DNA from: Methanomassiliicoccales archaeon RumEn M1
Lineage (GTDB): Archaea > Thermoplasmatota > Thermoplasmata > Methanomassiliicoccales > Methanomassiliicoccaceae
Assembly (NCBI GenBank): GCA_001421185.1
Contig: LJKK01000032.1
Location: 1-64,000 of the forward strand
Reading direction: 5' to 3'
DNA length: 64,000 bases
Shown here: positions 1 through 64,000 of the stretch, piece after piece
How the letters are laid out: every line of letters begins with the position of its first letter
How positions within the stretch are numbered: the stretch's first letter is position 1
Notes under the pieces: model-generated
What the model saw: the letters and a program-made list of their open reading frames with translations, nothing else
Database searches by the model: none
Told to the model about the DNA's origin: nothing
Translations under genes and position numbers: made by a program

Positions 1-86
1 CTCGCTGGCCCGTGGCAAGGCCGAGGTGTGCGGCCCCCGGCCCTGATACCGCAATCCTCATATCCGCCGCCCCTGCTCTACCGGCC

Positions 87-1043
87 ATGGCCAACCTCAA
101 CGTCGCTGTCATCGCTCCCAATGGCTACTCCAAGGACATCGGTAAGAAGGGGACCGTCTCCGATATCACGCTGTACGACATCAAGCAGGGCTCCACCACC
201 GTCACGCTGCTGGAGCCGACCGGCTACCCCGACCGCCTAGCCCCGCTGTTCTACTCCGCGTCCATGTCCGACCGCGCCCTGGTGGTGGTGGAGGCTATCG
301 ACGCCAAGCTGGGCGAGTGCATGGTGATGCTCCACAGCGTCGGGGTGTCCGAGGGATACATCGTCCTGCGCAACTTCATCGCCCCCGAGCAGCTGGCCCC
401 TCTGATCAAGGGGACGGTGCTGGAGAGCTACGAGATCATCGAGGACGACGCCACGGCCATCCGCGAGTTCCTGCTGGCGGCGGCCCAGGATGGCGGCCGT
501 CCAGCCGAGGACGTCCCTGGCGCCGTGCCAGTGGACCACTTCTTCAACGTGAAGGGAGTGGGGACGGTGGTCCTGGGGATGGTGGCGCGTGGGACCATTA
601 GGAAGCATGATGCGCTGACCGCCCTGCCGACCGAGCGCTCCGCCCAGGTGCGCTCCATCCAGAAGCACGATGACGACTTCGACGAGGCGGTGGCCGGGGA
701 CCGCGTGGGCCTGGCGCTGAAGAACATCAGCGTCGAGGAGCTGGACCGCGGCATGGTCCTGAGCGCCGATGCCAGTCTCAAGAGAACGACCGAGCTGTCG
801 GGGAACGCCGAGCTGGTGGGCTTCTGGAAGCATCCCCTGAAGGAGGGGATGGTGCTCCACGTGGGCCACTGGATGCAGTTCATACCGGCCCGCATCACCT
901 CGGTGGGCGGTACCGACGTCCGGAGGCCGCAGGTGACCATGACCCTGGAGAAGCCCCTGGTGCACCCCGCCGGGGGCCGGGCGGTGCTGATGTACCTGGA
1001 CGGCGGCAAGCTCCGGGTGGCGGGATGGCTGCCGCTGGAGTGA
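87..1043 (+). CDS. EF-Tu/SelB-like protein with degenerate GTPase domain
   Basis: A protein of 318 aa related to translational GTPases. The second half (about residues 150-250) is a recognisable EF-Tu/SelB domain 2, with the stretch VDHFFNVKGVGTVVLG. The N-terminal part keeps the order of a G domain but not its motifs: where family members have the P-loop GHVDHGKS it has APNGYSKDIGKKG, the DxxG switch is replaced by EPTGYPDRL, and there is no NKxD. GTP hydrolysis is therefore unlikely. I chose the ATG at 87 because the N-terminus NVAVIAP aligns there; an in-frame ATG at 12 would add 25 residues of unrelated low-complexity sequence. Such EF-1A-like proteins occur in methanogens but I know of no proven role. 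It may bind RNA or the ribosome (inference). Confidence 0.8.
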   Translation: MANLNVAVIAPNGYSKDIGKKGTVSDITLYDIKQGSTTVTLLEPTGYPDRLAPLFYSASMSDRALVVVEAIDAKLGECMVMLHSVGVSEGYIVLRNFIAPEQLAPLIKGTVLESYEIIEDDATAIREFLLAAAQDGGRPAEDVPGAVPVDHFFNVKGVGTVVLGMVARGTIRKHDALTALPTERSAQVRSIQKHDDDFDEAVAGDRVGLALKNISVEELDRGMVLSADASLKRTTELSGNAELVGFWKHPLKEGMVLHVGHWMQFIPARITSVGGTDVRRPQVTMTLEKPLVHPAGGRAVLMYLDGGKLRVAGWLPLE

Positions 1044-1084
1044 CGGGGCCTCGCTGATTATATCCTGCGGGCCCCATATACGCC

Positions 1085-1441
1085 ATGGTCATCAGCATGG
1101 AGTTCGACGAGTACAAGGTGGACCTCAACGCCAAGTGCGTGTGCGGATGCATGGAGGGGGACAGGATCCATGACATCTACCGATTTCCCAACGATTACGG
1201 AGCGTCGGTCGTCTCCGCCCCCAAGGCCGACAAGGCGGCCCGCGGGACGTTCCGCGTGTACATCCTCCGCTATGACAGCCCGGCGCCCGAGCATTCCTAC
1301 GAGATCGCCAAGGACACCCCCCTCACCGACGACTATGTGGTCTGCAACGGCCAGGGAGAGGTCATGGAACTGCTAAGGAAGGTGTGGGACCTGCCGAGGG
1401 CGGAAGATGGCCACGGGCATGGGCATTGCCAGTGCCATTGA
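1085..1441 (+). CDS. Small Cys/His-rich protein of unknown function
   Basis: A 118-aa protein that I do not recognise. It has a CVCGC cluster near residue 18 and ends in a metal-binding-like tail, HGHGHCQCH. The middle is a compact alpha/beta-looking region without membrane segments. A TATA-like element (gattatatcc, about 1057-1066) lies some 25 bases before the ATG at 1085, so the message is probably leaderless; an internal ATG at 1097 (MEFDEY) is the alternative. The histidine/cysteine tail resembles nickel or zinc storage tails of metallochaperones, but no domain supports a specific metal. It is followed by a hemerythrin gene on the same strand with its own promoter-like sequence. Confidence 0.7.
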   Translation: MVISMEFDEYKVDLNAKCVCGCMEGDRIHDIYRFPNDYGASVVSAPKADKAARGTFRVYILRYDSPAPEHSYEIAKDTPLTDDYVVCNGQGEVMELLRKVWDLPRAEDGHGHGHCQCH

Positions 1442-1518
1442 GCTTTCGTCGGACAACGTTCTAATATCCACCGCTCCCAGCGCCTCTAGGCCAGCATCGC
1501 TGGCTAGGAGGCGTGGAA

Positions 1519-1938
1519 ATGGCAACGAACATCTTCGAGCACATCAAGAGCGAGCACCGTGAGGTCGAGAGCCTGCTGGAGCAGCTGTCCGGCTCGTACG
1601 ACCGGTCGACCTACGACCTATTGAACCAATCCCTGCAGGCCCACATGAAGGCCGAGGAGGAGTCGCTCTACCCCGCCATGGAGGGCCAGGAGGGGGAGAT
1701 GGTCCAGCATGCCCAGGAGGAGCACGGCCAGATCAGGCAGCTGCTGCAGCAGCTGAAGCAGGAGGGAGGCGCTGCGTCGGTCCTGTCCCAGCTCACCCAG
1801 GCCATCCAGGACCATGTCCAGGAGGAGGAGAACGATATGTTCCCCCGGGCCCAGCAGATGTTCGACCAGGGGAGGATCGAACAGCTGTCGCAGCAGTTCG
1901 ACGAGGTCGACCAGCGCATGATCCAGCTGGTCCGGTAG
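1519..1938 (+). CDS. Hemerythrin HHE domain protein
   Basis: A 139-aa single-domain hemerythrin-like protein. The four-helix pattern of iron ligands is visible: H in IKSEHREVE, H and E in QAHMKAEEESLYP, H in QHAQEEHGQ and H and E in QDHVQEEENDMFP. Such proteins bind a non-haem di-iron centre and can sense or scavenge O2 or NO, which would suit an anaerobe under occasional oxidative stress. The start is the ATG at 1519, with an SD sequence GGAGG at 1507-1511 seven bases upstream; a GTG at 1513 is too close to that SD. It is probably cytoplasmic and monocistronic. Confidence 0.88.
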   Translation: MATNIFEHIKSEHREVESLLEQLSGSYDRSTYDLLNQSLQAHMKAEEESLYPAMEGQEGEMVQHAQEEHGQIRQLLQQLKQEGGAASVLSQLTQAIQDHVQEEENDMFPRAQQMFDQGRIEQLSQQFDEVDQRMIQLVR

Positions 1939-1962
1939 GGCCAGCCCTTTCCTGGTTCGAGA

Positions 1963-2865
1963 TCACTGCCGGAGCAGCACCTCGGCGATGCCGTATCCCG
2001 TCTGGCCGCGCCAGACGTACCGGGCCAGGGTCTCGTGCATGAGCGAGCTGGACTTCCCGTCGCGACCGACGAAGGGCAGCTGGACCGACCTCATGACCTC
2101 GGCGGTGACCATGTGCCTGCCGCCCTCGCTGTCGGTCAAGGTCATCTCCAGGGCCTGGGGCCAGCCCCGGGAGTCTAGCGACGTGACGATGTCGGCGTGG
2201 ACGAGAGGGACCGTTCGTCCGTCCAGGTGGACGAAGCCGGCCGAGACCTCACCCTCCTCGGTGAAGAGCTTGGTGACGTTGAGGGCGGTCCCCTGGTCGA
2301 ACTGGGCGGTGATCCAGTACCACATCCTGGGGGCGTTCCAGTCGCGGACCCCCCAGGAGTGGTCCCGCTCCCCCAGGCCATCGACCGCCGTCCTCTGGCC
2401 GTCGATATCGATCGCGCCGGAGACCTGGCCGAACTGCTCGAGGTGCTCGGAGGCGACCTGCCGGGCGATCCGCTCGCCCTCCGCACCGACGCTGCGGCGA
2501 TAGTCATAGGTCGGGGCCAGGCAATCGAAGACCAGGTCCATGTTCACCATAGAGACCTCTTCAGTCCCCATCCGGGCCATCGGACCCTGGTAGCGCAGCC
2601 GCCACCGGCTCTCCGGCTCCAGCATGGTGAGCTCGAGCCCATTGACGGACAATGAACTGTCGCCCATCGGCGCCACGCCGCGCGTTCCCACCGCGCGGCC
2701 GTCGGGCAGCATGAGGAAGAGGAACATGGAGCGCTCGTCCACGTTGGGCTTGAGGCCTATGCGCATGAAGCCGCAGATGTCGTTGCGGGCGTCGTAGAAG
2801 TTGAAGTAGAAGCTCTCGTTCCATTCCCTTTCCGCGCCCGGCCGATGAAGCGTATCGTAGCTCAT
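1963..2865 (-). CDS. Hypothetical protein with hydroxyneurosporene-synthase/DUF7064-like fold
   Basis: A 300-aa protein without signal peptide or membrane segments. The motif GLGERDHSWGVRDW followed by the aromatic-rich stretch MWYWITAQF is typical of the DUF7064/7065 group (AttH/CrtC-like beta-rich lipocalin proteins), which includes proteins often next to PEP-synthase-like or phosphotransferase genes. It starts two bases after the stop of the PEP-synthase-like gene and is therefore almost certainly co-transcribed and translationally coupled with it. The function is unknown. By analogy with AttH/CrtC proteins, a hydrophobic small molecule could be the ligand (inference). Confidence 0.75.
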   Translation of the reverse strand: MSYDTLHRPGAEREWNESFYFNFYDARNDICGFMRIGLKPNVDERSMFLFLMLPDGRAVGTRGVAPMGDSSLSVNGLELTMLEPESRWRLRYQGPMARMGTEEVSMVNMDLVFDCLAPTYDYRRSVGAEGERIARQVASEHLEQFGQVSGAIDIDGQRTAVDGLGERDHSWGVRDWNAPRMWYWITAQFDQGTALNVTKLFTEEGEVSAGFVHLDGRTVPLVHADIVTSLDSRGWPQALEMTLTDSEGGRHMVTAEVMRSVQLPFVGRDGKSSSLMHETLARYVWRGQTGYGIAEVLLRQ

Positions 2866-2867
2866 TG

Positions 2868-5487
2868 TCAAACCTCCACTATGTAGATGGTCCCGTCGTT
2901 CCCGTCGAGGGTGACCGACTGTCCCGTCCGGAAGATGGCGGTGGCATCCTTGACGGCCGTCACCGCTGGTATGCCATACTCCCGGGACACCACCGCGCCG
3001 TGGGAGAGGATGCCGCCCGTCTCGGTGATGAGCCCTCCCAGCTTGGGGAAGATGGCCGTCCAGCCCGGATCGGTGTTGGACGTGACCATGATCTCGCCCT
3101 CCTTGACCTGGGGGAGGTCCTCGATGCGAGCCACCACCCGTATGGTCCCGGAGACCACTCCCGGGCTGGCCGAGGTGCCGGTGATGCGGGCGGCGTCCTT
3201 GGCGTGGACCGCGGTATCGTCGAACTCCACGTTCCCTCGCAGGAACTTGGGCGGCAGGACGTCGCGATATCGATCGAACTCCGCCCTCCTCTCGCTCACC
3301 GGGGCCCTCACATCGCGGGGGGCATCGATGAGCTCGAACACCTCCTCCTTGCTGAGGAAGAAGACGTCCTCGGGCGAGTCCAGCACGCCCTTGGCGGCCA
3401 GCCGCCGTCCGTATTCCAGGAACATCCGCCGCCACCGCAGGATCATGTGGTCCAGGTAGAAGCGCTGGTTCTCGCGGAATCCCAGATAGGTCTGGGCATA
3501 GTGCAGCACGGTCCGGAACAGGAGCTTCTTGAAGAACCCCAGGCGGAGGCGGCCGATCTTCTCCAGGACCTCCCTCTCCGTCTCCTTCCTCTCGCGGACC
3601 TTCTTCCGCTCCTGCTTCTCGAGGTCTCCCAGGTCGGAGTCGAGCAGCGCCTTGACCACGTCGATGATCAGGGAGGGATCGTCGGCCCATCGGGGGAAGT
3701 AGAACTCCCGGGTGTGGGAGCGATGGCCGTACTGGCGGAGGAAGGCGTTCAGGTCGGCCTTGAATCGGGCCAGGGACGGGTCGGACTCCAGCAACGAGAG
3801 CGCCTCGCGGGAGGTGTGGGAGCGAAGCGCCTCCCTGACCGCCTCGTCCCTCGCCGCCGAGCGGGCCAGCTTGGCCAGCTCGATGTTGGTCCGGATGGTC
3901 TTGTTGTCGTCGAGGCCGGAGATGAGCTTGGAATAGTAGACCCCGGAGCGGTCGTCCAGCCAGTCCTGCAGCCACCTCTTCACCATGAGGTTGGTGCCGA
4001 TGCTGTGGGTGACCATGCCGTAGCGGATGAGGCGGTAGTGCTTCAGTCCCGCTTCGATGAGCTCCCTGTACTCATCGCCCAGCGCCTCGTCCGACAGGGT
4101 CGTCAGGTCCATCGCGTCGAGCCGTTCCATCCTCTCCGTGAACTCGGCCGCCCACCGCCGGTAGGCCTTGTCGGTCCGGAAGATCATCCCATCGGGGTCC
4201 AGGAGGCCGATGCGCACCTCTGCCCATAGCCGCCTGGCGATCCGGGTGTCGGCCTGGGCGATGCGGGCCTGGTCCTTCTGGGGGGAAGTAGTTCAGAAGC
4301 TCCTTGGTGCGGGAGAACTTGGGATTGTAGACGAAGACCTCCTCCAGCACCGAGGCGTTGAAGTAGATATGGCCCTTGTGGACCTTGAGGAGCACCTTGT
4401 CGGTGATGTTTCGGTAGCCCATGATGCGCGAGCCCTCATGGTTGACGTATTCCGTCAGCAGCTCGCCCAGGACCGAGAAGAACAGGGGGGAGGTCACGTC
4501 GGCCCAGTACTCGTCCCCGTATCCTCGGGTCCACAGCGTCCCGCCGTCCTCGACCAGGGTGGTGATGGGGCGCGACTGGAGGAGCAAGATATCGTCTCCC
4601 TCTAGGGCGAACTCGACGTCCTGGGGGGAACCGAAGTGGTCCTCGAGGCGGCGGCCCCACCTGATCAGCTCCCTGACCTCCTCGGTGGTGAGCGAGGGCC
4701 TTGTCTGATCCCTCTCGCCCACCGGGACGGAACGGGAGCCGTCGGCCGAGAGGTAGATGGCGGTGACCTTGCGGTTGATGGTCGACTCCACCACCCGGCG
4801 GCGCCCCTTGTCGCACACGAAGCGGTCGGGGGCCACCAGGCCGGAGGCTATGGACTCCCCCAGTCCCCAGGAGGACTCGATTATGAGGCGGTCCTTCCTG
4901 CCCCCTATCGGATCGGAGGTGAACAGGATCCCCGAGCTCCTGGCGTCGACCATCCGCTGCACCACCACGGCGATGCCGGCCTGCAACTGGGGCACCCCGG
5001 CCCGTTCCCGGTAGGCGATGGCCCTGGCGTTCCAATAGGACGCCCAGCACCGGCAGACGTGCATGGGGACGTCCTCCATCGGCACGTTGAGGAACGTGTC
5101 CTGCTGGCCGGCGAAGGAGGCCGAGGCCTGGTCTTCCGCGACCGCCGAGGAGCGGACCGCCCAGAGGCCTTCCCGGTCCACCTTGGCGAGGGCGGCCAGC
5201 AGCTCTTTGCACAGTCCACTACCGGGTTCCAGGAACAGTTCCTTGATATCACGAGCGGCCGCCTCGATGCTGTCCTCCCGGTCGAAGTCCACGGTCCGCA
5301 GGACCTCCTCGATGCGCGCCGTCAGACCGTGCTCGGCCAGGAAACCATCGTACGCCTCCACCGTGACCACCAGGCCGCTGGGGACGGGGAAGCCCGCTCG
5401 TATCAACTGTCCCAGATTGGCGGCCTTTCCTCCCACTTGGGCGATCATGGTGCCGTCCACAGATGCCAGATCGATCGTCGCGCTCAT
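2868..5487 (-). CDS. PEP synthase/PPDK-family phosphotransferase, interrupted by a frameshift
   Basis: With one base corrected this encodes about 872 aa. Order: an ATP-grasp PPDK N-terminal domain (KAANLGQLIRAGFPVPSG near residue 25, then AVRSSAVAEDQASASFAGQQ), a linker helical region, and a C-terminal PEP-utilising mobile domain with the phosphohistidine loop GGILSHGAVVSREYGIPAV. The family moves phosphate from ATP through His to pyruvate or another acceptor (PEP synthase, rifampicin phosphotransferase). There is no separate PEP/pyruvate-binding TIM barrel of classic PEP synthase, so the acceptor may not be pyruvate. The frame breaks in a run of six G at 4280-4285 (plus strand): five would join NYFPP to QKDQARIAQAD. 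The start is the ATG at 5487 (MSATIDLASVDG). Confidence 0.8.
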
Positions 5488-5732
5488 CCCGAAACCTTCC
5501 GAACTTCTGCCTGCAACGCCAGTCTTCGATAATAAAAACTTGGCCAATATAATTGGACCGGCCCGGGGACGGCATCGGCCAGGGGCCGAGGGTGTCGTCA
5601 CCGGCCCGAAGCGTTCGACGGTGGTCGGCCACCTCGGCCAGCGTTGCGATCGGTCCGTCTGGAGGGCACTTTCAGAGAGCACTTTCGGAATGAGAGAGAA
5701 AGCCGGCAGGCACGTTTATATGGGCCCCGAGC

Positions 5733-7757
5733 ATGGCTCGGAACATGGCTGGCCACTTCTGTTCCCGATGCAAGACGCTGGTGCCCCCCAATCGGTCGCG
5801 CTGCCCGCATTGCAAGGAGCCTACCGGCCAGACCACCGTACGGGAGAGGGGGCCGGTGCTCGACCCTTCCGCGCCGGGGCTGTTCCCCTACGCGCCCCGG
5901 GACGGGCAGATGACCATCGTGAATGCCATACGGGAGGCGTTGGCCTCAGGTCGCCACCTGGTCATGGAGAGCGGCACCGGGACGGGCAAGACCGTGTGCG
6001 CCCTGTCCGGGGCGTTGGAGTACGCGCTGGACAAGCGCAAGAAGGTCATCTACCTGACCAGGACGGTATCGCAGAGCGATCAGGTGATGAAGGAGCTGCG
6101 GAACATCTCCGAGAAGAGGAAGGTGTTCGGCCTCCCCATCCTGGGGCGGGGGAAGTCGTGCCTGCTCATGCGCTCCTTCGGGGAGGGCGACGCCATCTCC
6201 CCGGGCGCCATGTCCCGCCTGTGCGAGGACATGAAGAAGCGCTCCATGAGGAAGGAGAAGGGAGGATGCCCCCACTACTCCAACCTGCTGGCATGCGACG
6301 ATTCCATGTTCCTCGGCTTCGCCAGTCGCAACAATCCCACCGCCGAGGAGTTCGACGCGTTCTGCCAGAGCACCGGCTCATGCCCGTACGAGGCCCGGAA
6401 GCTCATCATGGCCGAGGCCGACGTGCTGGTGCTGCCCTACATCCACATGCTCTCGTCCGACATCCGCCGAAGCCTGTTCGAGCGGCTGCAGCTGACAGCC
6501 GACGACTTCGTGGTCGTGGTGGACGAGGCCCACAACCTGATCGACGCCGCCCGGGACGAGGAGTCCTTCGCCCTGTGGGCCAGCGAGCTGGACGGGGTGG
6601 AGGCGGAGGCCAAACAGTACGGGAGGGCGTGGCTCGCCAAGGGCGTGGACGTGAACCGCCTCACCTCGACGCTGCGGGACATCATACAGGACGCCGCCAA
6701 CGAGCAGTGCGACGGCGCGCTGGAGGCGCGCCTGGGCCGCCGGTTCCTGGAAGGACGGATGCGAGAGGAGATGCAGCTGAGCGATGAGGAGCTGGACATG
6801 CTGACGACCAACCTGCACGACCTGGGGGAGATGATCCTGGAGAAGCGGCTCAAGGACGGGGACAATCCCATGTCAGCGACGCTGAAGCTCGCCGCCACGC
6901 TGGACGACTGGTTCGCCGCCTCGGACGCAAGGTTCATGAAGACCGTGTCGGCCTCCGGCGGCGGGGGACTGATCGCCAGCTGTCTGGAGCCCAAGACCAC
7001 GCTGGAGTTCCTTCGCCAGTGCAACGGCGTGGTGCACATGTCCGGCACCCTGCAGCCCCTGCAGCAGTACGTCGACGTCCTGGACCTTCCCAGGGACACG
7101 ATGCAGAAGGTGTTCCCGTCGCCGTTCCCGCCCGAGAACCGCCTGGTGCTGTACGCCGACGACGTCAATCCCGGCATGAGGGAGATGCGGGCCGACCCGT
7201 CCATGAAAAGGCGCATCGAAGACCGCATCGTTGGGCTGTGCAACAGCACCACCAAGAACACCATGGTGTTCTTCCGCTCCTACGAGATGCTGAAGTCCAT
7301 GCGGCCGGTGCTGGAAAAGAGCATACCTCGCAACCTTTTCTGGGAGGAGTCGAGGTCGCGCAACTTCGCCGAGGCGGTGCAGCGGTTCAAGAGCGGCCGC
7401 AACGGGGTGTTCTTCACCGTCATGGGCGGCAAGGTGGCCGAAGGGCTGGACTTCCCCGGGGAGGAGCTGAACCTGGCCATCATCGTCGGCCTGCCGTACC
7501 CGCCCCCCTCGCTCGTGTCGGAGGAGCTGAAGGCCCGCTTCGACAAGAAGTATGGCTTCGGCAGGGGATGGGACTACACCTCCCTGGCCCCGGCGCTGCG
7601 CAAGACGCAGCAGGCCATCGGCCGGCTGATACGCATGGAGACCGACCGCGGAGCGGCGGTCATACTGGACTCCCGGGCCTCGCGATACAAGCAGCAGCTG
7701 GGGGCGGTGGCCTCAGCCGACCCGGTCAGGGAGGTCCGTTCCTTCTTCGCCCGGTGA
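5733..7757 (+). CDS. XPD/DinG-family superfamily 2 DNA helicase
   Basis: A 674-aa ATP-dependent 5'-3' DNA helicase of the Rad3/XPD/DinG group. It begins with a zinc ribbon (CSRC...CPHC). Walker A is ESGTGTGKT (about residue 80), and the DEAH box is VVVDEAHNLID (about 262). Four cysteines between the motifs (GKSCLL, RLCEDM, GGCPHY, GSCPYE) match the [4Fe-4S] cluster ligands of XPD. Motif VI is QAIGRLIR. The likely role is DNA repair or resolution of unusual DNA structures. A TATA box (tttata, 5715-5720) lies about 27 bases before a second ATG at 5745 (MAGHFCSRCK), so leaderless initiation there is possible. The 3' end overlaps the converging membrane-protein gene by 32 bases. Confidence 0.9.
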   Translation: MARNMAGHFCSRCKTLVPPNRSRCPHCKEPTGQTTVRERGPVLDPSAPGLFPYAPRDGQMTIVNAIREALASGRHLVMESGTGTGKTVCALSGALEYALDKRKKVIYLTRTVSQSDQVMKELRNISEKRKVFGLPILGRGKSCLLMRSFGEGDAISPGAMSRLCEDMKKRSMRKEKGGCPHYSNLLACDDSMFLGFASRNNPTAEEFDAFCQSTGSCPYEARKLIMAEADVLVLPYIHMLSSDIRRSLFERLQLTADDFVVVVDEAHNLIDAARDEESFALWASELDGVEAEAKQYGRAWLAKGVDVNRLTSTLRDIIQDAANEQCDGALEARLGRRFLEGRMREEMQLSDEELDMLTTNLHDLGEMILEKRLKDGDNPMSATLKLAATLDDWFAASDARFMKTVSASGGGGLIASCLEPKTTLEFLRQCNGVVHMSGTLQPLQQYVDVLDLPRDTMQKVFPSPFPPENRLVLYADDVNPGMREMRADPSMKRRIEDRIVGLCNSTTKNTMVFFRSYEMLKSMRPVLEKSIPRNLFWEESRSRNFAEAVQRFKSGRNGVFFTVMGGKVAEGLDFPGEELNLAIIVGLPYPPPSLVSEELKARFDKKYGFGRGWDYTSLAPALRKTQQAIGRLIRMETDRGAAVILDSRASRYKQQLGAVASADPVREVRSFFAR

Positions 7758-8451
7758 ACCACCAGCGTATGCTGGACAGCAGGAGGCTCTCCGGCGCCCC
7801 GACCCCCCTCATGCCCCGACCATAGGTCTCCGAGGGCATGAGGGTGCCCTCGGCGACGTACCGCTCTCCGCGGATATGGGCCACGATGGAGACGATGAGC
7901 AGTAAGGCTGCGATGAACCCCACATACGGGCCGACGCCGGTAAGCACGGTGTACGACACTCCTGGATCGGCCGCGGGGGCGGTGCCGATCAGGAAGGCCT
8001 TGACGGCGTCGTCCTGCAAGAACCAGGCTGCCAGGACGACGACGGCCGAGGAGGCGTACAGCAGGGCGACGGCAAAGCCGATGAGGTAGGCCGCCAGGAC
8101 CACGGTGACGGTGGGGTCGCCGAGGGACAGCAGGTCGATCAGGTCGTCGGTGCGGACGATCTGCACGTGCCCCTTTTCGACCGTTGCCAGGCTCATCCAG
8201 GGCAGGACCGCGGTCAGCGCTCCCAGTCCGAGCCCGGCCAGCCTGACCTCGTTGGCCGTGGAGGGGGTGAACCTCGAGCGAAGATGGCGGCCGATCCTCG
8301 AACCCTTATCGTCGCTCTTCCCACCTCTAATGCCACGCTTCCGCTCCAGCTCATACGGGTCAGGGGGTGACCTCCTTTCGGACGATGCGCCCGTGCCGTT
8401 CCCCCTCTGGCCTCCGCTCCTTGGCGATATCGGTCCCTGGACCCTGTTCAT
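7726..8451 (-). CDS. Hypothetical membrane protein with about four TM segments
   Basis: A 241-aa protein that I cannot assign to a family. Residues 1-60 are hydrophilic, basic and Arg/Gly-rich. They are followed by hydrophobic segments near 70-88, two back-to-back near 115-147, and one near 170-195, and a basic C-terminal tail. Its ATG at 8451 lies 10 bases after the stop of the oligoendopeptidase gene, so the two form an operon. Its end overlaps the converging helicase gene. It could be a membrane partner of the peptidase, but nothing beyond position supports this. Confidence 0.65.
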   Translation of the reverse strand: MNRVQGPISPRSGGQRGNGTGASSERRSPPDPYELERKRGIRGGKSDDKGSRIGRHLRSRFTPSTANEVRLAGLGLGALTAVLPWMSLATVEKGHVQIVRTDDLIDLLSLGDPTVTVVLAAYLIGFAVALLYASSAVVVLAAWFLQDDAVKAFLIGTAPAADPGVSYTVLTGVGPYVGFIAALLLIVSIVAHIRGERYVAEGTLMPSETYGRGMRGVGAPESLLLSSIRWWFTGRRRNGPP

Positions 8452-8461
8452 CGCGCCCCCT

Positions 8462-10237
8462 TCACAGGGCATTCTCCAGTTGCATAATGAAGTCTTCGGC
8501 CTGCTGTATGCCCTTCTGCCAGAACTCCTCGCTGGAGATGTCGAAGCCCAGCTCCTTGGCCAGCTCGCCCGGCGAACGGCTGGAGCCGGCCGACAGCAGG
8601 GCCTTGATCTTCGGAACGAACGCCTCGCCCTGCTCAAGGTAGAGACGGTACATGGCGAACACGAACAGCTGCGCGAACACGTAGGGATAGTTGTAGAAGC
8701 GGTAGTTCGGGATGTAATAGTGCAGCTTCATGGTCCACTCCCATTTCATCTCCGGCAGCCACTCCACGGCATCGCCGTAGATCTTGTCCCGGGCGGCGGT
8801 CCACAGCCCGGCGATGGTCTCGCCGTCCAGGAACCTGCCCGCCTTGATGGCGTCGTACATGCTGTGTTCGAAGAAGTAGCGCGCCGACACCTGGAAGGCG
8901 GCCATGCCGAACTCATCCAGCACCTTGCACAGCACCGCCCTCTTCTCCTCCTTGGAAGAGCTGTTGGACAGCAGGTGCTCGGTCAGCAGCAGCTCCCCGA
9001 AGGTGGAGCCGCACTCGGCGATGCAGGAGCCGATCTCGTAGTTGCTGGGCCGCTGCGCCCTCGATCCCAGGTAGGCGTGGATGGCATGGCCCAGTTCATG
9101 GGCCTGCGTGTACACGTCGCCCACCAGGCCGTTGAAGCTCTGAAGGACGTACGCCGATCGGCCGTCGAACCAGGTGGCGCAGAAGGCCCCGCTGACCTTG
9201 CCCCGGCGCACCTCGGCGTCGATGTGCCTCTTCTCGTACATGTCGTTGGCGTACTCGCCGAACTGGCGGTCGAACCGGGAATAGGCCTCGACCACGTTCT
9301 CCCGGGCCTCGCTCCAGGAGTACTTCCTTCCCGGATCGTCGGGCAGGGGAGCGATGATGTCCCAGTTGCCCAGCTTGGACAGCCCCATCAGCCGGGCCTT
9401 GAGGACGAGATAGCGCTGATAGACGCCCACGTTCCGCTCCATGGTGCTCATGAGGGCGCGCACCGCGGCCTCGTCCACGTCATTGGCGAGGAGGCTCTGG
9501 GTCAACACCGAGGGATATTTCCTCCACTCGCACATCTGGACATGGTCGGCGCACACCGAGCGGAGAGCGGTGGACCACAGTATCTCGTCCTGCCCCAGGG
9601 CATCGTACACGACGCGGTTCGCCTCCTCCCGCACCTCCCGGCGAGGGTCCTCGTACAGGCCGATGATCTGGCCGTATGGCAGTTCCTTCTCCTCGCCGTC
9701 GATGGTTATCCGGAAGGTGCGGGTGCTCAGCCAGTCCCCTTGCAGCTGGGACCACGCATCGATGCCGTTCTGGTCCTTGGTCATCACGAGCTTCTCCTCG
9801 ACCTCGGACAGCTGGTGCGGCACCCTGGCCAGGACCCGCTCCAGCATATGGCGGAACTCCTTGAGCTCGGGGGCCTGGACCATCTCTGGCCGGGACGCCA
9901 GGAGCTTTCCGAGCTCCAGGTCCATGAACGCCAGCTGCTGGCCCGCGCGGAGCGTCGCCCGGCGCATGGCGTCGTTGAGCTGCTGGGCGACGGGATCGGT
10001 GGAGTTGGCCGAGTACAGCAGGTTGCAGTACATGGCCGCTCCCTCATACTTGAGCGAGAACTCGTCGCGGGACTCCAGCAACTTGAAGAGGCCGGCCGCG
10101 TCCAGATCCCCGATCTTTCCCTTGTACCGTTCGTTCATGGCGCTGGCCTCGGCGACCATCTTCTCCAGGCGGTCGACGATGTAGGCAGGATCGGTGCTCT
10201 CCACCAGCTGGCTGAGGTCCCATTGCATCTCGTTCAT
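8462..10237 (-). CDS. pepF: M3-family oligoendopeptidase F
   Basis: A 591-aa cytoplasmic zinc metallopeptidase. The M3 active site HELGHAIHAYLGSRAQ is near residue 376, with the downstream glutamate ligand in IAECGSTFGE. The length and the C-terminal catalytic domain with an N-terminal helical domain match PepF/oligoendopeptidase F, which cleaves short peptides in protein turnover. The ATG at 10237 is preceded by a TATA-like ataaaaaat (10272-10280). The downstream membrane-protein gene is 10 bases away. Confidence 0.92.
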   Translation of the reverse strand: MNEMQWDLSQLVESTDPAYIVDRLEKMVAEASAMNERYKGKIGDLDAAGLFKLLESRDEFSLKYEGAAMYCNLLYSANSTDPVAQQLNDAMRRATLRAGQQLAFMDLELGKLLASRPEMVQAPELKEFRHMLERVLARVPHQLSEVEEKLVMTKDQNGIDAWSQLQGDWLSTRTFRITIDGEEKELPYGQIIGLYEDPRREVREEANRVVYDALGQDEILWSTALRSVCADHVQMCEWRKYPSVLTQSLLANDVDEAAVRALMSTMERNVGVYQRYLVLKARLMGLSKLGNWDIIAPLPDDPGRKYSWSEARENVVEAYSRFDRQFGEYANDMYEKRHIDAEVRRGKVSGAFCATWFDGRSAYVLQSFNGLVGDVYTQAHELGHAIHAYLGSRAQRPSNYEIGSCIAECGSTFGELLLTEHLLSNSSSKEEKRAVLCKVLDEFGMAAFQVSARYFFEHSMYDAIKAGRFLDGETIAGLWTAARDKIYGDAVEWLPEMKWEWTMKLHYYIPNYRFYNYPYVFAQLFVFAMYRLYLEQGEAFVPKIKALLSAGSSRSPGELAKELGFDISSEEFWQKGIQQAEDFIMQLENAL

Positions 10238-10470
10238 AGGAAAACCGTCCCCATTTACCCGTTTCGCATTATAAAAAATATCACCAGAGTTTTCATTTCC
10301 CTGGTGGCGTGCTCATCGGTCGCGGCGTTGGGACGTGTTGGATATGGGTCGGCCAGGCCATTGGGTCCAGGGATATACGATGTCGGGCCCGGCCGCCGCG
10401 AGCTCGCTGGACGACCTCGCGTCCGCACCGGCGCAAAAAGGGGAAATAAGGCCATGGGCATCGGTGCGGC

Positions 10471-11253
10471 ATGAACGCGCCCCTGGTGGAGATGCACCGA
10501 GTGAACATCGAGAGGAACGGCAACACCCTGCTGAGGGACGTCGACCTGCGCATCGAGCGGGGGGAGCGCATCGCCATATTGGGTCCGAACGGCTCGGGGA
10601 AGTCCTCCCTGGTCCGCGCCATGATGGGGGACCTGCGCCATGACACTTCGGTCGAGGGAGCCTACGTCAGGATACGAGGGGAGGAGCACTACTCCCTGTT
10701 CGATGTCCGCCAGGCCTTCGGAATGGTGTCGGGCGAGCTGCAAGGGGACATGAGGAGGAGCATGACGGCCGAGGAGGCCGTGCTATCGGGACTGTTCGGC
10801 TCCATAGGGACCAACAGGTCGCAGAGGATCGACGATGACATGAAGACTAGGGCCATGGAGGCCCTGCGCTCGGTCGGCTCGGAGCATCTGGCCCCGCGGA
10901 TGGTGGACACGCTGTCCATGGGGGAGGCGCGCCGGGTGCTCATGGCCCGGGCGCTCGTGAACCGCCCCGAGGCGCTCATACTCGACGAGCCGATGAACGC
11001 CCTGGACCTCACCGGGAAGCACCTGGTCAGGAACGCGATGCGCTCCCTGGCCGCCAGCGGCAGAAGCCTGGTCCTGGTCACCCATGACCCGTCGGACATC
11101 GTCCCGGAGATCGGGCGGGTGATCATGATGCGCCATGGGCGGATATACAGCGACGGGGGCAGGGACACCATCACGGAGGAGAACCTCAGCGAGCTGTACG
11201 GCGTCCCGGTGAGGCTGGTCTCGGCCGATGGGCGGCTGTGGGCGTTCTCCTGA
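10471..11253 (+). CDS. Orphan ABC-type ATPase
   Basis: A 260-aa ATP-binding cassette protein: Walker A GPNGSGKSS (about residue 38), Q-loop region, signature LSMGEARR, Walker B ALILDEPMNALD and switch histidine VTHDPSDIV. No permease or binding protein gene is adjacent. The closest general resemblance is to ModF/YlmA-type cytoplasmic ATPases, and the substrate cannot be told. The signature has LSMGE in place of the usual LSGGQ/E. It may pair with a permease encoded elsewhere or act as a soluble, non-transport ATPase. The next gene downstream is a UroD-fold protein with its own TATA box, so co-transcription is not required. Confidence 0.85.
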   Translation: MNAPLVEMHRVNIERNGNTLLRDVDLRIERGERIAILGPNGSGKSSLVRAMMGDLRHDTSVEGAYVRIRGEEHYSLFDVRQAFGMVSGELQGDMRRSMTAEEAVLSGLFGSIGTNRSQRIDDDMKTRAMEALRSVGSEHLAPRMVDTLSMGEARRVLMARALVNRPEALILDEPMNALDLTGKHLVRNAMRSLAASGRSLVLVTHDPSDIVPEIGRVIMMRHGRIYSDGGRDTITEENLSELYGVPVRLVSADGRLWAFS

Positions 11254-11325
11254 TCGTCCGGCCGCAGGGTTCAGGCACGGGATATAAATGATGCCAGCCC
11301 CTTGACTGCCATTGGTGTGTTCCAC

Positions 11326-12444
11326 ATGACGACAGCGGAAAGGTTCCCTCCCATAGACCGGCAGTGGTTGGACAGGTCCAAGAAGCGTTTCGCCAGCCCC
11401 TTCATGGGCACGAAGTACGACCGCATCTCGGTCGACCCGATGATGCTGTCCCACGCCTCGGTGGCGTGCGGGAACACCATTGGGGACTTCTACCGGCACC
11501 CGGAGCTGGGCGCGCACTGCGTGGCCTATGCGTCCCAGATGTACGACCTGCTGCCCGTCACGCACTGGTACTTCTCCCTCTCCTGGGTGGCGGAGATGGG
11601 GCTGAACATAAGGTACATGGAGACGATGCCGCCGGTGCCCGAGGCGCCGCTGATCTCCTCCCCCAACGAGGTGGACAAGGTGGAGGTGGTCTCGTCCGAG
11701 GACCTGGCCAACGGCTGGACCATGCAACAGTACAGCAAGGCCAACGACTACATCCAGAAGTACCTGCCGGACATGTTCATCCCCATGGTGAACGTCTCCG
11801 ACCTCACCGGCTCGGCCGCCCAGCTGTGCGGGGTGGACAATTTCATCATGTGGGCGCTGTCCGAACCGGACGCCGCGCACGTCCTGGTGGACCGATACAC
11901 GCAGACGGCCATCAACGGCGCCGAGGTCATGTCGAAGAAGTATGGCATGGCCATGATATCCACCGGCTCGGTGCTGGCCAACAACGACGTGTTCAGCGAC
12001 CAGATGGTGGCCGACTTCTCGGCCAAATACCTGCGGAAGCTGGTGGACGGCGCGTTCCGCAAGGGGGCCGGGCCACAGGTCTTCTATCACCTGTGCGGGA
12101 ATCACGAGACCGATTACAAGGTGATCAAGGAGCATGCCGTGTGGTCGCCCTTCTCCATCGTCAACATCGGCTACCAGGGCCGGGAGGTCTTCCCGGCCGA
12201 CCTCATGGCCAAGGAGTTCGGCCACCTGGCGACCATCATGCCCTCGGTGGACACCAAGCTCATGATCATGCCCGACGCCGGGAAGGTGTACCAGCAGGCC
12301 AAGGAGCAGATCATCGCAGGCCGGGACTCGCCCCACGGCATGATACTGGGCACGGCGTGCGAGGTACCGCCCTACACGCCGCCGGCCAACATCAACGCCC
12401 TGGTGCAGGCCTCCAAGGACTTCGGCACCTACGGCACCTGGTGA
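11326..12444 (+). CDS. UroD-fold protein, candidate methylcobamide:CoM methyltransferase
   Basis: A 372-aa member of the uroporphyrinogen decarboxylase superfamily. It keeps the zinc/thiol-activation signature of MtaA/MtbA-type enzymes: H255-x-C257 in YHLCGN and C345 in GTACEVP. True UroD lacks this. The likely role is methyl transfer from a corrinoid protein to coenzyme M or another thiol. No corrinoid protein or activase gene lies beside it, so its partner is unknown. A TATA box (tataaa, 11283-11288) lies about 40 bases before the ATG at 11326 (MTTAERFPP); an upstream TTG at 11302 is less likely. Its 3' end converges on the next gene with four bases between stops. Confidence 0.8.
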   Translation: MTTAERFPPIDRQWLDRSKKRFASPFMGTKYDRISVDPMMLSHASVACGNTIGDFYRHPELGAHCVAYASQMYDLLPVTHWYFSLSWVAEMGLNIRYMETMPPVPEAPLISSPNEVDKVEVVSSEDLANGWTMQQYSKANDYIQKYLPDMFIPMVNVSDLTGSAAQLCGVDNFIMWALSEPDAAHVLVDRYTQTAINGAEVMSKKYGMAMISTGSVLANNDVFSDQMVADFSAKYLRKLVDGAFRKGAGPQVFYHLCGNHETDYKVIKEHAVWSPFSIVNIGYQGREVFPADLMAKEFGHLATIMPSVDTKLMIMPDAGKVYQQAKEQIIAGRDSPHGMILGTACEVPPYTPPANINALVQASKDFGTYGTW

Positions 12445-12448
12445 GAGC

Positions 12449-13615
12449 TCAGAACCTCAGGAAGCCCTGTGGCTCGATGCAGGTCGCCAGCATGACATCG
12501 TTGATGTCCTGGTGCGCCTCCCAGGTGCTGGCCCGGCGATTCTCGCCCCGGGACCAGAAGGACTCGATGCTCTCGGACATGGGCAGGTAGCGCATGAGCT
12601 CCTGCACAAGCCGCATGTTGGCGGTGTTGCCGTACACGTCCGCCTGGCCCAGCAGCGATTCGCGGATCAGGCTCACGCCCTTCAGCCCGATGGCCATGCC
12701 CAGCTCGCGGAAGGCCAGCCGTCGCCCCGCGTCCCGCTCAAGGAGCCCGCTCGATCGCGTGGCCTCCAGCCCCGGCAGGGCCGCCCGCAGGATGTTGCTG
12801 AGCGTCGATGCGTCGGTGAGGGCTCCCTCGTTCATAAGCTGGGCCATGCGGGCGCCGTCGACGAGCAGGCTGCCGATGCCCAGCGGATCGTCCGTCTCCC
12901 ATCTCCCGCCTCGGCACATCATCGCCAGCTCCGATATCTCGGCCACCAGCTGCTTCCTCCGCCCCGGCCTGATGGCGTCTCCCGCGGCGTCCAGCTCCAC
13001 GAAGGTCAGGTAGCCATCCAGGGCGTCGTGCTGCCCCATCGATGGCACCAGGGGCCGGGACAGGTCCACGCTCATCTTCCAGTTCAGCCTCTTTCGCTGG
13101 CCGCGATGGGGCGTGGTGACAAAGGCGGCGTGGGCGGCCAGGGCCAGTTCCGTTCCCAAGTCGATGTAGCGTATGTCCTCGGTGACCCGCCCGGCCTGGG
13201 CCAGGGCGTGCATCCACTTTGTCAGATAGTGATAGTACTGCCCGTCCCGCTCCCACTCCATCTCGGCATCATAGGGCTGATCGGCAGCCCTCTCGAGCAG
13301 GGGCTTGCCGATGCGTAGACCACCGGCGGTGGGCCGCTCCCTCCCCGCCTCCTCGTCCAGGCCGCTGATCCAGCCCGTCCGGGGGTCGTCCGGGCTGAAC
13401 CGGCCCAGCACATGGTGCACCTGATCGATGAGCCTCAGGGCCCGTTCGAGGTCGGCCTCGTCCTGGCCGGTTCGATACCTTCCAAGATAGTAGCATACGG
13501 CAAACGCATCCGTCCATAGGTAGCGGCGAGGGCTCCCTTCCGGGTCCAGCCCGGTCCGGCGGGCGAAGCCCCGCATGAGTTGCTCGGAAAGATGGGCGGT
13601 GATGTTCTCCTGCAT
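12449..13615 (-). CDS. Conserved hypothetical protein, helix-rich
   Basis: A 388-aa soluble protein of no family I can name with confidence. It is mostly predicted helices with repeated aromatic/Arg motifs (YLWTDAFAVCYYLGRY near 35, WERDGQYYHYLTKWMHAL near 135, RLNWKMSVDLSRPLVPSMGQHDALDG near 190). This arrangement recalls alpha/alpha-toroid proteins such as glycoside hydrolases, and GQHDALDG could line a pocket. The start is the ATG at 13615. A TATA-like element is not obvious. It converges with the UroD-fold gene and is followed upstream by tRNA-Ala. No secretion signal is seen. Confidence 0.75.
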   Translation of the reverse strand: MQENITAHLSEQLMRGFARRTGLDPEGSPRRYLWTDAFAVCYYLGRYRTGQDEADLERALRLIDQVHHVLGRFSPDDPRTGWISGLDEEAGRERPTAGGLRIGKPLLERAADQPYDAEMEWERDGQYYHYLTKWMHALAQAGRVTEDIRYIDLGTELALAAHAAFVTTPHRGQRKRLNWKMSVDLSRPLVPSMGQHDALDGYLTFVELDAAGDAIRPGRRKQLVAEISELAMMCRGGRWETDDPLGIGSLLVDGARMAQLMNEGALTDASTLSNILRAALPGLEATRSSGLLERDAGRRLAFRELGMAIGLKGVSLIRESLLGQADVYGNTANMRLVQELMRYLPMSESIESFWSRGENRRASTWEAHQDINDVMLATCIEPQGFLRF

Positions 13616-13795
13616 AGTTCTCTAAAAGGATACTATTAGAGCAGGGGGCTATTCAACCTTGGCCTGTTCGTGTCATCACACTGCCGCTCGTCATTATATG
13701 CCTGTATGGCCTTGGACCTCATCATATGTGGCCGCGAGCATGATGGAGCGTCGTTGCCGACATGTAAATGCCGAGAATATGAGAATGAGGAAAGG

Positions 13796-13869
13796 TGGAC
13801 GGACCGGGATTTGAACCCGGGGCCTCGTGATTGCAAATCACGCGATCTTCCGAGCTGATCTATCCGCCC
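13796..13869 (-). tRNA. tRNA-Ala (anticodon TGC)
   Basis: A 74-base cloverleaf. The acceptor stem GGGCGGA pairs with TCCGTCC and includes the G3:U70 wobble, the alanine identity element. The anticodon loop is TTTGCAA with anticodon TGC (plus-strand 13833-13835), the T-loop is TTCAAAT and the discriminator is A. CCA is not encoded. There is no intron. Confidence 0.97.
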
Positions 13870-13926
13870 GTTTGCCACTCGTAACCATGGCTTGAATAAA
13901 AAGGTTGTTCTGGCCGCCGGAGCGGC

Positions 13927-15573
13927 TCAGCGGCACACCGCGCCGCGGGACGCGCTGGTCACCAGCTTGCGATACTTGGCCAGCATGCCGTTGACCTCCC
14001 TCTCGGCCGGACGCGTTTCGGACAGGCGGCGCTCCATCTCCTCGTCGGAGATGTTCACCTCAAGCCTGCGGGCCGGGATGTCGATCACGATCTCGTCTCC
14101 CTCCCTCACGGCGGCGATGGGGCCCCCGGCCGACGCCTCCGGCGACACGTGGCCGATGCACGGGCCCCTGGTGGCGCCAGAGAACCGTCCGTCGGTGATC
14201 AGCGCCACGTCGTCGGCCAGGCCCATGCCGGCGATCATGCTGGTCGGATAGAGCATCTCCGGCATGCCGGGACCTCCCTTCGGCCCCTCGTAGCGTATGA
14301 TCACCACGTCGCCCTTGACAATCTTCCGCGACCTGATGGCCGCGGCCGCCTCGTCCTCCGAATCGAACACCCTGGCGCGTCCGCGGAATCGCATCATCTT
14401 CTCGTTGACGGCCGACTGCTTGACCACCGCGCCCTCCGGGGCGAGATTGCCGTACAGCACCGCGATGCCCCCCTCGGCATGGAACGGCCGGTCCAGGGGC
14501 CTCAGGACCTCGGCGTCCAGCACCTCGGCGCGGTCGGCGATCTCGTGTATGCTGCTGCCCGCGACGGTCCTCTGGTCCGACAGCATGCCCTTCAGCCGCT
14601 TGAGCACGGCGGGGATGCCGCCCGCCCGGTCGAGGTCGGCGATGTGGTACGGGCCGCCGGGGCGCAGCGACGTCAGGTGGGGAACCTTCCGGGACACCTC
14701 GTCGAAGACCTTCAGGTCGATGTCGATGCCGAACTCCGATGCCACGGCAGGTATGTGGAGGGCGGTGTTGGTCGAGCCGCCGATGGCCATGTCCACCGCG
14801 ATGGCGTTGACGAAGGACTCCCTGGTGGCGATCGACCGCGGGGCGACGCCTTCCTTGGCCAGCTCCACGATGCGGCGGCCGGTCTCCCGGGCGATCTGCA
14901 ACTTGCGCTCGCTGGTCGCCAGCGAGGTGGCGCAGCCGGTCAGGCTCATCCCCATCGCCTCGGTCAGGCACGCCATGGTGTTGGCCGTGAACAGTCCGGA
15001 GCACGAGCCCTCTCCCGGGCAGGCCGCGCATTCGACGGCCACGACCTCGGCGTCGGTGGCCTTTCCGGCATTATGCGCGCCGAGCACCTCGAACACGCTC
15101 TGAAGGTCGCGCTTCTCCCCGTCCAGCTCGCCGGCCTCCATGGGGCCTCCGGTCAGCATGATCGCCGGGATGTTCATCCTGCCCGCGGCCATCAGCATGC
15201 CAGGGGTGACCTTGTCGCAGTTCGTGACCCCGACCCACCCGTCGAAGGCATGGGCGTTGTTCATGACCTCCACGCAGTCGGCGATGACCTCTCTCGACGG
15301 CAGGGAATAACGCATTCCCATATGCCCCATGGCGATGCCGTCGCATACCGCCGGCACGCCGAAGGAGAAGGCCACGCCCCCGGCCTCCTCGATCCCCTTC
15401 CGCACCTCTTCGACCAGTCGGTCCAGGTGTATGTGCCCCGGAACGATGTTGTTGAAGGAGTTGGCGATACCGATGAAGGGCTTGTCCATGTCCTCGTCGG
15501 TCAGTCCGCAGGCCCGCAGCAGGCTTCGGCTGGGCGCCTTGTCCAGCCCCTTCTTCACGGTATCGCTTCGCAT
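13927..15573 (-). CDS. ilvD: Dihydroxy-acid dehydratase
   Basis: A 548-aa enzyme of branched-chain amino acid (and CoA-precursor) synthesis that dehydrates 2,3-dihydroxy-isovalerate and 2,3-dihydroxy-3-methylvalerate. IlvD/Edd signatures are clear: [17 protein letters not shown] (Fe-S cysteine), [18 protein letters not shown] and the C-terminal [22 protein letters not shown]. The length is as expected. The start is the ATG at 15573 ([14 protein letters not shown]), preceded by an SD GGAGA; a GTG at 15585 is in frame but lies upstream of that SD. The gene stands alone between tRNA-Ala and the mechanosensitive channels. Confidence 0.96.
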
Positions 15574-15630
15574 GATATCTCCCACAACATGAAAAATGAG
15601 GTAAAAAGGGTTATGCCCGCTCGACTCCCC

Positions 15631-16512
15631 TCACGGGTCCTTCAGTTCGATCCCCTCGGCCTCGAATCGCGCCTTCAGCGTCTCCAGGAAATCGGACATG
15701 ATCTCCTCCGACCTCTGCACGTCCCTCATCCACACCTTGATCTGCAACTTGATGCGGGAACCCTGGATGTCGACCAGGTTGACGACGGGGTTCAGGGAGG
15801 CCAGCGCGTCCGGGTCCTCCTCGATGCGGGTGAGGAGGGAGTGGTCGAAGATCGAGGAGAGGGGAGGGCCAGGGCATTCCGACACCACGGGCAGGATGCA
15901 GGGGTCCCTGTCGGCCTCCTCGATGACGATGCGGCGGACTACGCCCAGATCGGTCGTGGGGCCCACCCAGATGCTCTTCTCGATGGCGGTGAACCCGGAC
16001 TTGGTATAATTGATCACTTTGCCATTGATGATCTGGGAGTTGGGGATCGTGGCGATCCGCCCTCCCTTCTCCCTCACCTCGGTGCTCATGAGCCGGATGT
16101 CCTTGACCCGGCAGATGCCCGTGCTGGGGACCAGGCCGACCTCCACCCAGTCCTCCAGGCGGATGGGCTTGGTGATGGAGATCAGGATGCCCGCGATGGC
16201 GTTCTGGATGACCTGCTGGGTGGCGAACGCCACGGCCACCCCCACTATGCCCAGGGAGAGGATCGCGGCGTTGATGTCAATGTGCAGGAAGGCGCCGGTG
16301 CTGGCCAGGAACGCCACGGCGAGTATGATGTACTGGATCAGACGGGCCACCTGCTTGGACGAGCGTTTTCCGACAGTATCGTCCAGATACCTGCGGATGA
16401 GCGAGGCGGACGTTCGGGCAATGAGGACCGCGGCGCCCATGATCACTATGAAGAGGATGATGTCCACGGGACTGATGTTCCCTATGATCGGCTGATCAAG
16501 CCATGTCGCCAT
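15631..16512 (-). CDS. MscS-family mechanosensitive channel
   Basis: A 293-aa small-conductance mechanosensitive channel. N-terminal hydrophobic segments (about 15-35 and 55-80) are followed by the pore helix ILSLGIVGVAVAFATQQVIQNAIAG, the beta-domain entry LEDWVEVG and the mixed C-terminal cytoplasmic domain with IPNSQIINGKVINYTKSG. It would release osmolytes on hypo-osmotic shock. The ATG at 16512 (MATWLDQPIIGN) aligns with the start of the neighbouring paralogue; in-frame codons upstream add unrelated residues. It lies immediately downstream of that paralogue on the same strand, with about 110 bases between. Confidence 0.9.
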   Translation of the reverse strand: MATWLDQPIIGNISPVDIILFIVIMGAAVLIARTSASLIRRYLDDTVGKRSSKQVARLIQYIILAVAFLASTGAFLHIDINAAILSLGIVGVAVAFATQQVIQNAIAGILISITKPIRLEDWVEVGLVPSTGICRVKDIRLMSTEVREKGGRIATIPNSQIINGKVINYTKSGFTAIEKSIWVGPTTDLGVVRRIVIEEADRDPCILPVVSECPGPPLSSIFDHSLLTRIEEDPDALASLNPVVNLVDIQGSRIKLQIKVWMRDVQRSEEIMSDFLETLKARFEAEGIELKDP

Positions 16513-16626
16513 GAGAACCGGTAATCGCATTCTAGAAATGAACGTGTCGGTCAGCGCGATTTTCGCCCGTATGGTCCCTTGACCTTGGCATGGCACTGGC
16601 CTCTGTGAAGGTCACCGCCATGAGGC

Positions 16627-17505
16627 TCATGGGTCCCTCAGCTCGATGCCTTCCGCCTCGAACCTCGCGGTCAGCCTCTTGAGGAAGCTGGACACGATCT
16701 CGTCCCTCCGGAACGGCTCGAGGATCCATAGCCTGACGTTGAGCTTGGCCCGGGAGCCCTGCACCTCGGCCAGGTAGATCTCTGGCGATAGGGAATGCAG
16801 GTTGCTAGCCGTGCCGAAGATGCTGCGGACGTAGTGCCGCTCGAAGAGCTTGGTAACGGTCCTTCTCCCCTCGTCGGACACCTTGGGGAGGATGTTGGGG
16901 TCCCTGTCGGCCTCTTCGCGGACGATGCGGGTGATGCGCTCAAGGTCGGAGACGCTGGCGATCCATATGGGGACCGTCACCGCGGTGAAACCCCCGCGAG
17001 AGTGGTTGATGACCTTTCCGTTCATGATCTGGGCGTTGGGCACGGTGACGATGCGACCGTCGAGGTCCCGCAGCACGGTGTTCATGAGGGTGATGTCCTT
17101 CACCCTGCCCATCCCGTTGAGGGGTATGGGGCCCACCTCCACCCAGTCCTCCAGCTGTATGGGGCGGACGATCGATATCAGGATGCCGGCGATGGCGTTC
17201 TGGATGATCTGCTGCGAGGCGAACGCCACCGCGATGCCGGCTATGCCCAGCGATAGGAATATGGCCGAGAGGTCCAGCTTGAGGACCGAGCTGAAGCCGA
17301 CCGTCAACGCGGTGAGCACGACCACGTACTGGAACGCCCGGGCCACTCCCTTCGATAACCGCTTCCCCACCGGCTCGTCCAGATATTTCCTGATGATGGC
17401 ATTGCCTATGCGGGCCACGATGACCGATAACGTGATGAGCAACAGGAAGAGCCCGATGGCCATCGGGGTGACGTTATCGATGATGGGAGTGTCCAGCCAG
17501 CTCAT
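16627..17505 (-). CDS. MscS-family mechanosensitive channel (paralogue)
   Basis: A 292-aa channel closely similar to the product of 15631-16512 over its whole length: MSWLDTPIIDNVTP at the N-terminus, pore helix FLSLGIAGIAVAFASQQIIQNAIAG, LEDWVEVG, VPNAQIMNGKVINHSRGG, and the same C-terminus RFEAEGIELRDP. This indicates a tandem duplication with divergence. Both genes read in the same direction and probably share or repeat a promoter. The pair could form homo- or hetero-heptamers (inference). Confidence 0.9.
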   Translation of the reverse strand: MSWLDTPIIDNVTPMAIGLFLLLITLSVIVARIGNAIIRKYLDEPVGKRLSKGVARAFQYVVVLTALTVGFSSVLKLDLSAIFLSLGIAGIAVAFASQQIIQNAIAGILISIVRPIQLEDWVEVGPIPLNGMGRVKDITLMNTVLRDLDGRIVTVPNAQIMNGKVINHSRGGFTAVTVPIWIASVSDLERITRIVREEADRDPNILPKVSDEGRRTVTKLFERHYVRSIFGTASNLHSLSPEIYLAEVQGSRAKLNVRLWILEPFRRDEIVSSFLKRLTARFEAEGIELRDP

Positions 17506-17616
17506 TTCAGGTCCCTATCGTGTTACAGCTCATAAAGGGCCCGGTTGGAATCCTGTCCACGATATAAAATCCCAAAAAGGTTTTACAGGAAGGTGTTTGA
17601 AACAAGGCAAAATGGT

Positions 17617-17928
17617 TTACGATCGCAGAACGATCTCAATGTTCACGCCGTCAGGGACCTGAATCCTCATGAGCTGGCGAAGGGCCCGCTCATCGGCGTC
17701 AAGGTCGATCAGTCGCTTGTGGATCCTCATCTCCCATCGGTCCCAGGTCTCCGAGCCTTCTCCATCGGGGCTCTTGCGGACGGGAACGACCAGTTTCTTG
17801 GTGGGGAGGGGGATCGGCCCGCGAATCGCCACGCCGGTCCTCTGCGAAATGGACTTGATCTGTCCGCAGACACTGTCCACCTTCTTGGGGTCAGTGCCGC
17901 TCAAGGATATTCTTGCTCTCTGTGCCAT
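17617..17928 (-). CDS. rpsJ: 30S ribosomal protein S10
   Basis: A 103-aa uS10 of archaeal type: [24 protein letters not shown], the loop [19 protein letters not shown] and [25 protein letters not shown]. It is the last gene of the str operon (S12-S7-EF2-EF1A-S10), 35 bases after the EF-1A stop codon. It takes part in the head of the small subunit. Confidence 0.97.
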
Positions 17929-17963
17929 AATGATCCCTCAAAAATTAGGGAAGGGGAAGGGGT

Positions 17964-19234
17964 TTACATCACCCTCTTTTCGACGTCCAGGCACACGCCG
18001 GCCGCAACGGTCTGACCCATGTCGCGGATGGCGAACCGGCCCAGCTGGGGGAACTCCTTGGCCTTCTCGATGACCATGGGCCTGGTGGGCTGGATCTTGA
18101 CGATGGCGGCGTCGCCGGTCTTCAGGAACTGGGGGTTCTCCTCCTTCACAGCGCCGGTCGAGGGGTCCATCTTCTTCTGGAGCTCCAGGAAGGTGCACGC
18201 GATCTGGGCGGTGTGGATGTGGAACACCGGGGTGTATCCGACGGTGATGACCGACGGGTGGTTCAGGACCATGATCTGAGCGGTGAAGGTCTTGGCCACC
18301 GAGGGCGGGTTGTCGACCGGTCCAGCCACGTCGCCCCTCTTGACATCGTTCTTGGCGATGCCGCGGACGTGAAGCCAACGTTGTCGCCGGGAACGGCCTG
18401 AGGCAGAACCTCGTGGTGCATCTCGATGCTCTTCACTTCGCCCACCACGTGGGAGGGCTCGAACATGACCTTCATGTCGGGCTTGAGGATGCCGGTCTCG
18501 ACGCGGCCCACCGGGACGGTACCGATGCCGGTGATGGTGTAGATGTCCTGCACCGGCAGGCGGAGCGGCAGGTTGGTCAGCTTCTGGGGCTCGGTCAGGT
18601 TGTTAAGAGCATCCAGGAGAGTGGGTCCCTTGTACCAGGGCATGTTGGGGGACGGCTTGGCAGCGTTGTCTCCCTTGAAGGCCGAGTAGGGAACGAAGGG
18701 GATCTGGTCGACCTTGAAGCCGACGGACTTGAGGACCTTGCTGACGTCCTCCTTGACCTTGTTGTACTGGGCCTCCTCGTACTTGACGGCATCCATCTTG
18801 TTGATGCCGATGATGAGCTGCTTCACGCCAAGGGTCCTGGCCAGGAAGATGTGCTCCTTGGTCTGGGCCTGCGGTCCCTCGACGGCAGAGACGACCAGAA
18901 CGGCGGCGTCGGCCTGGGAGGTACCGGTGATCATGTTCTTGACGAAGTCACGGTGGCCAGGGGCGTCGATGACGGTGAAGTAGTACTTGTCGGTGTTGAA
19001 GCGCTTGTGGGCGACGTCGATGGTGACACCGCGCTCCCTCTCTTCCTTCAGAGAGTCCATGACCCACGCGAACTCGAAGGATCCCTTTCCCTTCTCCTCA
19101 GCCATCTTCTTGTACTTGTCGATCAGGTACTGCTCAACGTTCCCAGTGTCGGCAAGCATCCTGCCTACAGAGGTGGACTTGCCGTGGTCGACGTGACCGA
19201 TGAATACTAGGTTCAAGTGTGGTTTCTCAGCCAT
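17964..19234 (-). CDS. tuf: Translation elongation factor EF-1 alpha, interrupted by a frameshift
   Basis: Corrected for one missing base this is a normal 423-aa archaeal EF-1A. It delivers aminoacyl-tRNA to the ribosome. G motifs: GHVDHGKST (G1), DAPGHRD (G3), NKMD (G4). Domains 2 and 3 follow with [25 protein letters not shown] and [15 protein letters not shown]. The frame breaks between VGDN-VGF and the expected [19 protein letters not shown]: the plus strand at 18361-18380 lacks one T near 18370. An essential gene cannot be a pseudogene, so this is almost certainly a sequence error. The start is the ATG at 19234 ([13 protein letters not shown]). It lies between EF-2 and S10 in the str operon. 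Confidence 0.95.
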
Positions 19235-19313
19235 TTTTCTGCCTCCTACATTTATATACTTTAAGTCCGGTTTTTTACTCCATGCCATTTGTCGTATTTA
19301 ACGCTTCACTCCT

Positions 19314-21512
19314 TTAACCAGAGTAGTAAGACGCGTCGTACGGCTCTGGCTTCAGTCCCTTCCTGGTCCTGATCTGCTCAACGACCTTGGTCTGCAGCTC
19401 ACTCGGGACGGGGACGAATCCCGCGTTCTCGGTGGACCACAGAGCACGGCCCTGGGTCGCGCCGCGTATGGCCGACGCGAACCCGAACATCTCAGAGACC
19501 GGGGCCTGGGCGACGATGATGCTCACATCGCCCTCCTGGTTGATCTCCTCGATGATGCCCCTTCTCTGCTGGACCTCGCGGAGGGTGTCGCCCATCACGG
19601 ACTCGGGGCAGTTGATGTGGATCTTGGTCATGGGCTCCAGCAATATGCGTCCGCCGGTGGCCATGGCGCCGTACACCGCGGAACGGAACGCCGGGATCAC
19701 CTGGGCGGGACCACGGTGGATGGAGTCCTCGTGGAGCTTGGCGTCGACCAGACGGACCTTCACGCCACTGACCTTCTCCTGGGCCAGAGGGCCAAGGTTC
19801 ATGGCCTCTTCAAAGCCCTGCTTGCACAGCTCGATGACCTCATTGAGGTACTGGATACCCTTGGTGGCATCGATGAAGATGTTGTGGCCGGAGAAGCCGA
19901 CCACCCCGCGGGCCTCGTCGCGATCCATGCCGAGCTCCTGGAGCTTGGACGCCAGTTCCTTGGCGTCCTTGATCTTCCCCTCGGTCTGGATCTCGCCGGT
20001 CTTCATCGCCTCGACGATGTTGTCGGGCAGGGACTCCACCTCAACGAAGAAGCGGTTGTGCTTGTTGGGGGACTTGCCCTCGAAGGGGCCTCCCTTCTTC
20101 TTGATGTTCTCCCGGTACACCACGATGGGCGGGGAGGACTTGATCTCGATCTTGTGATCGTTCACGATGCGGTAGATGGTGATCTCCAGGTGCAGCTCGC
20201 CCATTCCGGACAGGAGGTGCTCCCCGGTCTCGTTGTTGATCTCCACCTGGATCGAGGGGTCGGCCTTGGCCACCGAGCGCAGGACCTCGACCAGCTTGGG
20301 CAGGTCCTTCATGTGCTTGGCCTCGATGGCCACGGTGACGACGGGCTCGGTATAGTGAGTGATCTTCTCGAAGGCCTCCATCTCGGGGTCGGACGAGACG
20401 GTCGAACCGGCGATGGCATCCTTCAGGCCGGCCACGGCGACGATGTTGCCCGCCTCCATGTGGTCGACCGGGATGCGGTCCGCACCGACCGACAGGGAGA
20501 CCGTCTGGGTGCGCTGCACGTTGGGCATGCCGGCCACCCACAGCTCCATACCGCGGGTGACGGTCCCGGAGAACAGCCTGCCGATGGCGACCTCGCCGGC
20601 GTGAGGGTCGACGATGATCTTGGTGACCATCATGGCGACCGGGCCCGAGGCGTCGCAGGCCAGCATGGACTTGCCTACCTTGCTCTCCTTGTCACCCTTC
20701 CAGATGATGGGGATACGCATCTTCTGCGCTTCGACGGGGTTAGGGACATGCTCGATGACCATGCTGAGAAGGACCTCGTGTATGGGGGACTTCTTGGCCA
20801 GGGTCCTCATGTCCTGGTTCTTGCAGTACTCGTAGACATCCTTGAAGGCGATGCCAGTCTGCTTCATGCTGGGCACGTTGACCGCCCAGTTGTTGTAGGC
20901 CGAGCCGAACGCCACCGAGCCGTCCTCGGGACGGACCTGCCACTCCTTGTTAAGGGGCTCGGGCAGCTGGGTCGCGATACGCTTGTTGACCTCGGTGATG
21001 ATGGTCACGAAGCGCTTCTGCATCTCCTCCTTGGTGACCTTCAGCTCGTTGATCAGGCGATCGACCTTGTTGATGAAGAGAACGGGCCGAACGCGCTCCT
21101 TCAGGGCCTGCCTGATGACCGTCTCGGTCTGGGGCATTATGCCCTCCACGGCGCACACCACGATGATGCAGCCGTCCAGGGCCCTCATGGCCCTGGTGAC
21201 GTCCCCGCCGAAGTCGACGTGACCGGGAGTGTCGATGAGGTTGATGAGGTACTCCTTGCCCTTGTAGGAGTGGACCATGGAGGCGTTGGCGGCATTGATG
21301 GTGATCCCGCGGGCCTGCTCCTGCTCGTCGAAGTCGAGCATCAGCTGCTTTCCCGCAAGGTCGCTGGACATCATGCCGGCGCCGGCGATAAGATTGTCGC
21401 TCAAGGTGGTCTTACCGTGGTCGATGTGAGCCGCGGTCCCGATGTTGCGAATCAGCTCCGGGCTCTTGGAGAGCGCCGTCGCCTTCGCAATATTATCTTC
21501 CTTACGTCCCAT
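19314..21512 (-). CDS. fusA: Translation elongation factor EF-2
   Basis: A 732-aa translocase GTPase. G1 AHIDHGKTT, G3 DTPGHVDFGGDVTRAMRALDG, G4 NKVDR. The C-terminal domain contains the diphthamide loop LHEDSIHRGPAQVIPAFR, whose histidine should be modified in archaea. The ATG at 21512 (MGRKEDNIAKA) has the SD GGTGAT nearby; an upstream in-frame ATG adds three residues only. It is the third gene of the str operon, after S7 and before EF-1A. Confidence 0.97.
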   Translation of the reverse strand: MGRKEDNIAKATALSKSPELIRNIGTAAHIDHGKTTLSDNLIAGAGMMSSDLAGKQLMLDFDEQEQARGITINAANASMVHSYKGKEYLINLIDTPGHVDFGGDVTRAMRALDGCIIVVCAVEGIMPQTETVIRQALKERVRPVLFINKVDRLINELKVTKEEMQKRFVTIITEVNKRIATQLPEPLNKEWQVRPEDGSVAFGSAYNNWAVNVPSMKQTGIAFKDVYEYCKNQDMRTLAKKSPIHEVLLSMVIEHVPNPVEAQKMRIPIIWKGDKESKVGKSMLACDASGPVAMMVTKIIVDPHAGEVAIGRLFSGTVTRGMELWVAGMPNVQRTQTVSLSVGADRIPVDHMEAGNIVAVAGLKDAIAGSTVSSDPEMEAFEKITHYTEPVVTVAIEAKHMKDLPKLVEVLRSVAKADPSIQVEINNETGEHLLSGMGELHLEITIYRIVNDHKIEIKSSPPIVVYRENIKKKGGPFEGKSPNKHNRFFVEVESLPDNIVEAMKTGEIQTEGKIKDAKELASKLQELGMDRDEARGVVGFSGHNIFIDATKGIQYLNEVIELCKQGFEEAMNLGPLAQEKVSGVKVRLVDAKLHEDSIHRGPAQVIPAFRSAVYGAMATGGRILLEPMTKIHINCPESVMGDTLREVQQRRGIIEEINQEGDVSIIVAQAPVSEMFGFASAIRGATQGRALWSTENAGFVPVPSELQTKVVEQIRTRKGLKPEPYDASYYSG

Positions 21513-21553
21513 GAAAATCACCTGTTAAACATAGATAAACATAGAGAAAGGGT

Positions 21554-22144
21554 TTAACGGGCCGACTGGGCCACGCGCTCGAGCTCCTCCTTCTTGGCTA
21601 CCGAGAACGAGTTCATGTCGCCCTTGGAAGCGAGGATGAGTTCATCGGCGAGGCACTCCTCGGCCGACTTCTTGTTCTTGAATGAAGCATCGACGGTCCC
21701 CCTGGCGATGTTCCGCAGGGCGATGTCGAGCCGACGGGCCGGGGATATGTCCACGGCCTTCGGGACCGAAATGCCACCGAACTGAAGGCGAGTGATCTCC
21801 TCACGGGGAGCGGCGTTCTCCAGCGCCTCCACGAGGACCTGCACGGGGTTCTTGTTGGTCTTGGCGGCCACGATCTCGAAGGCATCGCGGACCACCTTGA
21901 TGGTCTTGGACTTCTTTCCCGTGTATACCTCAGTGCGCATCATGCTGTTGACGAGTCTCTCCACGATGCTCATCTTCGACTTGGCGAATGCACGATTGGC
22001 ATGCTTGCCGCCGGTGTGAGGCACGGAGACGGGGGTGAGGTCTATGTACTTGGCTAGGCCGCCGTCCCTGATGCCGATGCCGGTCATCTCGTACTTGCCG
22101 AAGAGCAGAACACCGTTGCTCAGAACCTGGTTCTCTCCATCCAT
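21554..22144 (-). CDS. rpsG: 30S ribosomal protein S7
   Basis: A 196-aa uS7: KMSIVERLVNSMMRTEVYTGKKSKTIKVVRDAFEIVAAKTNKNPVQVLVEALENAAPREE is the conserved core, and the C-terminus carries FSVAKKEELERVAQSAR. The start is the ATG at 22144, five bases after the SD-like GGTGA. An in-frame GTG at 22153 overlaps the S12 stop. It binds 16S rRNA and organises the head of the small subunit. Confidence 0.96.
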   Translation of the reverse strand: MDGENQVLSNGVLLFGKYEMTGIGIRDGGLAKYIDLTPVSVPHTGGKHANRAFAKSKMSIVERLVNSMMRTEVYTGKKSKTIKVVRDAFEIVAAKTNKNPVQVLVEALENAAPREEITRLQFGGISVPKAVDISPARRLDIALRNIARGTVDASFKNKKSAEECLADELILASKGDMNSFSVAKKEELERVAQSAR

Positions 22145-22149
22145 TATAT

Positions 22150-22578
22150 TCACCTAACCGGCTTCTCCACACGCCCTCTTACAAGCATGTTGAGAGAAAC
22201 GTTATTGACCTGGACGACCTTGAAACGGACGCCTGGGATATCGCCGTAAGAACGGCCTAGACGGCCCCCGATGCCCTCCACAAGGACCTCGTCGTGCTCG
22301 TCGATGAAGTTGATAGCGCCGTCACCCACCGCGAAGGCGGTGATCTGGCGGCCGTTCTTGATAAGCTGGACCTTGACACACTTCCTGATGGCGGAGTTGG
22401 GTTGCTTCGCTTCGATACCGACCTTCTCAAGGACGATCCCGCGAGCCTGGGCCGAGCCTTCGAGGGGGTCGGACTTCTCACGCAGGCGCAATACCCTCCG
22501 CTTGTACGAACTGTCGGACCATCGGAACTTCTGACGGTCGCTCTTTAGCTTCCTAGCCGTGTTGAGACCTCTAGCCAA
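22150..22578 (-). CDS. rpsL: 30S ribosomal protein S12
   Basis: A 142-aa uS12 of archaeal/eukaryal size. The decoding-centre loop [21 protein letters not shown] and the motif [17 protein letters not shown] are present. It is the first gene of the str operon here. Upstream at 22579-22640 the minus strand has an A+T-rich promoter-like ttaaataag. In many archaea RNA polymerase genes precede S12; here a 319-base gap and a divergent membrane-protein gene do. Confidence 0.97.
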
Positions 22579-22897
22579 TGTTTCACCTTCTTTATTAGGG
22601 GCGGCTCCGTTATTATGGTTTTCTTATTTAATGGTTAAGGGTTTTTCAGAGCCCATTCAGACAAACTGCTAATACCCTTTGATATTAAAACAATTCGGTG
22701 GGCCGGCAGAGCGACTGGCTCGCGCGGACGCAAATCCTTGCCGGGAAATCTTCCGAGACCTCCCGACCTGCGGCGAGGGAGGGCGATTACGAATCCCGAA
22801 CGCTAGATATTATTCATCCTCGTCCCTATCATTATGATATCCAATAGTCATTTAGAAAGCAATTTAGAGTGACTTCGCGATTCTCCCCAGGGATGGG
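22579..22897. other. Intergenic region upstream of rpsL
   Basis: A gap of 319 bases between the divergent S12 and membrane-protein genes. The left 60 bases are A+T-rich and hold the likely str-operon promoter (minus strand). A G+C-rich island at about 22698-22797 stands out between A+T-rich flanks and could fold into two hairpins (separate entry). The right 90 bases are A+T-rich and should hold the promoter of the plus-strand gene. Confidence 0.5.
22698..22797 (+). ncRNA. Candidate structured RNA, two hairpins
   Basis: A G+C-rich stretch with A+T-rich sides. The plus strand shows a TATA-like gatattaaaa at 22681-22690 some 20 bases upstream. Arm pairs visible: CCGGCA with TGCCGG enclosing a small GAGC-GACTG-GCTC hairpin, then AATC with GATT enclosing CCTCCC paired with GGGAGG. 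The two-hairpin layout recalls H/ACA guide RNAs, but no clear ACA box is seen. Not recognised as tRNA, 5S, SRP or RNase P RNA. Confidence 0.25.
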
Positions 22898-23578
22898 ATG
22901 ATGGGCGACAGCGGGGATGCGGCTCGCCAACTGGACAATTGGCAGAAGGTGGTGGAATATTCATTGGCGGTCATCACGCCGACCGTTCTAGCCCTCATGA
23001 TGTTCTCCCTCATCGTCACCCCCTCGCTGCCCGGAGAGGTCGTGCTCCTGGTCGGGGCGGCCTCGGCCTCCACCATCTTCCCTGCGCTGATGGCGCAGAG
23101 GCTTCACTACCGGTGCTGGGCCCCCAACACCATGCCGCAGCGCATGATGAGCGCGCTGTTCGGAACGATCTACATCTCCCTGGTCGCGGTGCTCAGCGTC
23201 TCGCTCGTATCCACCTCCCACGGGCTGGAGCCTGGGCAGCCATTGACCTTCGCGGTCGTGGCGACGTTGCTGCTGGGCCTCATGGCCGTGCTGGTCTATC
23301 GCTCGAGGAACGGCGACCGCTTCGAGCACATGGACATACGTTACTTCAGAAGGCCGGCCTCGGACGTCGGCACGATCGTCAGGTCGGCCCTGGTCGAGGA
23401 GGGGGCTAGCGTCAGGGAGGAGAGGAGCGGGCGCCGCACCCGGCTGGTGGTCGAGGACCGGAAGGTCGTCGTCACCATCGCCTCCCAGCCCCGCCGGAGC
23501 ACCGAGGTCATAATAGAGTGCGTCGAGCTGTCGGGCAAGGAGATCTGCGAACGGATCAAGGAACGCCTGGGAGACTAG
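22898..23578 (+). CDS. Hypothetical four-TM membrane protein
   Basis: A 226-aa protein of unknown family. Four hydrophobic segments at about 21-40, 47-66, 85-104 and 115-133 are followed by a charged, probably cytoplasmic, domain of about 90 residues (SDVGTIVRSALVEEGASVREE...). That domain alternates strands and helices like a small alpha/beta sensor, but carries no known motif. The ATG at 22898 may compete with one at 22895-22901 (tandem ATG). The last four bases overlap the converging DUF99 gene. Confidence 0.7.
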   Translation: MMGDSGDAARQLDNWQKVVEYSLAVITPTVLALMMFSLIVTPSLPGEVVLLVGAASASTIFPALMAQRLHYRCWAPNTMPQRMMSALFGTIYISLVAVLSVSLVSTSHGLEPGQPLTFAVVATLLLGLMAVLVYRSRNGDRFEHMDIRYFRRPASDVGTIVRSALVEEGASVREERSGRRTRLVVEDRKVVVTIASQPRRSTEVIIECVELSGKEICERIKERLGD

Positions 23579-24144
23579 GCGCGGCCGTGCGACTCCCCCC
23601 GGACCATGGCGCTCGAGATGAGGTGGGCGATGCGGAGGGGCTCCGGAAGGGAGCCGATCACCGTGCTCTCCTTGATGATCATCTCGAGATCGTCGATGCT
23701 TATACCGCTGGCGGCGGCGTAGAGGGACCGTCGCCCTCCCACACGGTACAACGGATGCCTCCTGATGACCTCCAGCCTTTGCTGCCAGTCTGGGAAATGG
23801 GCGCGCAGGGCCTTCTCCATGCTGTCGTAATCAGGCAGGCTCCGGGTGACGGTGGCGCAAGGGATGCCCGTCTCTCGGTGCAGCCGGTCGATGTCCACCA
23901 CGTTGAACCCCCCGACCGCCACACCGTCGATCATGATGACCTTGAGCTGCTCCCGGTACCGCGAGCGGAGCACCATGTCGGCGATGGCATCATTGGCGTC
24001 GCTGCCGTCGACATCGCAGTCGGTGCGCATGATGCCCTCGACGTACATCGGCAGGCGGGCCACCACTCCGACCAGCAGCGCCTTCTTGCTCTCGAAGGTG
24101 AACGGCGAATCGTCTATTCCCAGTACGCGCACCTGCCGCTTCAT
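23575..24144 (-). CDS. DUF99 family protein (endonuclease V-like fold)
   Basis: A 189-aa member of the archaeal DUF99 family. The opening motif RVLGIDDSPF, the metal-ligand-like aspartates in MIDGVAVGGFNVVD and the C-terminal YRVGGRRSLYAAASG are family landmarks. DUF99 has been related by fold to endonuclease V, which cuts deaminated nucleic acid; activity here is not proven. I chose the ATG at 24144 (MKRQVRVLGIDDS). It follows the pth2 gene by two bases, so the two form an operon with roles in RNA quality control (inference). Confidence 0.85.
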   Translation of the reverse strand: MKRQVRVLGIDDSPFTFESKKALLVGVVARLPMYVEGIMRTDCDVDGSDANDAIADMVLRSRYREQLKVIMIDGVAVGGFNVVDIDRLHRETGIPCATVTRSLPDYDSMEKALRAHFPDWQQRLEVIRRHPLYRVGGRRSLYAAASGISIDDLEMIIKESTVIGSLPEPLRIAHLISSAMVRGESHGRA

Positions 24145-24146
24145 CC

Positions 24147-24500
24147 TCAGACCAGCTTGAGGTGCCCGGTGACCTTGTCCACCACGGCCTCCGGCCCCGG
24201 GCCGATGCCCAGGCAGGTGACGGTGTTCGGAGGTATCTCGGTCATGCCGGCATCGGTGATGAGCGACGTGACCAGTCCCAGGTCCTCCGCTCCGACCTTC
24301 ACCGCGTAGAGCTCCTGAAGGCTGGGGGCCTTGACGACGACCTTTCGCTGCCCCTCCGAGTACCATCGATCGAACCAGTCGGGGGTGCGCCCCTTGGCCG
24401 CGAAGGCACAGTTGACGGCGGCATGGGCCACCTGGGCGGCCATCTTGCCCGCCGACAGCTTGAGGTCCTGCCTGACCACTATGACCATCTTATTGTCCAT
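24147..24500 (-). CDS. pth2: Peptidyl-tRNA hydrolase Pth2
   Basis: A 117-aa archaeal/eukaryal-type peptidyl-tRNA hydrolase that recycles peptidyl-tRNA dropped from ribosomes. Signature: MVIVVRQDLKLSAGKMAAQVAHAAV and GQRKVVVKAPSLQEL, with TVTCLGIGPGPEAVVDKVTGHLKLV at the C-terminus. The ATG at 24500 (MDNKMVIVV) is about 36 bases from a TATA box (minus-strand attatatg, 24534-24541). The DUF99 gene follows directly. Confidence 0.95.
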   Translation of the reverse strand: MDNKMVIVVRQDLKLSAGKMAAQVAHAAVNCAFAAKGRTPDWFDRWYSEGQRKVVVKAPSLQELYAVKVGAEDLGLVTSLITDAGMTEIPPNTVTCLGIGPGPEAVVDKVTGHLKLV

Positions 24501-24553
24501 TGCATCACTGCCGCTCGAGGTTAGCCCATGATGACATATAATCCTGAGCGTGC

Positions 24554-25444
24554 TCAGGACGGATAGGTGATCTCGAAGCGCTGCCACGAGCCCTCGGCGC
24601 CGAAGTCGATCACCGCCATATAGCGGCCGCCGTCCAGGATGGCGCTGCGGGTCCCGTTCCCGCTGGTCAGGGACATCTCCGTATCATGCTCAAGGGCCGC
24701 CCCATGCTCCATGTGCTCCAGGTTCTCTTCGGTGAAGAGGTAGAACCGGGAGCCGTCGCCCCCCAGGGTGTGATTGAGCATCGTGCCCGCGGGAAGGTCC
24801 CAGTAGGCGACCAACACCACGCCCGGGCTGCCGATCTCCATGAACTCGGAATCGACCGGTCGCTTGAACCCTGATGGCACGTCGGCCGGGGCCCGGGTGT
24901 CGAGGTGTTCCATGCCCTCCACCGTGCTGGCTTCGAGCTCCAGGCCGAGGAAGGATCCCGGGCCAGAAGCATTTATGCGATAGATGACGCGGGAGTCCAC
25001 CCCGGCGTAGGTCGTGATCACTGAGGCGGACCCGTTCCCTCCGTAATGATCGACGTACCTGGTCACCGCCTTGCGTCCGAACGCGGTGTCGATCCATTCC
25101 CATCCCAGGCATGCTCCCCGGGAGGGCGAGGACAGTGCATCGGTCACCCCTCTTCCCGTCCAATCACCCAGGTCGGTGGTGAAGTAACCGCCCACCGAAC
25201 CGCCGTGCCCGGTCATGTTGACCACGGTGAAGTTCGCGATGGCGGTGCCGGTGACCGCGGTGCCGTTGAGGTGTCCAGTGATATCGTACTGCAGGACGTC
25301 TCCCGACTGAACGGCCCATCGGTCCTCCTCTTCAGCGGGCGTCAGCATGGCCATTGAAACGATCATTGTCAGGGCCACGGCGATCGCCGCGATGTAGAGC
25401 CAGTAGCTTCCCCTCTCCCCATTGGTCATCGACCTGGATGCCAT
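24554..25444 (-). CDS. Hypothetical membrane-anchored extracellular protein
   Basis: A 296-aa protein with one N-terminal membrane anchor (YWLYIAAIAVALTMIVSMAML, about residues 14-34) followed by an extracellular-looking beta-rich domain. The domain has several N-glycosylation sequons (NGT, NFT, NMT, NGS, NAS, NHT). No catalytic motif is seen. The promoter region shared with the divergent tgtA gene holds a minus-strand TATA (gttaatatatg, 25456-25466). Its function is unknown; a cell-surface role is inferred from the topology. Confidence 0.7.
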   Translation of the reverse strand: MASRSMTNGERGSYWLYIAAIAVALTMIVSMAMLTPAEEEDRWAVQSGDVLQYDITGHLNGTAVTGTAIANFTVVNMTGHGGSVGGYFTTDLGDWTGRGVTDALSSPSRGACLGWEWIDTAFGRKAVTRYVDHYGGNGSASVITTYAGVDSRVIYRINASGPGSFLGLELEASTVEGMEHLDTRAPADVPSGFKRPVDSEFMEIGSPGVVLVAYWDLPAGTMLNHTLGGDGSRFYLFTEENLEHMEHGAALEHDTEMSLTSGNGTRSAILDGGRYMAVIDFGAEGSWQRFEITYPS

Positions 25445-25566
25445 TCTCCCCCCCCATATATTAACGCCTTGTCAATATGATAATGCGGTCATATATAATC
25501 TGCGACCGCTGGACGTCCAGGTTGATTCGGTAAAGGCTTATTATCCGGGGTGCCATCCTTGAGAGC

Positions 25567-27520
25567 ATGTTCGAGCTCCTTAGACGGGACGGCCTGGCCA
25601 GGATATGCAAGCTGGACACCCCCCCATGGCGTCCTGGAGACCCCCGCCCTCCTGCCGGTCATCAACCCCCGCACCATCACCGTTCCGCTGCATGAACTGT
25701 ACGACGAGTTCGGCTTCAAGGCGGTCATCACCAACTCCTATATCATAAGGAACAACGAGGAGCTCAGGGAGAAGGCGCTCAGCAGCGGGCTGCATGAGCT
25801 GCTCGATTACAAGGGGGTCATCATGACCGACTCCGGGACGTTCCAATCATACATGTACGGCGAGGTGGACGTCCGCAACGAGGACATCGTGGCCTTCCAG
25901 AGGGACATCGGCTCGGACATCGGGACGGTCCTGGACATCTTCACCGAGCCCGACTGGAGCAAGGAGCGGACGTCCGAGGCGGTCGACGTGACCCTGGCCC
26001 GAACGGAGGAGGCGGCCAAGCTCAAGGGGGACATGTTGCTGGCGGGCGTGGTCCAAGGGTCTGTCTTCCCTGACCTGAGGGAGCGATGCGCCCGCTCGCT
26101 CGCCTCGATCGACGCCGATGTGCATCCCATAGGCGGGGTCGTGCCGCTGATGGAGCAGTATCGCTTCGCCGACCTGGTCGACGTCATCGTGGCGTCGAAG
26201 AAGGGGCTGACGCCGGCCCGACCGGTCCATCTGTTCGGGGCCGGGCATCCCATGGTGTTCGCCTTGGCCGCCCTGCTGGGCTGCGATATGTTCGATTCCG
26301 CCTCCTACGCCAAGTTCGCCCGTGACGGACGCTTCATGTTCCCCGAGGGGACCGCCTCGCTGTCCGACATGAAGGGGATCGAATGCCACTGCCCCGCCTG
26401 TTACGGCCACTCGCACGAGGACATCACGGCCATGAAGCCGACCGAGCGGACGGCGCTCATCGCCCGCCACAACCTGTGGGTGTCGCAGCAGGAGCTCGGG
26501 CGGGTGAAGAGGGCGATACAGGAGGGCGACCTGTGGGAGCTGGTGGAGCGCCGGTGCCGCGGCCACCCCATGCTGCTGGACGCCCTCCGCCGCCTGGGCG
26601 ACCATGAGGAGTTCCTCGAGCGTACCGAGCCCCTCAGCCGGGACAACTCGCTGTTCTACACCGGCCCCGAGACCCTTCAGAGGCCTGCCGTCCGCCGCTA
26701 CGCCCGGCGCTTCTTCGAACGGTACGAGTATCCTAACACCGAGGTCATGATCGTGTTCGACGAGTCGTCGAAGCCATACTCGCGGTACAGGCAGCAGGAG
26801 ATGCGCGAGGTGCTGGAGCAGTGCGACTCCCACTTCTTCGTGGAATCGGTACTGGGCCCGGTGCCCATCGAGCTGGACGAGATGTACCCCATCGCCCAGT
26901 CGGTGCTGCCGACGCGGCGGGACAAGGAGGCCGTCGAGGGGCTGAAGGAGATGATGGAGCGCATGTCCCATGAGCACCCCTACGCCATCGCGGTGGGATG
27001 GGACGGCCGCCAGACGCTCGAGACCCTGTCCATGATGTGCGAGGAGGCGCCCAAGTTCGACCTCGACCTCGCCAGGGTGAAGGCGGTGGCCGACATGCAG
27101 TTCGGCCGGGGGGCTGGCGCGGCCCTTCTCGCCGGGCGGGTGGAGCTCAAGAAGTCGGAGAACACCGGCAAGATACGCAACGTGCTGGTGGACGGAGAGC
27201 ACATTCTCTCGATGCGCGCCAACGACGGCTTCTTCACCCTGAAGACTGCCGGGGCCGAGCGGCTTCGAAAGGCGTTCCCGGCCCCCCGCCTCCGTGTGCG
27301 CGTCAAGGAGGACTCGGTGCCGTTCAACCGCGAGGGCAAGAACGTCTTCTGCACCTTCGTGGAGGACTGCGACCCCGACATCAGGCCCATGGACGAGGTG
27401 CTGGTGGTGGACGCGTCGGACGAGCTGGTGGCCGTGGGAAGGGCGCAGCTCACCCGGGACGAGATGTTCGCCTTCAAGACCGGCATAGCGGTGAAGGTCC
27501 GGGACGGCGTGAAGAAGTGA
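25567..27520 (+). CDS. tgtA: Archaeal tRNA-guanine transglycosylase, frameshift near the start
   Basis: Reconstructed length about 650 aa. The enzyme swaps G15 of tRNA for preQ0 on the way to archaeosine. The catalytic TIM barrel (MTDSGTFQSYMYGEVDV, HLFGAGHPMVFALAALLGCDMFDSASYAKFARDGR), the zinc-binding CHCPACYGH and a C-terminal PUA domain (about residues 570-650, DEVLVVDASDELVAVGRAQLT) are all present. The natural start is the ATG at 25567 (MFELLRRDGLARICKLDT); it runs into the rest of the gene only if the run of seven C at 25619-25625 is shortened by one. Without correction the downstream frame starts in unrelated sequence. A TATA-like catatataat lies at 25490-25499. Confidence 0.93.
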
Positions 27521-27748
27521 TCAGCGGGTCGCCCGAAAGGCGTCCTCGGCCACCTTGACGCATGCCAGAAGGTCTTCCATGGTGTGGAGCATCTGGCCGG
27601 CGGTGGACGAGCGGGCGCGGATGATCAACCTGCTGCCGGAACGCTCCGCCTCGGCATAGGGGGCGTTGTCCGGCTCTATCGCTTCCATGACCGCTATGGC
27701 CTCCTCTTCGCTGCCATAGTCCAGCTCGATGGTGGTCTCGACCGCCAT
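27521..27748 (-). CDS. pcc1: KEOPS complex subunit Pcc1
   Basis: A 75-aa protein: MAVETTIELDYGSEEEAIAVMEAIEPDN and the tail SSTAGQMLHTMEDLLACVKVAEDAFRATR match the small dimeric Pcc1 subunit of KEOPS, which makes t6A on tRNAs reading ANN codons. The ATG at 27748 gives the normal length. Its stop is directly against the tgtA stop, the two genes converging. Interestingly the neighbourhood has two more tRNA-modification genes, tgtA and a methylthiotransferase. Confidence 0.88.
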   Translation of the reverse strand: MAVETTIELDYGSEEEAIAVMEAIEPDNAPYAEAERSGSRLIIRARSSTAGQMLHTMEDLLACVKVAEDAFRATR

Positions 27749-27851
27749 GGGTGGTAGAACGGACGCCCTGAGAAAAAGATATCCTCCGGCAGTCCCAAGG
27801 CACGAGAACGGATTAGTAGTTCGTAAGGCGTTCCGAGATGGAGGGGAGCAA

Positions 27852-28370
27852 ATGCGGACCATGGAGCATTTTCGTAACAGGCGGAGCGTGAGGAACTTCA
27901 CCGAGGAGGATGTGCCGGAAGAGGTGGTCGTCGAGGCGCTGGAGGCCGGGAACCTCGCGCCATCGGCCGGCAACCTGCAGGCCCGGGACTTCGTTGTGGT
28001 AAGGGACGACGAGAAGAAGCACGCACTGGCCGAGGCCGCCTTTTCACAGCGGTTCGTGGCCCAGGCCCCGGTGGTGATCGTGTGCTGCGCCAATCAGGAG
28101 AGGATCGCCGAATACGGCCCCCGGGGGCGGGAGCTGTACTGCGTCCAGGACGTGGCGGCCGCGGTCCAGAACATGCTGCTGTACCTGGCGGACGCCGGCT
28201 ACGGCTCTTGCTGGGTGGGAGCGTTCAACGAGAAGAAGGTGACCGACCTGCTACGGCTCCCATCGCACGTGCGGCCGGTGGCCATGCTGCCGGTGGGCCG
28301 TCCCGCCGGCCAGGGCCGTTCCCCGCCCCGCATGGGGCTCGATGTCCTGGTGCATCGCGAGGAGTGGTAA
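27852..28370 (+). CDS. Nitroreductase family protein
   Basis: A 172-aa FMN-dependent nitroreductase-like protein. The N-terminal RRSVRNFTEEDVPEEVV is the family's flavin-phosphate site, AGNLAPSAGNLQARDFVVV and GYGSCWVGAFNEKKV complete it. The substrate cannot be told; these proteins reduce nitro groups, quinones or flavins with NAD(P)H. The ATG at 27852 has a GGAGGGGAG SD just upstream. A tRNA-Gln gene converges on it. Confidence 0.9.
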   Translation: MRTMEHFRNRRSVRNFTEEDVPEEVVVEALEAGNLAPSAGNLQARDFVVVRDDEKKHALAEAAFSQRFVAQAPVVIVCCANQERIAEYGPRGRELYCVQDVAAAVQNMLLYLADAGYGSCWVGAFNEKKVTDLLRLPSHVRPVAMLPVGRPAGQGRSPPRMGLDVLVHREEW

Positions 28371-28416
28371 CGGACCTGAACGGCCGAGGGATTCAGTAAC
28401 GCGAAAGGCAAGAAGG

Positions 28417-28489
28417 TAGCCCCGGCCAGATTCGAACTGGCGTCACCGGCTCCAAAGGCCAGCATGATTGACCACTACACTACGGGGCT
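28417..28489 (-). tRNA. tRNA-Gln (anticodon TTG)
   Basis: A 73-base cloverleaf. Acceptor AGCCCCG pairs with CGGGGCT, the anticodon loop is CTTTGGA with anticodon TTG, and the T-loop is TTCGAAT. The A1-U72 first pair and the A discriminator fit archaeal tRNA-Gln. CCA is not encoded. Confidence 0.96.
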
Positions 28490-28521
28490 CTCCACCCTCG
28501 ATTAGGATCATGATATTTAAT

Positions 28522-29769
28522 CTAGGCTCCCCTCGCCTCGCCCACCATGTAGGTCGGCGTGGCATCGGTCATGATGACATGGAGCCTCGACCCGATCCGA
28601 TGCTCGCCCTTGACCACCACGGGGCGGTAGGCGTCGGTGCGGCCGATCATGGTGCCCTTCTTCCCCCGCTCGGTGATGAGAACGCTCTCCTCCATTCCCA
28701 CCCGTGCGCGGTGGACCTCCATGCCGATGTCCATGCGGAGGGCGGTGAGTTCCCGGGAGCGCTCCTTGCTCCTCCAGCCGGGGACCTGGTTGCGGGCCCG
28801 GGCGGCCTCCGTTCCCGGGCGGGGAGAGTAGCGGGTGACGTTGACCACCTCCGGCCTTACGCGCTTGATCAGCTCCACGGTGGCGCGATGATCGTCGTCG
28901 GTCTCGCCCGGGAAGCCCACGATCACGTCGGTGGCGAGGCACATGTCGGGGCTGGCGCTTCGCAGCCTCTCCACGAGGCCCTCGAACTCCTTCGGGCCGT
29001 GATGCCGATTCATGGCCTCCAGCATGCGCCCGCTGCCGCTCTGGACCGGCAGGTGGACGAACTGATATATCCTGGGGGAGCGCCAGGCGGACAGGAAGGA
29101 CGGTAGTATGGGGGCAAGGCTCTGGGGGTTCATCATCCCCACCCGGGCCCGGAAGTCCCCAGGGATGGCGGCGATGGCCTCGAGCAGTCGGCCCAGGTCG
29201 GTGCCGGCGTCCATGCCATAGGCGGCGGTGTCCTGGGCGGTGATCAGCAGCTCCACCGCCCCCGACGCCACATGCTCCCTGGCCTTCGCCACCAGCTCTT
29301 CCATCGGATAGCTGACCAGCGTCCCGCGGGCCAGCCTAGTTATGCAGTAGGAGCAGTTGCCCAGGCATCCCTGGGCGATGGGGAGGACGGCGCTGGTGGC
29401 CTCCAGCGTGACGATGGAGGGCTGCTCCTGGGCGGGGCCGAAGCGCTCCTCCACCAGCTCGGCGAAGGAGCCGTAGCTACGCGGTGGTATGATCAGCGCG
29501 CCGGGGGCCCTCTTGACCACCTCGCCCGACTGGACCGCGGCCAGGCAGCCGGTCACGATGACCTTTCGCTGCTGGCATGAAAGCTCTTCCAGCCGCTTCA
29601 GCATGCGACGCTCCGTCTCGCGTATGACGGTGCAGGTGTTGACCACCACCAGCTCCGCGTCGGCCGGGTCGGAGACCAGGACGTGGCCCATGGACGCCAG
29701 CCGCGCCGCCAGCTGCGCCCCCTCGCCCTGATTCATGGTGCATCCGTACGATTCGACCCAGGCCTTCAT
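28522..29769 (-). CDS. tRNA methylthiotransferase (MiaB/e-MtaB family radical SAM)
   Basis: A 415-aa enzyme. An N-terminal UPF0004 domain (ESYGCTMNQGEGAQLAARL, NTCTVIRETERRMLKRL, TGCLAAVQ; three cysteines for the auxiliary cluster) is followed by a radical SAM core with CLGNCSYC, and a C-terminal TRAM domain (VLITERGKKGTMIGRTDAYRPVVV). It most likely makes ms2t6A37 from t6A37, the product of the KEOPS pathway whose Pcc1 subunit is encoded 0.8 kb away. The start is the ATG at 29769 (MKAWVESYGC). Minus-strand aattaatt (29791-29798) could be the promoter. Confidence 0.93.
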   Translation of the reverse strand: MKAWVESYGCTMNQGEGAQLAARLASMGHVLVSDPADAELVVVNTCTVIRETERRMLKRLEELSCQQRKVIVTGCLAAVQSGEVVKRAPGALIIPPRSYGSFAELVEERFGPAQEQPSIVTLEATSAVLPIAQGCLGNCSYCITRLARGTLVSYPMEELVAKAREHVASGAVELLITAQDTAAYGMDAGTDLGRLLEAIAAIPGDFRARVGMMNPQSLAPILPSFLSAWRSPRIYQFVHLPVQSGSGRMLEAMNRHHGPKEFEGLVERLRSASPDMCLATDVIVGFPGETDDDHRATVELIKRVRPEVVNVTRYSPRPGTEAARARNQVPGWRSKERSRELTALRMDIGMEVHRARVGMEESVLITERGKKGTMIGRTDAYRPVVVKGEHRIGSRLHVIMTDATPTYMVGEARGA

Positions 29770-29811
29770 GCCAACCCATCGGCCCCCGGTAATTAATTTT
29801 TTTCATGATTC

Positions 29812-29827
29812 CCTCGAACGTTCGAGG
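29812..29827. promoter_or_regulatory. Perfect 16-bp palindrome in a divergent promoter region
   Basis: CCTCGAACGTTCGAGG reads the same on both strands. It lies between the divergent methylthiotransferase and surface-protein genes, close upstream of the likely TATA box of the former. The 10-base core CGAACGTTCG recurs at 59395-59404. A second palindrome, TATCCATATGGATA (29852-29865), follows. Confidence 0.4.
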
Positions 29828-29912
29828 CCGTCAGGAACGGGGCTCCAACATTATCCATATGGATATTATTATTAACCCAGAGTTGCAGAAGGATATGCCC
29901 GGTGATAGACCA

Positions 29913-31145
29913 ATGAAGGGCAAGATGGGATTGCTGTTCAGCATCGCGATCTGCTCCCTGTTGTGCTCGTCCCTGGTAGGCATCGCCTACGGACAGCCGG
30001 CAGCGGCGGGTTTGCAGTGCAACGAGTTCCCCCCGGGCAGCCACTTCGGCATCGTGACGTCATCGTGCGATGGCGCCGAGGACATCGCCGAGGAATTGCT
30101 GTCGGAAGGCGCCAACACGGGCGTGCTCGGCGGGTTGAGGCAGGCGAACGATAGCGTGATCGGCCGGTACACCATGTTCCGGGTGAACGAGGACAACATG
30201 AGCATCGACAGCTGGGGCGTATGGCGCACCGGTACCATCTACCAGCTCTTTGATGGGGTCGTGTTCAACGACGCCATGGAGCTCAACACCTCGATCGACG
30301 GCCCGGTGTTCGATGCCACGTTCGACAGCACGAACGTGCGGATACACAACCATCCTGGCGGGCTCATGGAGATCCATGCCGAGCGTGGCGTGAGCATCAA
30401 GTTCACCATGGCGGGAGGGATCAACGCCACCATGTTGAGCTCTGATGAGACGGGAGAGGGCGTCGAGGCGGCGCTGGTCGAGAGCGATAACATCTCCTCG
30501 ATCATCATCGTCCGCGGCGGCAGCCTGGACCAGGCCAGCGGCCGCTCCCTCATGGTCAACCTGGCCAAGGGAGGGGAGGTCATCGTGAGGGCGGCCTCCG
30601 ACGACACCTCGACGCAGGACGCGCTCCTGAGCGCGCTCCCGGCCGACGTCCTGGCCGAATACTGGGTGCTGGCCAGGGACGATGGCGCCATCTACGACCT
30701 CACGGCATACCGCGAGGTGGACCTGGGATCGTCCCCCTGGTCGCTGAAGATGGGCGACTGGGAACTGCCGCTCCCGAAGGAGCTGGCCGGCAACATCGTG
30801 GCGGTGCACACCGATCGACTGTCCGTGACGAACGCCGGCGGGGTGAAGAACATGCTGTCCATGGGCCAGAACGCCAGCGAGGCGTCCTCCCTGGAAGAGG
30901 TGCTGCAGGCGCGCGACGACAACGGCTCGACGGCCCTGTACTTCATGGAGCAGACCAACAACAGGGTGGACATCTACCTCTTCGTCCCTGCCGCCCAAGG
31001 TGACGGCGGAGCCGCCGCCGGCGGAGCGGACACCGGGGACGGCGTACCGCTGGACCTTGGCGCGCTGGCCCTCCCCATCGCACTGGTGGTGGTCGTCGTG
31101 GCCGCGCTGGGTGCGGCGCTGTGGTTCAGGGGGAGATCTAAATAA
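29913..31145 (+). CDS. Predicted secreted/membrane-anchored surface protein
   Basis: A 410-aa protein with a signal peptide (MGLLFSIAICSLLCSSLVGIAYG), a large extracellular domain with several N-glycosylation sequons, a Gly/Ala-rich linker (GDGGAAAGGADTGDG) and a C-terminal membrane helix followed by RGRSK. This is the topology of an archaeal surface protein anchored at its C-terminus. I recognise no catalytic domain. The start ATG at 29913 follows an SD (GGTGAT, 29901-29906); an ATG at 29895 is in frame. The gene ends 4-5 bases before a strong hairpin terminator. Confidence 0.78.
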   Translation: MKGKMGLLFSIAICSLLCSSLVGIAYGQPAAAGLQCNEFPPGSHFGIVTSSCDGAEDIAEELLSEGANTGVLGGLRQANDSVIGRYTMFRVNEDNMSIDSWGVWRTGTIYQLFDGVVFNDAMELNTSIDGPVFDATFDSTNVRIHNHPGGLMEIHAERGVSIKFTMAGGINATMLSSDETGEGVEAALVESDNISSIIIVRGGSLDQASGRSLMVNLAKGGEVIVRAASDDTSTQDALLSALPADVLAEYWVLARDDGAIYDLTAYREVDLGSSPWSLKMGDWELPLPKELAGNIVAVHTDRLSVTNAGGVKNMLSMGQNASEASSLEEVLQARDDNGSTALYFMEQTNNRVDIYLFVPAAQGDGGAAAGGADTGDGVPLDLGALALPIALVVVVVAALGAALWFRGRSK

Positions 31146-31149
31146 AAAG

Positions 31150-31176
31150 GGGGCCTAGGCCCCGCCCTTTTTCCTT
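31150..31176 (+). terminator. Hairpin with T-rich tail
   Basis: GGGGCCTAGGCCCC is a perfect palindrome at 31150-31163, followed by cgcccttttttcc-like T runs. It lies just behind the stop of the surface-protein gene and could stop transcription from it; the T-tracts alone can act as an archaeal terminator. Confidence 0.55.
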
Positions 31177-31225
31177 TTTTAGGGCTTGCCGCCGCTCCCC
31201 CTAGCGCCTCGCGAGCACACCAGGC

Positions 31226-31804
31226 TCAGCGCAACAGGTCGGACGCGCGAAGCTCCGCCTCGATGTGGTCGATGGCCTTCTCCACGTCGCTGGGCTTCTT
31301 GGCGCCGGTGCACACCAGCCGTCCGGAGCCGAACAGCAGCATGACGACCTTGGGGTTGTCTAGGCGATACACCAGGCCAGGGAACACCTCCGGCTCGTAC
31401 TCCACCTTCTCCAGGCCCAGGGATATGACGGTCGAGGAGAGGTTCACGGGACTTCCCAGATCGGCCGACGCCACGATGTTCTGGACGGTGACCTCGGGGT
31501 AGTCATCCACGGGGACCCCGGCGGCCCGGATGGCGTCCACGACCAGCTCCACCGCCTTGGTCACCTGATCCCTGTCCTTGGCCCCGGTGCACACCAGCTT
31601 GCCGCTGCGGAACAGAAGTGCCGCAGCCTTGGGGTTCTTCACCCGATATACAAGGCCGGGGAAGACCGCGGGGTCATACTCCGCCCCTTCCATCGAAGTG
31701 GCCAAATGGTTCAGGTCAAGCTCCCGGCCCAAAGCGGCCGACGCGACTATGTTCTGAATAGTGTACCTGTTGCTAATGGCAATACCCGCACCAATGAACC
31801 GCAA
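31226..31804 (-). CDS. tbp: TATA-box-binding protein, non-ATG start
   Basis: About 192 aa, the general transcription factor TBP. Its two direct repeats are obvious: YTIQNIVASAALGRELDLN...FPGLVYRVKNPKAAALLF and VTVQNIVASADLGSPVNLS...FPGLVYRLDNPKVVMLLF. No ATG is available in frame near the start of the fold. A TTG at 31804 gives a short leader peptide (RFIGAGIAISNR), and another TTG is at 31819. A minus-strand TATA box (cttataaaag, 31836-31845) lies about 25-35 bases upstream, which fits leaderless or near-leaderless initiation at one of these. A single-base error nearby could also hide an ATG. Confidence 0.93.
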   Translation of the reverse strand: MRFIGAGIAISNRYTIQNIVASAALGRELDLNHLATSMEGAEYDPAVFPGLVYRVKNPKAAALLFRSGKLVCTGAKDRDQVTKAVELVVDAIRAAGVPVDDYPEVTVQNIVASADLGSPVNLSSTVISLGLEKVEYEPEVFPGLVYRLDNPKVVMLLFGSGRLVCTGAKKPSDVEKAIDHIEAELRASDLLR

Positions 31805-31959
31805 ACTACTATAAGCCAAACATGTTCGAATTTTGCTTTTATAAGAAGAATTCCGGGGGGTAGGCGCCCCTCGGGGGAGGGAGGCGTGCCGGACCCGGTC
31901 GCCCATTGAAAAGGTCGGGGCCGGCGCGCCGGCCCCCGGCGTTCATGTCATCCAGCAGT

Positions 31960-33466
31960 TCATCCGCAATGGAAGAACTGCCTCACCAGGCGGGAGCCCT
32001 TCTCCGGGTCCGCCCGTATCTCGTCGCGGATCGTCCGGTCGTCGAAGGAGCGGAGGTGCTTGATCACCGCGTCGATCATGGACGACGGGAACACGCCGTG
32101 GCGCTCGTAGATCTCCCGGTGCGCCTCCAGCTCCGCGGCCGATTCGAAGCAGGACGCAGGGAGCTGGCCCAGCGACATCAGCTTGTCATGGTTCTCAGCA
32201 TGGTGGATGTTCACATCGACGTAGGTCCGGTCGGCGACCGCCAGGGCATCCTTCATCTCGAAGCCGTGGCGGGCGGCCACCGTGAGGCCGGCCAACAACA
32301 TGTACACATCGGCCGAGCCGTCAGGGCAGCGGAACTCCACGGTCTGCTTCTCCGACATGTCCATGTCCGTCGGCCGCTCCAGGGGATTGGCGTCGGCCAC
32401 CATGTCCGTGCGGTGAGTCCATCCCAGGGGGACCCGCACCAGGACGGAGCGGTTGCGGTCGCCCCAGCAGATGGACGTCGGCGCCTCCTGGTGCGGCACC
32501 AGCCGGAAGTAGGAGGTGGGGTTGGTGTTGCCGAAGGCGGTCAGGGAGGAGGCGCAGGTCATGAATCCCGCGATGGCGGTCTTCGCGACATCGCTGAGGC
32601 GGCCGCCTTCCACGTACTGGTTCTTTTCGTCCTTCACCACGCGGGTGTGCACGTGCATGCCGCTACCGGCCTTCCCGTCGGTGATCTTGGGGGCGAACGT
32701 CACGTCCAGCCCGTAATTGTAGGCCATGTTGCGAATGATCCACTTGGCGATGACCAGCTCATCCGCCGCCTGCTCCACGTCGGTGACCATGAACTCGATC
32801 TCGTTCTGCTCGTAGATCTTGTCGCCCAGGGTGAAGTTGCCCACCTCGGAGTGGCCGTACTTGATGTGTCCACCGGCCCGGGCTATGGCGAGCATGCAGT
32901 CGGTGCGGAAGCTCTCGAACTTGGTGAACGGGGCCGACTCGTGATAGCCGCGCTGGTCCTCCGCCAGGAAGAGGTCGTCCTTGTCCCCTATGACGTAGAA
33001 CTCGAGCTCCCCCATGGCCTGGAACTTCATGCCGGTGGTCTTGGTGAACGATTCGCTGGCCTTCCGGAGCACGTGCTCCGGCGATATCTCGGCGGGCTTC
33101 CCGTCCTTGTCGTAGAAGGAGCAGAGGAAGCAGAGGGTGGGCACTTCGTTGAAGGGGTCCATGAAGGCGGTCCTGAAGCGCGGGATGACATAGAGGTCGC
33201 TGGATCCCGAGTGCAGGAACTGGGGGAAGATGTTGGAGCCGTCCACCCTCTCGCCGGAGGAGAGGACCTGCTCGAGATAGTCCCGGTCGGTGATAACGAA
33301 GTTCAGCGTCTTGAGCCGTCCGTCGCTGGCCGGATAGCGGAAGTTTATCAGTTCAATCTCATGGGCTTCTACGAAGCTGATGATGTCGGCCTTGGTGAAC
33401 TCCCTGGGAGACTTCTTGAGAAATGAGACCAGGGGGGTTAAGGCTCAACGAGGCGTCTTGGCTCAT
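31960..33466 (-). CDS. glnA: Glutamine synthetase, frameshift near the N-terminus
   Basis: Reconstructed length about 501 aa. It condenses glutamate, ammonia and ATP to glutamine. Core motifs: DGSNIFPQFLHSGSSDLYVIPR, MGELEFYVI, GSGMHVHTRVV and VEFRCPDGSADVYMLLAGL. The N-terminal beta-grasp domain (FTKADIISFVEAHEIELINFRY) is encoded upstream but is cut from its ATG at 33466 (MSQDASLSLN) by one extra G in the run of six at 33432-33437. Removing it gives NPLVSFLKKS in frame. An A+T-rich promoter (ttaaaaataatg, minus, about 33486-33497) places that ATG at the expected leaderless position. Confidence 0.93.
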
Positions 33467-33644
33467 TGGCGCCCGTAGATGATGCATTATTTTTAACATT
33501 ATGCCTTCGAGGTGTTAAATTGGATAGAAAATGACGTCTTCTCGCTCATTTTGAACAGTCAACGAGGGCGAGACCAGACGCACATGGCGGTCGGGAGGCG
33601 ATGCGTTTTGTTTATATTCTGCTCGCTCAAAGTAGCAAGGGGCG

Positions 33645-34436
33645 ATGTCCATGAGGCCGGGAAACATCACCATGCTGAGCGTGGCGAACGCCGTGGCGTA
33701 CGTCATCATGATCGCCGTCAACGCGCTGGCGGGGAGCACCGACCTGATCGGCGGGCAGCAGACCGCGGCCATCTCGAACGCCAACCCCTCGCTGGTGACG
33801 CCGGTGGGATTCACCTTCGCCATCTGGGGCCTGATATACCTCCTGTTGGCCGTGTTCATCGTCTATCAGATGGCGGTGCGGCCACGGCTGAGGTCCCCGT
33901 ACGAACGCATCGGCGTGCTCTTCGTGGTGAGCAGCGCGCTCAACGTGCTCTGGCTGTTCGCCTGGCAGTACGAGGCCCTGCTGGCATCGGTCGTCATAAT
34001 GCTCCTGCTCCTGGGCTCCCTGATCGCCATCTACGTTCGTCTGGGGGTCGGCAAGGAGAAGGTCACGACGACGGAGAGGCTGGCCGTCCATCTGCCGTTC
34101 AGCGTGTATCTCGGGTGGATCACCGTGGCCACCGTGGCGAACATCTCGGCCATGCTGGTGTCGATCGAATGGGACGGCTTCGGCATAGCCCCGGAGATCT
34201 GGGCCATCGTGGTGCTATCGCTGGTGGTGATCATCACGGCGGTGAACGCCTTCGACCGGCGCGACGTGGCCTACGGTGCGGTGATCGTGTGGGCGCTGGC
34301 AGGCATCGCCATAAATCAGAGCGGCAATCCCACCATCGTCACGGCGTCCATCATCGCCGCGGTGGCGGTCGTGGCGGCCTTCGTGCTGAGCCTTCTCCGC
34401 TCGAGGGGAAGTTCGCCCTGGGCGACGTGGGGCTGA
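33645..34436 (+). CDS. TspO/MBR-related membrane protein
   Basis: A 263-aa polytopic protein. The motif TPVGFTFAIWGLIYLLLAVFIVYQ followed by ALNVLWLFAWQYEALLASVVIMLLLL resembles the tryptophan-rich TspO/MBR family, but it is longer than the usual 160 aa because of extra C-terminal helices. TspO-like proteins bind porphyrins or related ligands, which would be plausible in a corrinoid-rich methanogen (inference). TATA tttatatt is at 33610-33617, about 28 bases before the ATG at 33645. Confidence 0.75.
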   Translation: MSMRPGNITMLSVANAVAYVIMIAVNALAGSTDLIGGQQTAAISNANPSLVTPVGFTFAIWGLIYLLLAVFIVYQMAVRPRLRSPYERIGVLFVVSSALNVLWLFAWQYEALLASVVIMLLLLGSLIAIYVRLGVGKEKVTTTERLAVHLPFSVYLGWITVATVANISAMLVSIEWDGFGIAPEIWAIVVLSLVVIITAVNAFDRRDVAYGAVIVWALAGIAINQSGNPTIVTASIIAAVAVVAAFVLSLLRSRGSSPWATWG

Positions 34437-34566
34437 TCCATGGCAGTATACTAGGAGCGGCATGGCGGGCGCCGGGGGCGTCCGATCCATGGACCATCGG
34501 GCCCCGACGAGGCGCACATCTAACGAGGCTGCTGATCGACAGTGGCCGGATCGTATGAGAAAGAAG

Positions 34567-34650
34567 TGCGAAGGGGGGGATTTGAACCCCCGAGTCCTCG
34601 CGGACACAGGATTAGCAATCCTGCGCCTTGCCAGGCTGGGCTACCTCCGC
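34567..34650 (-). tRNA. tRNA-Ser (anticodon GCT)
   Basis: An 84-base class II tRNA with a long variable arm. Acceptor GCGGAGG pairs with CCTTCGC (one G-U), the anticodon loop is TTGCTAA with anticodon GCT, and the T-loop is TTCAAAT. The base in the discriminator position reads A, where G is usual for archaeal tRNA-Ser. CCA is not encoded. Confidence 0.95.
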
Positions 34651-34786
34651 TCGGGCCACAAGATGGTGAGAAGATTCTTAAATGTTTTCTTGCCCGCCCG
34701 GCCTTGCTGGCAGGGAAAGCGGGCGGAGGGGCGCTCGGCCGGCGGCCTTGCGCCCCGAGAGGGCGGCTCGCAGGGTCGAAGCGCTC

Positions 34787-35407
34787 TCAGGAGTTGTCCA
34801 GAACGGAGAAGGCCACGTTACCGGAGATCTTCTGGATCCTCACCTTGACCTGGGCGCCCTTGGCGGCGCCGGGAACGTAGATGATATACTTGTCCAGTTT
34901 GGCCACTCCGTCGCCCTTTCGGCCGACGTCCTCCACCATGACCTCGTAGACCCCGCCCTCCTTGAGCCCTTCCTTCTCGTCGGCCCGGACGGCGCGGCGG
35001 ACCCTCACGGGGCGGTGTGCGCCACAGGCCTCGCACTCCAGGACCAGGGTGCGGCCTTCCTTGTTGATGTGGGTGTCGGGCCTGCCGCATTCGGAGCACA
35101 GCACGAACGTCTCGGTGTAGCTGGTGATGCGGTCGTTGATCTGCACCGGAGTGATCTTGGCCTTGAGGACGAGCCTCTGTCCCTCGATCTGCCCGGGCGT
35201 GCCCAGCTCCCTCAATAGATAGTGGAGCAGGTGGTCCGGCTCCCTGCGCAGAGCGTCGATGATGGCTCCGAAGTTGCGGACCACGGTGATCTTCCCCTCC
35301 TGGAGCACATCGGGCTCGGGAACTACGAACCTCTCGTGCTTCTCGATGGTCTCGGGGAGCTTCTCCTTTGCCCTCCCCAGCAATGATAGGTAATCGTCAT
35401 CGGCCAT
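34787..35407 (-). CDS. Translation initiation factor aIF2 beta with C-terminal TRAM domain
   Basis: A 206-aa protein. The aIF2-beta part has the core (FGAIIDALRREPDHLLHYLLRELGTPGQIEGQRLVLKAK) and the zinc ribbon CSECGRPDTHINKEGRTLVLECEACG. From about residue 155 it continues into a TRAM domain (VMVEDVGRKGDGVAKLDKYIIYVPGAAKGAQVKVRIQKI), an RNA-binding OB fold. Plain aIF2-beta is about 140 aa, so this is a fusion. It works with aIF2 alpha/gamma to bring initiator tRNA to the small subunit; the TRAM domain probably adds RNA contact. ATG at 35407 (MADDDYLSL); an ATG at 35416 is in frame. Confidence 0.92.
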   Translation of the reverse strand: MADDDYLSLLGRAKEKLPETIEKHERFVVPEPDVLQEGKITVVRNFGAIIDALRREPDHLLHYLLRELGTPGQIEGQRLVLKAKITPVQINDRITSYTETFVLCSECGRPDTHINKEGRTLVLECEACGAHRPVRVRRAVRADEKEGLKEGGVYEVMVEDVGRKGDGVAKLDKYIIYVPGAAKGAQVKVRIQKISGNVAFSVLDNS

Positions 35408-35514
35408 GGTAATCAACCACTCAACCTACTCCGTTGATATAAACATAGCTATTCGCTGGCCGGACAAACGCTGGCGTGGCCAGCGATGTTTCGGCTCGAT
35501 GAGGGGCGAGAGGT

Positions 35515-37098
35515 TTAGCTAGTCCTTTCAAGCCCCATGCTAGCGTAGGAGAAGACCTGACGAGGGCATGCTCCCTCACATCGTCTGCACGCGGTGCCCA
35601 GGCACCTCCCGGCATCGATGATGAACTTGTCATCTCTGAACGATATCGCACCCTCCGGGCAGGCCCGGATGCATTGTCGGCATCGGTCGCAGTCCCAGGA
35701 ACCGCTGAGGTGGATCGAGGGCTCGATGGTCGTGAGCGAGCCGCCTATGTCCCAGATGTCCGTCCTTCTCTGCCGCTCGATCTCCGGTGCCGGGCATCGG
35801 GCGGTCGGGACACGGATATCCGCAAGGTCCAGGTTCCGGAGATAGCGCTCCCAGGACATCCCCTCGGTCCAGTAGGCCAGCTCCTGAACGTAGATGTTGC
35901 TGAACACCGGAGAGGATGCGAACATGACATGATGAGCGAGCAGCCGCTCCCTTATATCGTTCAGATGGTCGATCAGTCCCGGATCGATGGCGAGGTCCTT
36001 TGCCAGTTCCAAGGAGGTGTTTCCTATCTGCACTATCCGCCTGGCGGATGCTGGCACCATGCCGACCGACCACGCCTTGGCCGCATCGACGTATGTCCCG
36101 CTGGCCCCCGCCATGTACATCGTTCCTAACATACTCGGGTCCATTCCCGCCCGGTCCATGAGAGTGAGGTGTCCGGCCCTGATCGCTCCAATGGCCTTGC
36201 CCGCCTCCATTAGGTCCGCCCCGTTGAACCGGATCCCACGATCGAGCATGATGTCCCCCCCGGTGATGTGGGGTAGGGCTATCCGCTCCGAGACCAGTCC
36301 TGCGTACACGAGCGCGATGACCCCCGTGCCGGTGATGCCTTCGGCCCGGCGCCCCCTCGATTTCATGGTGTTGCCCCTGAGGCTGATGAGCGCCCCCTCC
36401 TGGGGCTCAAGCCTCTCGTCCAGCACCATCGTCCGCCACCCCTCGGGAGTCTGGACGAGATCGCTAATCGCTCCGGGGGAGGCGAGCATGCCAGCGGTGA
36501 TCGATTGTCCCTCGATGGCCGGGCCCGCGGCGGCCGAACCGGTGAAGACTTCGTCGCCGACCTTTAACGCCATCTCCGCGTTGGTGCCGTAGTCCGTGAC
36601 CATGCACATGTCAGAGTCCAGGAAGCCCGACTTGTACATCATGGCCAGGGCATCGGCGCCGATCTCGTGCCGAATGGCGGGAGGGATGATCACGTCCACG
36701 CACTTCCCCAGGCCGATGGCGTCCCCGCTCACGATGTGCCCGCTTCGGTCCGGAGAGGTTATGCCCTGAGATCTCAGCTTGTTCTCTCCAGCAAATGCCA
36801 GGTCCCGAACCTCGATGCCCTCGAACAGCGAGAGCTGTATGGGATTCCCGCACACCGCGATGCGCTCGAGCCGGTCGGCCCTCAGCGCCTCGATCAACCG
36901 TCGAACCGCCCCCACCAATATCTCGTGGGCCAATGCGGGCCCGCGCTCCATGGCGAAGTCCAGGTGGTCCATGACATTGGCTCCGGGAAGGGGATTGTGG
37001 GACATTATGCACGTCCTGACGACCTTCTTGCGCTGCAGGTCCAGAAGCTGTCCCCTGATCCCACTGGTCCCGATGTCGATCGATATGCCCTGGCTCAT
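35515..37098 (-). CDS. RamA-like corrinoid protein reductive activase
   Basis: A 527-aa protein that fits the ATP-dependent reductive activase RamA, which rescues oxidised Co(II) corrinoid proteins to Co(I) in methylotrophic methanogens. The N-terminal ASKHA/DUF4445-type ATPase core is visible (ISIDIGTSGIRGQLLDL, VTDYGTNAEMALKVGDEVFTGSAAAGPAIEG, MAGASGTYVD). The C-terminal domain has two ferredoxin-type clusters: C470, C473, C476, C480 and C499, C504, C507, C511. It is the last gene of a four-gene operon; its ATG overlaps the TGA of the preceding ATPase gene as ATGA. Confidence 0.88.
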   Translation of the reverse strand: MSQGISIDIGTSGIRGQLLDLQRKKVVRTCIMSHNPLPGANVMDHLDFAMERGPALAHEILVGAVRRLIEALRADRLERIAVCGNPIQLSLFEGIEVRDLAFAGENKLRSQGITSPDRSGHIVSGDAIGLGKCVDVIIPPAIRHEIGADALAMMYKSGFLDSDMCMVTDYGTNAEMALKVGDEVFTGSAAAGPAIEGQSITAGMLASPGAISDLVQTPEGWRTMVLDERLEPQEGALISLRGNTMKSRGRRAEGITGTGVIALVYAGLVSERIALPHITGGDIMLDRGIRFNGADLMEAGKAIGAIRAGHLTLMDRAGMDPSMLGTMYMAGASGTYVDAAKAWSVGMVPASARRIVQIGNTSLELAKDLAIDPGLIDHLNDIRERLLAHHVMFASSPVFSNIYVQELAYWTEGMSWERYLRNLDLADIRVPTARCPAPEIERQRRTDIWDIGGSLTTIEPSIHLSGSWDCDRCRQCIRACPEGAISFRDDKFIIDAGRCLGTACRRCEGACPRQVFSYASMGLERTS

Positions 37099-38813
37099 TG
37101 CTCCTCCGCGGTCACGGTCACCACCGTCTCGGCCACCTTGCGGAGGCCGTACTCCTGATAGGTGATGTCCCTGACATCCACCTTCGTCTGGTACTTCCTC
37201 GCGCGACTGCGTTCCATGTAGTCTCGCACCTCTGAGGTCCCGACGGCCATCGCGAACTCCACGGCATCATCGCGGCTTTGGAACGTTCTCTGCCCGTCGG
37301 GCATGGTAACGCTGAAGGTCATCACCTCCTCCCCCTGCATCATGCGAGGTTCACACCTGACCGCCACTTCCTTGCGCACGAACACGTTTGTGCATACCGC
37401 GCCCACGGCATTGCCGACCTCGTGATGCTCCGGCACGATAATCTCGCACTCCACCCTTCCCTTGAGCAGATCGAGGAAGGGGCGGACGGGGGCGCCGATC
37501 CCCACGATGGGGACCCCGATCCTCAGCACCGTGCGGAGATGAGGTCCACCCTTCAATAGTGCATCTGCATCTCCGCCCTCGGGAAGCATCGTTCCGGTCA
37601 GAGCGGCGGACAGCGACCGCAGCAGCCGGTAGCGTATCGCGTCCTCCAACGACTCGAACAGCTCATCGATCGAGAGGTCGCAGGCCTGAGCCAGGGCGGC
37701 CAAGGCAACGGTCGCGATCCCTTTGTCACCATGATCGCTGCGGCCCCTGGCCCGGAACAGGTCGACGGGCGTGATGCCGTATACTTTACCGGGGACCGGG
37801 AACAGGAAGGAGCGATCCTTCATCTGCCGGGGCGCGTCCGGGGCCAGGCACATGGGATGGATGGCCCTCTGGCCCAGTCTCGGGCGCCTGTCATCGCAAT
37901 AGATCTCGGTGTTGCCGCCCAGGGCGATGGTGGTTATGTCGATTGCCGGAACCCTCAGCCGGGCGCCGCCCACCATCGCCCCCTCCTCCGCCAATCTGAC
38001 CCGTCCGTTCGCGATGAGCGAGATGTCGGTCGTGGTGCCACCAATGTCGATCACAAGGGCGTCCCTTGACCCGGAGAGCAAGCTCCCGCCAACGACGCTC
38101 GCCGCTGGTCCCGACAGAACGGTCATTATTGGCCTCAGGGCGGCTTCCTCGCTCGATATGAGGCTTCCATCCCCCTTTAGAACGTAGGTCGAGGAGACGG
38201 GGACCTTGGTCACCGAGCCGATCGCCCTGATCAGCCCCCTCATGACATGGATCAGCTCGGCGTTCTTGGCCGCCAGGAACAGTCTCTCCTCCATGCCCAG
38301 GACCCCTACCAGCTCGCTCCCGCGGACCACCGTGGCGGTCGGACGGACCCTGAGAACCTCGTTGGCGACCATGACCTCATGCTCGGGATTCCTCACCCCG
38401 AAACGGGCGGATATGGCAAAGGAGCTGCTTTTCACGTGGGCCATCGCCGAGGTCAGCGTCGACAGGTCCAACGGACTAGCCTCGTTTCCAGAAGCGTCGT
38501 GGCCTCCGTCGATCGACACTACCTCGTTGGCATAGTCTATGGGCCGGCTCGGCCTGAGCCCGATGCATATCGCGCACACGTCCTTCTTCGTCCCTTCGAC
38601 CATCGTGTTTGTGGCTAGCGTCGTCGATACGCAGAAGCGCGACAACAGGGAAGGGGCGGGGACGGATAGTGAGTGGAAGCACCTCAGCACGCTCCCCGCG
38701 AGATCGCCCGGATCGGTGGGCACCTTGGCAACCCTTAGAACGGCCCTTGCAGGCAGCTCTATGAGGGCTCCGTCGGTGTAGGTGCCTCCGACATCGATGC
38801 CTACCGCGTACAT
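37095..38813 (-). CDS. Hydantoinase/oxoprolinase-family ATPase
   Basis: A 572-aa HyuA-type protein. Landmarks: GIDVGGTYTDGALIELP at the start, STTLATNTMVEGTKK, the second ATP site IDIGGTTTDISLIANG, LSGPAASVVGG and RIGVPIVGIGAPVRPF. Family members cleave amide rings such as 5-oxoproline or (N-methyl)hydantoin with ATP, usually with a HyuB partner; none is encoded here. In this operon it stands between a corrinoid protein (31 bases upstream) and the RamA-like activase (ATGA overlap). It may process a substrate or act as an ATP-dependent activator; both are inference. Confidence 0.85.
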   Translation of the reverse strand: MYAVGIDVGGTYTDGALIELPARAVLRVAKVPTDPGDLAGSVLRCFHSLSVPAPSLLSRFCVSTTLATNTMVEGTKKDVCAICIGLRPSRPIDYANEVVSIDGGHDASGNEASPLDLSTLTSAMAHVKSSSFAISARFGVRNPEHEVMVANEVLRVRPTATVVRGSELVGVLGMEERLFLAAKNAELIHVMRGLIRAIGSVTKVPVSSTYVLKGDGSLISSEEAALRPIMTVLSGPAASVVGGSLLSGSRDALVIDIGGTTTDISLIANGRVRLAEEGAMVGGARLRVPAIDITTIALGGNTEIYCDDRRPRLGQRAIHPMCLAPDAPRQMKDRSFLFPVPGKVYGITPVDLFRARGRSDHGDKGIATVALAALAQACDLSIDELFESLEDAIRYRLLRSLSAALTGTMLPEGGDADALLKGGPHLRTVLRIGVPIVGIGAPVRPFLDLLKGRVECEIIVPEHHEVGNAVGAVCTNVFVRKEVAVRCEPRMMQGEEVMTFSVTMPDGQRTFQSRDDAVEFAMAVGTSEVRDYMERSRARKYQTKVDVRDITYQEYGLRKVAETVVTVTAEEQ

Positions 38814-38844
38814 GCTATCAAGAAAAAAGGGAAGGGGTTTCGCT

Positions 38845-39678
38845 CTAATGGAGCGTCTTCCTTGCTTCCTTCCAGTCCTTCCCTGAGCATACCTCCGTGG
38901 CGATCTTCACTGCGTCCAGCGGGGACCTTCCATAGATGGAGTTGCCGAATGTCTCCACATAGCTCCTCGACACCGCCGCGCCTCCGCATGCGATCGGAAC
39001 GCTAAGTCCCTCTTCTTCCAGCGTTTCCGCCGTTTTCTTCAGTCCTGCTTTGGTGGTGCTCATCAAGGTGGAGCCGTTGACCATCTGTAGGCCCTTCTCC
39101 TTGACCGCCGACACGACCGTATCGGCCGCCACGTCCCTTCCCAGGTCCAGAACGTCAAAGCCGTTGGCCCTGAGAATGGCGACCACGATGTTCTTCCCGA
39201 TATCGTGGAGGTCGCCCTCGGCAACGAAGGAGGCGATCTTGCCCTTCGTCGGGACATCTCCCAGCTTCTCCTGAGCGAGCTTGATGCCGCCTTGCATAGC
39301 ATTGTTGGACATCAGGATCTCCGGGACGAAGGCGTCCCCGCGGTCGTATAGCTCGCACTGGGTCTGGATGCCGGGCATGAGCGCGTTGGTGACCACGTCC
39401 AATGGGTCCTTGCCCTGGGCGATGGATGCCGCCACCAGCTCCTCCACCTTGCTCCGGTTGCCTGCTATGACCGCGTCGGAGATCGAAGCATACATGGCAT
39501 CTCGGGGGCGGTGCTTAGCCTTGACCTCCTCTATGGTGCCGACCTTTGCGCTCTTGGAACCGATCTCGAAGCCAAGTTCGGCGAGCATGCCCTCTTGGAT
39601 AAGCCGCCTGTAGCGTGCGGGGTCCCTCTCCCGGAATTCCAACAGCTCCTCTGCCAGAAGGTCCATGTGCCTGACCAT
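38845..39678 (-). CDS. Corrinoid protein of methyltransferase system (MtaC-like)
   Basis: A 277-aa cobalamin-binding protein. The B12-binding Rossmann domain has D156-L-H158-D-I-G161 (lower-ligand histidine), GSTLMSTT and CGGAAVS. Before it is the helical cap (KDPLDVVTNALMPGIQTQCELYDRGDAFVPEILMSNNAMQGG), closest in pattern to MtaC of methanol methyltransferase. An extra N-terminal helical extension of about 50 residues precedes the cap. It would carry the methyl group between the unknown donor-specific enzyme and the CoM methyltransferase. Its ATG overlaps the stop of the upstream gene (TAATG), implying coupled translation. Confidence 0.92.
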   Translation of the reverse strand: MVRHMDLLAEELLEFRERDPARYRRLIQEGMLAELGFEIGSKSAKVGTIEEVKAKHRPRDAMYASISDAVIAGNRSKVEELVAASIAQGKDPLDVVTNALMPGIQTQCELYDRGDAFVPEILMSNNAMQGGIKLAQEKLGDVPTKGKIASFVAEGDLHDIGKNIVVAILRANGFDVLDLGRDVAADTVVSAVKEKGLQMVNGSTLMSTTKAGLKKTAETLEEEGLSVPIACGGAAVSRSYVETFGNSIYGRSPLDAVKIATEVCSGKDWKEARKTLH

Positions 39679-40778
39679 TACTGACCACCTCCCAGGCTCT
39701 CGGCCTTCATCCGCCTTGCTTTACCCGCCCCTATCTCCCTGACCATGGACTCGATGTCATCATAGTCCGGTATGGGTGTTTCCTTGCATGCTCTCACAAA
39801 TGCCTTCAGATTCTCCAGCGGCGTTCCGTAGGACACATCGCACGACGAACCTACGATGTCCACCCCCTGGCGGATGCATTCCACCGTCCGGGCATACACC
39901 TGCTCGGGAGTCCCATTGGGCATCAGGTCGATGACGTCCAGACTACCCAGTATGGACATGCGGTTGCCCAGCGCCTTGCGCACGTACCATACTGGCACGT
40001 TATCGAACGAGAAACAGTCCAGATTGCTCTCTCGGACGTAAGGGAGCAGTTCGCTGGTGTTGCCGCAGATGTGGAGGATCTGCGGAATGCTGATCTCCGC
40101 AGCCATCCTCTTATGGTAGGGTAGAACGAATTCCTTGTAGGTCTCCCCCGAGATCAGGTCGCCCGATGCTGAAGGGTCGGCAGGGAAGAGGGCGTGGGCG
40201 CCATACGAGGCCTGCAGCTTTCCGTACTCGATACAGAAGTCGCAGGCCGCGCTGATGAATGCGTGCGCTTTGTCTGGATCGGTCACGGTCATCATGACCA
40301 AGTTCTCCACCCCTGCGATATGTCCAGCGACCGTGAACGGAGCGGTCAGGACAGGTAGGATCGGCAGCCCTCCGTCGTACCTCCTGTGCAATATATCGAT
40401 CGCGCCCAACACATACGGGATACGTCCCGTTTCCTCCAGGTTGTCGGGCCAGGTGATCTCCTTAGGGTCGGTATATGCTGGGGCCATGACGGGGGGCCTG
40501 TCCGGCTTGTTCCAATCTAGCTTGCATCCAAGTACCTCTGCCTCAAGGGAGATGTCGAACTGGGGCCGAGCGGCTTCGATGCCGCACACTTCGAAGGGCG
40601 CCGCCGCCAGATCGGCCATCATCTTCGAGTCATAATGGGCCTTTGGCCACTCGGCGTTCGCGAACTTCATAAGCTCGTTGGTCGTCTGCGCCAGAGGATT
40701 TGCGGGTGGGACATAATCCACTCTTCCCCCTAAAATGGCAGAGAGTACTCTACGTGTTGGTGTCATTTCACTTGCCAT
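39678..40778 (-). CDS. Methylcobamide:CoM methyltransferase-like protein (MtaA/MtbA family)
   Basis: A 366-aa UroD-fold protein with zinc ligands H236-x-C238 (LHICGN) and C313 ([10 protein letters not shown]), as in MtaA and MtbA. It would transfer the methyl group from the corrinoid protein encoded just downstream to coenzyme M. The ATG at 40778 follows a strong SD (GGAGGAGAAACT). It is the first gene of an operon that continues with a corrinoid protein, a hydantoinase-type ATPase and a RamA-like activase. The donor methyltransferase (a MtaB or MttB type) is not in the operon. Confidence 0.9.
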
Positions 40779-40825
40779 AGTTTCTCCTCCTGTGTTCCTC
40801 CATTCGCCTTTGAGGTCGAGAATGG

Positions 40826-40884
40826 TCGGTTAACGTAATACAAACCGATTGCTACTGTAAAAAATTACCTAATGGAATTATATG
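40826..40884 (-). promoter_or_regulatory. Promoter and inverted repeat of the methyl-transfer operon
   Basis: On the minus strand a TATA-like catataatt (40876-40884) lies about 100 bases before the first start codon, giving a leader of about 75 bases. Within the leader, TCGGTT at 40826-40831 and AACCGA at 40843-40848 form an inverted repeat with an 11-base spacer, where a repressor could bind. Confidence 0.4.
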
Positions 40885-41009
40885 ATGCTTAAGTGAATCA
40901 TTACGGTGATCGAGCGGCGACGAAGTGATGAGTCGGCCATTCATTTCATGAAAAAAGGGGCCGCCCAATCGAGTTCGGGACGGCACCCTCTGCGGGGGAA
41001 GGGGTTTGC

Positions 41010-42638
41010 TCAGAGCTCGCTGCGGCGGTTCTCCTGGGCCTTCTTGTACTCCAGGGCCGCCTGTACCAGTCCGAGATGCAGCGGGGACGGCTTCCTGGGC
41101 CGGGACTTGAACTCCGGATGGAACTGGGCGGCCATGTAGAAGGGGTGCCCCTCCAGCTCGCCGATCTCCATCTTGACCCCGTCGTCCGAGCGGCCGGTGA
41201 ACTTCCATCCGGCTTCTTCCAACCGGTCGATGTAGTCGGGGTTCACCTCATAGCGGTGGCGGTGGCGCTCGGCGATCTCTGTCCTTCCGTACAACTGGTG
41301 GGCGGCCGAGCCCTCCTTGACGAACACCTTCTGCGAACCGAGCCGCATGGTACCGCCCATGGTCAGGACGCCCTTCTGCTCCGGCAGTATGTCGATCACC
41401 GGGGTCTCGCACTCCGGTTTGAACTCGGTGCTGTGGGCATCCGGCAGCCCCAGCACGTTGCGGGCGATCTCGATGGTGGCGATCTGGAACCCTAGGCAGA
41501 CGCCCAGGAAGGGTATGCCCTTCTCCCTGGCGAACAGGGCCGTGGCGATCTTTCCCTCGGTGCCGCGCGAGCCAAAGCCTCCAGGGATCAGGATGCCGTC
41601 GCAGCATGCCAGCTCCTTGGAGATGCCGTTCTTCTCCACCAGCTCGGAGTCGAAGAAGCGGATGTCCACCTTGGTCTTGAGCTCGGCCCCGGCATGGTGG
41701 AACGCCTCAAGATGGGACAGGTACGCGTCCGCCAGCTCCGTGTACTTGCCGACCAGGGCGATGCGGACCGTTTCCGTGGAGTACAGTATGCGGTCGAGGA
41801 ACTCCCGCCACTCCTTCAGGTCCTTCTCCGGGGCGTCGAAGCCCAGACGGCGGAGGATGTAGTCGGTGAGGCCCTGCTCCTCCAAGATGATCGGGACCTC
41901 ATAGATCGACTTGGCGTCGGGAGTGGAGACGACGGCCTCCAGCGCCACATCGCAGAACGAGGAGATCTTCTTCCTTATTGAATATTCCAGCGGCGCGGAC
42001 GACCTCGCCACGATGATGTCGGGCTGGATACCGATGGCGCGCAGCTCCTTCACCGAATGTTGCGTCGGCTTGGTCTTTGGCTCTCCGACCGCCCCCATGA
42101 CCGGCACCAGGGTGGTGTGCACGAACAGGCAGTTCTGCCCTCGGCCCATCTCGCTGTTCATCTGCCGGACCGCCTCGAGGAAGGGCATGGACTCGATGTC
42201 GCCCACCGTCCCTCCGAGCTCCACGATGCACACGTCAGCGCCGGAGTCCTCGGCCACGGCCCTTATCCGGCGCTTGATCTCGTTGGTGATGTGGGGGATT
42301 ATCTGAACGGTCTTGCCCAGATACTCCCCGGCCCGCTCCTTCTCTATGACGGTGCGATAGACCTTGCCGGTGGTGATGTTATGGTCCTTCTTCAGGTTGA
42401 TGTCCAGGTACCTCTCGTAATTGCCGAGGTCGAGGTCGGCCTCCGCTCCATCCTCCAGCACGAAAACCTCGCCGTGCTCGAAGGGGTTCATGGTGCCAGC
42501 GTCGATGTTAAGGTATGGATCGATCTTCACGGCAGTGACATTGAGGCCGCGGGATTTCAGCAGGCGGCCGATCGATGATGCAGTGATGCCTTTTCCAAGG
42601 CCAGAAATAACTCCACCAGTGACGAAAATATATTTCAT
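41010..42638 (-). CDS. pyrG: CTP synthase
   Basis: A 542-aa enzyme that aminates UTP to CTP with glutamine and ATP. The synthase domain begins [27 protein letters not shown]. The glutaminase domain has [12 protein letters not shown], catalytic cysteine in [14 protein letters not shown] and the C-terminal histidine region [12 protein letters not shown]. The ATG at 42638 lies about 26 bases from a minus-strand TATA (tagtatatgg, 42658-42667), a leaderless arrangement; an ATG at 42647 is in frame. Confidence 0.97.
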
Positions 42639-42813
42639 CGTCTCCATGGGAACCGCCCATATACTAGGTACGTATTTTATCCTTTCTTAGTCGTCGGCGG
42701 CCCCATGGAGCCAGTCCATGCCAGTCCCTCAAGAGCCTGTCTGGACCAAGAATTGGCCCAAGGAGCGGGGCGCCGACCGCCATGGTCTGGGACGTTGATA
42801 TTTTGAAGGCGGC

Positions 42814-43218
42814 TCACTCGCTCCAGAACCGGTCCTCAGCCTCCTGATCGGACGAGAACAGCCATACCTCGGCCAGCTTGCCATTGTCGATGCGCATCAC
42901 ATCGACCCCCTGCATGGAGATGCCCGCCCCGGCCCGGCGGGCCGAGAAGTGGAGAACGACCGAGACGAGGTCGCCATTTTCCATTATGTCTCCCACCTCG
43001 TCGATCCGGAAGCTGCCGTCGCTCCTCTCCATGAACTTCTTGAACAGCGAGAACACCTCGTCCAGGCCGCGATACGTGCCGGACAGGGCGCCCGTGCCTG
43101 GCTGATGCCAGACGATGTCGTCGGCGAAGATCGTGGAGAGCCTTTTCATGTCCCCCGCCCCCAGCGCGTCGAAGTAGGCCTTGGCGACCTCCCGGTTCTT
43201 CCCTACAGTGGTCTGCAT
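42814..43218 (-). CDS. SnoaL-like/NTF2-fold protein
   Basis: A 134-aa protein: AKAYFDALGAGDMKRLSTIFADDIVWHQPGTGALSGTYRGLDEVFSLFKKF is the SnoaL/ketosteroid-isomerase-like pattern, with Trp-His in the pocket and a C-terminal KLAEVWLFSSDQ. The fold binds small hydrophobic compounds, but the substrate is unknown. The ATG at 43218 (MQTTVGKNREV) gives a typical length; an ATG at 43263 would add 15 residues. Confidence 0.8.
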   Translation of the reverse strand: MQTTVGKNREVAKAYFDALGAGDMKRLSTIFADDIVWHQPGTGALSGTYRGLDEVFSLFKKFMERSDGSFRIDEVGDIMENGDLVSVVLHFSARRAGAGISMQGVDVMRIDNGKLAEVWLFSSDQEAEDRFWSE

Positions 43219-43518
43219 GTTATCGATGCGACCTGAGAAGGCCGAGTTAATGACATTTGTCATCGCGCTAGCTTGGCTCAAGACCGCGGCGAACGGGATC
43301 ATCGCCGACCAGAAGATGCCCGATGCAAGATCTCGACAGCGATCCAGCGAAGAATGCTAGAGAGATCTTTCAAGACGAAAAAGAGCGATGGCTCTAGAAC
43401 ATGGGAAAATGACAAAAAGCTAGACAATGACGCTCGATGCATTTTGGTGCTTATAGTCCTACCAGGAATCGGTCAGGAAGACAACGATTGCCTTTCCTTG
43501 CATTTACGTATATTACGT
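43219..43518. other. Intergenic region behind the 16S rRNA
   Basis: No convincing gene is seen in these 300 bases, and there is no 23S rRNA or tRNA. The segment acgattgcc (43484-43492) can pair with ggcaaccgt (44995-45003) on the other side of the 16S gene and may be part of an rRNA processing stem. The sequence tacgtatattacgta next to the rRNA end is palindromic. It also holds the promoter for the SnoaL-like gene. Confidence 0.4.
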
Positions 43519-44984
<1,466 letters not shown>

Positions 44985-45664
44985 CAATTCCGTTGGCAAC
45001 CGTAATTGCCATAAGGACTACACACTTTATTGAATCGGCAGGATCTATAAGTTTCACCAGCGATACCACGCTGATATTATTGGGATGGTATCATTGCATC
45101 GAGCGTCAGAACCAAGAGGGCACGCCTGATTGGCGGAGATCTTAGTTCTCCATGTCTTTTGTCCGAAGCTTTGGATACGATCGCATCATAGCCGGCCTTT
45201 CGACCGTCGCTCAGGACCGTTTCGCAGCATCGGTTGCTGTGTTTTCGCAGCTTTCCCATCAATGCGTATCTGGTATATAATACCTCGCATCAAGGGTTGC
45301 TTGTTCGTCCCGGGAGATCATGTTTCTCGGTCTCCCAGTGAGCTTTCCCAGCTATGCAAGCCAGGTATATAAAGCTTCCGAACAGGCAAAAGCCGCGTTC
45401 CAGAAGGATGTGTTCTTGTGTTTGTGCCACATCCTTGCTATTCCCACGAAAACACAAGTGATATAAATAGATTGCTGTGGGCATCTATCGTTACGATTTT
45501 CTTCGGCGAGAGTTTCCGAGACCGCCGAGTTGTGTTACGACCCCGAGGAGATATAGATATAATATATTAGGGGGCAGCGACGCGATCTTTGGGCACGAAA
45601 ATAGGGAACGAACGGGCGGGCGGGACGGCGGCCGCGCCCGTCGAAGAGGTTTTCCGGCGCCGGC
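44985..45664. other. 16S rRNA leader and promoter region
   Basis: 680 bases without a protein gene. It holds the 16S leader (44985 to about 45250), three promoter-like units (45249-45470, separate entry), an A+T-rich segment with further TATA-like repeats (45548-45570), and the G+C-rich 3' side of the metalloprotease gene. Confidence 0.5.
45249..45470 (-). promoter_or_regulatory. Three tandem rRNA promoter-like elements
   Basis: On the minus strand, TATA boxes at about 45274-45280, 45366-45373 and 45460-45467 are each followed by a TGGGAA block at the expected initiation site (45253-45258, 45345-45350, 45441-45446). Units 1 and 2 are exactly 92 bases apart and share agctttccca and ggtatataa; unit 3 is more diverged and about 94 bases further. 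The arrangement suggests tandem promoters for high 16S expression. Confidence 0.55.
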
Positions 45665-46162
45665 CTAGTAGATGTAGCTGGCGCTCGAGCGGTCGAAGCC
45701 CTTCACCAGCTCCATGTCCATTCCCTGGGGGGCCGGCATCGGCGCCGGGTAGGCCAGCGCGGGGAAGAATTGCATGATGTCGGCCGCCATCCTGGTGGTC
45801 AGATGGTCCTTTCCGAACAACGCCTCCGAGACCTCGAGCGCTTTGCGCCGGGTCAGAGCCTCGTCCATGTAACCGACCGCGTGGATGTACTCGTGCAGCA
45901 GGATGTGGAAGCAATATGGCTTGTACAGCTCCGGCGACTGCTCCAGGATCCTTTGCATGGGCCCCTTGTTCATCACGATGACGTTGGTAGCCACCGGGTA
46001 CAGGCCGCCGATCCATCCCTGGGGGCTTCCGCCCAGTTCGGCAAGCCCTAGCATCAGGCCGCCGCGGGACATTCCCAACCTGGCCCTCACGGCATCCTTC
46101 ACTATCTCGAATATGTCCGCCAGGTCCTTGGCCTTCTCGAGCCTCTGCCCGTAGAAGGACAT
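45665..46162 (-). CDS. Predicted zinc metalloprotease (HExxH)
   Basis: A 165-aa protein of unknown family with a clear metalloprotease motif, HEYIHAVGYMDE (about residue 88), where two His and a following acidic residue can bind zinc. The surrounding MLGLAELGGSPQGWIGGLYPVATNVIVMNKGPM looks like the active-site sheet of small zinc proteases. No signal peptide or membrane helix is present, so it is likely cytoplasmic. The ATG at 46162 follows an SD GGAGAAGAC; a TATA box (minus tattataaat, 46199-46208) lies upstream. It is divergent from the presenilin-type gene. Confidence 0.75.
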   Translation of the reverse strand: MSFYGQRLEKAKDLADIFEIVKDAVRARLGMSRGGLMLGLAELGGSPQGWIGGLYPVATNVIVMNKGPMQRILEQSPELYKPYCFHILLHEYIHAVGYMDEALTRRKALEVSEALFGKDHLTTRMAADIMQFFPALAYPAPMPAPQGMDMELVKGFDRSSASYIY

Positions 46163-46262
46163 GTCTTCTCCATTCACGCTCCTTTCCACGTCCGTAGGAT
46201 TTATAATACTATGTCCGGACCCTTCGGCATGGTTATTAACTCGCAGTTGCATAATTCGCTCG

Positions 46263-47202
46263 ATGCGGCCCCACCCAGTCGTGACGATGGCCCTTTTCTA
46301 TGTTGTCGTGCAGGTTGGCGCGGTCCTTCTGGCACCATTGTTCCTGCCCCAGATGGTGGGTTTCCCGGACCCCAACGACCCGGTCAATCCGCTCATCTAC
46401 ATCGTCATGGTGCTGGTGATGACGGGCATCATGCTCGTCCTGATCAGGATCGGAAGGCGGAGGATCCTGCAGACGATCTTCTACATCGCCATCTTCGTCA
46501 CCCTGCTGTACGTGTTCACCCCCTTGTTGCTGGAGGTGGAGCTCTCGCTCGATCCCGATGCCACCGGCTGGCCATCCCTCATAGGGGCCATCGCCCTGGC
46601 GGTCGTGCTCATGGTCGCGCTGGCGAAGAGCGGGGAATGGTACATCATCAACGCCGTGGGGCTGATCCTGGCCGTCGGCATAACTGCCATCCTCGGCATG
46701 GCCCTGGGAATACTGCCGGTGATGATCCTGCTGATCATCATGGCCCGCGTACGATGCCATCGCCGTGTACAAGACGAAGCACATGGTGGCCCTGGCCGAA
46801 GGGGTGACCCCCATGCGCCTGCCGGTGATGTTCGTGGTGCCCAACCGAGAGGGGTTCTCCATGGACGATCTGGGGGAGGAGGGCAGCTTGACCCGACGGG
46901 ATGGGCAGGAGAGGGACGCCTTCTTCATGGGCGTGGGCGACACCGTGATCCCGGGCATCCTGACCGTGTCGGCATCGATCTACCTTCCGGCGACCGCCTC
47001 GTTCCTCCTCACGTCCAACCTGTGGGTGGCGCTGGGGACCATCGTGGGCGGCCTCCTCGGCTACCTCCTACTGCTAAGGTACGTCATGCGGGGCAAGCCC
47101 CAGGCCGGACTGCCGTTCCTCAACACCGGGGCCATCCTGGGCTATCTCGCCACCTACCTGATCATGTACCAGGACCTGGGCCTGGGCGCGCTAGGCCTAT
47201 GA
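46263..47202 (+). CDS. Presenilin/signal-peptide-peptidase-like aspartyl protease, frameshifted
   Basis: Reconstructed length about 312 aa with about nine hydrophobic segments. The catalytic motifs are YDAIAVYKTKHM (first Asp) and GVGDTVIPGIL (GxGD, second Asp), with LPFLNTG at the position of the PAL motif. This matches archaeal intramembrane proteases of family A22. The frame breaks between them: at 46744-46746 three C stand where two are needed to read AAYDAIAVY. The start at 46263 is the best available ATG; an ATG at 46287 (MALFYVVVQ) is the alternative. The substrate is unknown; family members cut membrane helices. Confidence 0.85.
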
Positions 47203-47238
47203 GAAAGAGTAAAGCACACGGACGCCATAATCGTGGAC

Positions 47239-47880
47239 ATGAGATTCCTGGTGCTTTCCGACGTGCATAGCAGCAACCGCACCATTGCCTGGGCCAATCG
47301 TCTGGCGAGGGAGCATGAGGCGGACGCCTTCATCGTCCTGGGCGACATCGTCAACTTCAGCCCGGCGGACTGGGCGGAGGAGTTCCTCAGCTCCCTGGAC
47401 CTGCCGGCCTACGCCGTGCCGGGCAACTGCGATCCACCGGCCGTGGTCGGATACATCGAGAGGGCCGCCACCTCGCTGCACCAGAGAAAGGCGGAGGTGG
47501 GAGGGATGACGTTCATCGGATTGGGCGGCTCCAACCCCACCATCTTTGACACCCCTTTCGAACTGGAGGAGGAGGACATCGCCGAGAAGCTGGGCCCCCT
47601 GATGGAGGAGGGCGCCGTCATGGTGCTGCACTGCCCGGCGTACGGCTTCCTCGACAAGGTGACCGGTGGCAAGAGCGTCGGCAGCACGGCCATCCTGGAC
47701 CTGGTCAAGAGGTACCGGCCCCGCGTGGTCCTATCGGGCCATGTGCACGAGGACCGCGGGGTCGTGGAGGACAATGGGGTCCTGTTCATGAACCCGGGGG
47801 CCGCCAAGGACGGTTTCTCGGCGCTGCTCGACATCGGGGATGTCATCAAGGGCGTCCTTCTAGACCGGGTGATCGAGTGA
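47239..47880 (+). CDS. Calcineurin-like metallophosphoesterase
   Basis: A 213-aa phosphoesterase: RFLVLSDVHSSN (D-x-H), VLGDIVNF (GD), GNCD (replacing GNHD, with Cys for His) and the C-terminal LSGHVHEDRG (GHxH). Two metal ions are expected. Substrates are unknown; related proteins act as phosphodiesterases. The GNCD change is also seen in some functional members. The start is the ATG at 47239; a GTG at 47233 is also in frame. Confidence 0.88.
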   Translation: MRFLVLSDVHSSNRTIAWANRLAREHEADAFIVLGDIVNFSPADWAEEFLSSLDLPAYAVPGNCDPPAVVGYIERAATSLHQRKAEVGGMTFIGLGGSNPTIFDTPFELEEEDIAEKLGPLMEEGAVMVLHCPAYGFLDKVTGGKSVGSTAILDLVKRYRPRVVLSGHVHEDRGVVEDNGVLFMNPGAAKDGFSALLDIGDVIKGVLLDRVIE

Positions 47881-47963
47881 ACCCCAGCCGGACCGGGGGT
47901 CGCCCCACGGCCGGGCGAAGCAAACCTTTTATACTGCCGTCAAATTAGTGGCTGAGGATTAGT

Positions 47964-48347
47964 ATGGCACTTTGGCACGGAAAGTCCAAGCGGAAGCCTA
48001 CCGGCGGACGCTTGGTCCAGAGCAGAAAGAAGCGGCGTTTCGAGGTTGGGCGCGAGCCCTTGTTCACCAACTTGGGCCCTGAGAGCCTGAGGAAATACCG
48101 CACCATGGGTGGTAACTCGAAGAACAGGATGCTCAGCGCTGCCTATGCCAACGTCGTGGACCCCGCGACCAACAAGGTCACCAGGGTCAGGATCGTAAAG
48201 GTCGTGCATAACCCGGCGGACCCCAACTATGTTCAGAGGAACATCGTTACCAAGGGTGCCACCATCCAGACGGATGCCGGGATGGCTCGCATCACCTCCC
48301 GCCCTGGGCAGGACGGGACCATCAACGCCGTTCTCATCGCCGAGTGA
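47964..48347 (+). CDS. rps8e: 30S ribosomal protein S8e
   Basis: A 127-aa eS8 found in archaea and eukaryotes only. Signature: MALWHGKSKRKPTGGRLVQSRKKRRFEVGREP and RMLSAAYANVVDPATNKVTRVRIVKVV. A TATA box (ttttatac, 47927-47934) lies about 35 bases before the ATG at 47964. It is next to srp19. Confidence 0.97.
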   Translation: MALWHGKSKRKPTGGRLVQSRKKRRFEVGREPLFTNLGPESLRKYRTMGGNSKNRMLSAAYANVVDPATNKVTRVRIVKVVHNPADPNYVQRNIVTKGATIQTDAGMARITSRPGQDGTINAVLIAE

Positions 48348-48471
48348 GCGTAGGCCGCTCGGTGCAATCGCTTCCACAATCCTTTCCTCATTCTTCATTT
48401 GTTCTAGGTGCGAGCGGACGCTGTCAAGGGCCGATGGAATCATTTAATAGCTCCATCATGTTCTTCCTGGC

Positions 48472-48771
48472 ATGGCTAAGGAGTTCGACGCGGACAAGGC
48501 ATGGGTGCTATGGCCAGAATATTTTGACGCGCAGCGCACCCGGGATCAGGGCCGACGCGTCAAGAAGGGCCTGGCGGTACAGGAGCCCCAGATGGTGAAC
48601 ATCGTAAAGGCCGTGGAAAGACTGGGCCTGGGATGGAAGCTGGAAGAGGGTAAGAGCTATCCAGGCGCATGGTGGAACAAGCAGGGCCTCCTGCTGGTGG
48701 AGAACAACATGCCCAAGTCCGCCCTGCTGGTCAAGATCGCCCAGGAGCTGCAGAAGATACAGCGCCAGTGA
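48472..48771 (+). CDS. srp19: Signal recognition particle protein SRP19
   Basis: A 99-aa RNA-binding protein: WVLWPEYFDAQRTRDQGRRVKKGLAVQEPQ and SYPGAWWNKQGLLLVENN match the SRP19 family. It binds SRP RNA and prepares it for SRP54 in membrane targeting. The ATG at 48472 has a TATA-like tttaatag (48445-48452) about 25 bases upstream. Confidence 0.93.
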   Translation: MAKEFDADKAWVLWPEYFDAQRTRDQGRRVKKGLAVQEPQMVNIVKAVERLGLGWKLEEGKSYPGAWWNKQGLLLVENNMPKSALLVKIAQELQKIQRQ

Positions 48772-48859
48772 TCCTGGCCCTGATCAAGCTGATCCGAAAA
48801 AGAAAGTATGTCGGCCGCCCCGCGTAGGGGGCGGCGCTCGATGAGCCCGCCTCGCGGGC

Positions 48860-49150
48860 TCAGCGGTCCTGGGAGGTCTCCACCTCTTCCACCAGGCGCT
48901 TGCCCGTGGACACGCTGTCGACGGAATGGATGACAGCCCCGGCCTCGCTGATGCTGTTCTCCACTTCCTCGAAAACAATAGAGTTTCCTTCAACGGTTAT
49001 CTTCACGGTCTCGGTGTCCTGGTCCACCTCGATGATTGTGATGTTCACGCCGGACACGCCCTCCAGCACGCTAAGGTGCTGGGACAGCTCCACTATGCCC
49101 GGATGGTGTGGTTTCAGGACGTCAAGGACTATTCTCTTTATGTCTGACAC
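48860..49150 (-). CDS. DUF211 family protein
   Basis: A 96-aa protein matching DUF211: [26 protein letters not shown] and [24 protein letters not shown], a ferredoxin-like alpha/beta fold found mainly in archaea. DUF211 proteins form small oligomers and have been linked to metal or nucleic acid binding, but the role is unsettled. A minus-strand TATA (tttttatatg, 49187-49196) lies about 40 bases before the ATG at 49150. Confidence 0.9.
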
Positions 49151-49292
49151 AGACCTTCACTTATCCTTGTGCTTCCAATGGGTTGCACATATAAAAAATG
49201 AGCGTTTTTGGCGTGGCGACGCATGACCAGCAGGTCGATGTTGCTCGATGACCGGCCAAAAGGTTAATCACTTCATCTCTATACTCCATTCC

Positions 49293-50726
49293 ATGCTCCC
49301 CTTCCAGGAAGTGAGGGTCCTTGACATTAACTCCGAGTACCTCGGTGTACCGATCGACGCTCTGATGGAGAACGCCGGAGAGGCGGCCGCTGAGGTCATC
49401 ATCAGAGAGATGGGCACCGGGAAGAGGATCGCAGTGGTCTGCGGCGTGGGCAACAACGCCGGCGACGGTTTCGTGGCCGCCCGCTACCTGATGCGCGACA
49501 ATCAGGTGACGGTGGTGCTCGCCAGCCCTCCGGCGGAGATCCGCACCGAGGCCGCCCGGCGCGCGTATGAGCGCGTAAAGCACATCGCGTCCTCCTCGGT
49601 GGGGATCGACTACGGAAAATACGACATAGTGGTCGACGCGCTGCTGGGCACCGGCACGCTGACGGATGTGCGCGAGCCGTACCGCACCATCATCGGCCGC
49701 ATCAACAGCTCCGGCTCCTTCGTGGCCTCGATCGACGTCCCATCCGGCCTGGGCACCGACATATCCATCCGCCCCGACATGACCGTGACCTTCACGGACG
49801 TCAAGCAGGGCATGACGCCCGAGAACTCGGGAAGGATCATCGTCCAGGACATCGGCATCCCGCCGGAGGCCAGCCGCTACGTCGGTCCGGGGGAGTTCGC
49901 CTATTACCCTTCCAGGGGTCAGGAGTCTCACAAGGGGGAGAACGGCAAGGTGCTCATCATCGGCGGAGGGCCGTTCACCGGCGCCCCCGCCCTCTCCGCC
50001 CTGGCGGCATACCGCACCGGGGTGGACATGGTCAGCGTGGCCGTTCCCGAGAAGGCGTTCTACGTGGTGGCCGGATACTCTCCGAACATGATCACCCACA
50101 AGCTCCATGGCGATTTCCTCACCGATGAGGACGTGGACCACTGCATGCGCCTGGCCAGCAAGTCGGACGCGGTGCTGATAGGTCCCGGACTGGGGACCGA
50201 CCCCAGCACCATGCAGGCGGTGCGCAGCTTCGTGAGCCGGTGCGACCGCCCCATGGTCCTCGACGCTGACGCCATACCGGCGGTGGCGGCCGACCTGTCG
50301 GTGCTGAAGGGCAAGAAGGGGGTCATCACCCCTCACGCCGCCGAGTTCGAGGCGCTGACCGGCTCCCCCCTGCCCCGGGACCATACGGAGCGCGAGAAGG
50401 CGGTCAAGGAAGCGGCCGCCAGCCTGGGGTTCACCATACTGGCCAAGAGGCGCATCGACATCATATCGGACGGCGTCACCACCAAGCTGAACCGGACGGG
50501 CAACGCCGGGATGTCGGTCGCCGGCACCGGCGACGTCCTGGCGGGAGAGGTGGTCGCGCTGCTGTCCAAGCAGGTCTCGCCCTTCAACGCCGCCCGCATG
50601 GCCGCGTTCCTCAACGGGACGGCAGGAGATCTAGCGTTCCAGCGCCTGGGATACTCGATCATGGCCACCGACGTCATCGAGCAGATCCCGGAGGTGCTGC
50701 GCCGCTCCCTCCGGAAATTGAGCTGA
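49293..50726 (+). CDS. nnr: Bifunctional NAD(P)HX epimerase/dehydratase
   Basis: A 477-aa fusion. The N-terminal half (about 1-205) is the NAD(P)HX epimerase domain with GNNAGDGFVAARYL; the C-terminal half (about 210-477) is the ADP-dependent dehydratase with GPGLGTDPS, VLDADAIPAVAAD and NAGMSVAGTGDVLAG. It repairs hydrated NADH and NADPH. I chose the ATG at 49293 (MLPFQEVRVLDINSEYLG) because the family's first conserved helix starts here; an upstream ATG at 49248 adds 15 non-conserved residues. A phosphoesterase gene follows 36 bases downstream. Confidence 0.94.
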   Translation: MLPFQEVRVLDINSEYLGVPIDALMENAGEAAAEVIIREMGTGKRIAVVCGVGNNAGDGFVAARYLMRDNQVTVVLASPPAEIRTEAARRAYERVKHIASSSVGIDYGKYDIVVDALLGTGTLTDVREPYRTIIGRINSSGSFVASIDVPSGLGTDISIRPDMTVTFTDVKQGMTPENSGRIIVQDIGIPPEASRYVGPGEFAYYPSRGQESHKGENGKVLIIGGGPFTGAPALSALAAYRTGVDMVSVAVPEKAFYVVAGYSPNMITHKLHGDFLTDEDVDHCMRLASKSDAVLIGPGLGTDPSTMQAVRSFVSRCDRPMVLDADAIPAVAADLSVLKGKKGVITPHAAEFEALTGSPLPRDHTEREKAVKEAAASLGFTILAKRRIDIISDGVTTKLNRTGNAGMSVAGTGDVLAGEVVALLSKQVSPFNAARMAAFLNGTAGDLAFQRLGYSIMATDVIEQIPEVLRRSLRKLS

Positions 50727-50762
50727 GAAGCGGTTAATACCGAGAAAACCATCTCTGGCAGG

Positions 50763-51440
50763 ATGAGATGGGGGCTCATATCCGACATCCACTCTAACGC
50801 TCCGGCGCTGCGGGCGGTGCTTGACGACCTCGAGCGGCTCGGCGTCGAGCGGGTGCTCTGCGCCGGGGACGTGGTGGGCTATTACCCCTTCCCCAATGAG
50901 ACCATCGAGATGATGGCGGAGGCCCGCATCATCAGCATCCAGGGCAACCACGACCGGGCGGTGCTGAACGTCAACCCCTCCATGATGAACCCCCAAGCCG
51001 CCGATGCGGTGCTGTGGACGGCCAGCGTGCTGAGCGCCAACAACCGGAGGCTGCTGAGCGTGATGCCGCCCAACACCACCGTGCGCTCTGATCGGCGCGC
51101 CATGAGCGTATACCACGGCTCTCCCCGGGACCCCCTGGAATACGTGTACGAGGAGGATGCCAGCGCCAGCCTGCTGCGCATGGCCCGATGCTCCGTGCTG
51201 GTGCTGGGCCACACGCACGTCCCATACGCCAAAAGATTTCCTGACGGACTCATCGTGAACCCCGGCTCGGTGGGCCAGCCCCGGGATGGCGATCCCCGGG
51301 CGAGCTATTCCATTGTCGACACCGAGGAGGGGTCGGTGGAGAACCACCGAGTGGAATACGACCTCGAGGCGATGGAGCGCCGGTTCGAACGGACCAACCT
51401 CCCCCGCTGGCTGCTCGAGCGGCTCAGGGACGGCATTTGA
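50763..51440 (+). CDS. YfcE/MJ0936-like metallophosphoesterase
   Basis: A 225-aa phosphodiesterase with the full metal-binding set: RWGLISDIHSN, CAGDVVGYYPFPNE, QGNHDRAV, VYHGSPRDPLEY and LGHTHVPYAKRF. The N-terminal MRWGLISDIHSNAPALRAVLDDL and the C-terminal NPGSVGQPRDGDPRASY are typical of the YfcE/MJ0936 group. The ATG at 50763 is the first codon of the fold. It is on the same strand as nnr and a further phosphoesterase gene. Confidence 0.9.
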   Translation: MRWGLISDIHSNAPALRAVLDDLERLGVERVLCAGDVVGYYPFPNETIEMMAEARIISIQGNHDRAVLNVNPSMMNPQAADAVLWTASVLSANNRRLLSVMPPNTTVRSDRRAMSVYHGSPRDPLEYVYEEDASASLLRMARCSVLVLGHTHVPYAKRFPDGLIVNPGSVGQPRDGDPRASYSIVDTEEGSVENHRVEYDLEAMERRFERTNLPRWLLERLRDGI

Positions 51441-51478
51441 GGGAAATTATAAACGCTGGGCCCTGTTCAGTTAGGTCC

Positions 51479-52272
51479 ATGAGCGTTCCCTGCCCCATCC
51501 CCGACCACCTGGCCCTGGAGATAGAGGATGCCCAGGCGGTATGCGTGGGAGACCTGCACATAGGGCTGGAATCGGAGCTGCGCTCCAAGGGGGTGCACGT
51601 CCCATCGCAGACGCACCGCATGGAGCGGGAGCTGGTCCGCCTCAGCGTGGGCCGGGAGCGCATCATTTTGCTTGGCGACCTCAAGAACAAGGTGCCGGGC
51701 AGCTCGAGGCAGGAGTACGCCGAGATCCCCCGGTTCATCAAGATGATGCAGCGCCACTATGGAACGGTGGACCTGGTGAGGGGGAACCACGACACCAGCA
51801 TCGAGGAGTTCCTGCCCGAGGGCGTCAACGTACATCCGGCCAGCGGCTTCGTCCTGGGAGACGTGGGCTTCGTCCACGGCCACACTTGGCCATCGCCCGA
51901 GGTGATGTCCCGGCGGTACCTGGTCATGGCGCACAACCACCCCACCGTGGCCCTGGAGGACTCATTGGGCAACATCAGCAAGGAGCCTTGCTGGGTCCGT
52001 TTTCCTGTCCTCGATAACGCGGGCAAGCGTTACATGGAGGTGCCGGAGGAGGTCATCATGGTCCCCGCCTTCAACCGCTCCCTGGGAGGCTCTCCGGTCA
52101 ACATCACCGGGGGGAAGCTGCTGGGACCTCTGTTCTCCGACGGCCTGCTGGACCTCAAGGCCGGGAAGGTATACCTGACGACGGCATCTATCTTGGCACC
52201 ATCGGCGACCTCATGGTGCGCAGCACCACCCGGATCAGGACGCTCCCCCACCGCAACCGGCCCAATCACTGA
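51479..52272 (+). CDS. Metallophosphoesterase, frameshift near the 3' end
   Basis: Reconstructed length about 264 aa. It belongs to the archaeal phosphoesterase group with VCVGDLHIGLESELRSKGVHV (a GDLHIG motif), LLGDLKNKVPGSS, LVRGNHDTSIEE and VHGHTWPSPEV. The gene loses its frame near 52174-52178 (plus), where one base is missing after GKVYL; restored, it ends DDGIYLGTIGDLMVRSTTRIRTLPHRNRPNH at a TGA at 52270-52272. TATA aattataaa (51446-51454) lies about 26 bases before the ATG at 51479. It converges with a gene that also carries a frameshift. Confidence 0.85.
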
Positions 52273-52881
52273 CGCCTTCTCACCGGATGCCTCAGGATGG
52301 TCCTCAGGCGTTCGGGGGCCGACCGCCGGGGGGTCGCTGAGATAGATCTCGTGGTGCTTGTCCCTCAGCTCGTACCCGCTGTCCTCGACGAAGCGATGCA
52401 GCCGCTCGATGGTGGGCCATTCTTCGGCGTAAGGACCGACGTGGAGCACCTGCGCCGAGAGGCCCTCCTCGAAGCGTTCGAAACGCAAGCTGTCCAACGA
52501 CGGCAGCTGCTTCTTCCTCCGGACCTCCTCCTTCGCCCTATCGACCAGCTCCGCGGTCACCGGCTCGGGCTGCATGATCATGGAGGTCCATCTCCAGTTA
52601 TCCCTCCGCTCGAGGTCCAGGGAGGCCAGGTCGTCCACCCACCATAGGCCCTCCAGCGGAAGGACGCCGTAGTCCGGTCCGCCGCCCTTCTTGACCATGA
52701 ACTTGAGCGCGTACGATAGGGCGAACAGCGCCTCCACCGCCTGCTGGTACTCCGGTGCGGTCCGGGGGTCGCCGGAGCCATCGATCATCAGGTAGTTCAT
52801 CGCCGGCACCTCCACCAGGGACGGCTCCGATCGCGCTTCGTACAGCGGTCCCAGCTGCTTTCGCAGGTCGAGCTTGGGCAT
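52266..52881 (-). CDS. GyrI-like small-molecule-binding domain protein, frameshifted
   Basis: Reconstructed length about 204 aa. The pattern VEVPAMNYLMIDGSGDPRTAPEYQQAVEALFALSYALKFMVKK, GLWWVDDLASLDLERRDNWRW and LHVGPYAEEWPTIERLHRFVEDSGY is the stand-alone GyrI/SOUL-like domain. It binds or hydrolyses small ligands in this family, but the ligand here is unknown. The frame breaks at a run of six G (52328-52333); with five the protein ends KHHEIYLSDPRRSAPERLRTILRHPVRRRQ and stops at 52266-52268. It overlaps the 3' end of the converging phosphoesterase by a few bases. Confidence 0.82.
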
Positions 52882-52976
52882 GCTCCCGTCATCGCATCCA
52901 TGGCTATTTTAGCGTAGGCCCGGAGCGCTGGCGCTGAACGAAAAATATGAAAAAAGGAAAAGGTTGTGAAAGGGGT

Positions 52977-54488
52977 TTAGAAGTTCCTGATCTCCTGGAA
53001 CACGGACCCGTCGGCCCTCCTGACCACCGCCCTGATGGGCATCTTGCCCGGCAGGGTGTGGGTGGCGCAGGAGTTGCAGGGGTCGTAGGCACGGAACGCC
53101 ATCTCCACCTGGTTGAGGATACCGGGGGAGATCTGCCAGTTCTTGATCAGGGCCTTGGCCGCCTTGTTGATGGACATATTGATGGGCCCGTTGTTGTTGG
53201 TGGTGCCCACGAGCAGGTTGACGTCCTGCACGATGCCGTTCTCGTCCGCCACGTAGTGGTGGTAGAGAGTTCCGCGAGGCGCTTCCAGGACGCCGACACC
53301 CTCTCCCGGGACACCGGGCTTGTTCTTGATGTCCTTGCTGGTGATGATGGGGTCCTGAGCGCATTCCAGCAGCAGCTCGGCCGCGTGCACGAGCTCGATG
53401 ACCCTGGCCCAGTGGTACACCAGGGTGTGGTGTATGGGGCCGTTCACACCAAGGTCCTTGAAGAACCCGATCAGCCTCTCGTACTGCTCCTGAGCCAGAG
53501 GGGTGGTGAAGCCGCTGGAGGCGTTGATACGGGCCAGTGGCGCAGCGCGGTACATGCCGCTCTCGGGCCCGTCGACGAAGCCCTTCCAGCCGTTCTTCTT
53601 CAGGAAGGGGAACTTCTCGTAGGACCAGGGCTCGGTGTGCTCCCCGAGGTGCTCCAGGTAGTCGTCCGGCTTGAACTTGACGAACTCCTTGCCCGACGGG
53701 TCGACGACCCTGATGTCGCCGTCGTAGAAGTTGACCTTGTTGTTCTTGTCCACCATGCCCATGTAGTAGGTCTCATGGTAGTAGATGCTGGGGTCCTTGA
53801 TCAGGTTCAGGTAGGTCTCGTTCTTCAGGACGACGTCGTCCAGGAGGCCGACGGTGAACTTGGCGAACTCCACGATCTCCTTGGCCCAGCCCTCGATCTT
53901 GGCGCGGTCCTCTTCGGCCAGGGGCTTGGACATACCGCCGGGGATGCCGCACACGGGGTGGGTGGCCTTCCCGCCGATGATCTCCTGGACCTTCTGGGCC
54001 ATGGAGCGGTTCTTCAGGACCTGCCCGCCGATCTCCAGACCGACGGTGTCCACCACGCCGAGGATGTTCCTCTTGGCGGCGGGGGCGGCAGGGCCCATGA
54101 CGAAGTCCGCGGACGCCAGGGCGTAGAAGTGCGCGATGTGGCTGTGGACGTAGTGAGCGGCGTAGAACAGCTCACGGAGCCTCACGGCAGCCGGCGGGGG
54201 CTCGACCTTGTAGACCTTGTCCAGCGCCTTGGTGGAGCACAGGTGGTGAGCGCCCGGGCACACTCCGCACAGACGGGGCGTGATCTTGTTCAGTTCGTCG
54301 ACCGACCGACCGATGCAGAACTTCTCGAAACCGCGAAGCTCAGGGATCTGCCAGTAGGTCTGCTCAACATTGCCCTCATCGTTCAGGAAGATCTCGACCT
54401 TGCCGTGGCCTTCCAGACGGGTGACGGGGTCAATGGTTATCCTCTTCGACTCCGACTTGTAGGTCTGATCGGTTATCTCTGGGCTCAT
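52977..54488 (-). CDS. mvhA: F420-non-reducing [NiFe]-hydrogenase large subunit MvhA
   Basis: A 503-aa catalytic subunit. The nickel-binding motifs are R-L-C74-G-V-C77-P-G-A-H and D-P-C471-N-S-C474-A-T-H477. A C-terminal tail of 26 residues follows the last His and would be removed on maturation. It feeds electrons from H2 through MvhG and MvhD to HdrA for bifurcation in heterodisulfide reduction. It is the last gene of hdrA-mvhD-mvhG-mvhA; the ATG overlaps the MvhG stop as ATGA. Membrane segments are absent. Confidence 0.97.
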   Translation of the reverse strand: MSPEITDQTYKSESKRITIDPVTRLEGHGKVEIFLNDEGNVEQTYWQIPELRGFEKFCIGRSVDELNKITPRLCGVCPGAHHLCSTKALDKVYKVEPPPAAVRLRELFYAAHYVHSHIAHFYALASADFVMGPAAPAAKRNILGVVDTVGLEIGGQVLKNRSMAQKVQEIIGGKATHPVCGIPGGMSKPLAEEDRAKIEGWAKEIVEFAKFTVGLLDDVVLKNETYLNLIKDPSIYYHETYYMGMVDKNNKVNFYDGDIRVVDPSGKEFVKFKPDDYLEHLGEHTEPWSYEKFPFLKKNGWKGFVDGPESGMYRAAPLARINASSGFTTPLAQEQYERLIGFFKDLGVNGPIHHTLVYHWARVIELVHAAELLLECAQDPIITSKDIKNKPGVPGEGVGVLEAPRGTLYHHYVADENGIVQDVNLLVGTTNNNGPINMSINKAAKALIKNWQISPGILNQVEMAFRAYDPCNSCATHTLPGKMPIRAVVRRADGSVFQEIRNF

Positions 54489-55498
54489 TCTGATACCTCC
54501 GCCTTCTTCTCGCTGACCTTCCTCTTGATGATGGACTTGGGCATGGTGAACGCATAGAAGGTTCCCAGGGGGTCCTTGATCTCGGTCATCAGCTTGAGGA
54601 TGTCATCCTCGGACAGCTGGGTCTCGTTCTCCTCGGTCCGGTAGATGGACGCCAGGGCGCTCAGCATGGAGCCACCGTGGTCCTCGACGGCAGCGGTGGG
54701 GCCCATGCAGCCGCGGCAGGGCTGGTTGGCGTTCAGGCACTGCGCTCCGCAGCCGGCACGGGTGGCCGGTCCGAGGCAGATGACGCCCTGCTCTAGCATG
54801 CACTTCTCCGGGTCGATGTCGATCTCGTGGGGTAGGTGGACGCCGCCGATTGTCTTGTACGACTTCTCCCTGCCGCACTCGTCGCAGAGGGTCTTCTGGG
54901 AGGCGATGAAGGTCCCCTTGGGGGGCAGCTCGGCGCCTTCCTTGACATGCTTCTCCACGACGTCCAGGAACGCGTTGATCAGCTCGGTGGTGGGCGGGCA
55001 GCCGGGCATGTAGTAGTCCACGTCGATGACATCATCCAGGGTGAGGACGGTGTCGTACATGACGGGGAGCTCCAGCTCGCCCTCGGGGGCCTCGTACCGG
55101 GGCTGAGGGAGGGTTCCCTCAGGGTTGACGCTGGAGAACGTCTTGTTGTAGACGTAGTCCATGATGGCCTTCTTGTTGGTCACGTTGGCCAGCCCGGGTA
55201 TGCCGCCGTAGCAGGCGCAGGAGCCGAAGGACACCACGATCTGGGACTTCTGCCTGAGCAGCTTGGCGACGTGTTCGTTCTCGCTGTTCCTGATGGCGCC
55301 ATTGTACAGGGTGACGGTGATGCTCTTGTCAGGCATCGCCTCGACATCCTTCAACTTGGTGTCCACGGCGATGGGCCAGAAGGCGATGTCCGCCATCTCG
55401 GCCACACCGAGGATCCTCTCGTCGATGTCGAGGAGAGCTACGTCGCAGCCACCGCATCCGGCGCCCCAATATTGTGCAATTGACACTCCTTTTGCCAT
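54485..55498 (-). CDS. mvhG: F420-non-reducing hydrogenase small subunit MvhG
   Basis: A 337-aa iron-sulfur small subunit. The N-terminal GAGCGGCDVALLDIDERI holds the proximal-cluster cysteines, and VSFGSCACYGGIPGLAN and MPGCPPTTELI complete it. Further cysteines (CDECG, CMLEQGVICLGPATRAGCGAQCLNANQPCRGCMGP) carry the medial and distal clusters. The start is the ATG at 55498 (MAKGVSIAQYWGAGC). It is the third gene of the operon. Confidence 0.96.
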   Translation of the reverse strand: MAKGVSIAQYWGAGCGGCDVALLDIDERILGVAEMADIAFWPIAVDTKLKDVEAMPDKSITVTLYNGAIRNSENEHVAKLLRQKSQIVVSFGSCACYGGIPGLANVTNKKAIMDYVYNKTFSSVNPEGTLPQPRYEAPEGELELPVMYDTVLTLDDVIDVDYYMPGCPPTTELINAFLDVVEKHVKEGAELPPKGTFIASQKTLCDECGREKSYKTIGGVHLPHEIDIDPEKCMLEQGVICLGPATRAGCGAQCLNANQPCRGCMGPTAAVEDHGGSMLSALASIYRTEENETQLSEDDILKLMTEIKDPLGTFYAFTMPKSIIKRKVSEKKAEVSE

Positions 55499-55508
55499 TG
55501 GTAACACC

Positions 55509-56006
55509 TCAGTGCGCGTACTTGGCCCTCTCGGCCTTCTGTTCTTTCTCTGCCTCGACAATGGGGTTGGGGCCCAGCTCACGGATCGTTTCCACGAACT
55601 CCTTGACGGTGGACTGGAACTTCACGCCTTCGGAGGCGGAGACCCATTCCAGCTTGAGGCGTTCCGGGTCCAGCCCGTACTGCTCCAGCAGCATCTTGAG
55701 GAGGGCGATCCTCCTGCGAGTGCGGTAGTTGCCGCCGATGTAGTGGCAGTCCGCGGGGTGGCACCCCAGGACCATGACGCCATCGGCGCCCTTGGCGAAG
55801 GCCCTGAGGACGTGCTCAGGGTCCACCCTGGCCGAGCACATGGCCCTCAGTACCAGGAAGTTGGTGGGCATCTGTAGCCTGGAGACTCCCGCCAGGTCGG
55901 CCCCGGCGTAGGAGCACCAGTTGCAGCAGAACGCGATGATCTTCGGTTCGAACTGCCCCTCGGTGGCCGCCGGAGCGGCCTGGGTCTCGTGTTGGGTCGA
56001 AGACAT
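55509..56006 (-). CDS. mvhD: Hydrogenase iron-sulfur subunit MvhD
   Basis: A 165-aa delta subunit that links MvhAG to HdrA. The cysteine pattern IAFCCNWCSYAGADLAG and the cluster VLGCHPADCHYIGGNYRTRRRI match the MvhD [2Fe-2S] protein. It starts in or near the stop of hdrA: the ATG at 56006 is used here, a GTG at 56012 is also in frame. The first about 20 residues (TQHETQAAPAATEGQ) are poorly conserved. Confidence 0.95.
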   Translation of the reverse strand: MSSTQHETQAAPAATEGQFEPKIIAFCCNWCSYAGADLAGVSRLQMPTNFLVLRAMCSARVDPEHVLRAFAKGADGVMVLGCHPADCHYIGGNYRTRRRIALLKMLLEQYGLDPERLKLEWVSASEGVKFQSTVKEFVETIRELGPNPIVEAEKEQKAERAKYAH

Positions 56007-56008
56007 GT

Positions 56009-59000
56009 TCACTCACTCTCCTCAAGAGCCGCGTCGATGGCAGCGATGATCTGTTCGTTCTTGAAGCCCCTCTGCTCCATGGCACCGGACGGGCATGCCG
56101 CCACGCAGCCTCCGCAGCCCTTGCAAAGACCCTCGTTGACGACGGCCTTCTTCTTCTCAGGGTTCTTGGGGTCCTCGACGATGGTGATGGCCTTGTACTC
56201 GCACACAGGCTCGCAGATCGCGCATCCGTCGCAGATGTCCTCGTTGACGGCGGCGATCACACCCTCGCTCTTCAGCTCCGGCTTGGAGATGACGGTTATG
56301 GCCCTGGCAGCGGCACCGGAAGCCTGAGCGATGGCCTCGTCGGTGAACTTGGGCCAGTGGGCCAGTCCCGCCAGGTACACGCCGTTGGTGGCGAAGTCCA
56401 CCGGGCGGAGCTTCATGTGGGCCTCCAGGAAGTACTTGTCCTTGCTGAGAGGCACCTTGAGCATCTTGGCGAGCTCCTCGTTGTCCTCGTGGGGCCTGAT
56501 GCCGGTGCTCAGGACGACCATGTCGGGGCGGATCAGGATGTCCTCGCCCAGGATGGTGTCGTTGGCCACCAGCTTGAGGGCGTCGCCCTCCTTGCTGACC
56601 ACTGGGGGCTGGTCCTCCGGCACGCGGACGAACTTGACGCCCAGGTGGCCGGCCTCCTTGTAGAGGTCCTCGCGGAACCCGTAGGTCCTGATGTCCTTGT
56701 GGAACACGTAGATGTCCGACGCGGGGTTGGCCTTCTTGATCGCGATGGCGTTCTTGATGGCGTTAGAGCAGCACACCCTGCTGCAGTAGGGAGCCTCGGA
56801 GTTCCTGGAACCAACGCACTGGATCATGGCGATGGTCTTGGCGTCCAGGGGACCCTGCTGCATCTTGTTCTCGAGCTCGAACTGGGTGACCACCCTGCTG
56901 TCCTGTCCGTACAGGTGCTCCTTGGGGGTGTACTCCTTGGCACCCACGGCCACCACGATGGCGCCGGTCTCGATCTCGCCGTCGGTGGTCTTCACCTTGA
57001 AGTTGCCGACGAAGCCAGAGACGTCCTCGACGCTGGTGTTCAGGTGCACGGTGATGTTCTGGGTGTTGTTGACCCTGGTGATGAGCTCCTTGGCGTACTC
57101 GCGAACCTTGCGGTTGTCCTCCTCGTGGAAGATCTTGAGCGCGTTGCCGCCGAGCTCGCTGGTCCTCTCGATGAGATCGACCTTGAAGCCCTGAGCGGCC
57201 ATGTCCAGAGCGGCGGTCATGCCCGAGATGCCACCGCCGATGACCACACCGGAGTGGGTGACGGGGAGCTTGCTCTCGGTGAGAGGCTCCAGCAGCCTGG
57301 ACTTAGCGACCGCCATCCTGACGAGGTCCTTGGACTTCTGGGTGGCCTTGTCCGGCTCGCCCATGTGGATCCAGGAGCACTGGTCGCGGATGTTGGCCAT
57401 CTCGAACAGGTACGGGTTGAGGCCGCCCTCCTTGAGGGTGCTCTGGAAGAGCGCTTCGTGGGTACGGGGCGTGCAGGACGCGACGACCACGCGGTTCAGG
57501 TTCTCGCTCTTGATGATCTCCTTGATCTTCTGCTGGGAGTCGGCGGAGCAGGAGTACTTCATCTCCTCGGTGTACACGACGTTGGGGAGGTTCTTGGCGT
57601 ACTCGGCCACGGCCGCGCAGTCCACCGTTCCCTTGATGTTGATACCGCAGTCGCACACGAACACACCGATGCGGGGCTCCTGGCCCTGGACATCGATCTC
57701 CGGTACGTCCACCTCGGGGGCCACGCCCCTCTTCTCGGCGATGAACGCGCCGGCCTTGGCGGCAGCGCCGGAGGCCTCGGCGACCGAGGTCGGGATGTCC
57801 TTGGGCGACGCGAAGGCGCCGGTGACGAACACGCCGGGCTTGGAGGTGCTCAGCGGGCTGTACACGTCAGCGGCGGCAAAGCCGAACCTGTTGAGGTTGA
57901 CATCGAAGATCTTGGACAGAGCGCTGGCGCCCTTTGGCGGCTCCAGGCCGACGGACAGGACGACCATGTCGAACTCCTCCTCCTTGATCTCGCCGTTGGA
58001 GGTGTAGCGGAGGATCAGGTTCTTGGTGACGGGGTCCTCCTGGACGCTGGCGACGCGGGTGGCACGGTGCATCTCGATGCCGTACTCCTTCTCCGCGCGG
58101 GCCCGGTAGTCCTCGAACTCCTTGCCGACCGCCCTGATGTCCATGAAGAAGATGGTGGGCTTCAGCCCGGCGGTGTGCTCGCCGGCGATGATGGCCTGCT
58201 TCATGGCGTACATGCAGCAGACGGACGAACAGTACTCGTTGGTCTTGGTGTCCCTGGACCCGACGCACTGCAGGAAGGCGACCTTCTTGGGCGTCTGCTG
58301 GTCGCTGGGCCTCAGCACATGGCCGCCGTAGGGACCAGTGGCGGACAGGAACCTCTCGAACTCCAGAGAGGTGATGACGTTGGCGTACTCGCCGTAGCCA
58401 TACTCCTTCTTCAGCCTGGCGTCGAACACGTCGAAGCCCGGGGCAAGGATGATGGCGCCGACATCGAGTTCCTCCTCGACCGGCTTGTCCTCGTAGTTGA
58501 CAGCGCCGGCAGGGCAGTTCTTCTCGCACAGCCCGCAGCGGCCCTTGGTGAGCTTCAGGCACTTGGACTCATCAATGGAGTACTTCAAGGGAACAGCCTG
58601 CGCGAAGGGGATGTAGATCGCCTTGCGCTGCATCAGACCGGCGTCGTACTCGTTGGGCACCTTCACGGGGCACTTCTCGGCACAGATGCCGCACCCGACG
58701 CACTTGCTCATGTCCACATACCGGGGGTTGTGGCGGACCTTGACCTTGAAGTTGGGGGCCTCGCCGCTGACCTCGGTCACCTCGGTGAGGGTCATGAGGC
58801 TGATGAGGGGATGCCTCGCCATCTCCACAAGCTTGGGCGACAGAATGCACATCGAACAATCGTTCGTGGGGAAGGTCTTGTCCAGCTGGGACATGACGCC
58901 GCCGATGCTTGGCTTTTTTTCTACAACATAGACCTTGAATCCCGATTCTGCGAGATCCAGAGCGGTCTGGACGCCGGAGATACCTCCTCCGACGACCATC

Positions 59001-59023
59001 ACTGCACCCATATTATCCGACAT
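56009..59023 (-). CDS. hdrA: Heterodisulfide reductase subunit HdrA, double-module form
   Basis: A 1004-aa flavoprotein, about 1.5 times the usual 650 aa. Two FAD Rossmann motifs, VVGGGISGVQTALDLAESG near residue 10 and VIGGGISGMTAALDMAAQG near 590, indicate a fusion of two HdrA modules. Fe-S motifs: CVGCGICAEKCP, CGLCEKNCP, and C-terminal CDGCAICEPVC and CKGCGGCVAACP. It is the electron-bifurcating core that couples CoM-S-S-CoB reduction to ferredoxin reduction with Mvh. The ATG at 59023 (MSDNMGAVMVVGG) has an SD GGAG; an ATG at 59038 is in frame. No hdrBC gene is in this window. Confidence 0.96.
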   Translation of the reverse strand: MSDNMGAVMVVGGGISGVQTALDLAESGFKVYVVEKKPSIGGVMSQLDKTFPTNDCSMCILSPKLVEMARHPLISLMTLTEVTEVSGEAPNFKVKVRHNPRYVDMSKCVGCGICAEKCPVKVPNEYDAGLMQRKAIYIPFAQAVPLKYSIDESKCLKLTKGRCGLCEKNCPAGAVNYEDKPVEEELDVGAIILAPGFDVFDARLKKEYGYGEYANVITSLEFERFLSATGPYGGHVLRPSDQQTPKKVAFLQCVGSRDTKTNEYCSSVCCMYAMKQAIIAGEHTAGLKPTIFFMDIRAVGKEFEDYRARAEKEYGIEMHRATRVASVQEDPVTKNLILRYTSNGEIKEEEFDMVVLSVGLEPPKGASALSKIFDVNLNRFGFAAADVYSPLSTSKPGVFVTGAFASPKDIPTSVAEASGAAAKAGAFIAEKRGVAPEVDVPEIDVQGQEPRIGVFVCDCGINIKGTVDCAAVAEYAKNLPNVVYTEEMKYSCSADSQQKIKEIIKSENLNRVVVASCTPRTHEALFQSTLKEGGLNPYLFEMANIRDQCSWIHMGEPDKATQKSKDLVRMAVAKSRLLEPLTESKLPVTHSGVVIGGGISGMTAALDMAAQGFKVDLIERTSELGGNALKIFHEEDNRKVREYAKELITRVNNTQNITVHLNTSVEDVSGFVGNFKVKTTDGEIETGAIVVAVGAKEYTPKEHLYGQDSRVVTQFELENKMQQGPLDAKTIAMIQCVGSRNSEAPYCSRVCCSNAIKNAIAIKKANPASDIYVFHKDIRTYGFREDLYKEAGHLGVKFVRVPEDQPPVVSKEGDALKLVANDTILGEDILIRPDMVVLSTGIRPHEDNEELAKMLKVPLSKDKYFLEAHMKLRPVDFATNGVYLAGLAHWPKFTDEAIAQASGAAARAITVISKPELKSEGVIAAVNEDICDGCAICEPVCEYKAITIVEDPKNPEKKKAVVNEGLCKGCGGCVAACPSGAMEQRGFKNEQIIAAIDAALEESE

Positions 59024-59157
59024 TTTAAGCTCCTCCATGCAATATGGTTCTCACTCCACCAGTACAAAAGCTCTCATTTGAATGTTCTTTGGTCAGTCTG
59101 ACCCCGTTCATCGGAATCCTCGCTGTTTCGCTTACGAACATTCTTCCTCCAGTTCGA

Positions 59158-59187
59158 GGGCGGAACGCTGCGAAGCGTCGATCGCCC
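59158..59187 (-). promoter_or_regulatory. Nested hairpin in the hdrA leader
   Basis: Outer arms GGGCG/CGCCC (59158-59162 with 59183-59187) enclose inner arms ACGCT/AGCGT (59165-59169 with 59174-59178) and a four-base loop. The loop reads GCGA on the plus strand, a GNRA tetraloop, and TCGC on the minus strand. It could be a leader structure for hdrA or the end of a plus-strand RNA. Confidence 0.35.
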
Positions 59188-59393
59188 TTTTCAAAGACCC
59201 GCAGCCTGGACCAGCAGCTGCCATGCACCATCTCACCATTCAAGGAAGAATGATGGTTCTGGCTTGGGTGCTTTTTCCGGAGAAAGGGATGTTCATATAT
59301 TAACATATCGTACATTGCTCCTGCAATTGGGGATTTTTACGCCAATTTTGGCATCAATGTTTATAAAGTTTACTGCTTATAGGCCCTTTGTAG

Positions 59394-59405
59394 ACGAACG
59401 TTCGT
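59394..59405. promoter_or_regulatory. 12-bp palindrome ACGAACGTTCGT
   Basis: A perfect palindrome about 10 bases before the ATG of the zinc-finger protein and about 30 bases behind its TATA box, where a repressor could bind. Its 10-base core CGAACGTTCG is the same as in the palindrome at 29812-29827. Confidence 0.4.
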
Positions 59406-59413
59406 AAACTTTC

Positions 59414-60193
59414 ATGGGTAATGATAGCCATCAAAATTTGAATCGAAAAGGAAGGATTTTTGTTCCCTCCCTGCGTACCCCCGGGCGTGTGGAGATGCTT
59501 CCCGTGGCCGTCGTGCTAGGCGGCTCGGGCATCGGCGAACTGTTCCGCAAGTACCATTATGTCACCAGGCGGAGGCGAGGGGACGGAGAGCATAGGCCTC
59601 GGGTGCAGGTCAGCGGGCCGAAGGTCCAGCAGACGTCATGCCAGATATGCCTGGGGCGCATCAAGGAGGGGACCGAGTACATCAGATGCTCCTCCGGCCG
59701 GGCGTTCCACGCCGCCTGCCTGGACCGGGTGGGGGGATGCCCCTACTGCCAGCGGACGGTCGAGATCAAGGGCAAGGAGGGACAGCCGCGGGCCCCGCCG
59801 GTCCCGGCCGCCCCTCTCGGGACGTCCGTCCCCATCCTCCCGCCCGACGACGGTTCGTTCCTGTGCCCGGTGTGCGGGGTGGTGCTGGAGCAGGGCGCCC
59901 ATCATTGCCTGAGCTGCGGCGCCATCTTCGTCGACCCCAACGGGATGTTCGTCTGCCCGGACTGCCACGCCGAGCTGAGGGAGGGCGACCTGACCTGCGG
60001 CCGATGCGGCCGCACCTTTGAGAGGGTGGAGATGCCGCGATGCCCGCAGTGCGACATCGAGGTCTCGCCCAACGCCGAGGTGTGTCCCCGCTGCAGCTGC
60101 CTCCTGCAGGACCGCTGCCCCGAGTGCGGCGAAGAGCTCTCCGAGGACGCCCTCACCTGCCCCGCCTGCGGGACCGACTTCGAGTTCCTGTGA
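59414..60193 (+). CDS. Zinc-finger protein with RING-like domain and multiple zinc ribbons
   Basis: A 259-aa protein with a very high content of paired cysteines. Residues 76-112 hold C76, C79, C92, H99, C102, C109, C112, a RING/FYVE-like arrangement lacking one cysteine of the classic C3HC4. From about 150 follow eight CxxC pairs, forming about four zinc ribbons. There is no transmembrane helix; the N-terminal LPVAVVLGGSGIGEL is only mildly hydrophobic. Zinc ribbon arrays often mediate protein or nucleic acid contacts; a RING-like domain in an archaeon could point to protein modification (speculative). TATA tttataaa is at 59360-59367. Confidence 0.75.
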   Translation: MGNDSHQNLNRKGRIFVPSLRTPGRVEMLPVAVVLGGSGIGELFRKYHYVTRRRRGDGEHRPRVQVSGPKVQQTSCQICLGRIKEGTEYIRCSSGRAFHAACLDRVGGCPYCQRTVEIKGKEGQPRAPPVPAAPLGTSVPILPPDDGSFLCPVCGVVLEQGAHHCLSCGAIFVDPNGMFVCPDCHAELREGDLTCGRCGRTFERVEMPRCPQCDIEVSPNAEVCPRCSCLLQDRCPECGEELSEDALTCPACGTDFEFL

Positions 60194-60359
60194 TCGCCGC
60201 CTGTCCCGACGTCGCGTTACAGCTTGCATGCACAGAGCACTTCGTTGGAGATGGCCGCGGTCCCTTTTGAAGCTCAGCGGCCCTCATCATTCTTGAAAGG
60301 ATGTGGCCTCTGGCGAGATTAATTATAATCTCAAGCCGATTCGTCAGCGGGATGCATAG

Positions 60360-61398
60360 ATGAGATCGCCTTTGGAGATGAGCTACAGCGAGGGCGCGTC
60401 CTCGTTCGACGCTGATGAGGAGCTTCGCCGACTGATAGAGGCCATGGAAATCCAGATAGCCATAATCGGCTGCGGAGGAGGAGGCTCCAACACCGTCGGC
60501 AGGCTGGCCCAGGTGGGAGTGGGGAAGGCCATCCTGGTGGCAGCCAACAGCGATGCGCGGCATCTCCTGGGCATCAAGGCGCCCGTGCGCATCATCCTGG
60601 GCAAGGAGACCACCCGGGGGCTGGGCGCGGGGTCCATGCCCCGCGTGGGCCGGATGGCCGCCGAGGAGGCGCGGGACGATATCCGGAAGCAGATCGAGGA
60701 CTGCAGGATCGTGTTCGTCACCGCCGGCCTGGGCGGCGGCACCGGCACCGGGGCCGCGCCCTACGTGGCCGAGATGGCGCAGAGGAACGGTTCGCTGGTG
60801 ATCGGCGTGGTGACCCTGCCGTTCCAGGCGGAGGGCAGGATCCGCATGGACAACGCGCTGCGCGGGCTGGAGGAGATGAGCAGGTACTGCGACACCACCA
60901 TCGTCATCCATAACGACCAGCTGCTCAAGCTGGTCCCCAAGCTGCCCCTGGAGGTGGCGTTCAGGGTGGCCGACGAGGTGCTCATGCAGAGCATCAAGGG
61001 CATCAAGGACATCATCACCCGTCCCGGCCTGGTCAACGTGGACTTCAACGACATCTCGAGCATCATGCGCAACGGAGGCATGGCCACCATCGGGATGGGG
61101 GGAGAGCGATGAGCCCAAGGAGCGGGTCAGCATCGCGGTGGAGGACGCGTTGGCGTCCCCTCTGCTGGGAGAGGTCAACCTCACCACCGCCCGGGGCGCG
61201 CTGGTGCGGGTGCAGGGCGGGCCCGACATGACCGTATCGGAGGCGGAGCGGGCCGCGCAGATGGTCAGCGAGCGCATCAACCCCCGCGCCAGGATCATAT
61301 GGGGATGCTCCATCGACGAGGAGCTGGAGGGCAAGATGAAGGTGATGGTGGTCATCACCGGCGTGACCTCCCCCTGCATTCCACCCCGGGGGCGATGA
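60360..61398 (+). CDS. ftsZ: Cell division GTPase FtsZ, frameshift near the 3' end
   Basis: Reconstructed length about 345 aa. Tubulin-type GTPase motifs: IGCGGGGSNTVGRLAQ (nucleotide base), GLGGGTGTGAAP (signature, about 123-134), NVDFNDISSIM (T7 loop). The frame is lost at the run of six G (61097-61102); with five, GMGESDEPKERVSIAVEDALASPLL follows, as in FtsZ proteins, and the gene ends at 61398. It polymerises at the division site. The start is the ATG at 60360; a TATA-like attaattataat lies at 60321-60332. The stop overlaps the rnp2 start as ATGA. Confidence 0.92.
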
Positions 61399-61691
61399 CC
61401 ATGTTGATGAAGTCCAAGAGAGGGCGCAGAAGGTACATCGCCTTCGCCACCGAGCCGTCCACCTACGAGGAGATGCTGCAATCCCTGGGCTCCGCCCTGA
61501 AGGGCGCCGGCATCGGGTCGTTCAAGATCATCCAGTACGACGGGGAGAAGGGCATCGTGCGCGTGCGGCGAGAGGACCAGAAGGCCGCGGTGGAGGCGCT
61601 GGGCCTTCCCACAGAGGGGCTTAGGATCAGGACCCTGGCCGCCTCGGGCACTCTTCGCACATTACGCGAGCGGTTCTTCCAGCCGAAATAA
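61395..61691 (+). CDS. rnp2: RNase P protein component 2 (Pop5/Rnp2)
   Basis: A 98-aa protein. The pattern KSKRGRRRYIAFATEPSTYEEMLQSLG and GIGSFKIIQYDGEKGIVRVRREDQKAAVEAL matches archaeal Pop5, a subunit of ribonuclease P, which trims tRNA 5' ends. The ATG at 61395 overlaps the ftsZ stop; the inner ATGs at 61401 and 61407 are alternatives. In many archaea rnp2 lies with the proteasome and exosome genes, as it does here. Confidence 0.87.
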   Translation: MTMLMKSKRGRRRYIAFATEPSTYEEMLQSLGSALKGAGIGSFKIIQYDGEKGIVRVRREDQKAAVEALGLPTEGLRIRTLAASGTLRTLRERFFQPK

Positions 61692-61986
61692 GATGGCGGA
61701 ACGAAACGCGGCGTTCCGATGCCTGACATCGCCATGATCATGTTCCTGCTAGGCGGGCGATGGCCGCGAGGAACGGCATCCTACGGATCTTGCGCCCACC
61801 ATCGCGCGACATGTTGATGTAGGCGGCGTTCTAGAGGGTAAGAGAGGGCACGTTCCGGTCGCCCTCAGGCCGTCCGCTCCCAGGGAAAATGAGATATATA
61901 CCAGGGAGTGGTTTATTCGCTTCCAGAGGATATAAGCTATATATCGGAGTAGAGCTTTAAGAGAGATTCGCGCTAGGAGTGATGTA
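61692..61986. other. Intergenic region before psmA
   Basis: 295 bases. The A+T-rich right part holds TATA-like gagatatata (61890-61899) and ggatataag (61927-61935) elements and probably the psmA promoter. The left part is G+C-rich. A short frame on the minus strand (61739-61810, about 24 residues) is seen but has no support as a gene. Confidence 0.4.
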
Positions 61987-62709
61987 ATGCAACCAGGACA
62001 AATGGCATATGATCGGGCCATCACCGTGTTCTCGCCAGACGGAAGGCTCTTCCAGGTAGAGTATGCAAGGGAAGCAGTCAAGAGGGGTACCACCACCGTC
62101 GGGCTGAAGTTCAAGGACGGGGCGGTCCTCATCGTGGACAAGAGGATAGCCAGCCGGTTAATGGAGCCCAAGTCCATCGAGAAGATCTTCCAGATCGACG
62201 AGCACATCGGCTGCGCCACCTCGGGCCTGGTCGCTGACGCCAGGGTCCTGGTGGACAACGCCCGCGTGACCGCCCAGGTAAGCAAGATCACCTATGACGA
62301 GAAGATCAGCGTGGAGATGCTGGTCAAGAGGATCTGCGACTACAAGCAGAACTACACCCAGTACGGCGGCGTGAGGCCGTTCGGGACCGCCCTTCTGGTG
62401 GCCGGCGTGGACGACCAGGGCGTTCACCTGTTCGAGACCGATCCCTCGGGAGCGCTCGTATCGTACAAGGCGGGCAGCATCGGCGCCGGCCGCAACGTGG
62501 TGATGGAGGTCTTCGAGGAGCAGTACCAGGAGGGAATGGAGATGGAGGACGCCATCGTCCTCGGTCTCAGGGCCCTTAAGAAGGCCACCGAAGAGGAGAG
62601 CCTCAACCCCAAGTCGGTAGAGATCGGCGTGGTACGCGCTGGATCCAACTTCCGCCGCCTCGACGACGCAGAGGTCGAGAAGGTGGTGGAGAAGGCCAAC
62701 AGCGCCTGA
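61987..62709 (+). CDS. psmA: Proteasome alpha subunit
   Basis: A 240-aa subunit of the 20S proteasome outer rings. The N-terminal gate AYDRAITVFSPDGRLFQVEYAREAVKRGTT is diagnostic, and LVADARVLVDNAR and KRICDYKQNYTQYGGVRPFGTALL follow. The ATG at 61987 (MQPGQMAYDRAIT) has an SD ggagtgatgta-like region upstream. SBDS follows 10 bases later and rrp4 afterwards, the usual archaeal exosome/proteasome superoperon. Confidence 0.97.
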   Translation: MQPGQMAYDRAITVFSPDGRLFQVEYAREAVKRGTTTVGLKFKDGAVLIVDKRIASRLMEPKSIEKIFQIDEHIGCATSGLVADARVLVDNARVTAQVSKITYDEKISVEMLVKRICDYKQNYTQYGGVRPFGTALLVAGVDDQGVHLFETDPSGALVSYKAGSIGAGRNVVMEVFEEQYQEGMEMEDAIVLGLRALKKATEEESLNPKSVEIGVVRAGSNFRRLDDAEVEKVVEKANSA

Positions 62710-62719
62710 GCGTGGGCAG

Positions 62720-63424
62720 ATGGTCGATGTCGACGAGGCCATAATAGGAAGGCTGGAGTCGCACGGCGAGACCTTCGAGATCCTGATCGATCCCCGGGTC
62801 GTCAACCTCGTCCGCGATGGCAAGGAGGTCGACCTGTCGGAGCACATGGTGATCGACGAGATCTTCCGCGACGCCCGCAAGGGCACCAGGCCGGAAGAGA
62901 AGAAGATCGAGGAGGTGTTCGGCACCAGCGATCCGCTGGCCATCGCCCGGCACATCATTCTCAAGGGCGAGGTCCAGCTGACCACCCAGCAGCGCAAGGA
63001 GATGCAGGAGAGCAAGCGCCGCCGGGTGGTCGCCATCATCGCCCGCAACGCCATCAACCCTCAGACCGGCGCCCCGCATCCTCCCGCCCGCATCGAGGCG
63101 GCCATGGAGGAGGCGAGGGTGCACATCGACCCGTTCAAATCGGCGGAATCGCAGGTGGAGGGCGTCCTGAAGGTCCTCCGCCCCATGATGCCCATCCGTT
63201 TCGACAAGGTCCGTATAGCGGTGCGCCTCACCGGCGAACAGTATGGCCGGTGCTACGACTTCATCAACAGGTCGGGGAAGGTGACCAAGGAGGAATGGCA
63301 TTCTAGCGGTTCGTGGATCGGTGTCGTGGAGCTTCCCGCGGGCCTACGAGATGATTTTCTGTCCGGGCTCAACGAGATCACCAAGGGTGAAGTGGACACC
63401 AAGATATTGAAAGGGACCATCTAG
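62720..63424 (+). CDS. SBDS ribosome maturation protein
   Basis: A 234-aa archaeal orthologue of Shwachman-Bodian-Diamond syndrome protein. N-terminal FYSH domain (FEILIDPRVVNLVRDGKEVDLSEHMVIDEIFRDARKG), helical middle part with QQRKEMQESKRRRVVAIIARNAINPQTGAPHPPARIE, and C-terminal ferredoxin-like domain. It takes part in 50S maturation with EF-2-like GTPases. The ATG at 62720 lies 10 bases after the psmA stop. Confidence 0.96.
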   Translation: MVDVDEAIIGRLESHGETFEILIDPRVVNLVRDGKEVDLSEHMVIDEIFRDARKGTRPEEKKIEEVFGTSDPLAIARHIILKGEVQLTTQQRKEMQESKRRRVVAIIARNAINPQTGAPHPPARIEAAMEEARVHIDPFKSAESQVEGVLKVLRPMMPIRFDKVRIAVRLTGEQYGRCYDFINRSGKVTKEEWHSSGSWIGVVELPAGLRDDFLSGLNEITKGEVDTKILKGTI

Positions 63425-63527
63425 AATAATATTAAGTCTTAAAACATGTTTCCGCGACAAGGCGTATCAGAACATATAGAAGGACAATATACAGTTCGAT
63501 CCGGACGTTTGTACATGGAGATAACAT

Positions 63528-64000
63528 ATGACCAATGATGTTTCAAGGCAAGAACGGGAGATCGTCATGCCAGGAGATCTCCTTGATGGCGATAAGTTAA
63601 AACCGGGGGCCGGGACCTATGTGTCGGACGGGAAGATCTATGCGGCCGTGCTCGGTATCAAGACGGTCAAGTCGAACTACGTCAATATCATACCCATGGG
63701 CGGGAGGTACATCCCCTGCGTGGGGGACAGCGTCATAGGGAAGGTGGAGGACATCGGTCCGTCCAACTGGCTCATCGACATCAACGCGCCCCACCCCGCT
63801 CCGCTGCATGTCAACGAGGTCCCCTGGAGGGTGGAGTTCGGGGACACCGCGAGATACATGAACGTAGGGGACGTCATCCTGGCCAAGATCCTCATGGTCG
63901 ATGAGACGATGAGGTTCCAGGTGACCATGAAGGACCAGGGGCTGAGGAAGCTCCAGGACGGGCAGATCATGGAGATCTCCCCCACCAAGGTGCCGAGGGT
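63528..64000 (+). CDS. rrp4: Exosome complex RNA-binding protein Rrp4 (3' end missing)
   Basis: The first 157 residues of Rrp4; the gene runs off the window end. The N-terminal lobe MPGDLLDGDKLKPGAGTYVSDGKIYAAVLGI and the S1 domain (NYVNIIPMGGRYIPCVGDSVIGKVEDIGPSNWLIDINAPHPAPLHVNEV) are typical. It forms the RNA-binding cap of the archaeal exosome, and rrp41/rrp42 normally follow. The ATG at 63528 is used; there are about 100 bases to SBDS, with A+T-rich promoter-like sequence. Confidence 0.94.
   Translation, partial: MTNDVSRQEREIVMPGDLLDGDKLKPGAGTYVSDGKIYAAVLGIKTVKSNYVNIIPMGGRYIPCVGDSVIGKVEDIGPSNWLIDINAPHPAPLHVNEVPWRVEFGDTARYMNVGDVILAKILMVDETMRFQVTMKDQGLRKLQDGQIMEISPTKVPR

Follow-up and report, generated by a model that had tools for sequence, protein, structure and literature searches.

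Which protein takes the methyl group from its donor in a methyl-transfer operon that carries no gene for a donor methyltransferase (B component)? The question arises from four intact genes on the reverse strand of the window, the whole 64,000-nucleotide stretch analysed here from the draft genome of Methanomassiliicoccales archaeon RumEn M1 (the host, G000; 2.1 Mb, 93.7% complete). From 40778 to 35515, the genes encode a UroD methyltransferase (MtA), a corrinoid protein (MtC), a HyuA-type ATPase (HyuX) and an activase (Ram) (Table 1). A preliminary description of this DNA reported four tightly joined genes of these families with the expected zinc, corrinoid and two ferredoxin-cluster ligands, and proposed that HyuX stands in place of the B component. 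The families and the close spacing are borne out by intact reading frames, profile scores and gene junctions, and all of the ligands are found in MtA, MtC and Ram; together, profiles and ligand motifs support a methyl-transfer module. The proposal for HyuX fares less well. The operon is a real, conserved and apparently undescribed variant of corrinoid/UroD methyl-transfer systems. What sets it apart is the MtA-MtC-Ram core without a B component rather than the HyuA-type gene. As the preliminary description had supposed, searches of the open-access literature turned up no account of the operon.

Table 1. Genes and intergenic features of the operon, with window coordinates.
Feature	Description	Coordinates	Strand	Basis
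MtA	MtaA/CmuA-family (URO-D fold) zinc methyltransferase, 366 aa	39678-40778	(-)	Profiles, closest PDB structure, tree
MtC	MtaC-supergroup corrinoid protein, 277 aa	38845-39678	(-)	Profiles, closest PDB structure, tree
HyuX	HyuA-type ASKHA ATPase, 572 aa, without HyuB	37095-38813	(-)	Profiles, motifs, fold
Ram	RamA-type corrinoid-protein reductive activase, 527 aa	35515-37098	(-)	Profiles, motifs
MtC-HyuX gap	31 bases, pyrimidine/T-rich tract CCCCTTCCCTTTTTTCTT, possible partial terminator	38814-38844	(-)	Similar tract in orthologous gaps
Region upstream of MtA	AT-rich, TATA-like element and GGAGGAG ribosome-binding site	40779-40938	(-)	Sequence reading

MtA and MtC share one base (TAATG), MtC and HyuX are separated by the 31-base gap, and HyuX and Ram overlap at ATGA. 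A single four-gene operon is likely. The AT-rich region upstream of MtA is likely its promoter, separate from that of pyrG. T-rich tracts can terminate archaeal transcription. Such a pyrimidine tract follows MtC in the orthologous gaps read, most clearly in the window, G011, G013 and G017. It resembles an archaeal terminator, so co-transcription of MtA-MtC with HyuX-Ram may be incomplete; because of this tract, MtA and MtC may be made in excess of HyuX and Ram. Rfam finds no riboswitch near the operon. Between 34500 and 46000 it reports a tRNA (34567-34650) and, as the sole rRNA, a 16S gene at 43519-44984 (-).

The gene set is held by nine Methanomassiliicoccaceae genomes, the host included, with Methanomassiliicoccus sp. 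UBA345 and UBA6 among the HyuX-bearing relatives. The order pyrG-MtA-MtC-HyuX-Ram-aIF2beta recurs in G011, G013, G014, G017, G018, G020 and G022, and in part in G016, where the contig ends. Within the family, identity to the window proteins is 86-95% for MtA, 73-87% for MtC, 67-84% for Ram and 57-81% for HyuX. Relative to the closest relative (G011), dN/dS is 0.09 for MtC, 0.12 for Ram, 0.15 for HyuX and 0.04 for MtA, which is under strong purifying selection; the G020 comparisons of HyuX and Ram were out of frame and are left out. Because the gene order recurs across the family and dN/dS falls at 0.04-0.15, the gene set is not a chance arrangement. Six other family genomes contain no HyuX orthologue, and the same six also have no UroD match at the level of MtA.

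Outside the family, a search with MtA of 295 genomes from the phylum of Methanosarcina sp. UBA11020 finds it at 75-80% identity in four genomes, called Methanosarcina-like partly on their gene neighbours, and as a broken copy in UBA11020 itself (G148). The loci of the four place MtA-MtC-Ram beside pdxS and a PAP2 protein, with neither HyuX nor a B gene (MtC 53-56% and Ram 57-59% identical to the window proteins); in the G375 locus gene picking does not show MtC, though space for it is present. The HyuA-type genes of the Methanosarcina-like genomes sit elsewhere and are ~40% identical to HyuX over its first ~325 residues. Because these loci carry MtA-MtC-Ram without HyuX, the core consists of these three genes and HyuX is a lineage-specific insert, gained around the Methanomassiliicoccaceae or else lost elsewhere. 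The identity of MtA between the two lineages compares with 38% in one MtaA-type comparison and 49% in one MtaB comparison, and this unusual conservation points to a demanding, specific function. A more distant locus (L199 4587-12584, in G351) contains an MtA-like UroD (41%), a corrinoid protein, DUF1847 and an NMT1-type ABC transporter; because most of the Fe-S cysteines are gone from its Ram homologue, this locus was left out of the inference of function.

No B gene lies adjacent to the operon in the host, as the preliminary description had stated, and none lies beside the orthologous loci read, in two different contexts (pyrG/aIF2beta and pdxS). Elsewhere, the host genome encodes three to four copies of MtaB and two of MtmB, and each MtaB read has its own mtaC adjacent. 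MttB and MtbB were not found in the host genome at its 93.7% completeness, so neither is required. Across the family, MtmB occurs in all 15 genomes searched, and MtaB occurs in 9/9 operon-bearing genomes and is kept by most relatives without the operon. MttB or MtbB is present in six of nine operon-bearing genomes versus none of six operon-free genomes (one-sided p 0.017, uncorrected for kinship, genome size and completeness). Because MtsA does both half-reactions and CmuA, of the same family as MtA, is an MT1, the missing B gene is no paradox. Contrary to the premise that a B component accompanies the known systems, MtsA-type enzymes act as both MT1 and MT2 (PMC8630106; Tallant 2001 as cited in PMC4153887).

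MtA scores 233.8 bits against URO-D and 450.6 bits against TIGR01463 (cut-off 235.4), and its closest PDB structure is 4ay7 (MtaA). The zinc ligands are His236 and Cys238 (40062-40073) and Cys313 (39837-39848), a His-Cys-Cys site, and a C-terminal extension of ~30 aa is conserved. In UroD methyltransferase trees, MtA and its Methanosarcina-like orthologues form their own clade (support 100/100). Identity as MtaA is rejected, since MtA lies outside that clade (AU p 2.5e-4) and reaches 257.7 bits against the equivalog NF040654 (cut-off 400; Methanosarcinaceae MtaA 485-543). Identity as MtsA is likewise rejected (AU p 0.0019), where the MtsBA reference (locus L155) was assigned by gene context, not by experiment. 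MtbA is rejected on its profile (NF041608, 209.4 bits against a cut-off of 600); MtA does not group with it in the best tree, and the tree test is borderline (AU p 0.051). His-Cys-Cys zinc sites are argued to mark S/Se methyltransferases, and carboxylate-containing sites are linked to O-demethylases (PMC10418091). An O-demethylase of the MtoB/VdmB type is rejected, as the ligands are not carboxylate and the locus has no MtoA-like gene. A second MtA-clade paralogue of G014 lies outside the operon (L078, G014:C12:550225-551220), and a plasmid search with MtA gave nothing beyond 26% matches.

The MtA clade joins UroDs of Desulfobacterota (the phylum of a Desulfovibrionaceae genome) in a 98/97 branch. 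Most of these loci contain corrinoid proteins, and several contain a Pterin_bind methyltransferase, a RACo-type activase or TRAP transporters. Because these Desulfobacterota are not expected to use coenzyme M, and because of the corrinoid and Pterin_bind neighbours, their MtA-like protein more likely works on the donor side, though further UroD paralogues are also present in these loci and keep this short of proof.

MtC contains B12-binding and B12-binding_2 domains, the corrinoid motif DLHDIG at residues 156-161 (39196-39213) and an N-terminal extension of ~23 aa relative to MtaC. Its closest PDB structure is 2i2x_B (MtaC), and it scores 217.0 bits against the MtaC equivalog (cut-off 450). 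MtC forms its own clade inside the MtaC supergroup (SH-aLRT 100), apart from MtsB, MtmC and MttC, and this placement is the main point favouring an MtaB-type partner. Ram scores 673.9 bits against TIGR04270 (cut-off 500), with RACo_C_ter, and carries two C-terminal 4Fe-4S motifs: CxxCxxCxxxCP at 470-481 (35656-35691) and CX4CX2CX3CP at 499-512 (35563-35604).

Like MtsA/MtsB of Methanosarcina barkeri, the core combines a UroD methyltransferase with a His-Cys-Cys zinc site and a corrinoid protein, without a separate B; unlike that pair, MtA falls outside the MtsA clade, MtC is of MtaC type rather than MtsB type, and Ram is linked in the operon. The methanol proteins MtaA and MtaC provide the closest structures and belong to the same superfamilies, but here MtaB is missing from the operon, both proteins fall below the equivalog cut-offs and MtA is outside the MtaA clade. 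Ram shares with RamA the profile match, the ASKHA domain and both 4Fe-4S motifs, yet is 46-47% identical to other RamA-type proteins, compared with 57-59% for its own orthologue in Methanosarcina-like genomes. Type 1 mlp clusters (Kountz and Balskus, PMC10418091) also pair an SCMT homologue with a corrinoid protein and Ram/RACE, have no H4folate methylase and show an S/Se-type zinc site; they contain at least Mlp2 and Mlp3, whereas the operon has one UroD gene.

HyuX consists of Hydant_A_N and Hydantoinase_A domains with intact phosphate-1 (38772-38801), phosphate-2 (38025-38054) and GIGAP (37488-37502) motifs. Its AlphaFold model (mean pLDDT 77.6) best matches N-methylhydantoinase (9h03, TM 0.70) and acetone carboxylase subunits, and at a lower level numerous other proteins of the ASKHA fold, among them RACo, a corrinoid activator. 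These domains, motifs and fold are those of the HyuA of N-methylhydantoinase and 5-oxoprolinase; unlike those enzymes, HyuX has no HyuB in its host, scores far under the cut-offs of the HyuA-type equivalogs and forms a separate long-branched clade. The preliminary description was right that HyuB is missing: PF02538 is absent from 19/19 Methanomassiliicoccales genomes searched (the host, 93.7% complete, and 18 others). In G022, HyuX (L054 7889-9007) has an in-frame loss of ~200 residues that includes the phosphate-2 motif, together with D7G, beside intact MtA, MtC and Ram, and in G014 HyuX is frameshifted near its end; both defects come from single draft assemblies, in which assembly error is possible. 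Because HyuB is absent throughout and phosphate-2 is lost in G022 beside intact neighbours, a hydantoinase role for HyuX appears very unlikely.

HyuA-type genes recur near methyltransferase genes elsewhere. Across the order, 16/20 HyuA-type loci read lie within a few kb of a gene for a UroD or corrinoid protein, and one more has a Ram gene; many belong to one order-wide cluster, often with a CobW GTPase, and the 20 loci are mostly orthologous rather than independent. Examples of this cluster (L176 1496-7572, L160 6527-12629, L046 6770-15897) contain a corrinoid protein, a diverged UroD, often the CobW GTPase, a cysteine-containing ORF of ~104 aa and the HyuA-type ATPase, and several loci also encode DGC-domain or other small proteins. 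Among Methanosarcinaceae HyuA-type loci, some of them redundant, eight of 19 are near mtaCB or a fused corrinoid-UroD gene and 11 are not. Some of the eight also contain a chaperonin-like gene. The Methanosarcinaceae loci L041 (9935-11545), L043 (9918-11567) and L211 (8996-10603) have a divergent thermosome/CCT-like gene directly 3' of a HyuA-type gene, with fused corrinoid-UroD genes close by; the L043 protein scores 343 bits against an archaeal thermosome cut-off of 671. Earlier papers note hydantoinase-like genes close to methyltransferase loci and give them no function (PMC9768040, PMC11619418). The association of HyuA-type genes with corrinoid/UroD loci lends support to a possible accessory role for HyuX.

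The explanation that best accommodates these data, at somewhat less than an even chance, is that MtA serves as its own B component by MtsA-like logic, Ram activates MtC and HyuX is an auxiliary ATPase. By analogy with its family, Ram would draw on ATP and its iron-sulfur clusters to convert the MtC cobalt to Co(I). MtA, through its His-Cys-Cys zinc, would most likely methylate MtC from a small S-, Se- or other soft methyl donor. Transfer onward to coenzyme M would fall to MtA as well, or to an MtbA/MtaA-type enzyme encoded in the genome. HyuX, with its ASKHA fold, would most likely assist in the loading, reactivation or upkeep of either the corrinoid protein or Ram. The direction of transfer, coenzyme M as acceptor, the substrate class and the role of HyuX are all inferred. 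Demethylation of a soft donor by MtA itself is the simplest mechanism because of the MtsA precedent and the S/Se-type site. Consistent with this explanation are the B-less, HyuX-less core in Methanosarcina-like genomes, the retained His-Cys-Cys site, the strong purifying selection on MtA and the probable donor-side context in Desulfobacterota. Against it, MtC lies in the MtaC supergroup rather than with MtsB, a placement no less compatible with an MtaB partner, and the extra UroD paralogues of the Desulfobacterota loci could be the true MT1.

That fit to MtaB raises the possibility, somewhat unlikely as a whole, that MtA-MtC-Ram is an auxiliary methanol (or methylamine) branch in which an unlinked MtaB charges MtC and MtA is an alternative MT2. 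The closest structure of MtC is MtaC, MtaB is universal among the operon-bearing family genomes, and the M. luminyensis mtaA annotated as methanol MT2 (PMC5688252) may be the MtA gene. However, the host MtaB genes read are each paired with their own mtaC, the operon is not needed for methanol, as most operon-free relatives keep MtaB, and MtA is outside the MtaA clade. It is improbable that MtA is a plain coenzyme M methyltransferase whose donor enzyme is a B protein of a new family, encoded elsewhere and so far unrecognised. Unlinked B components do occur, and MttB/MtbB are commoner in operon-bearing relatives, but the host itself has neither, and the orthologous loci read have no B gene in either context.

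For HyuX, the reading of the preliminary description, in which it works on the donor side with an N-methylated cyclic amide or a similar compound as substrate, is very improbable. Its place in the conserved gene order, its retained ASKHA motifs and its N-methylhydantoinase-like fold would suit such a role. In opposition, orthologous loci without HyuX still have no B gene, HyuB is missing from the genome and the order sample, and HyuX is the fastest evolving of the four proteins and internally deleted in G022, so that the comparative data appear largely to have refuted it already. Demethylation of hydantoin or N-methyl amides is judged unlikely for the same absence of HyuB and the HyuX-less core. 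The alternative offered alongside it, HyuX as a second activator, is favoured. That HyuX is an evolutionary passenger whose function has nothing to do with methyl transfer is distinctly unlikely, though it would not conflict with the best explanation of the core: HyuX is absent from Methanosarcina-like loci, degenerate in G022 and frameshifted in G014, but its dN/dS is 0.15, its ATGA coupling to Ram is present in the window and in relatives, and other corrinoid/UroD loci also have HyuA-type genes of this kind as neighbours. Against the auxiliary role assigned to HyuX in the best explanation, the 11 Methanosarcinaceae loci lie away from methyltransferases, and the evidence is one of association.

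In its broadest form, which is unlikely to hold in full, the proposal would make HyuB-less HyuA-type ATPases a general, so far unrecognised class of factors that mature or reactivate the UroD/corrinoid methyltransferases of methylotrophic archaea, with HyuX serving MtC/Ram in this operon and its counterparts elsewhere acting alongside CobW-type GTPases or chaperonin-like proteins. MtA-MtC-Ram would then be a new bifunctional system for a soft methyl donor that has yet to be assigned to a methanogen enzyme; methylated forms of sulfur, selenium or trivalent arsenic are possible candidates. Dimethylarsenic(III) is demethylated by M. luminyensis CZDD1, an activity with no enzyme assigned (PMC10579292); connecting it with this operon is speculation. 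Should MtA-MtC-Ram deal with its own donor, methylotrophic methanogens of two phyla would share a methane-linked methyl source that is currently hidden by the annotation "MtaA". The association of HyuB-less HyuA-type proteins with corrinoid systems, if true, would provide a large and probably misnamed protein family with a function open to testing.
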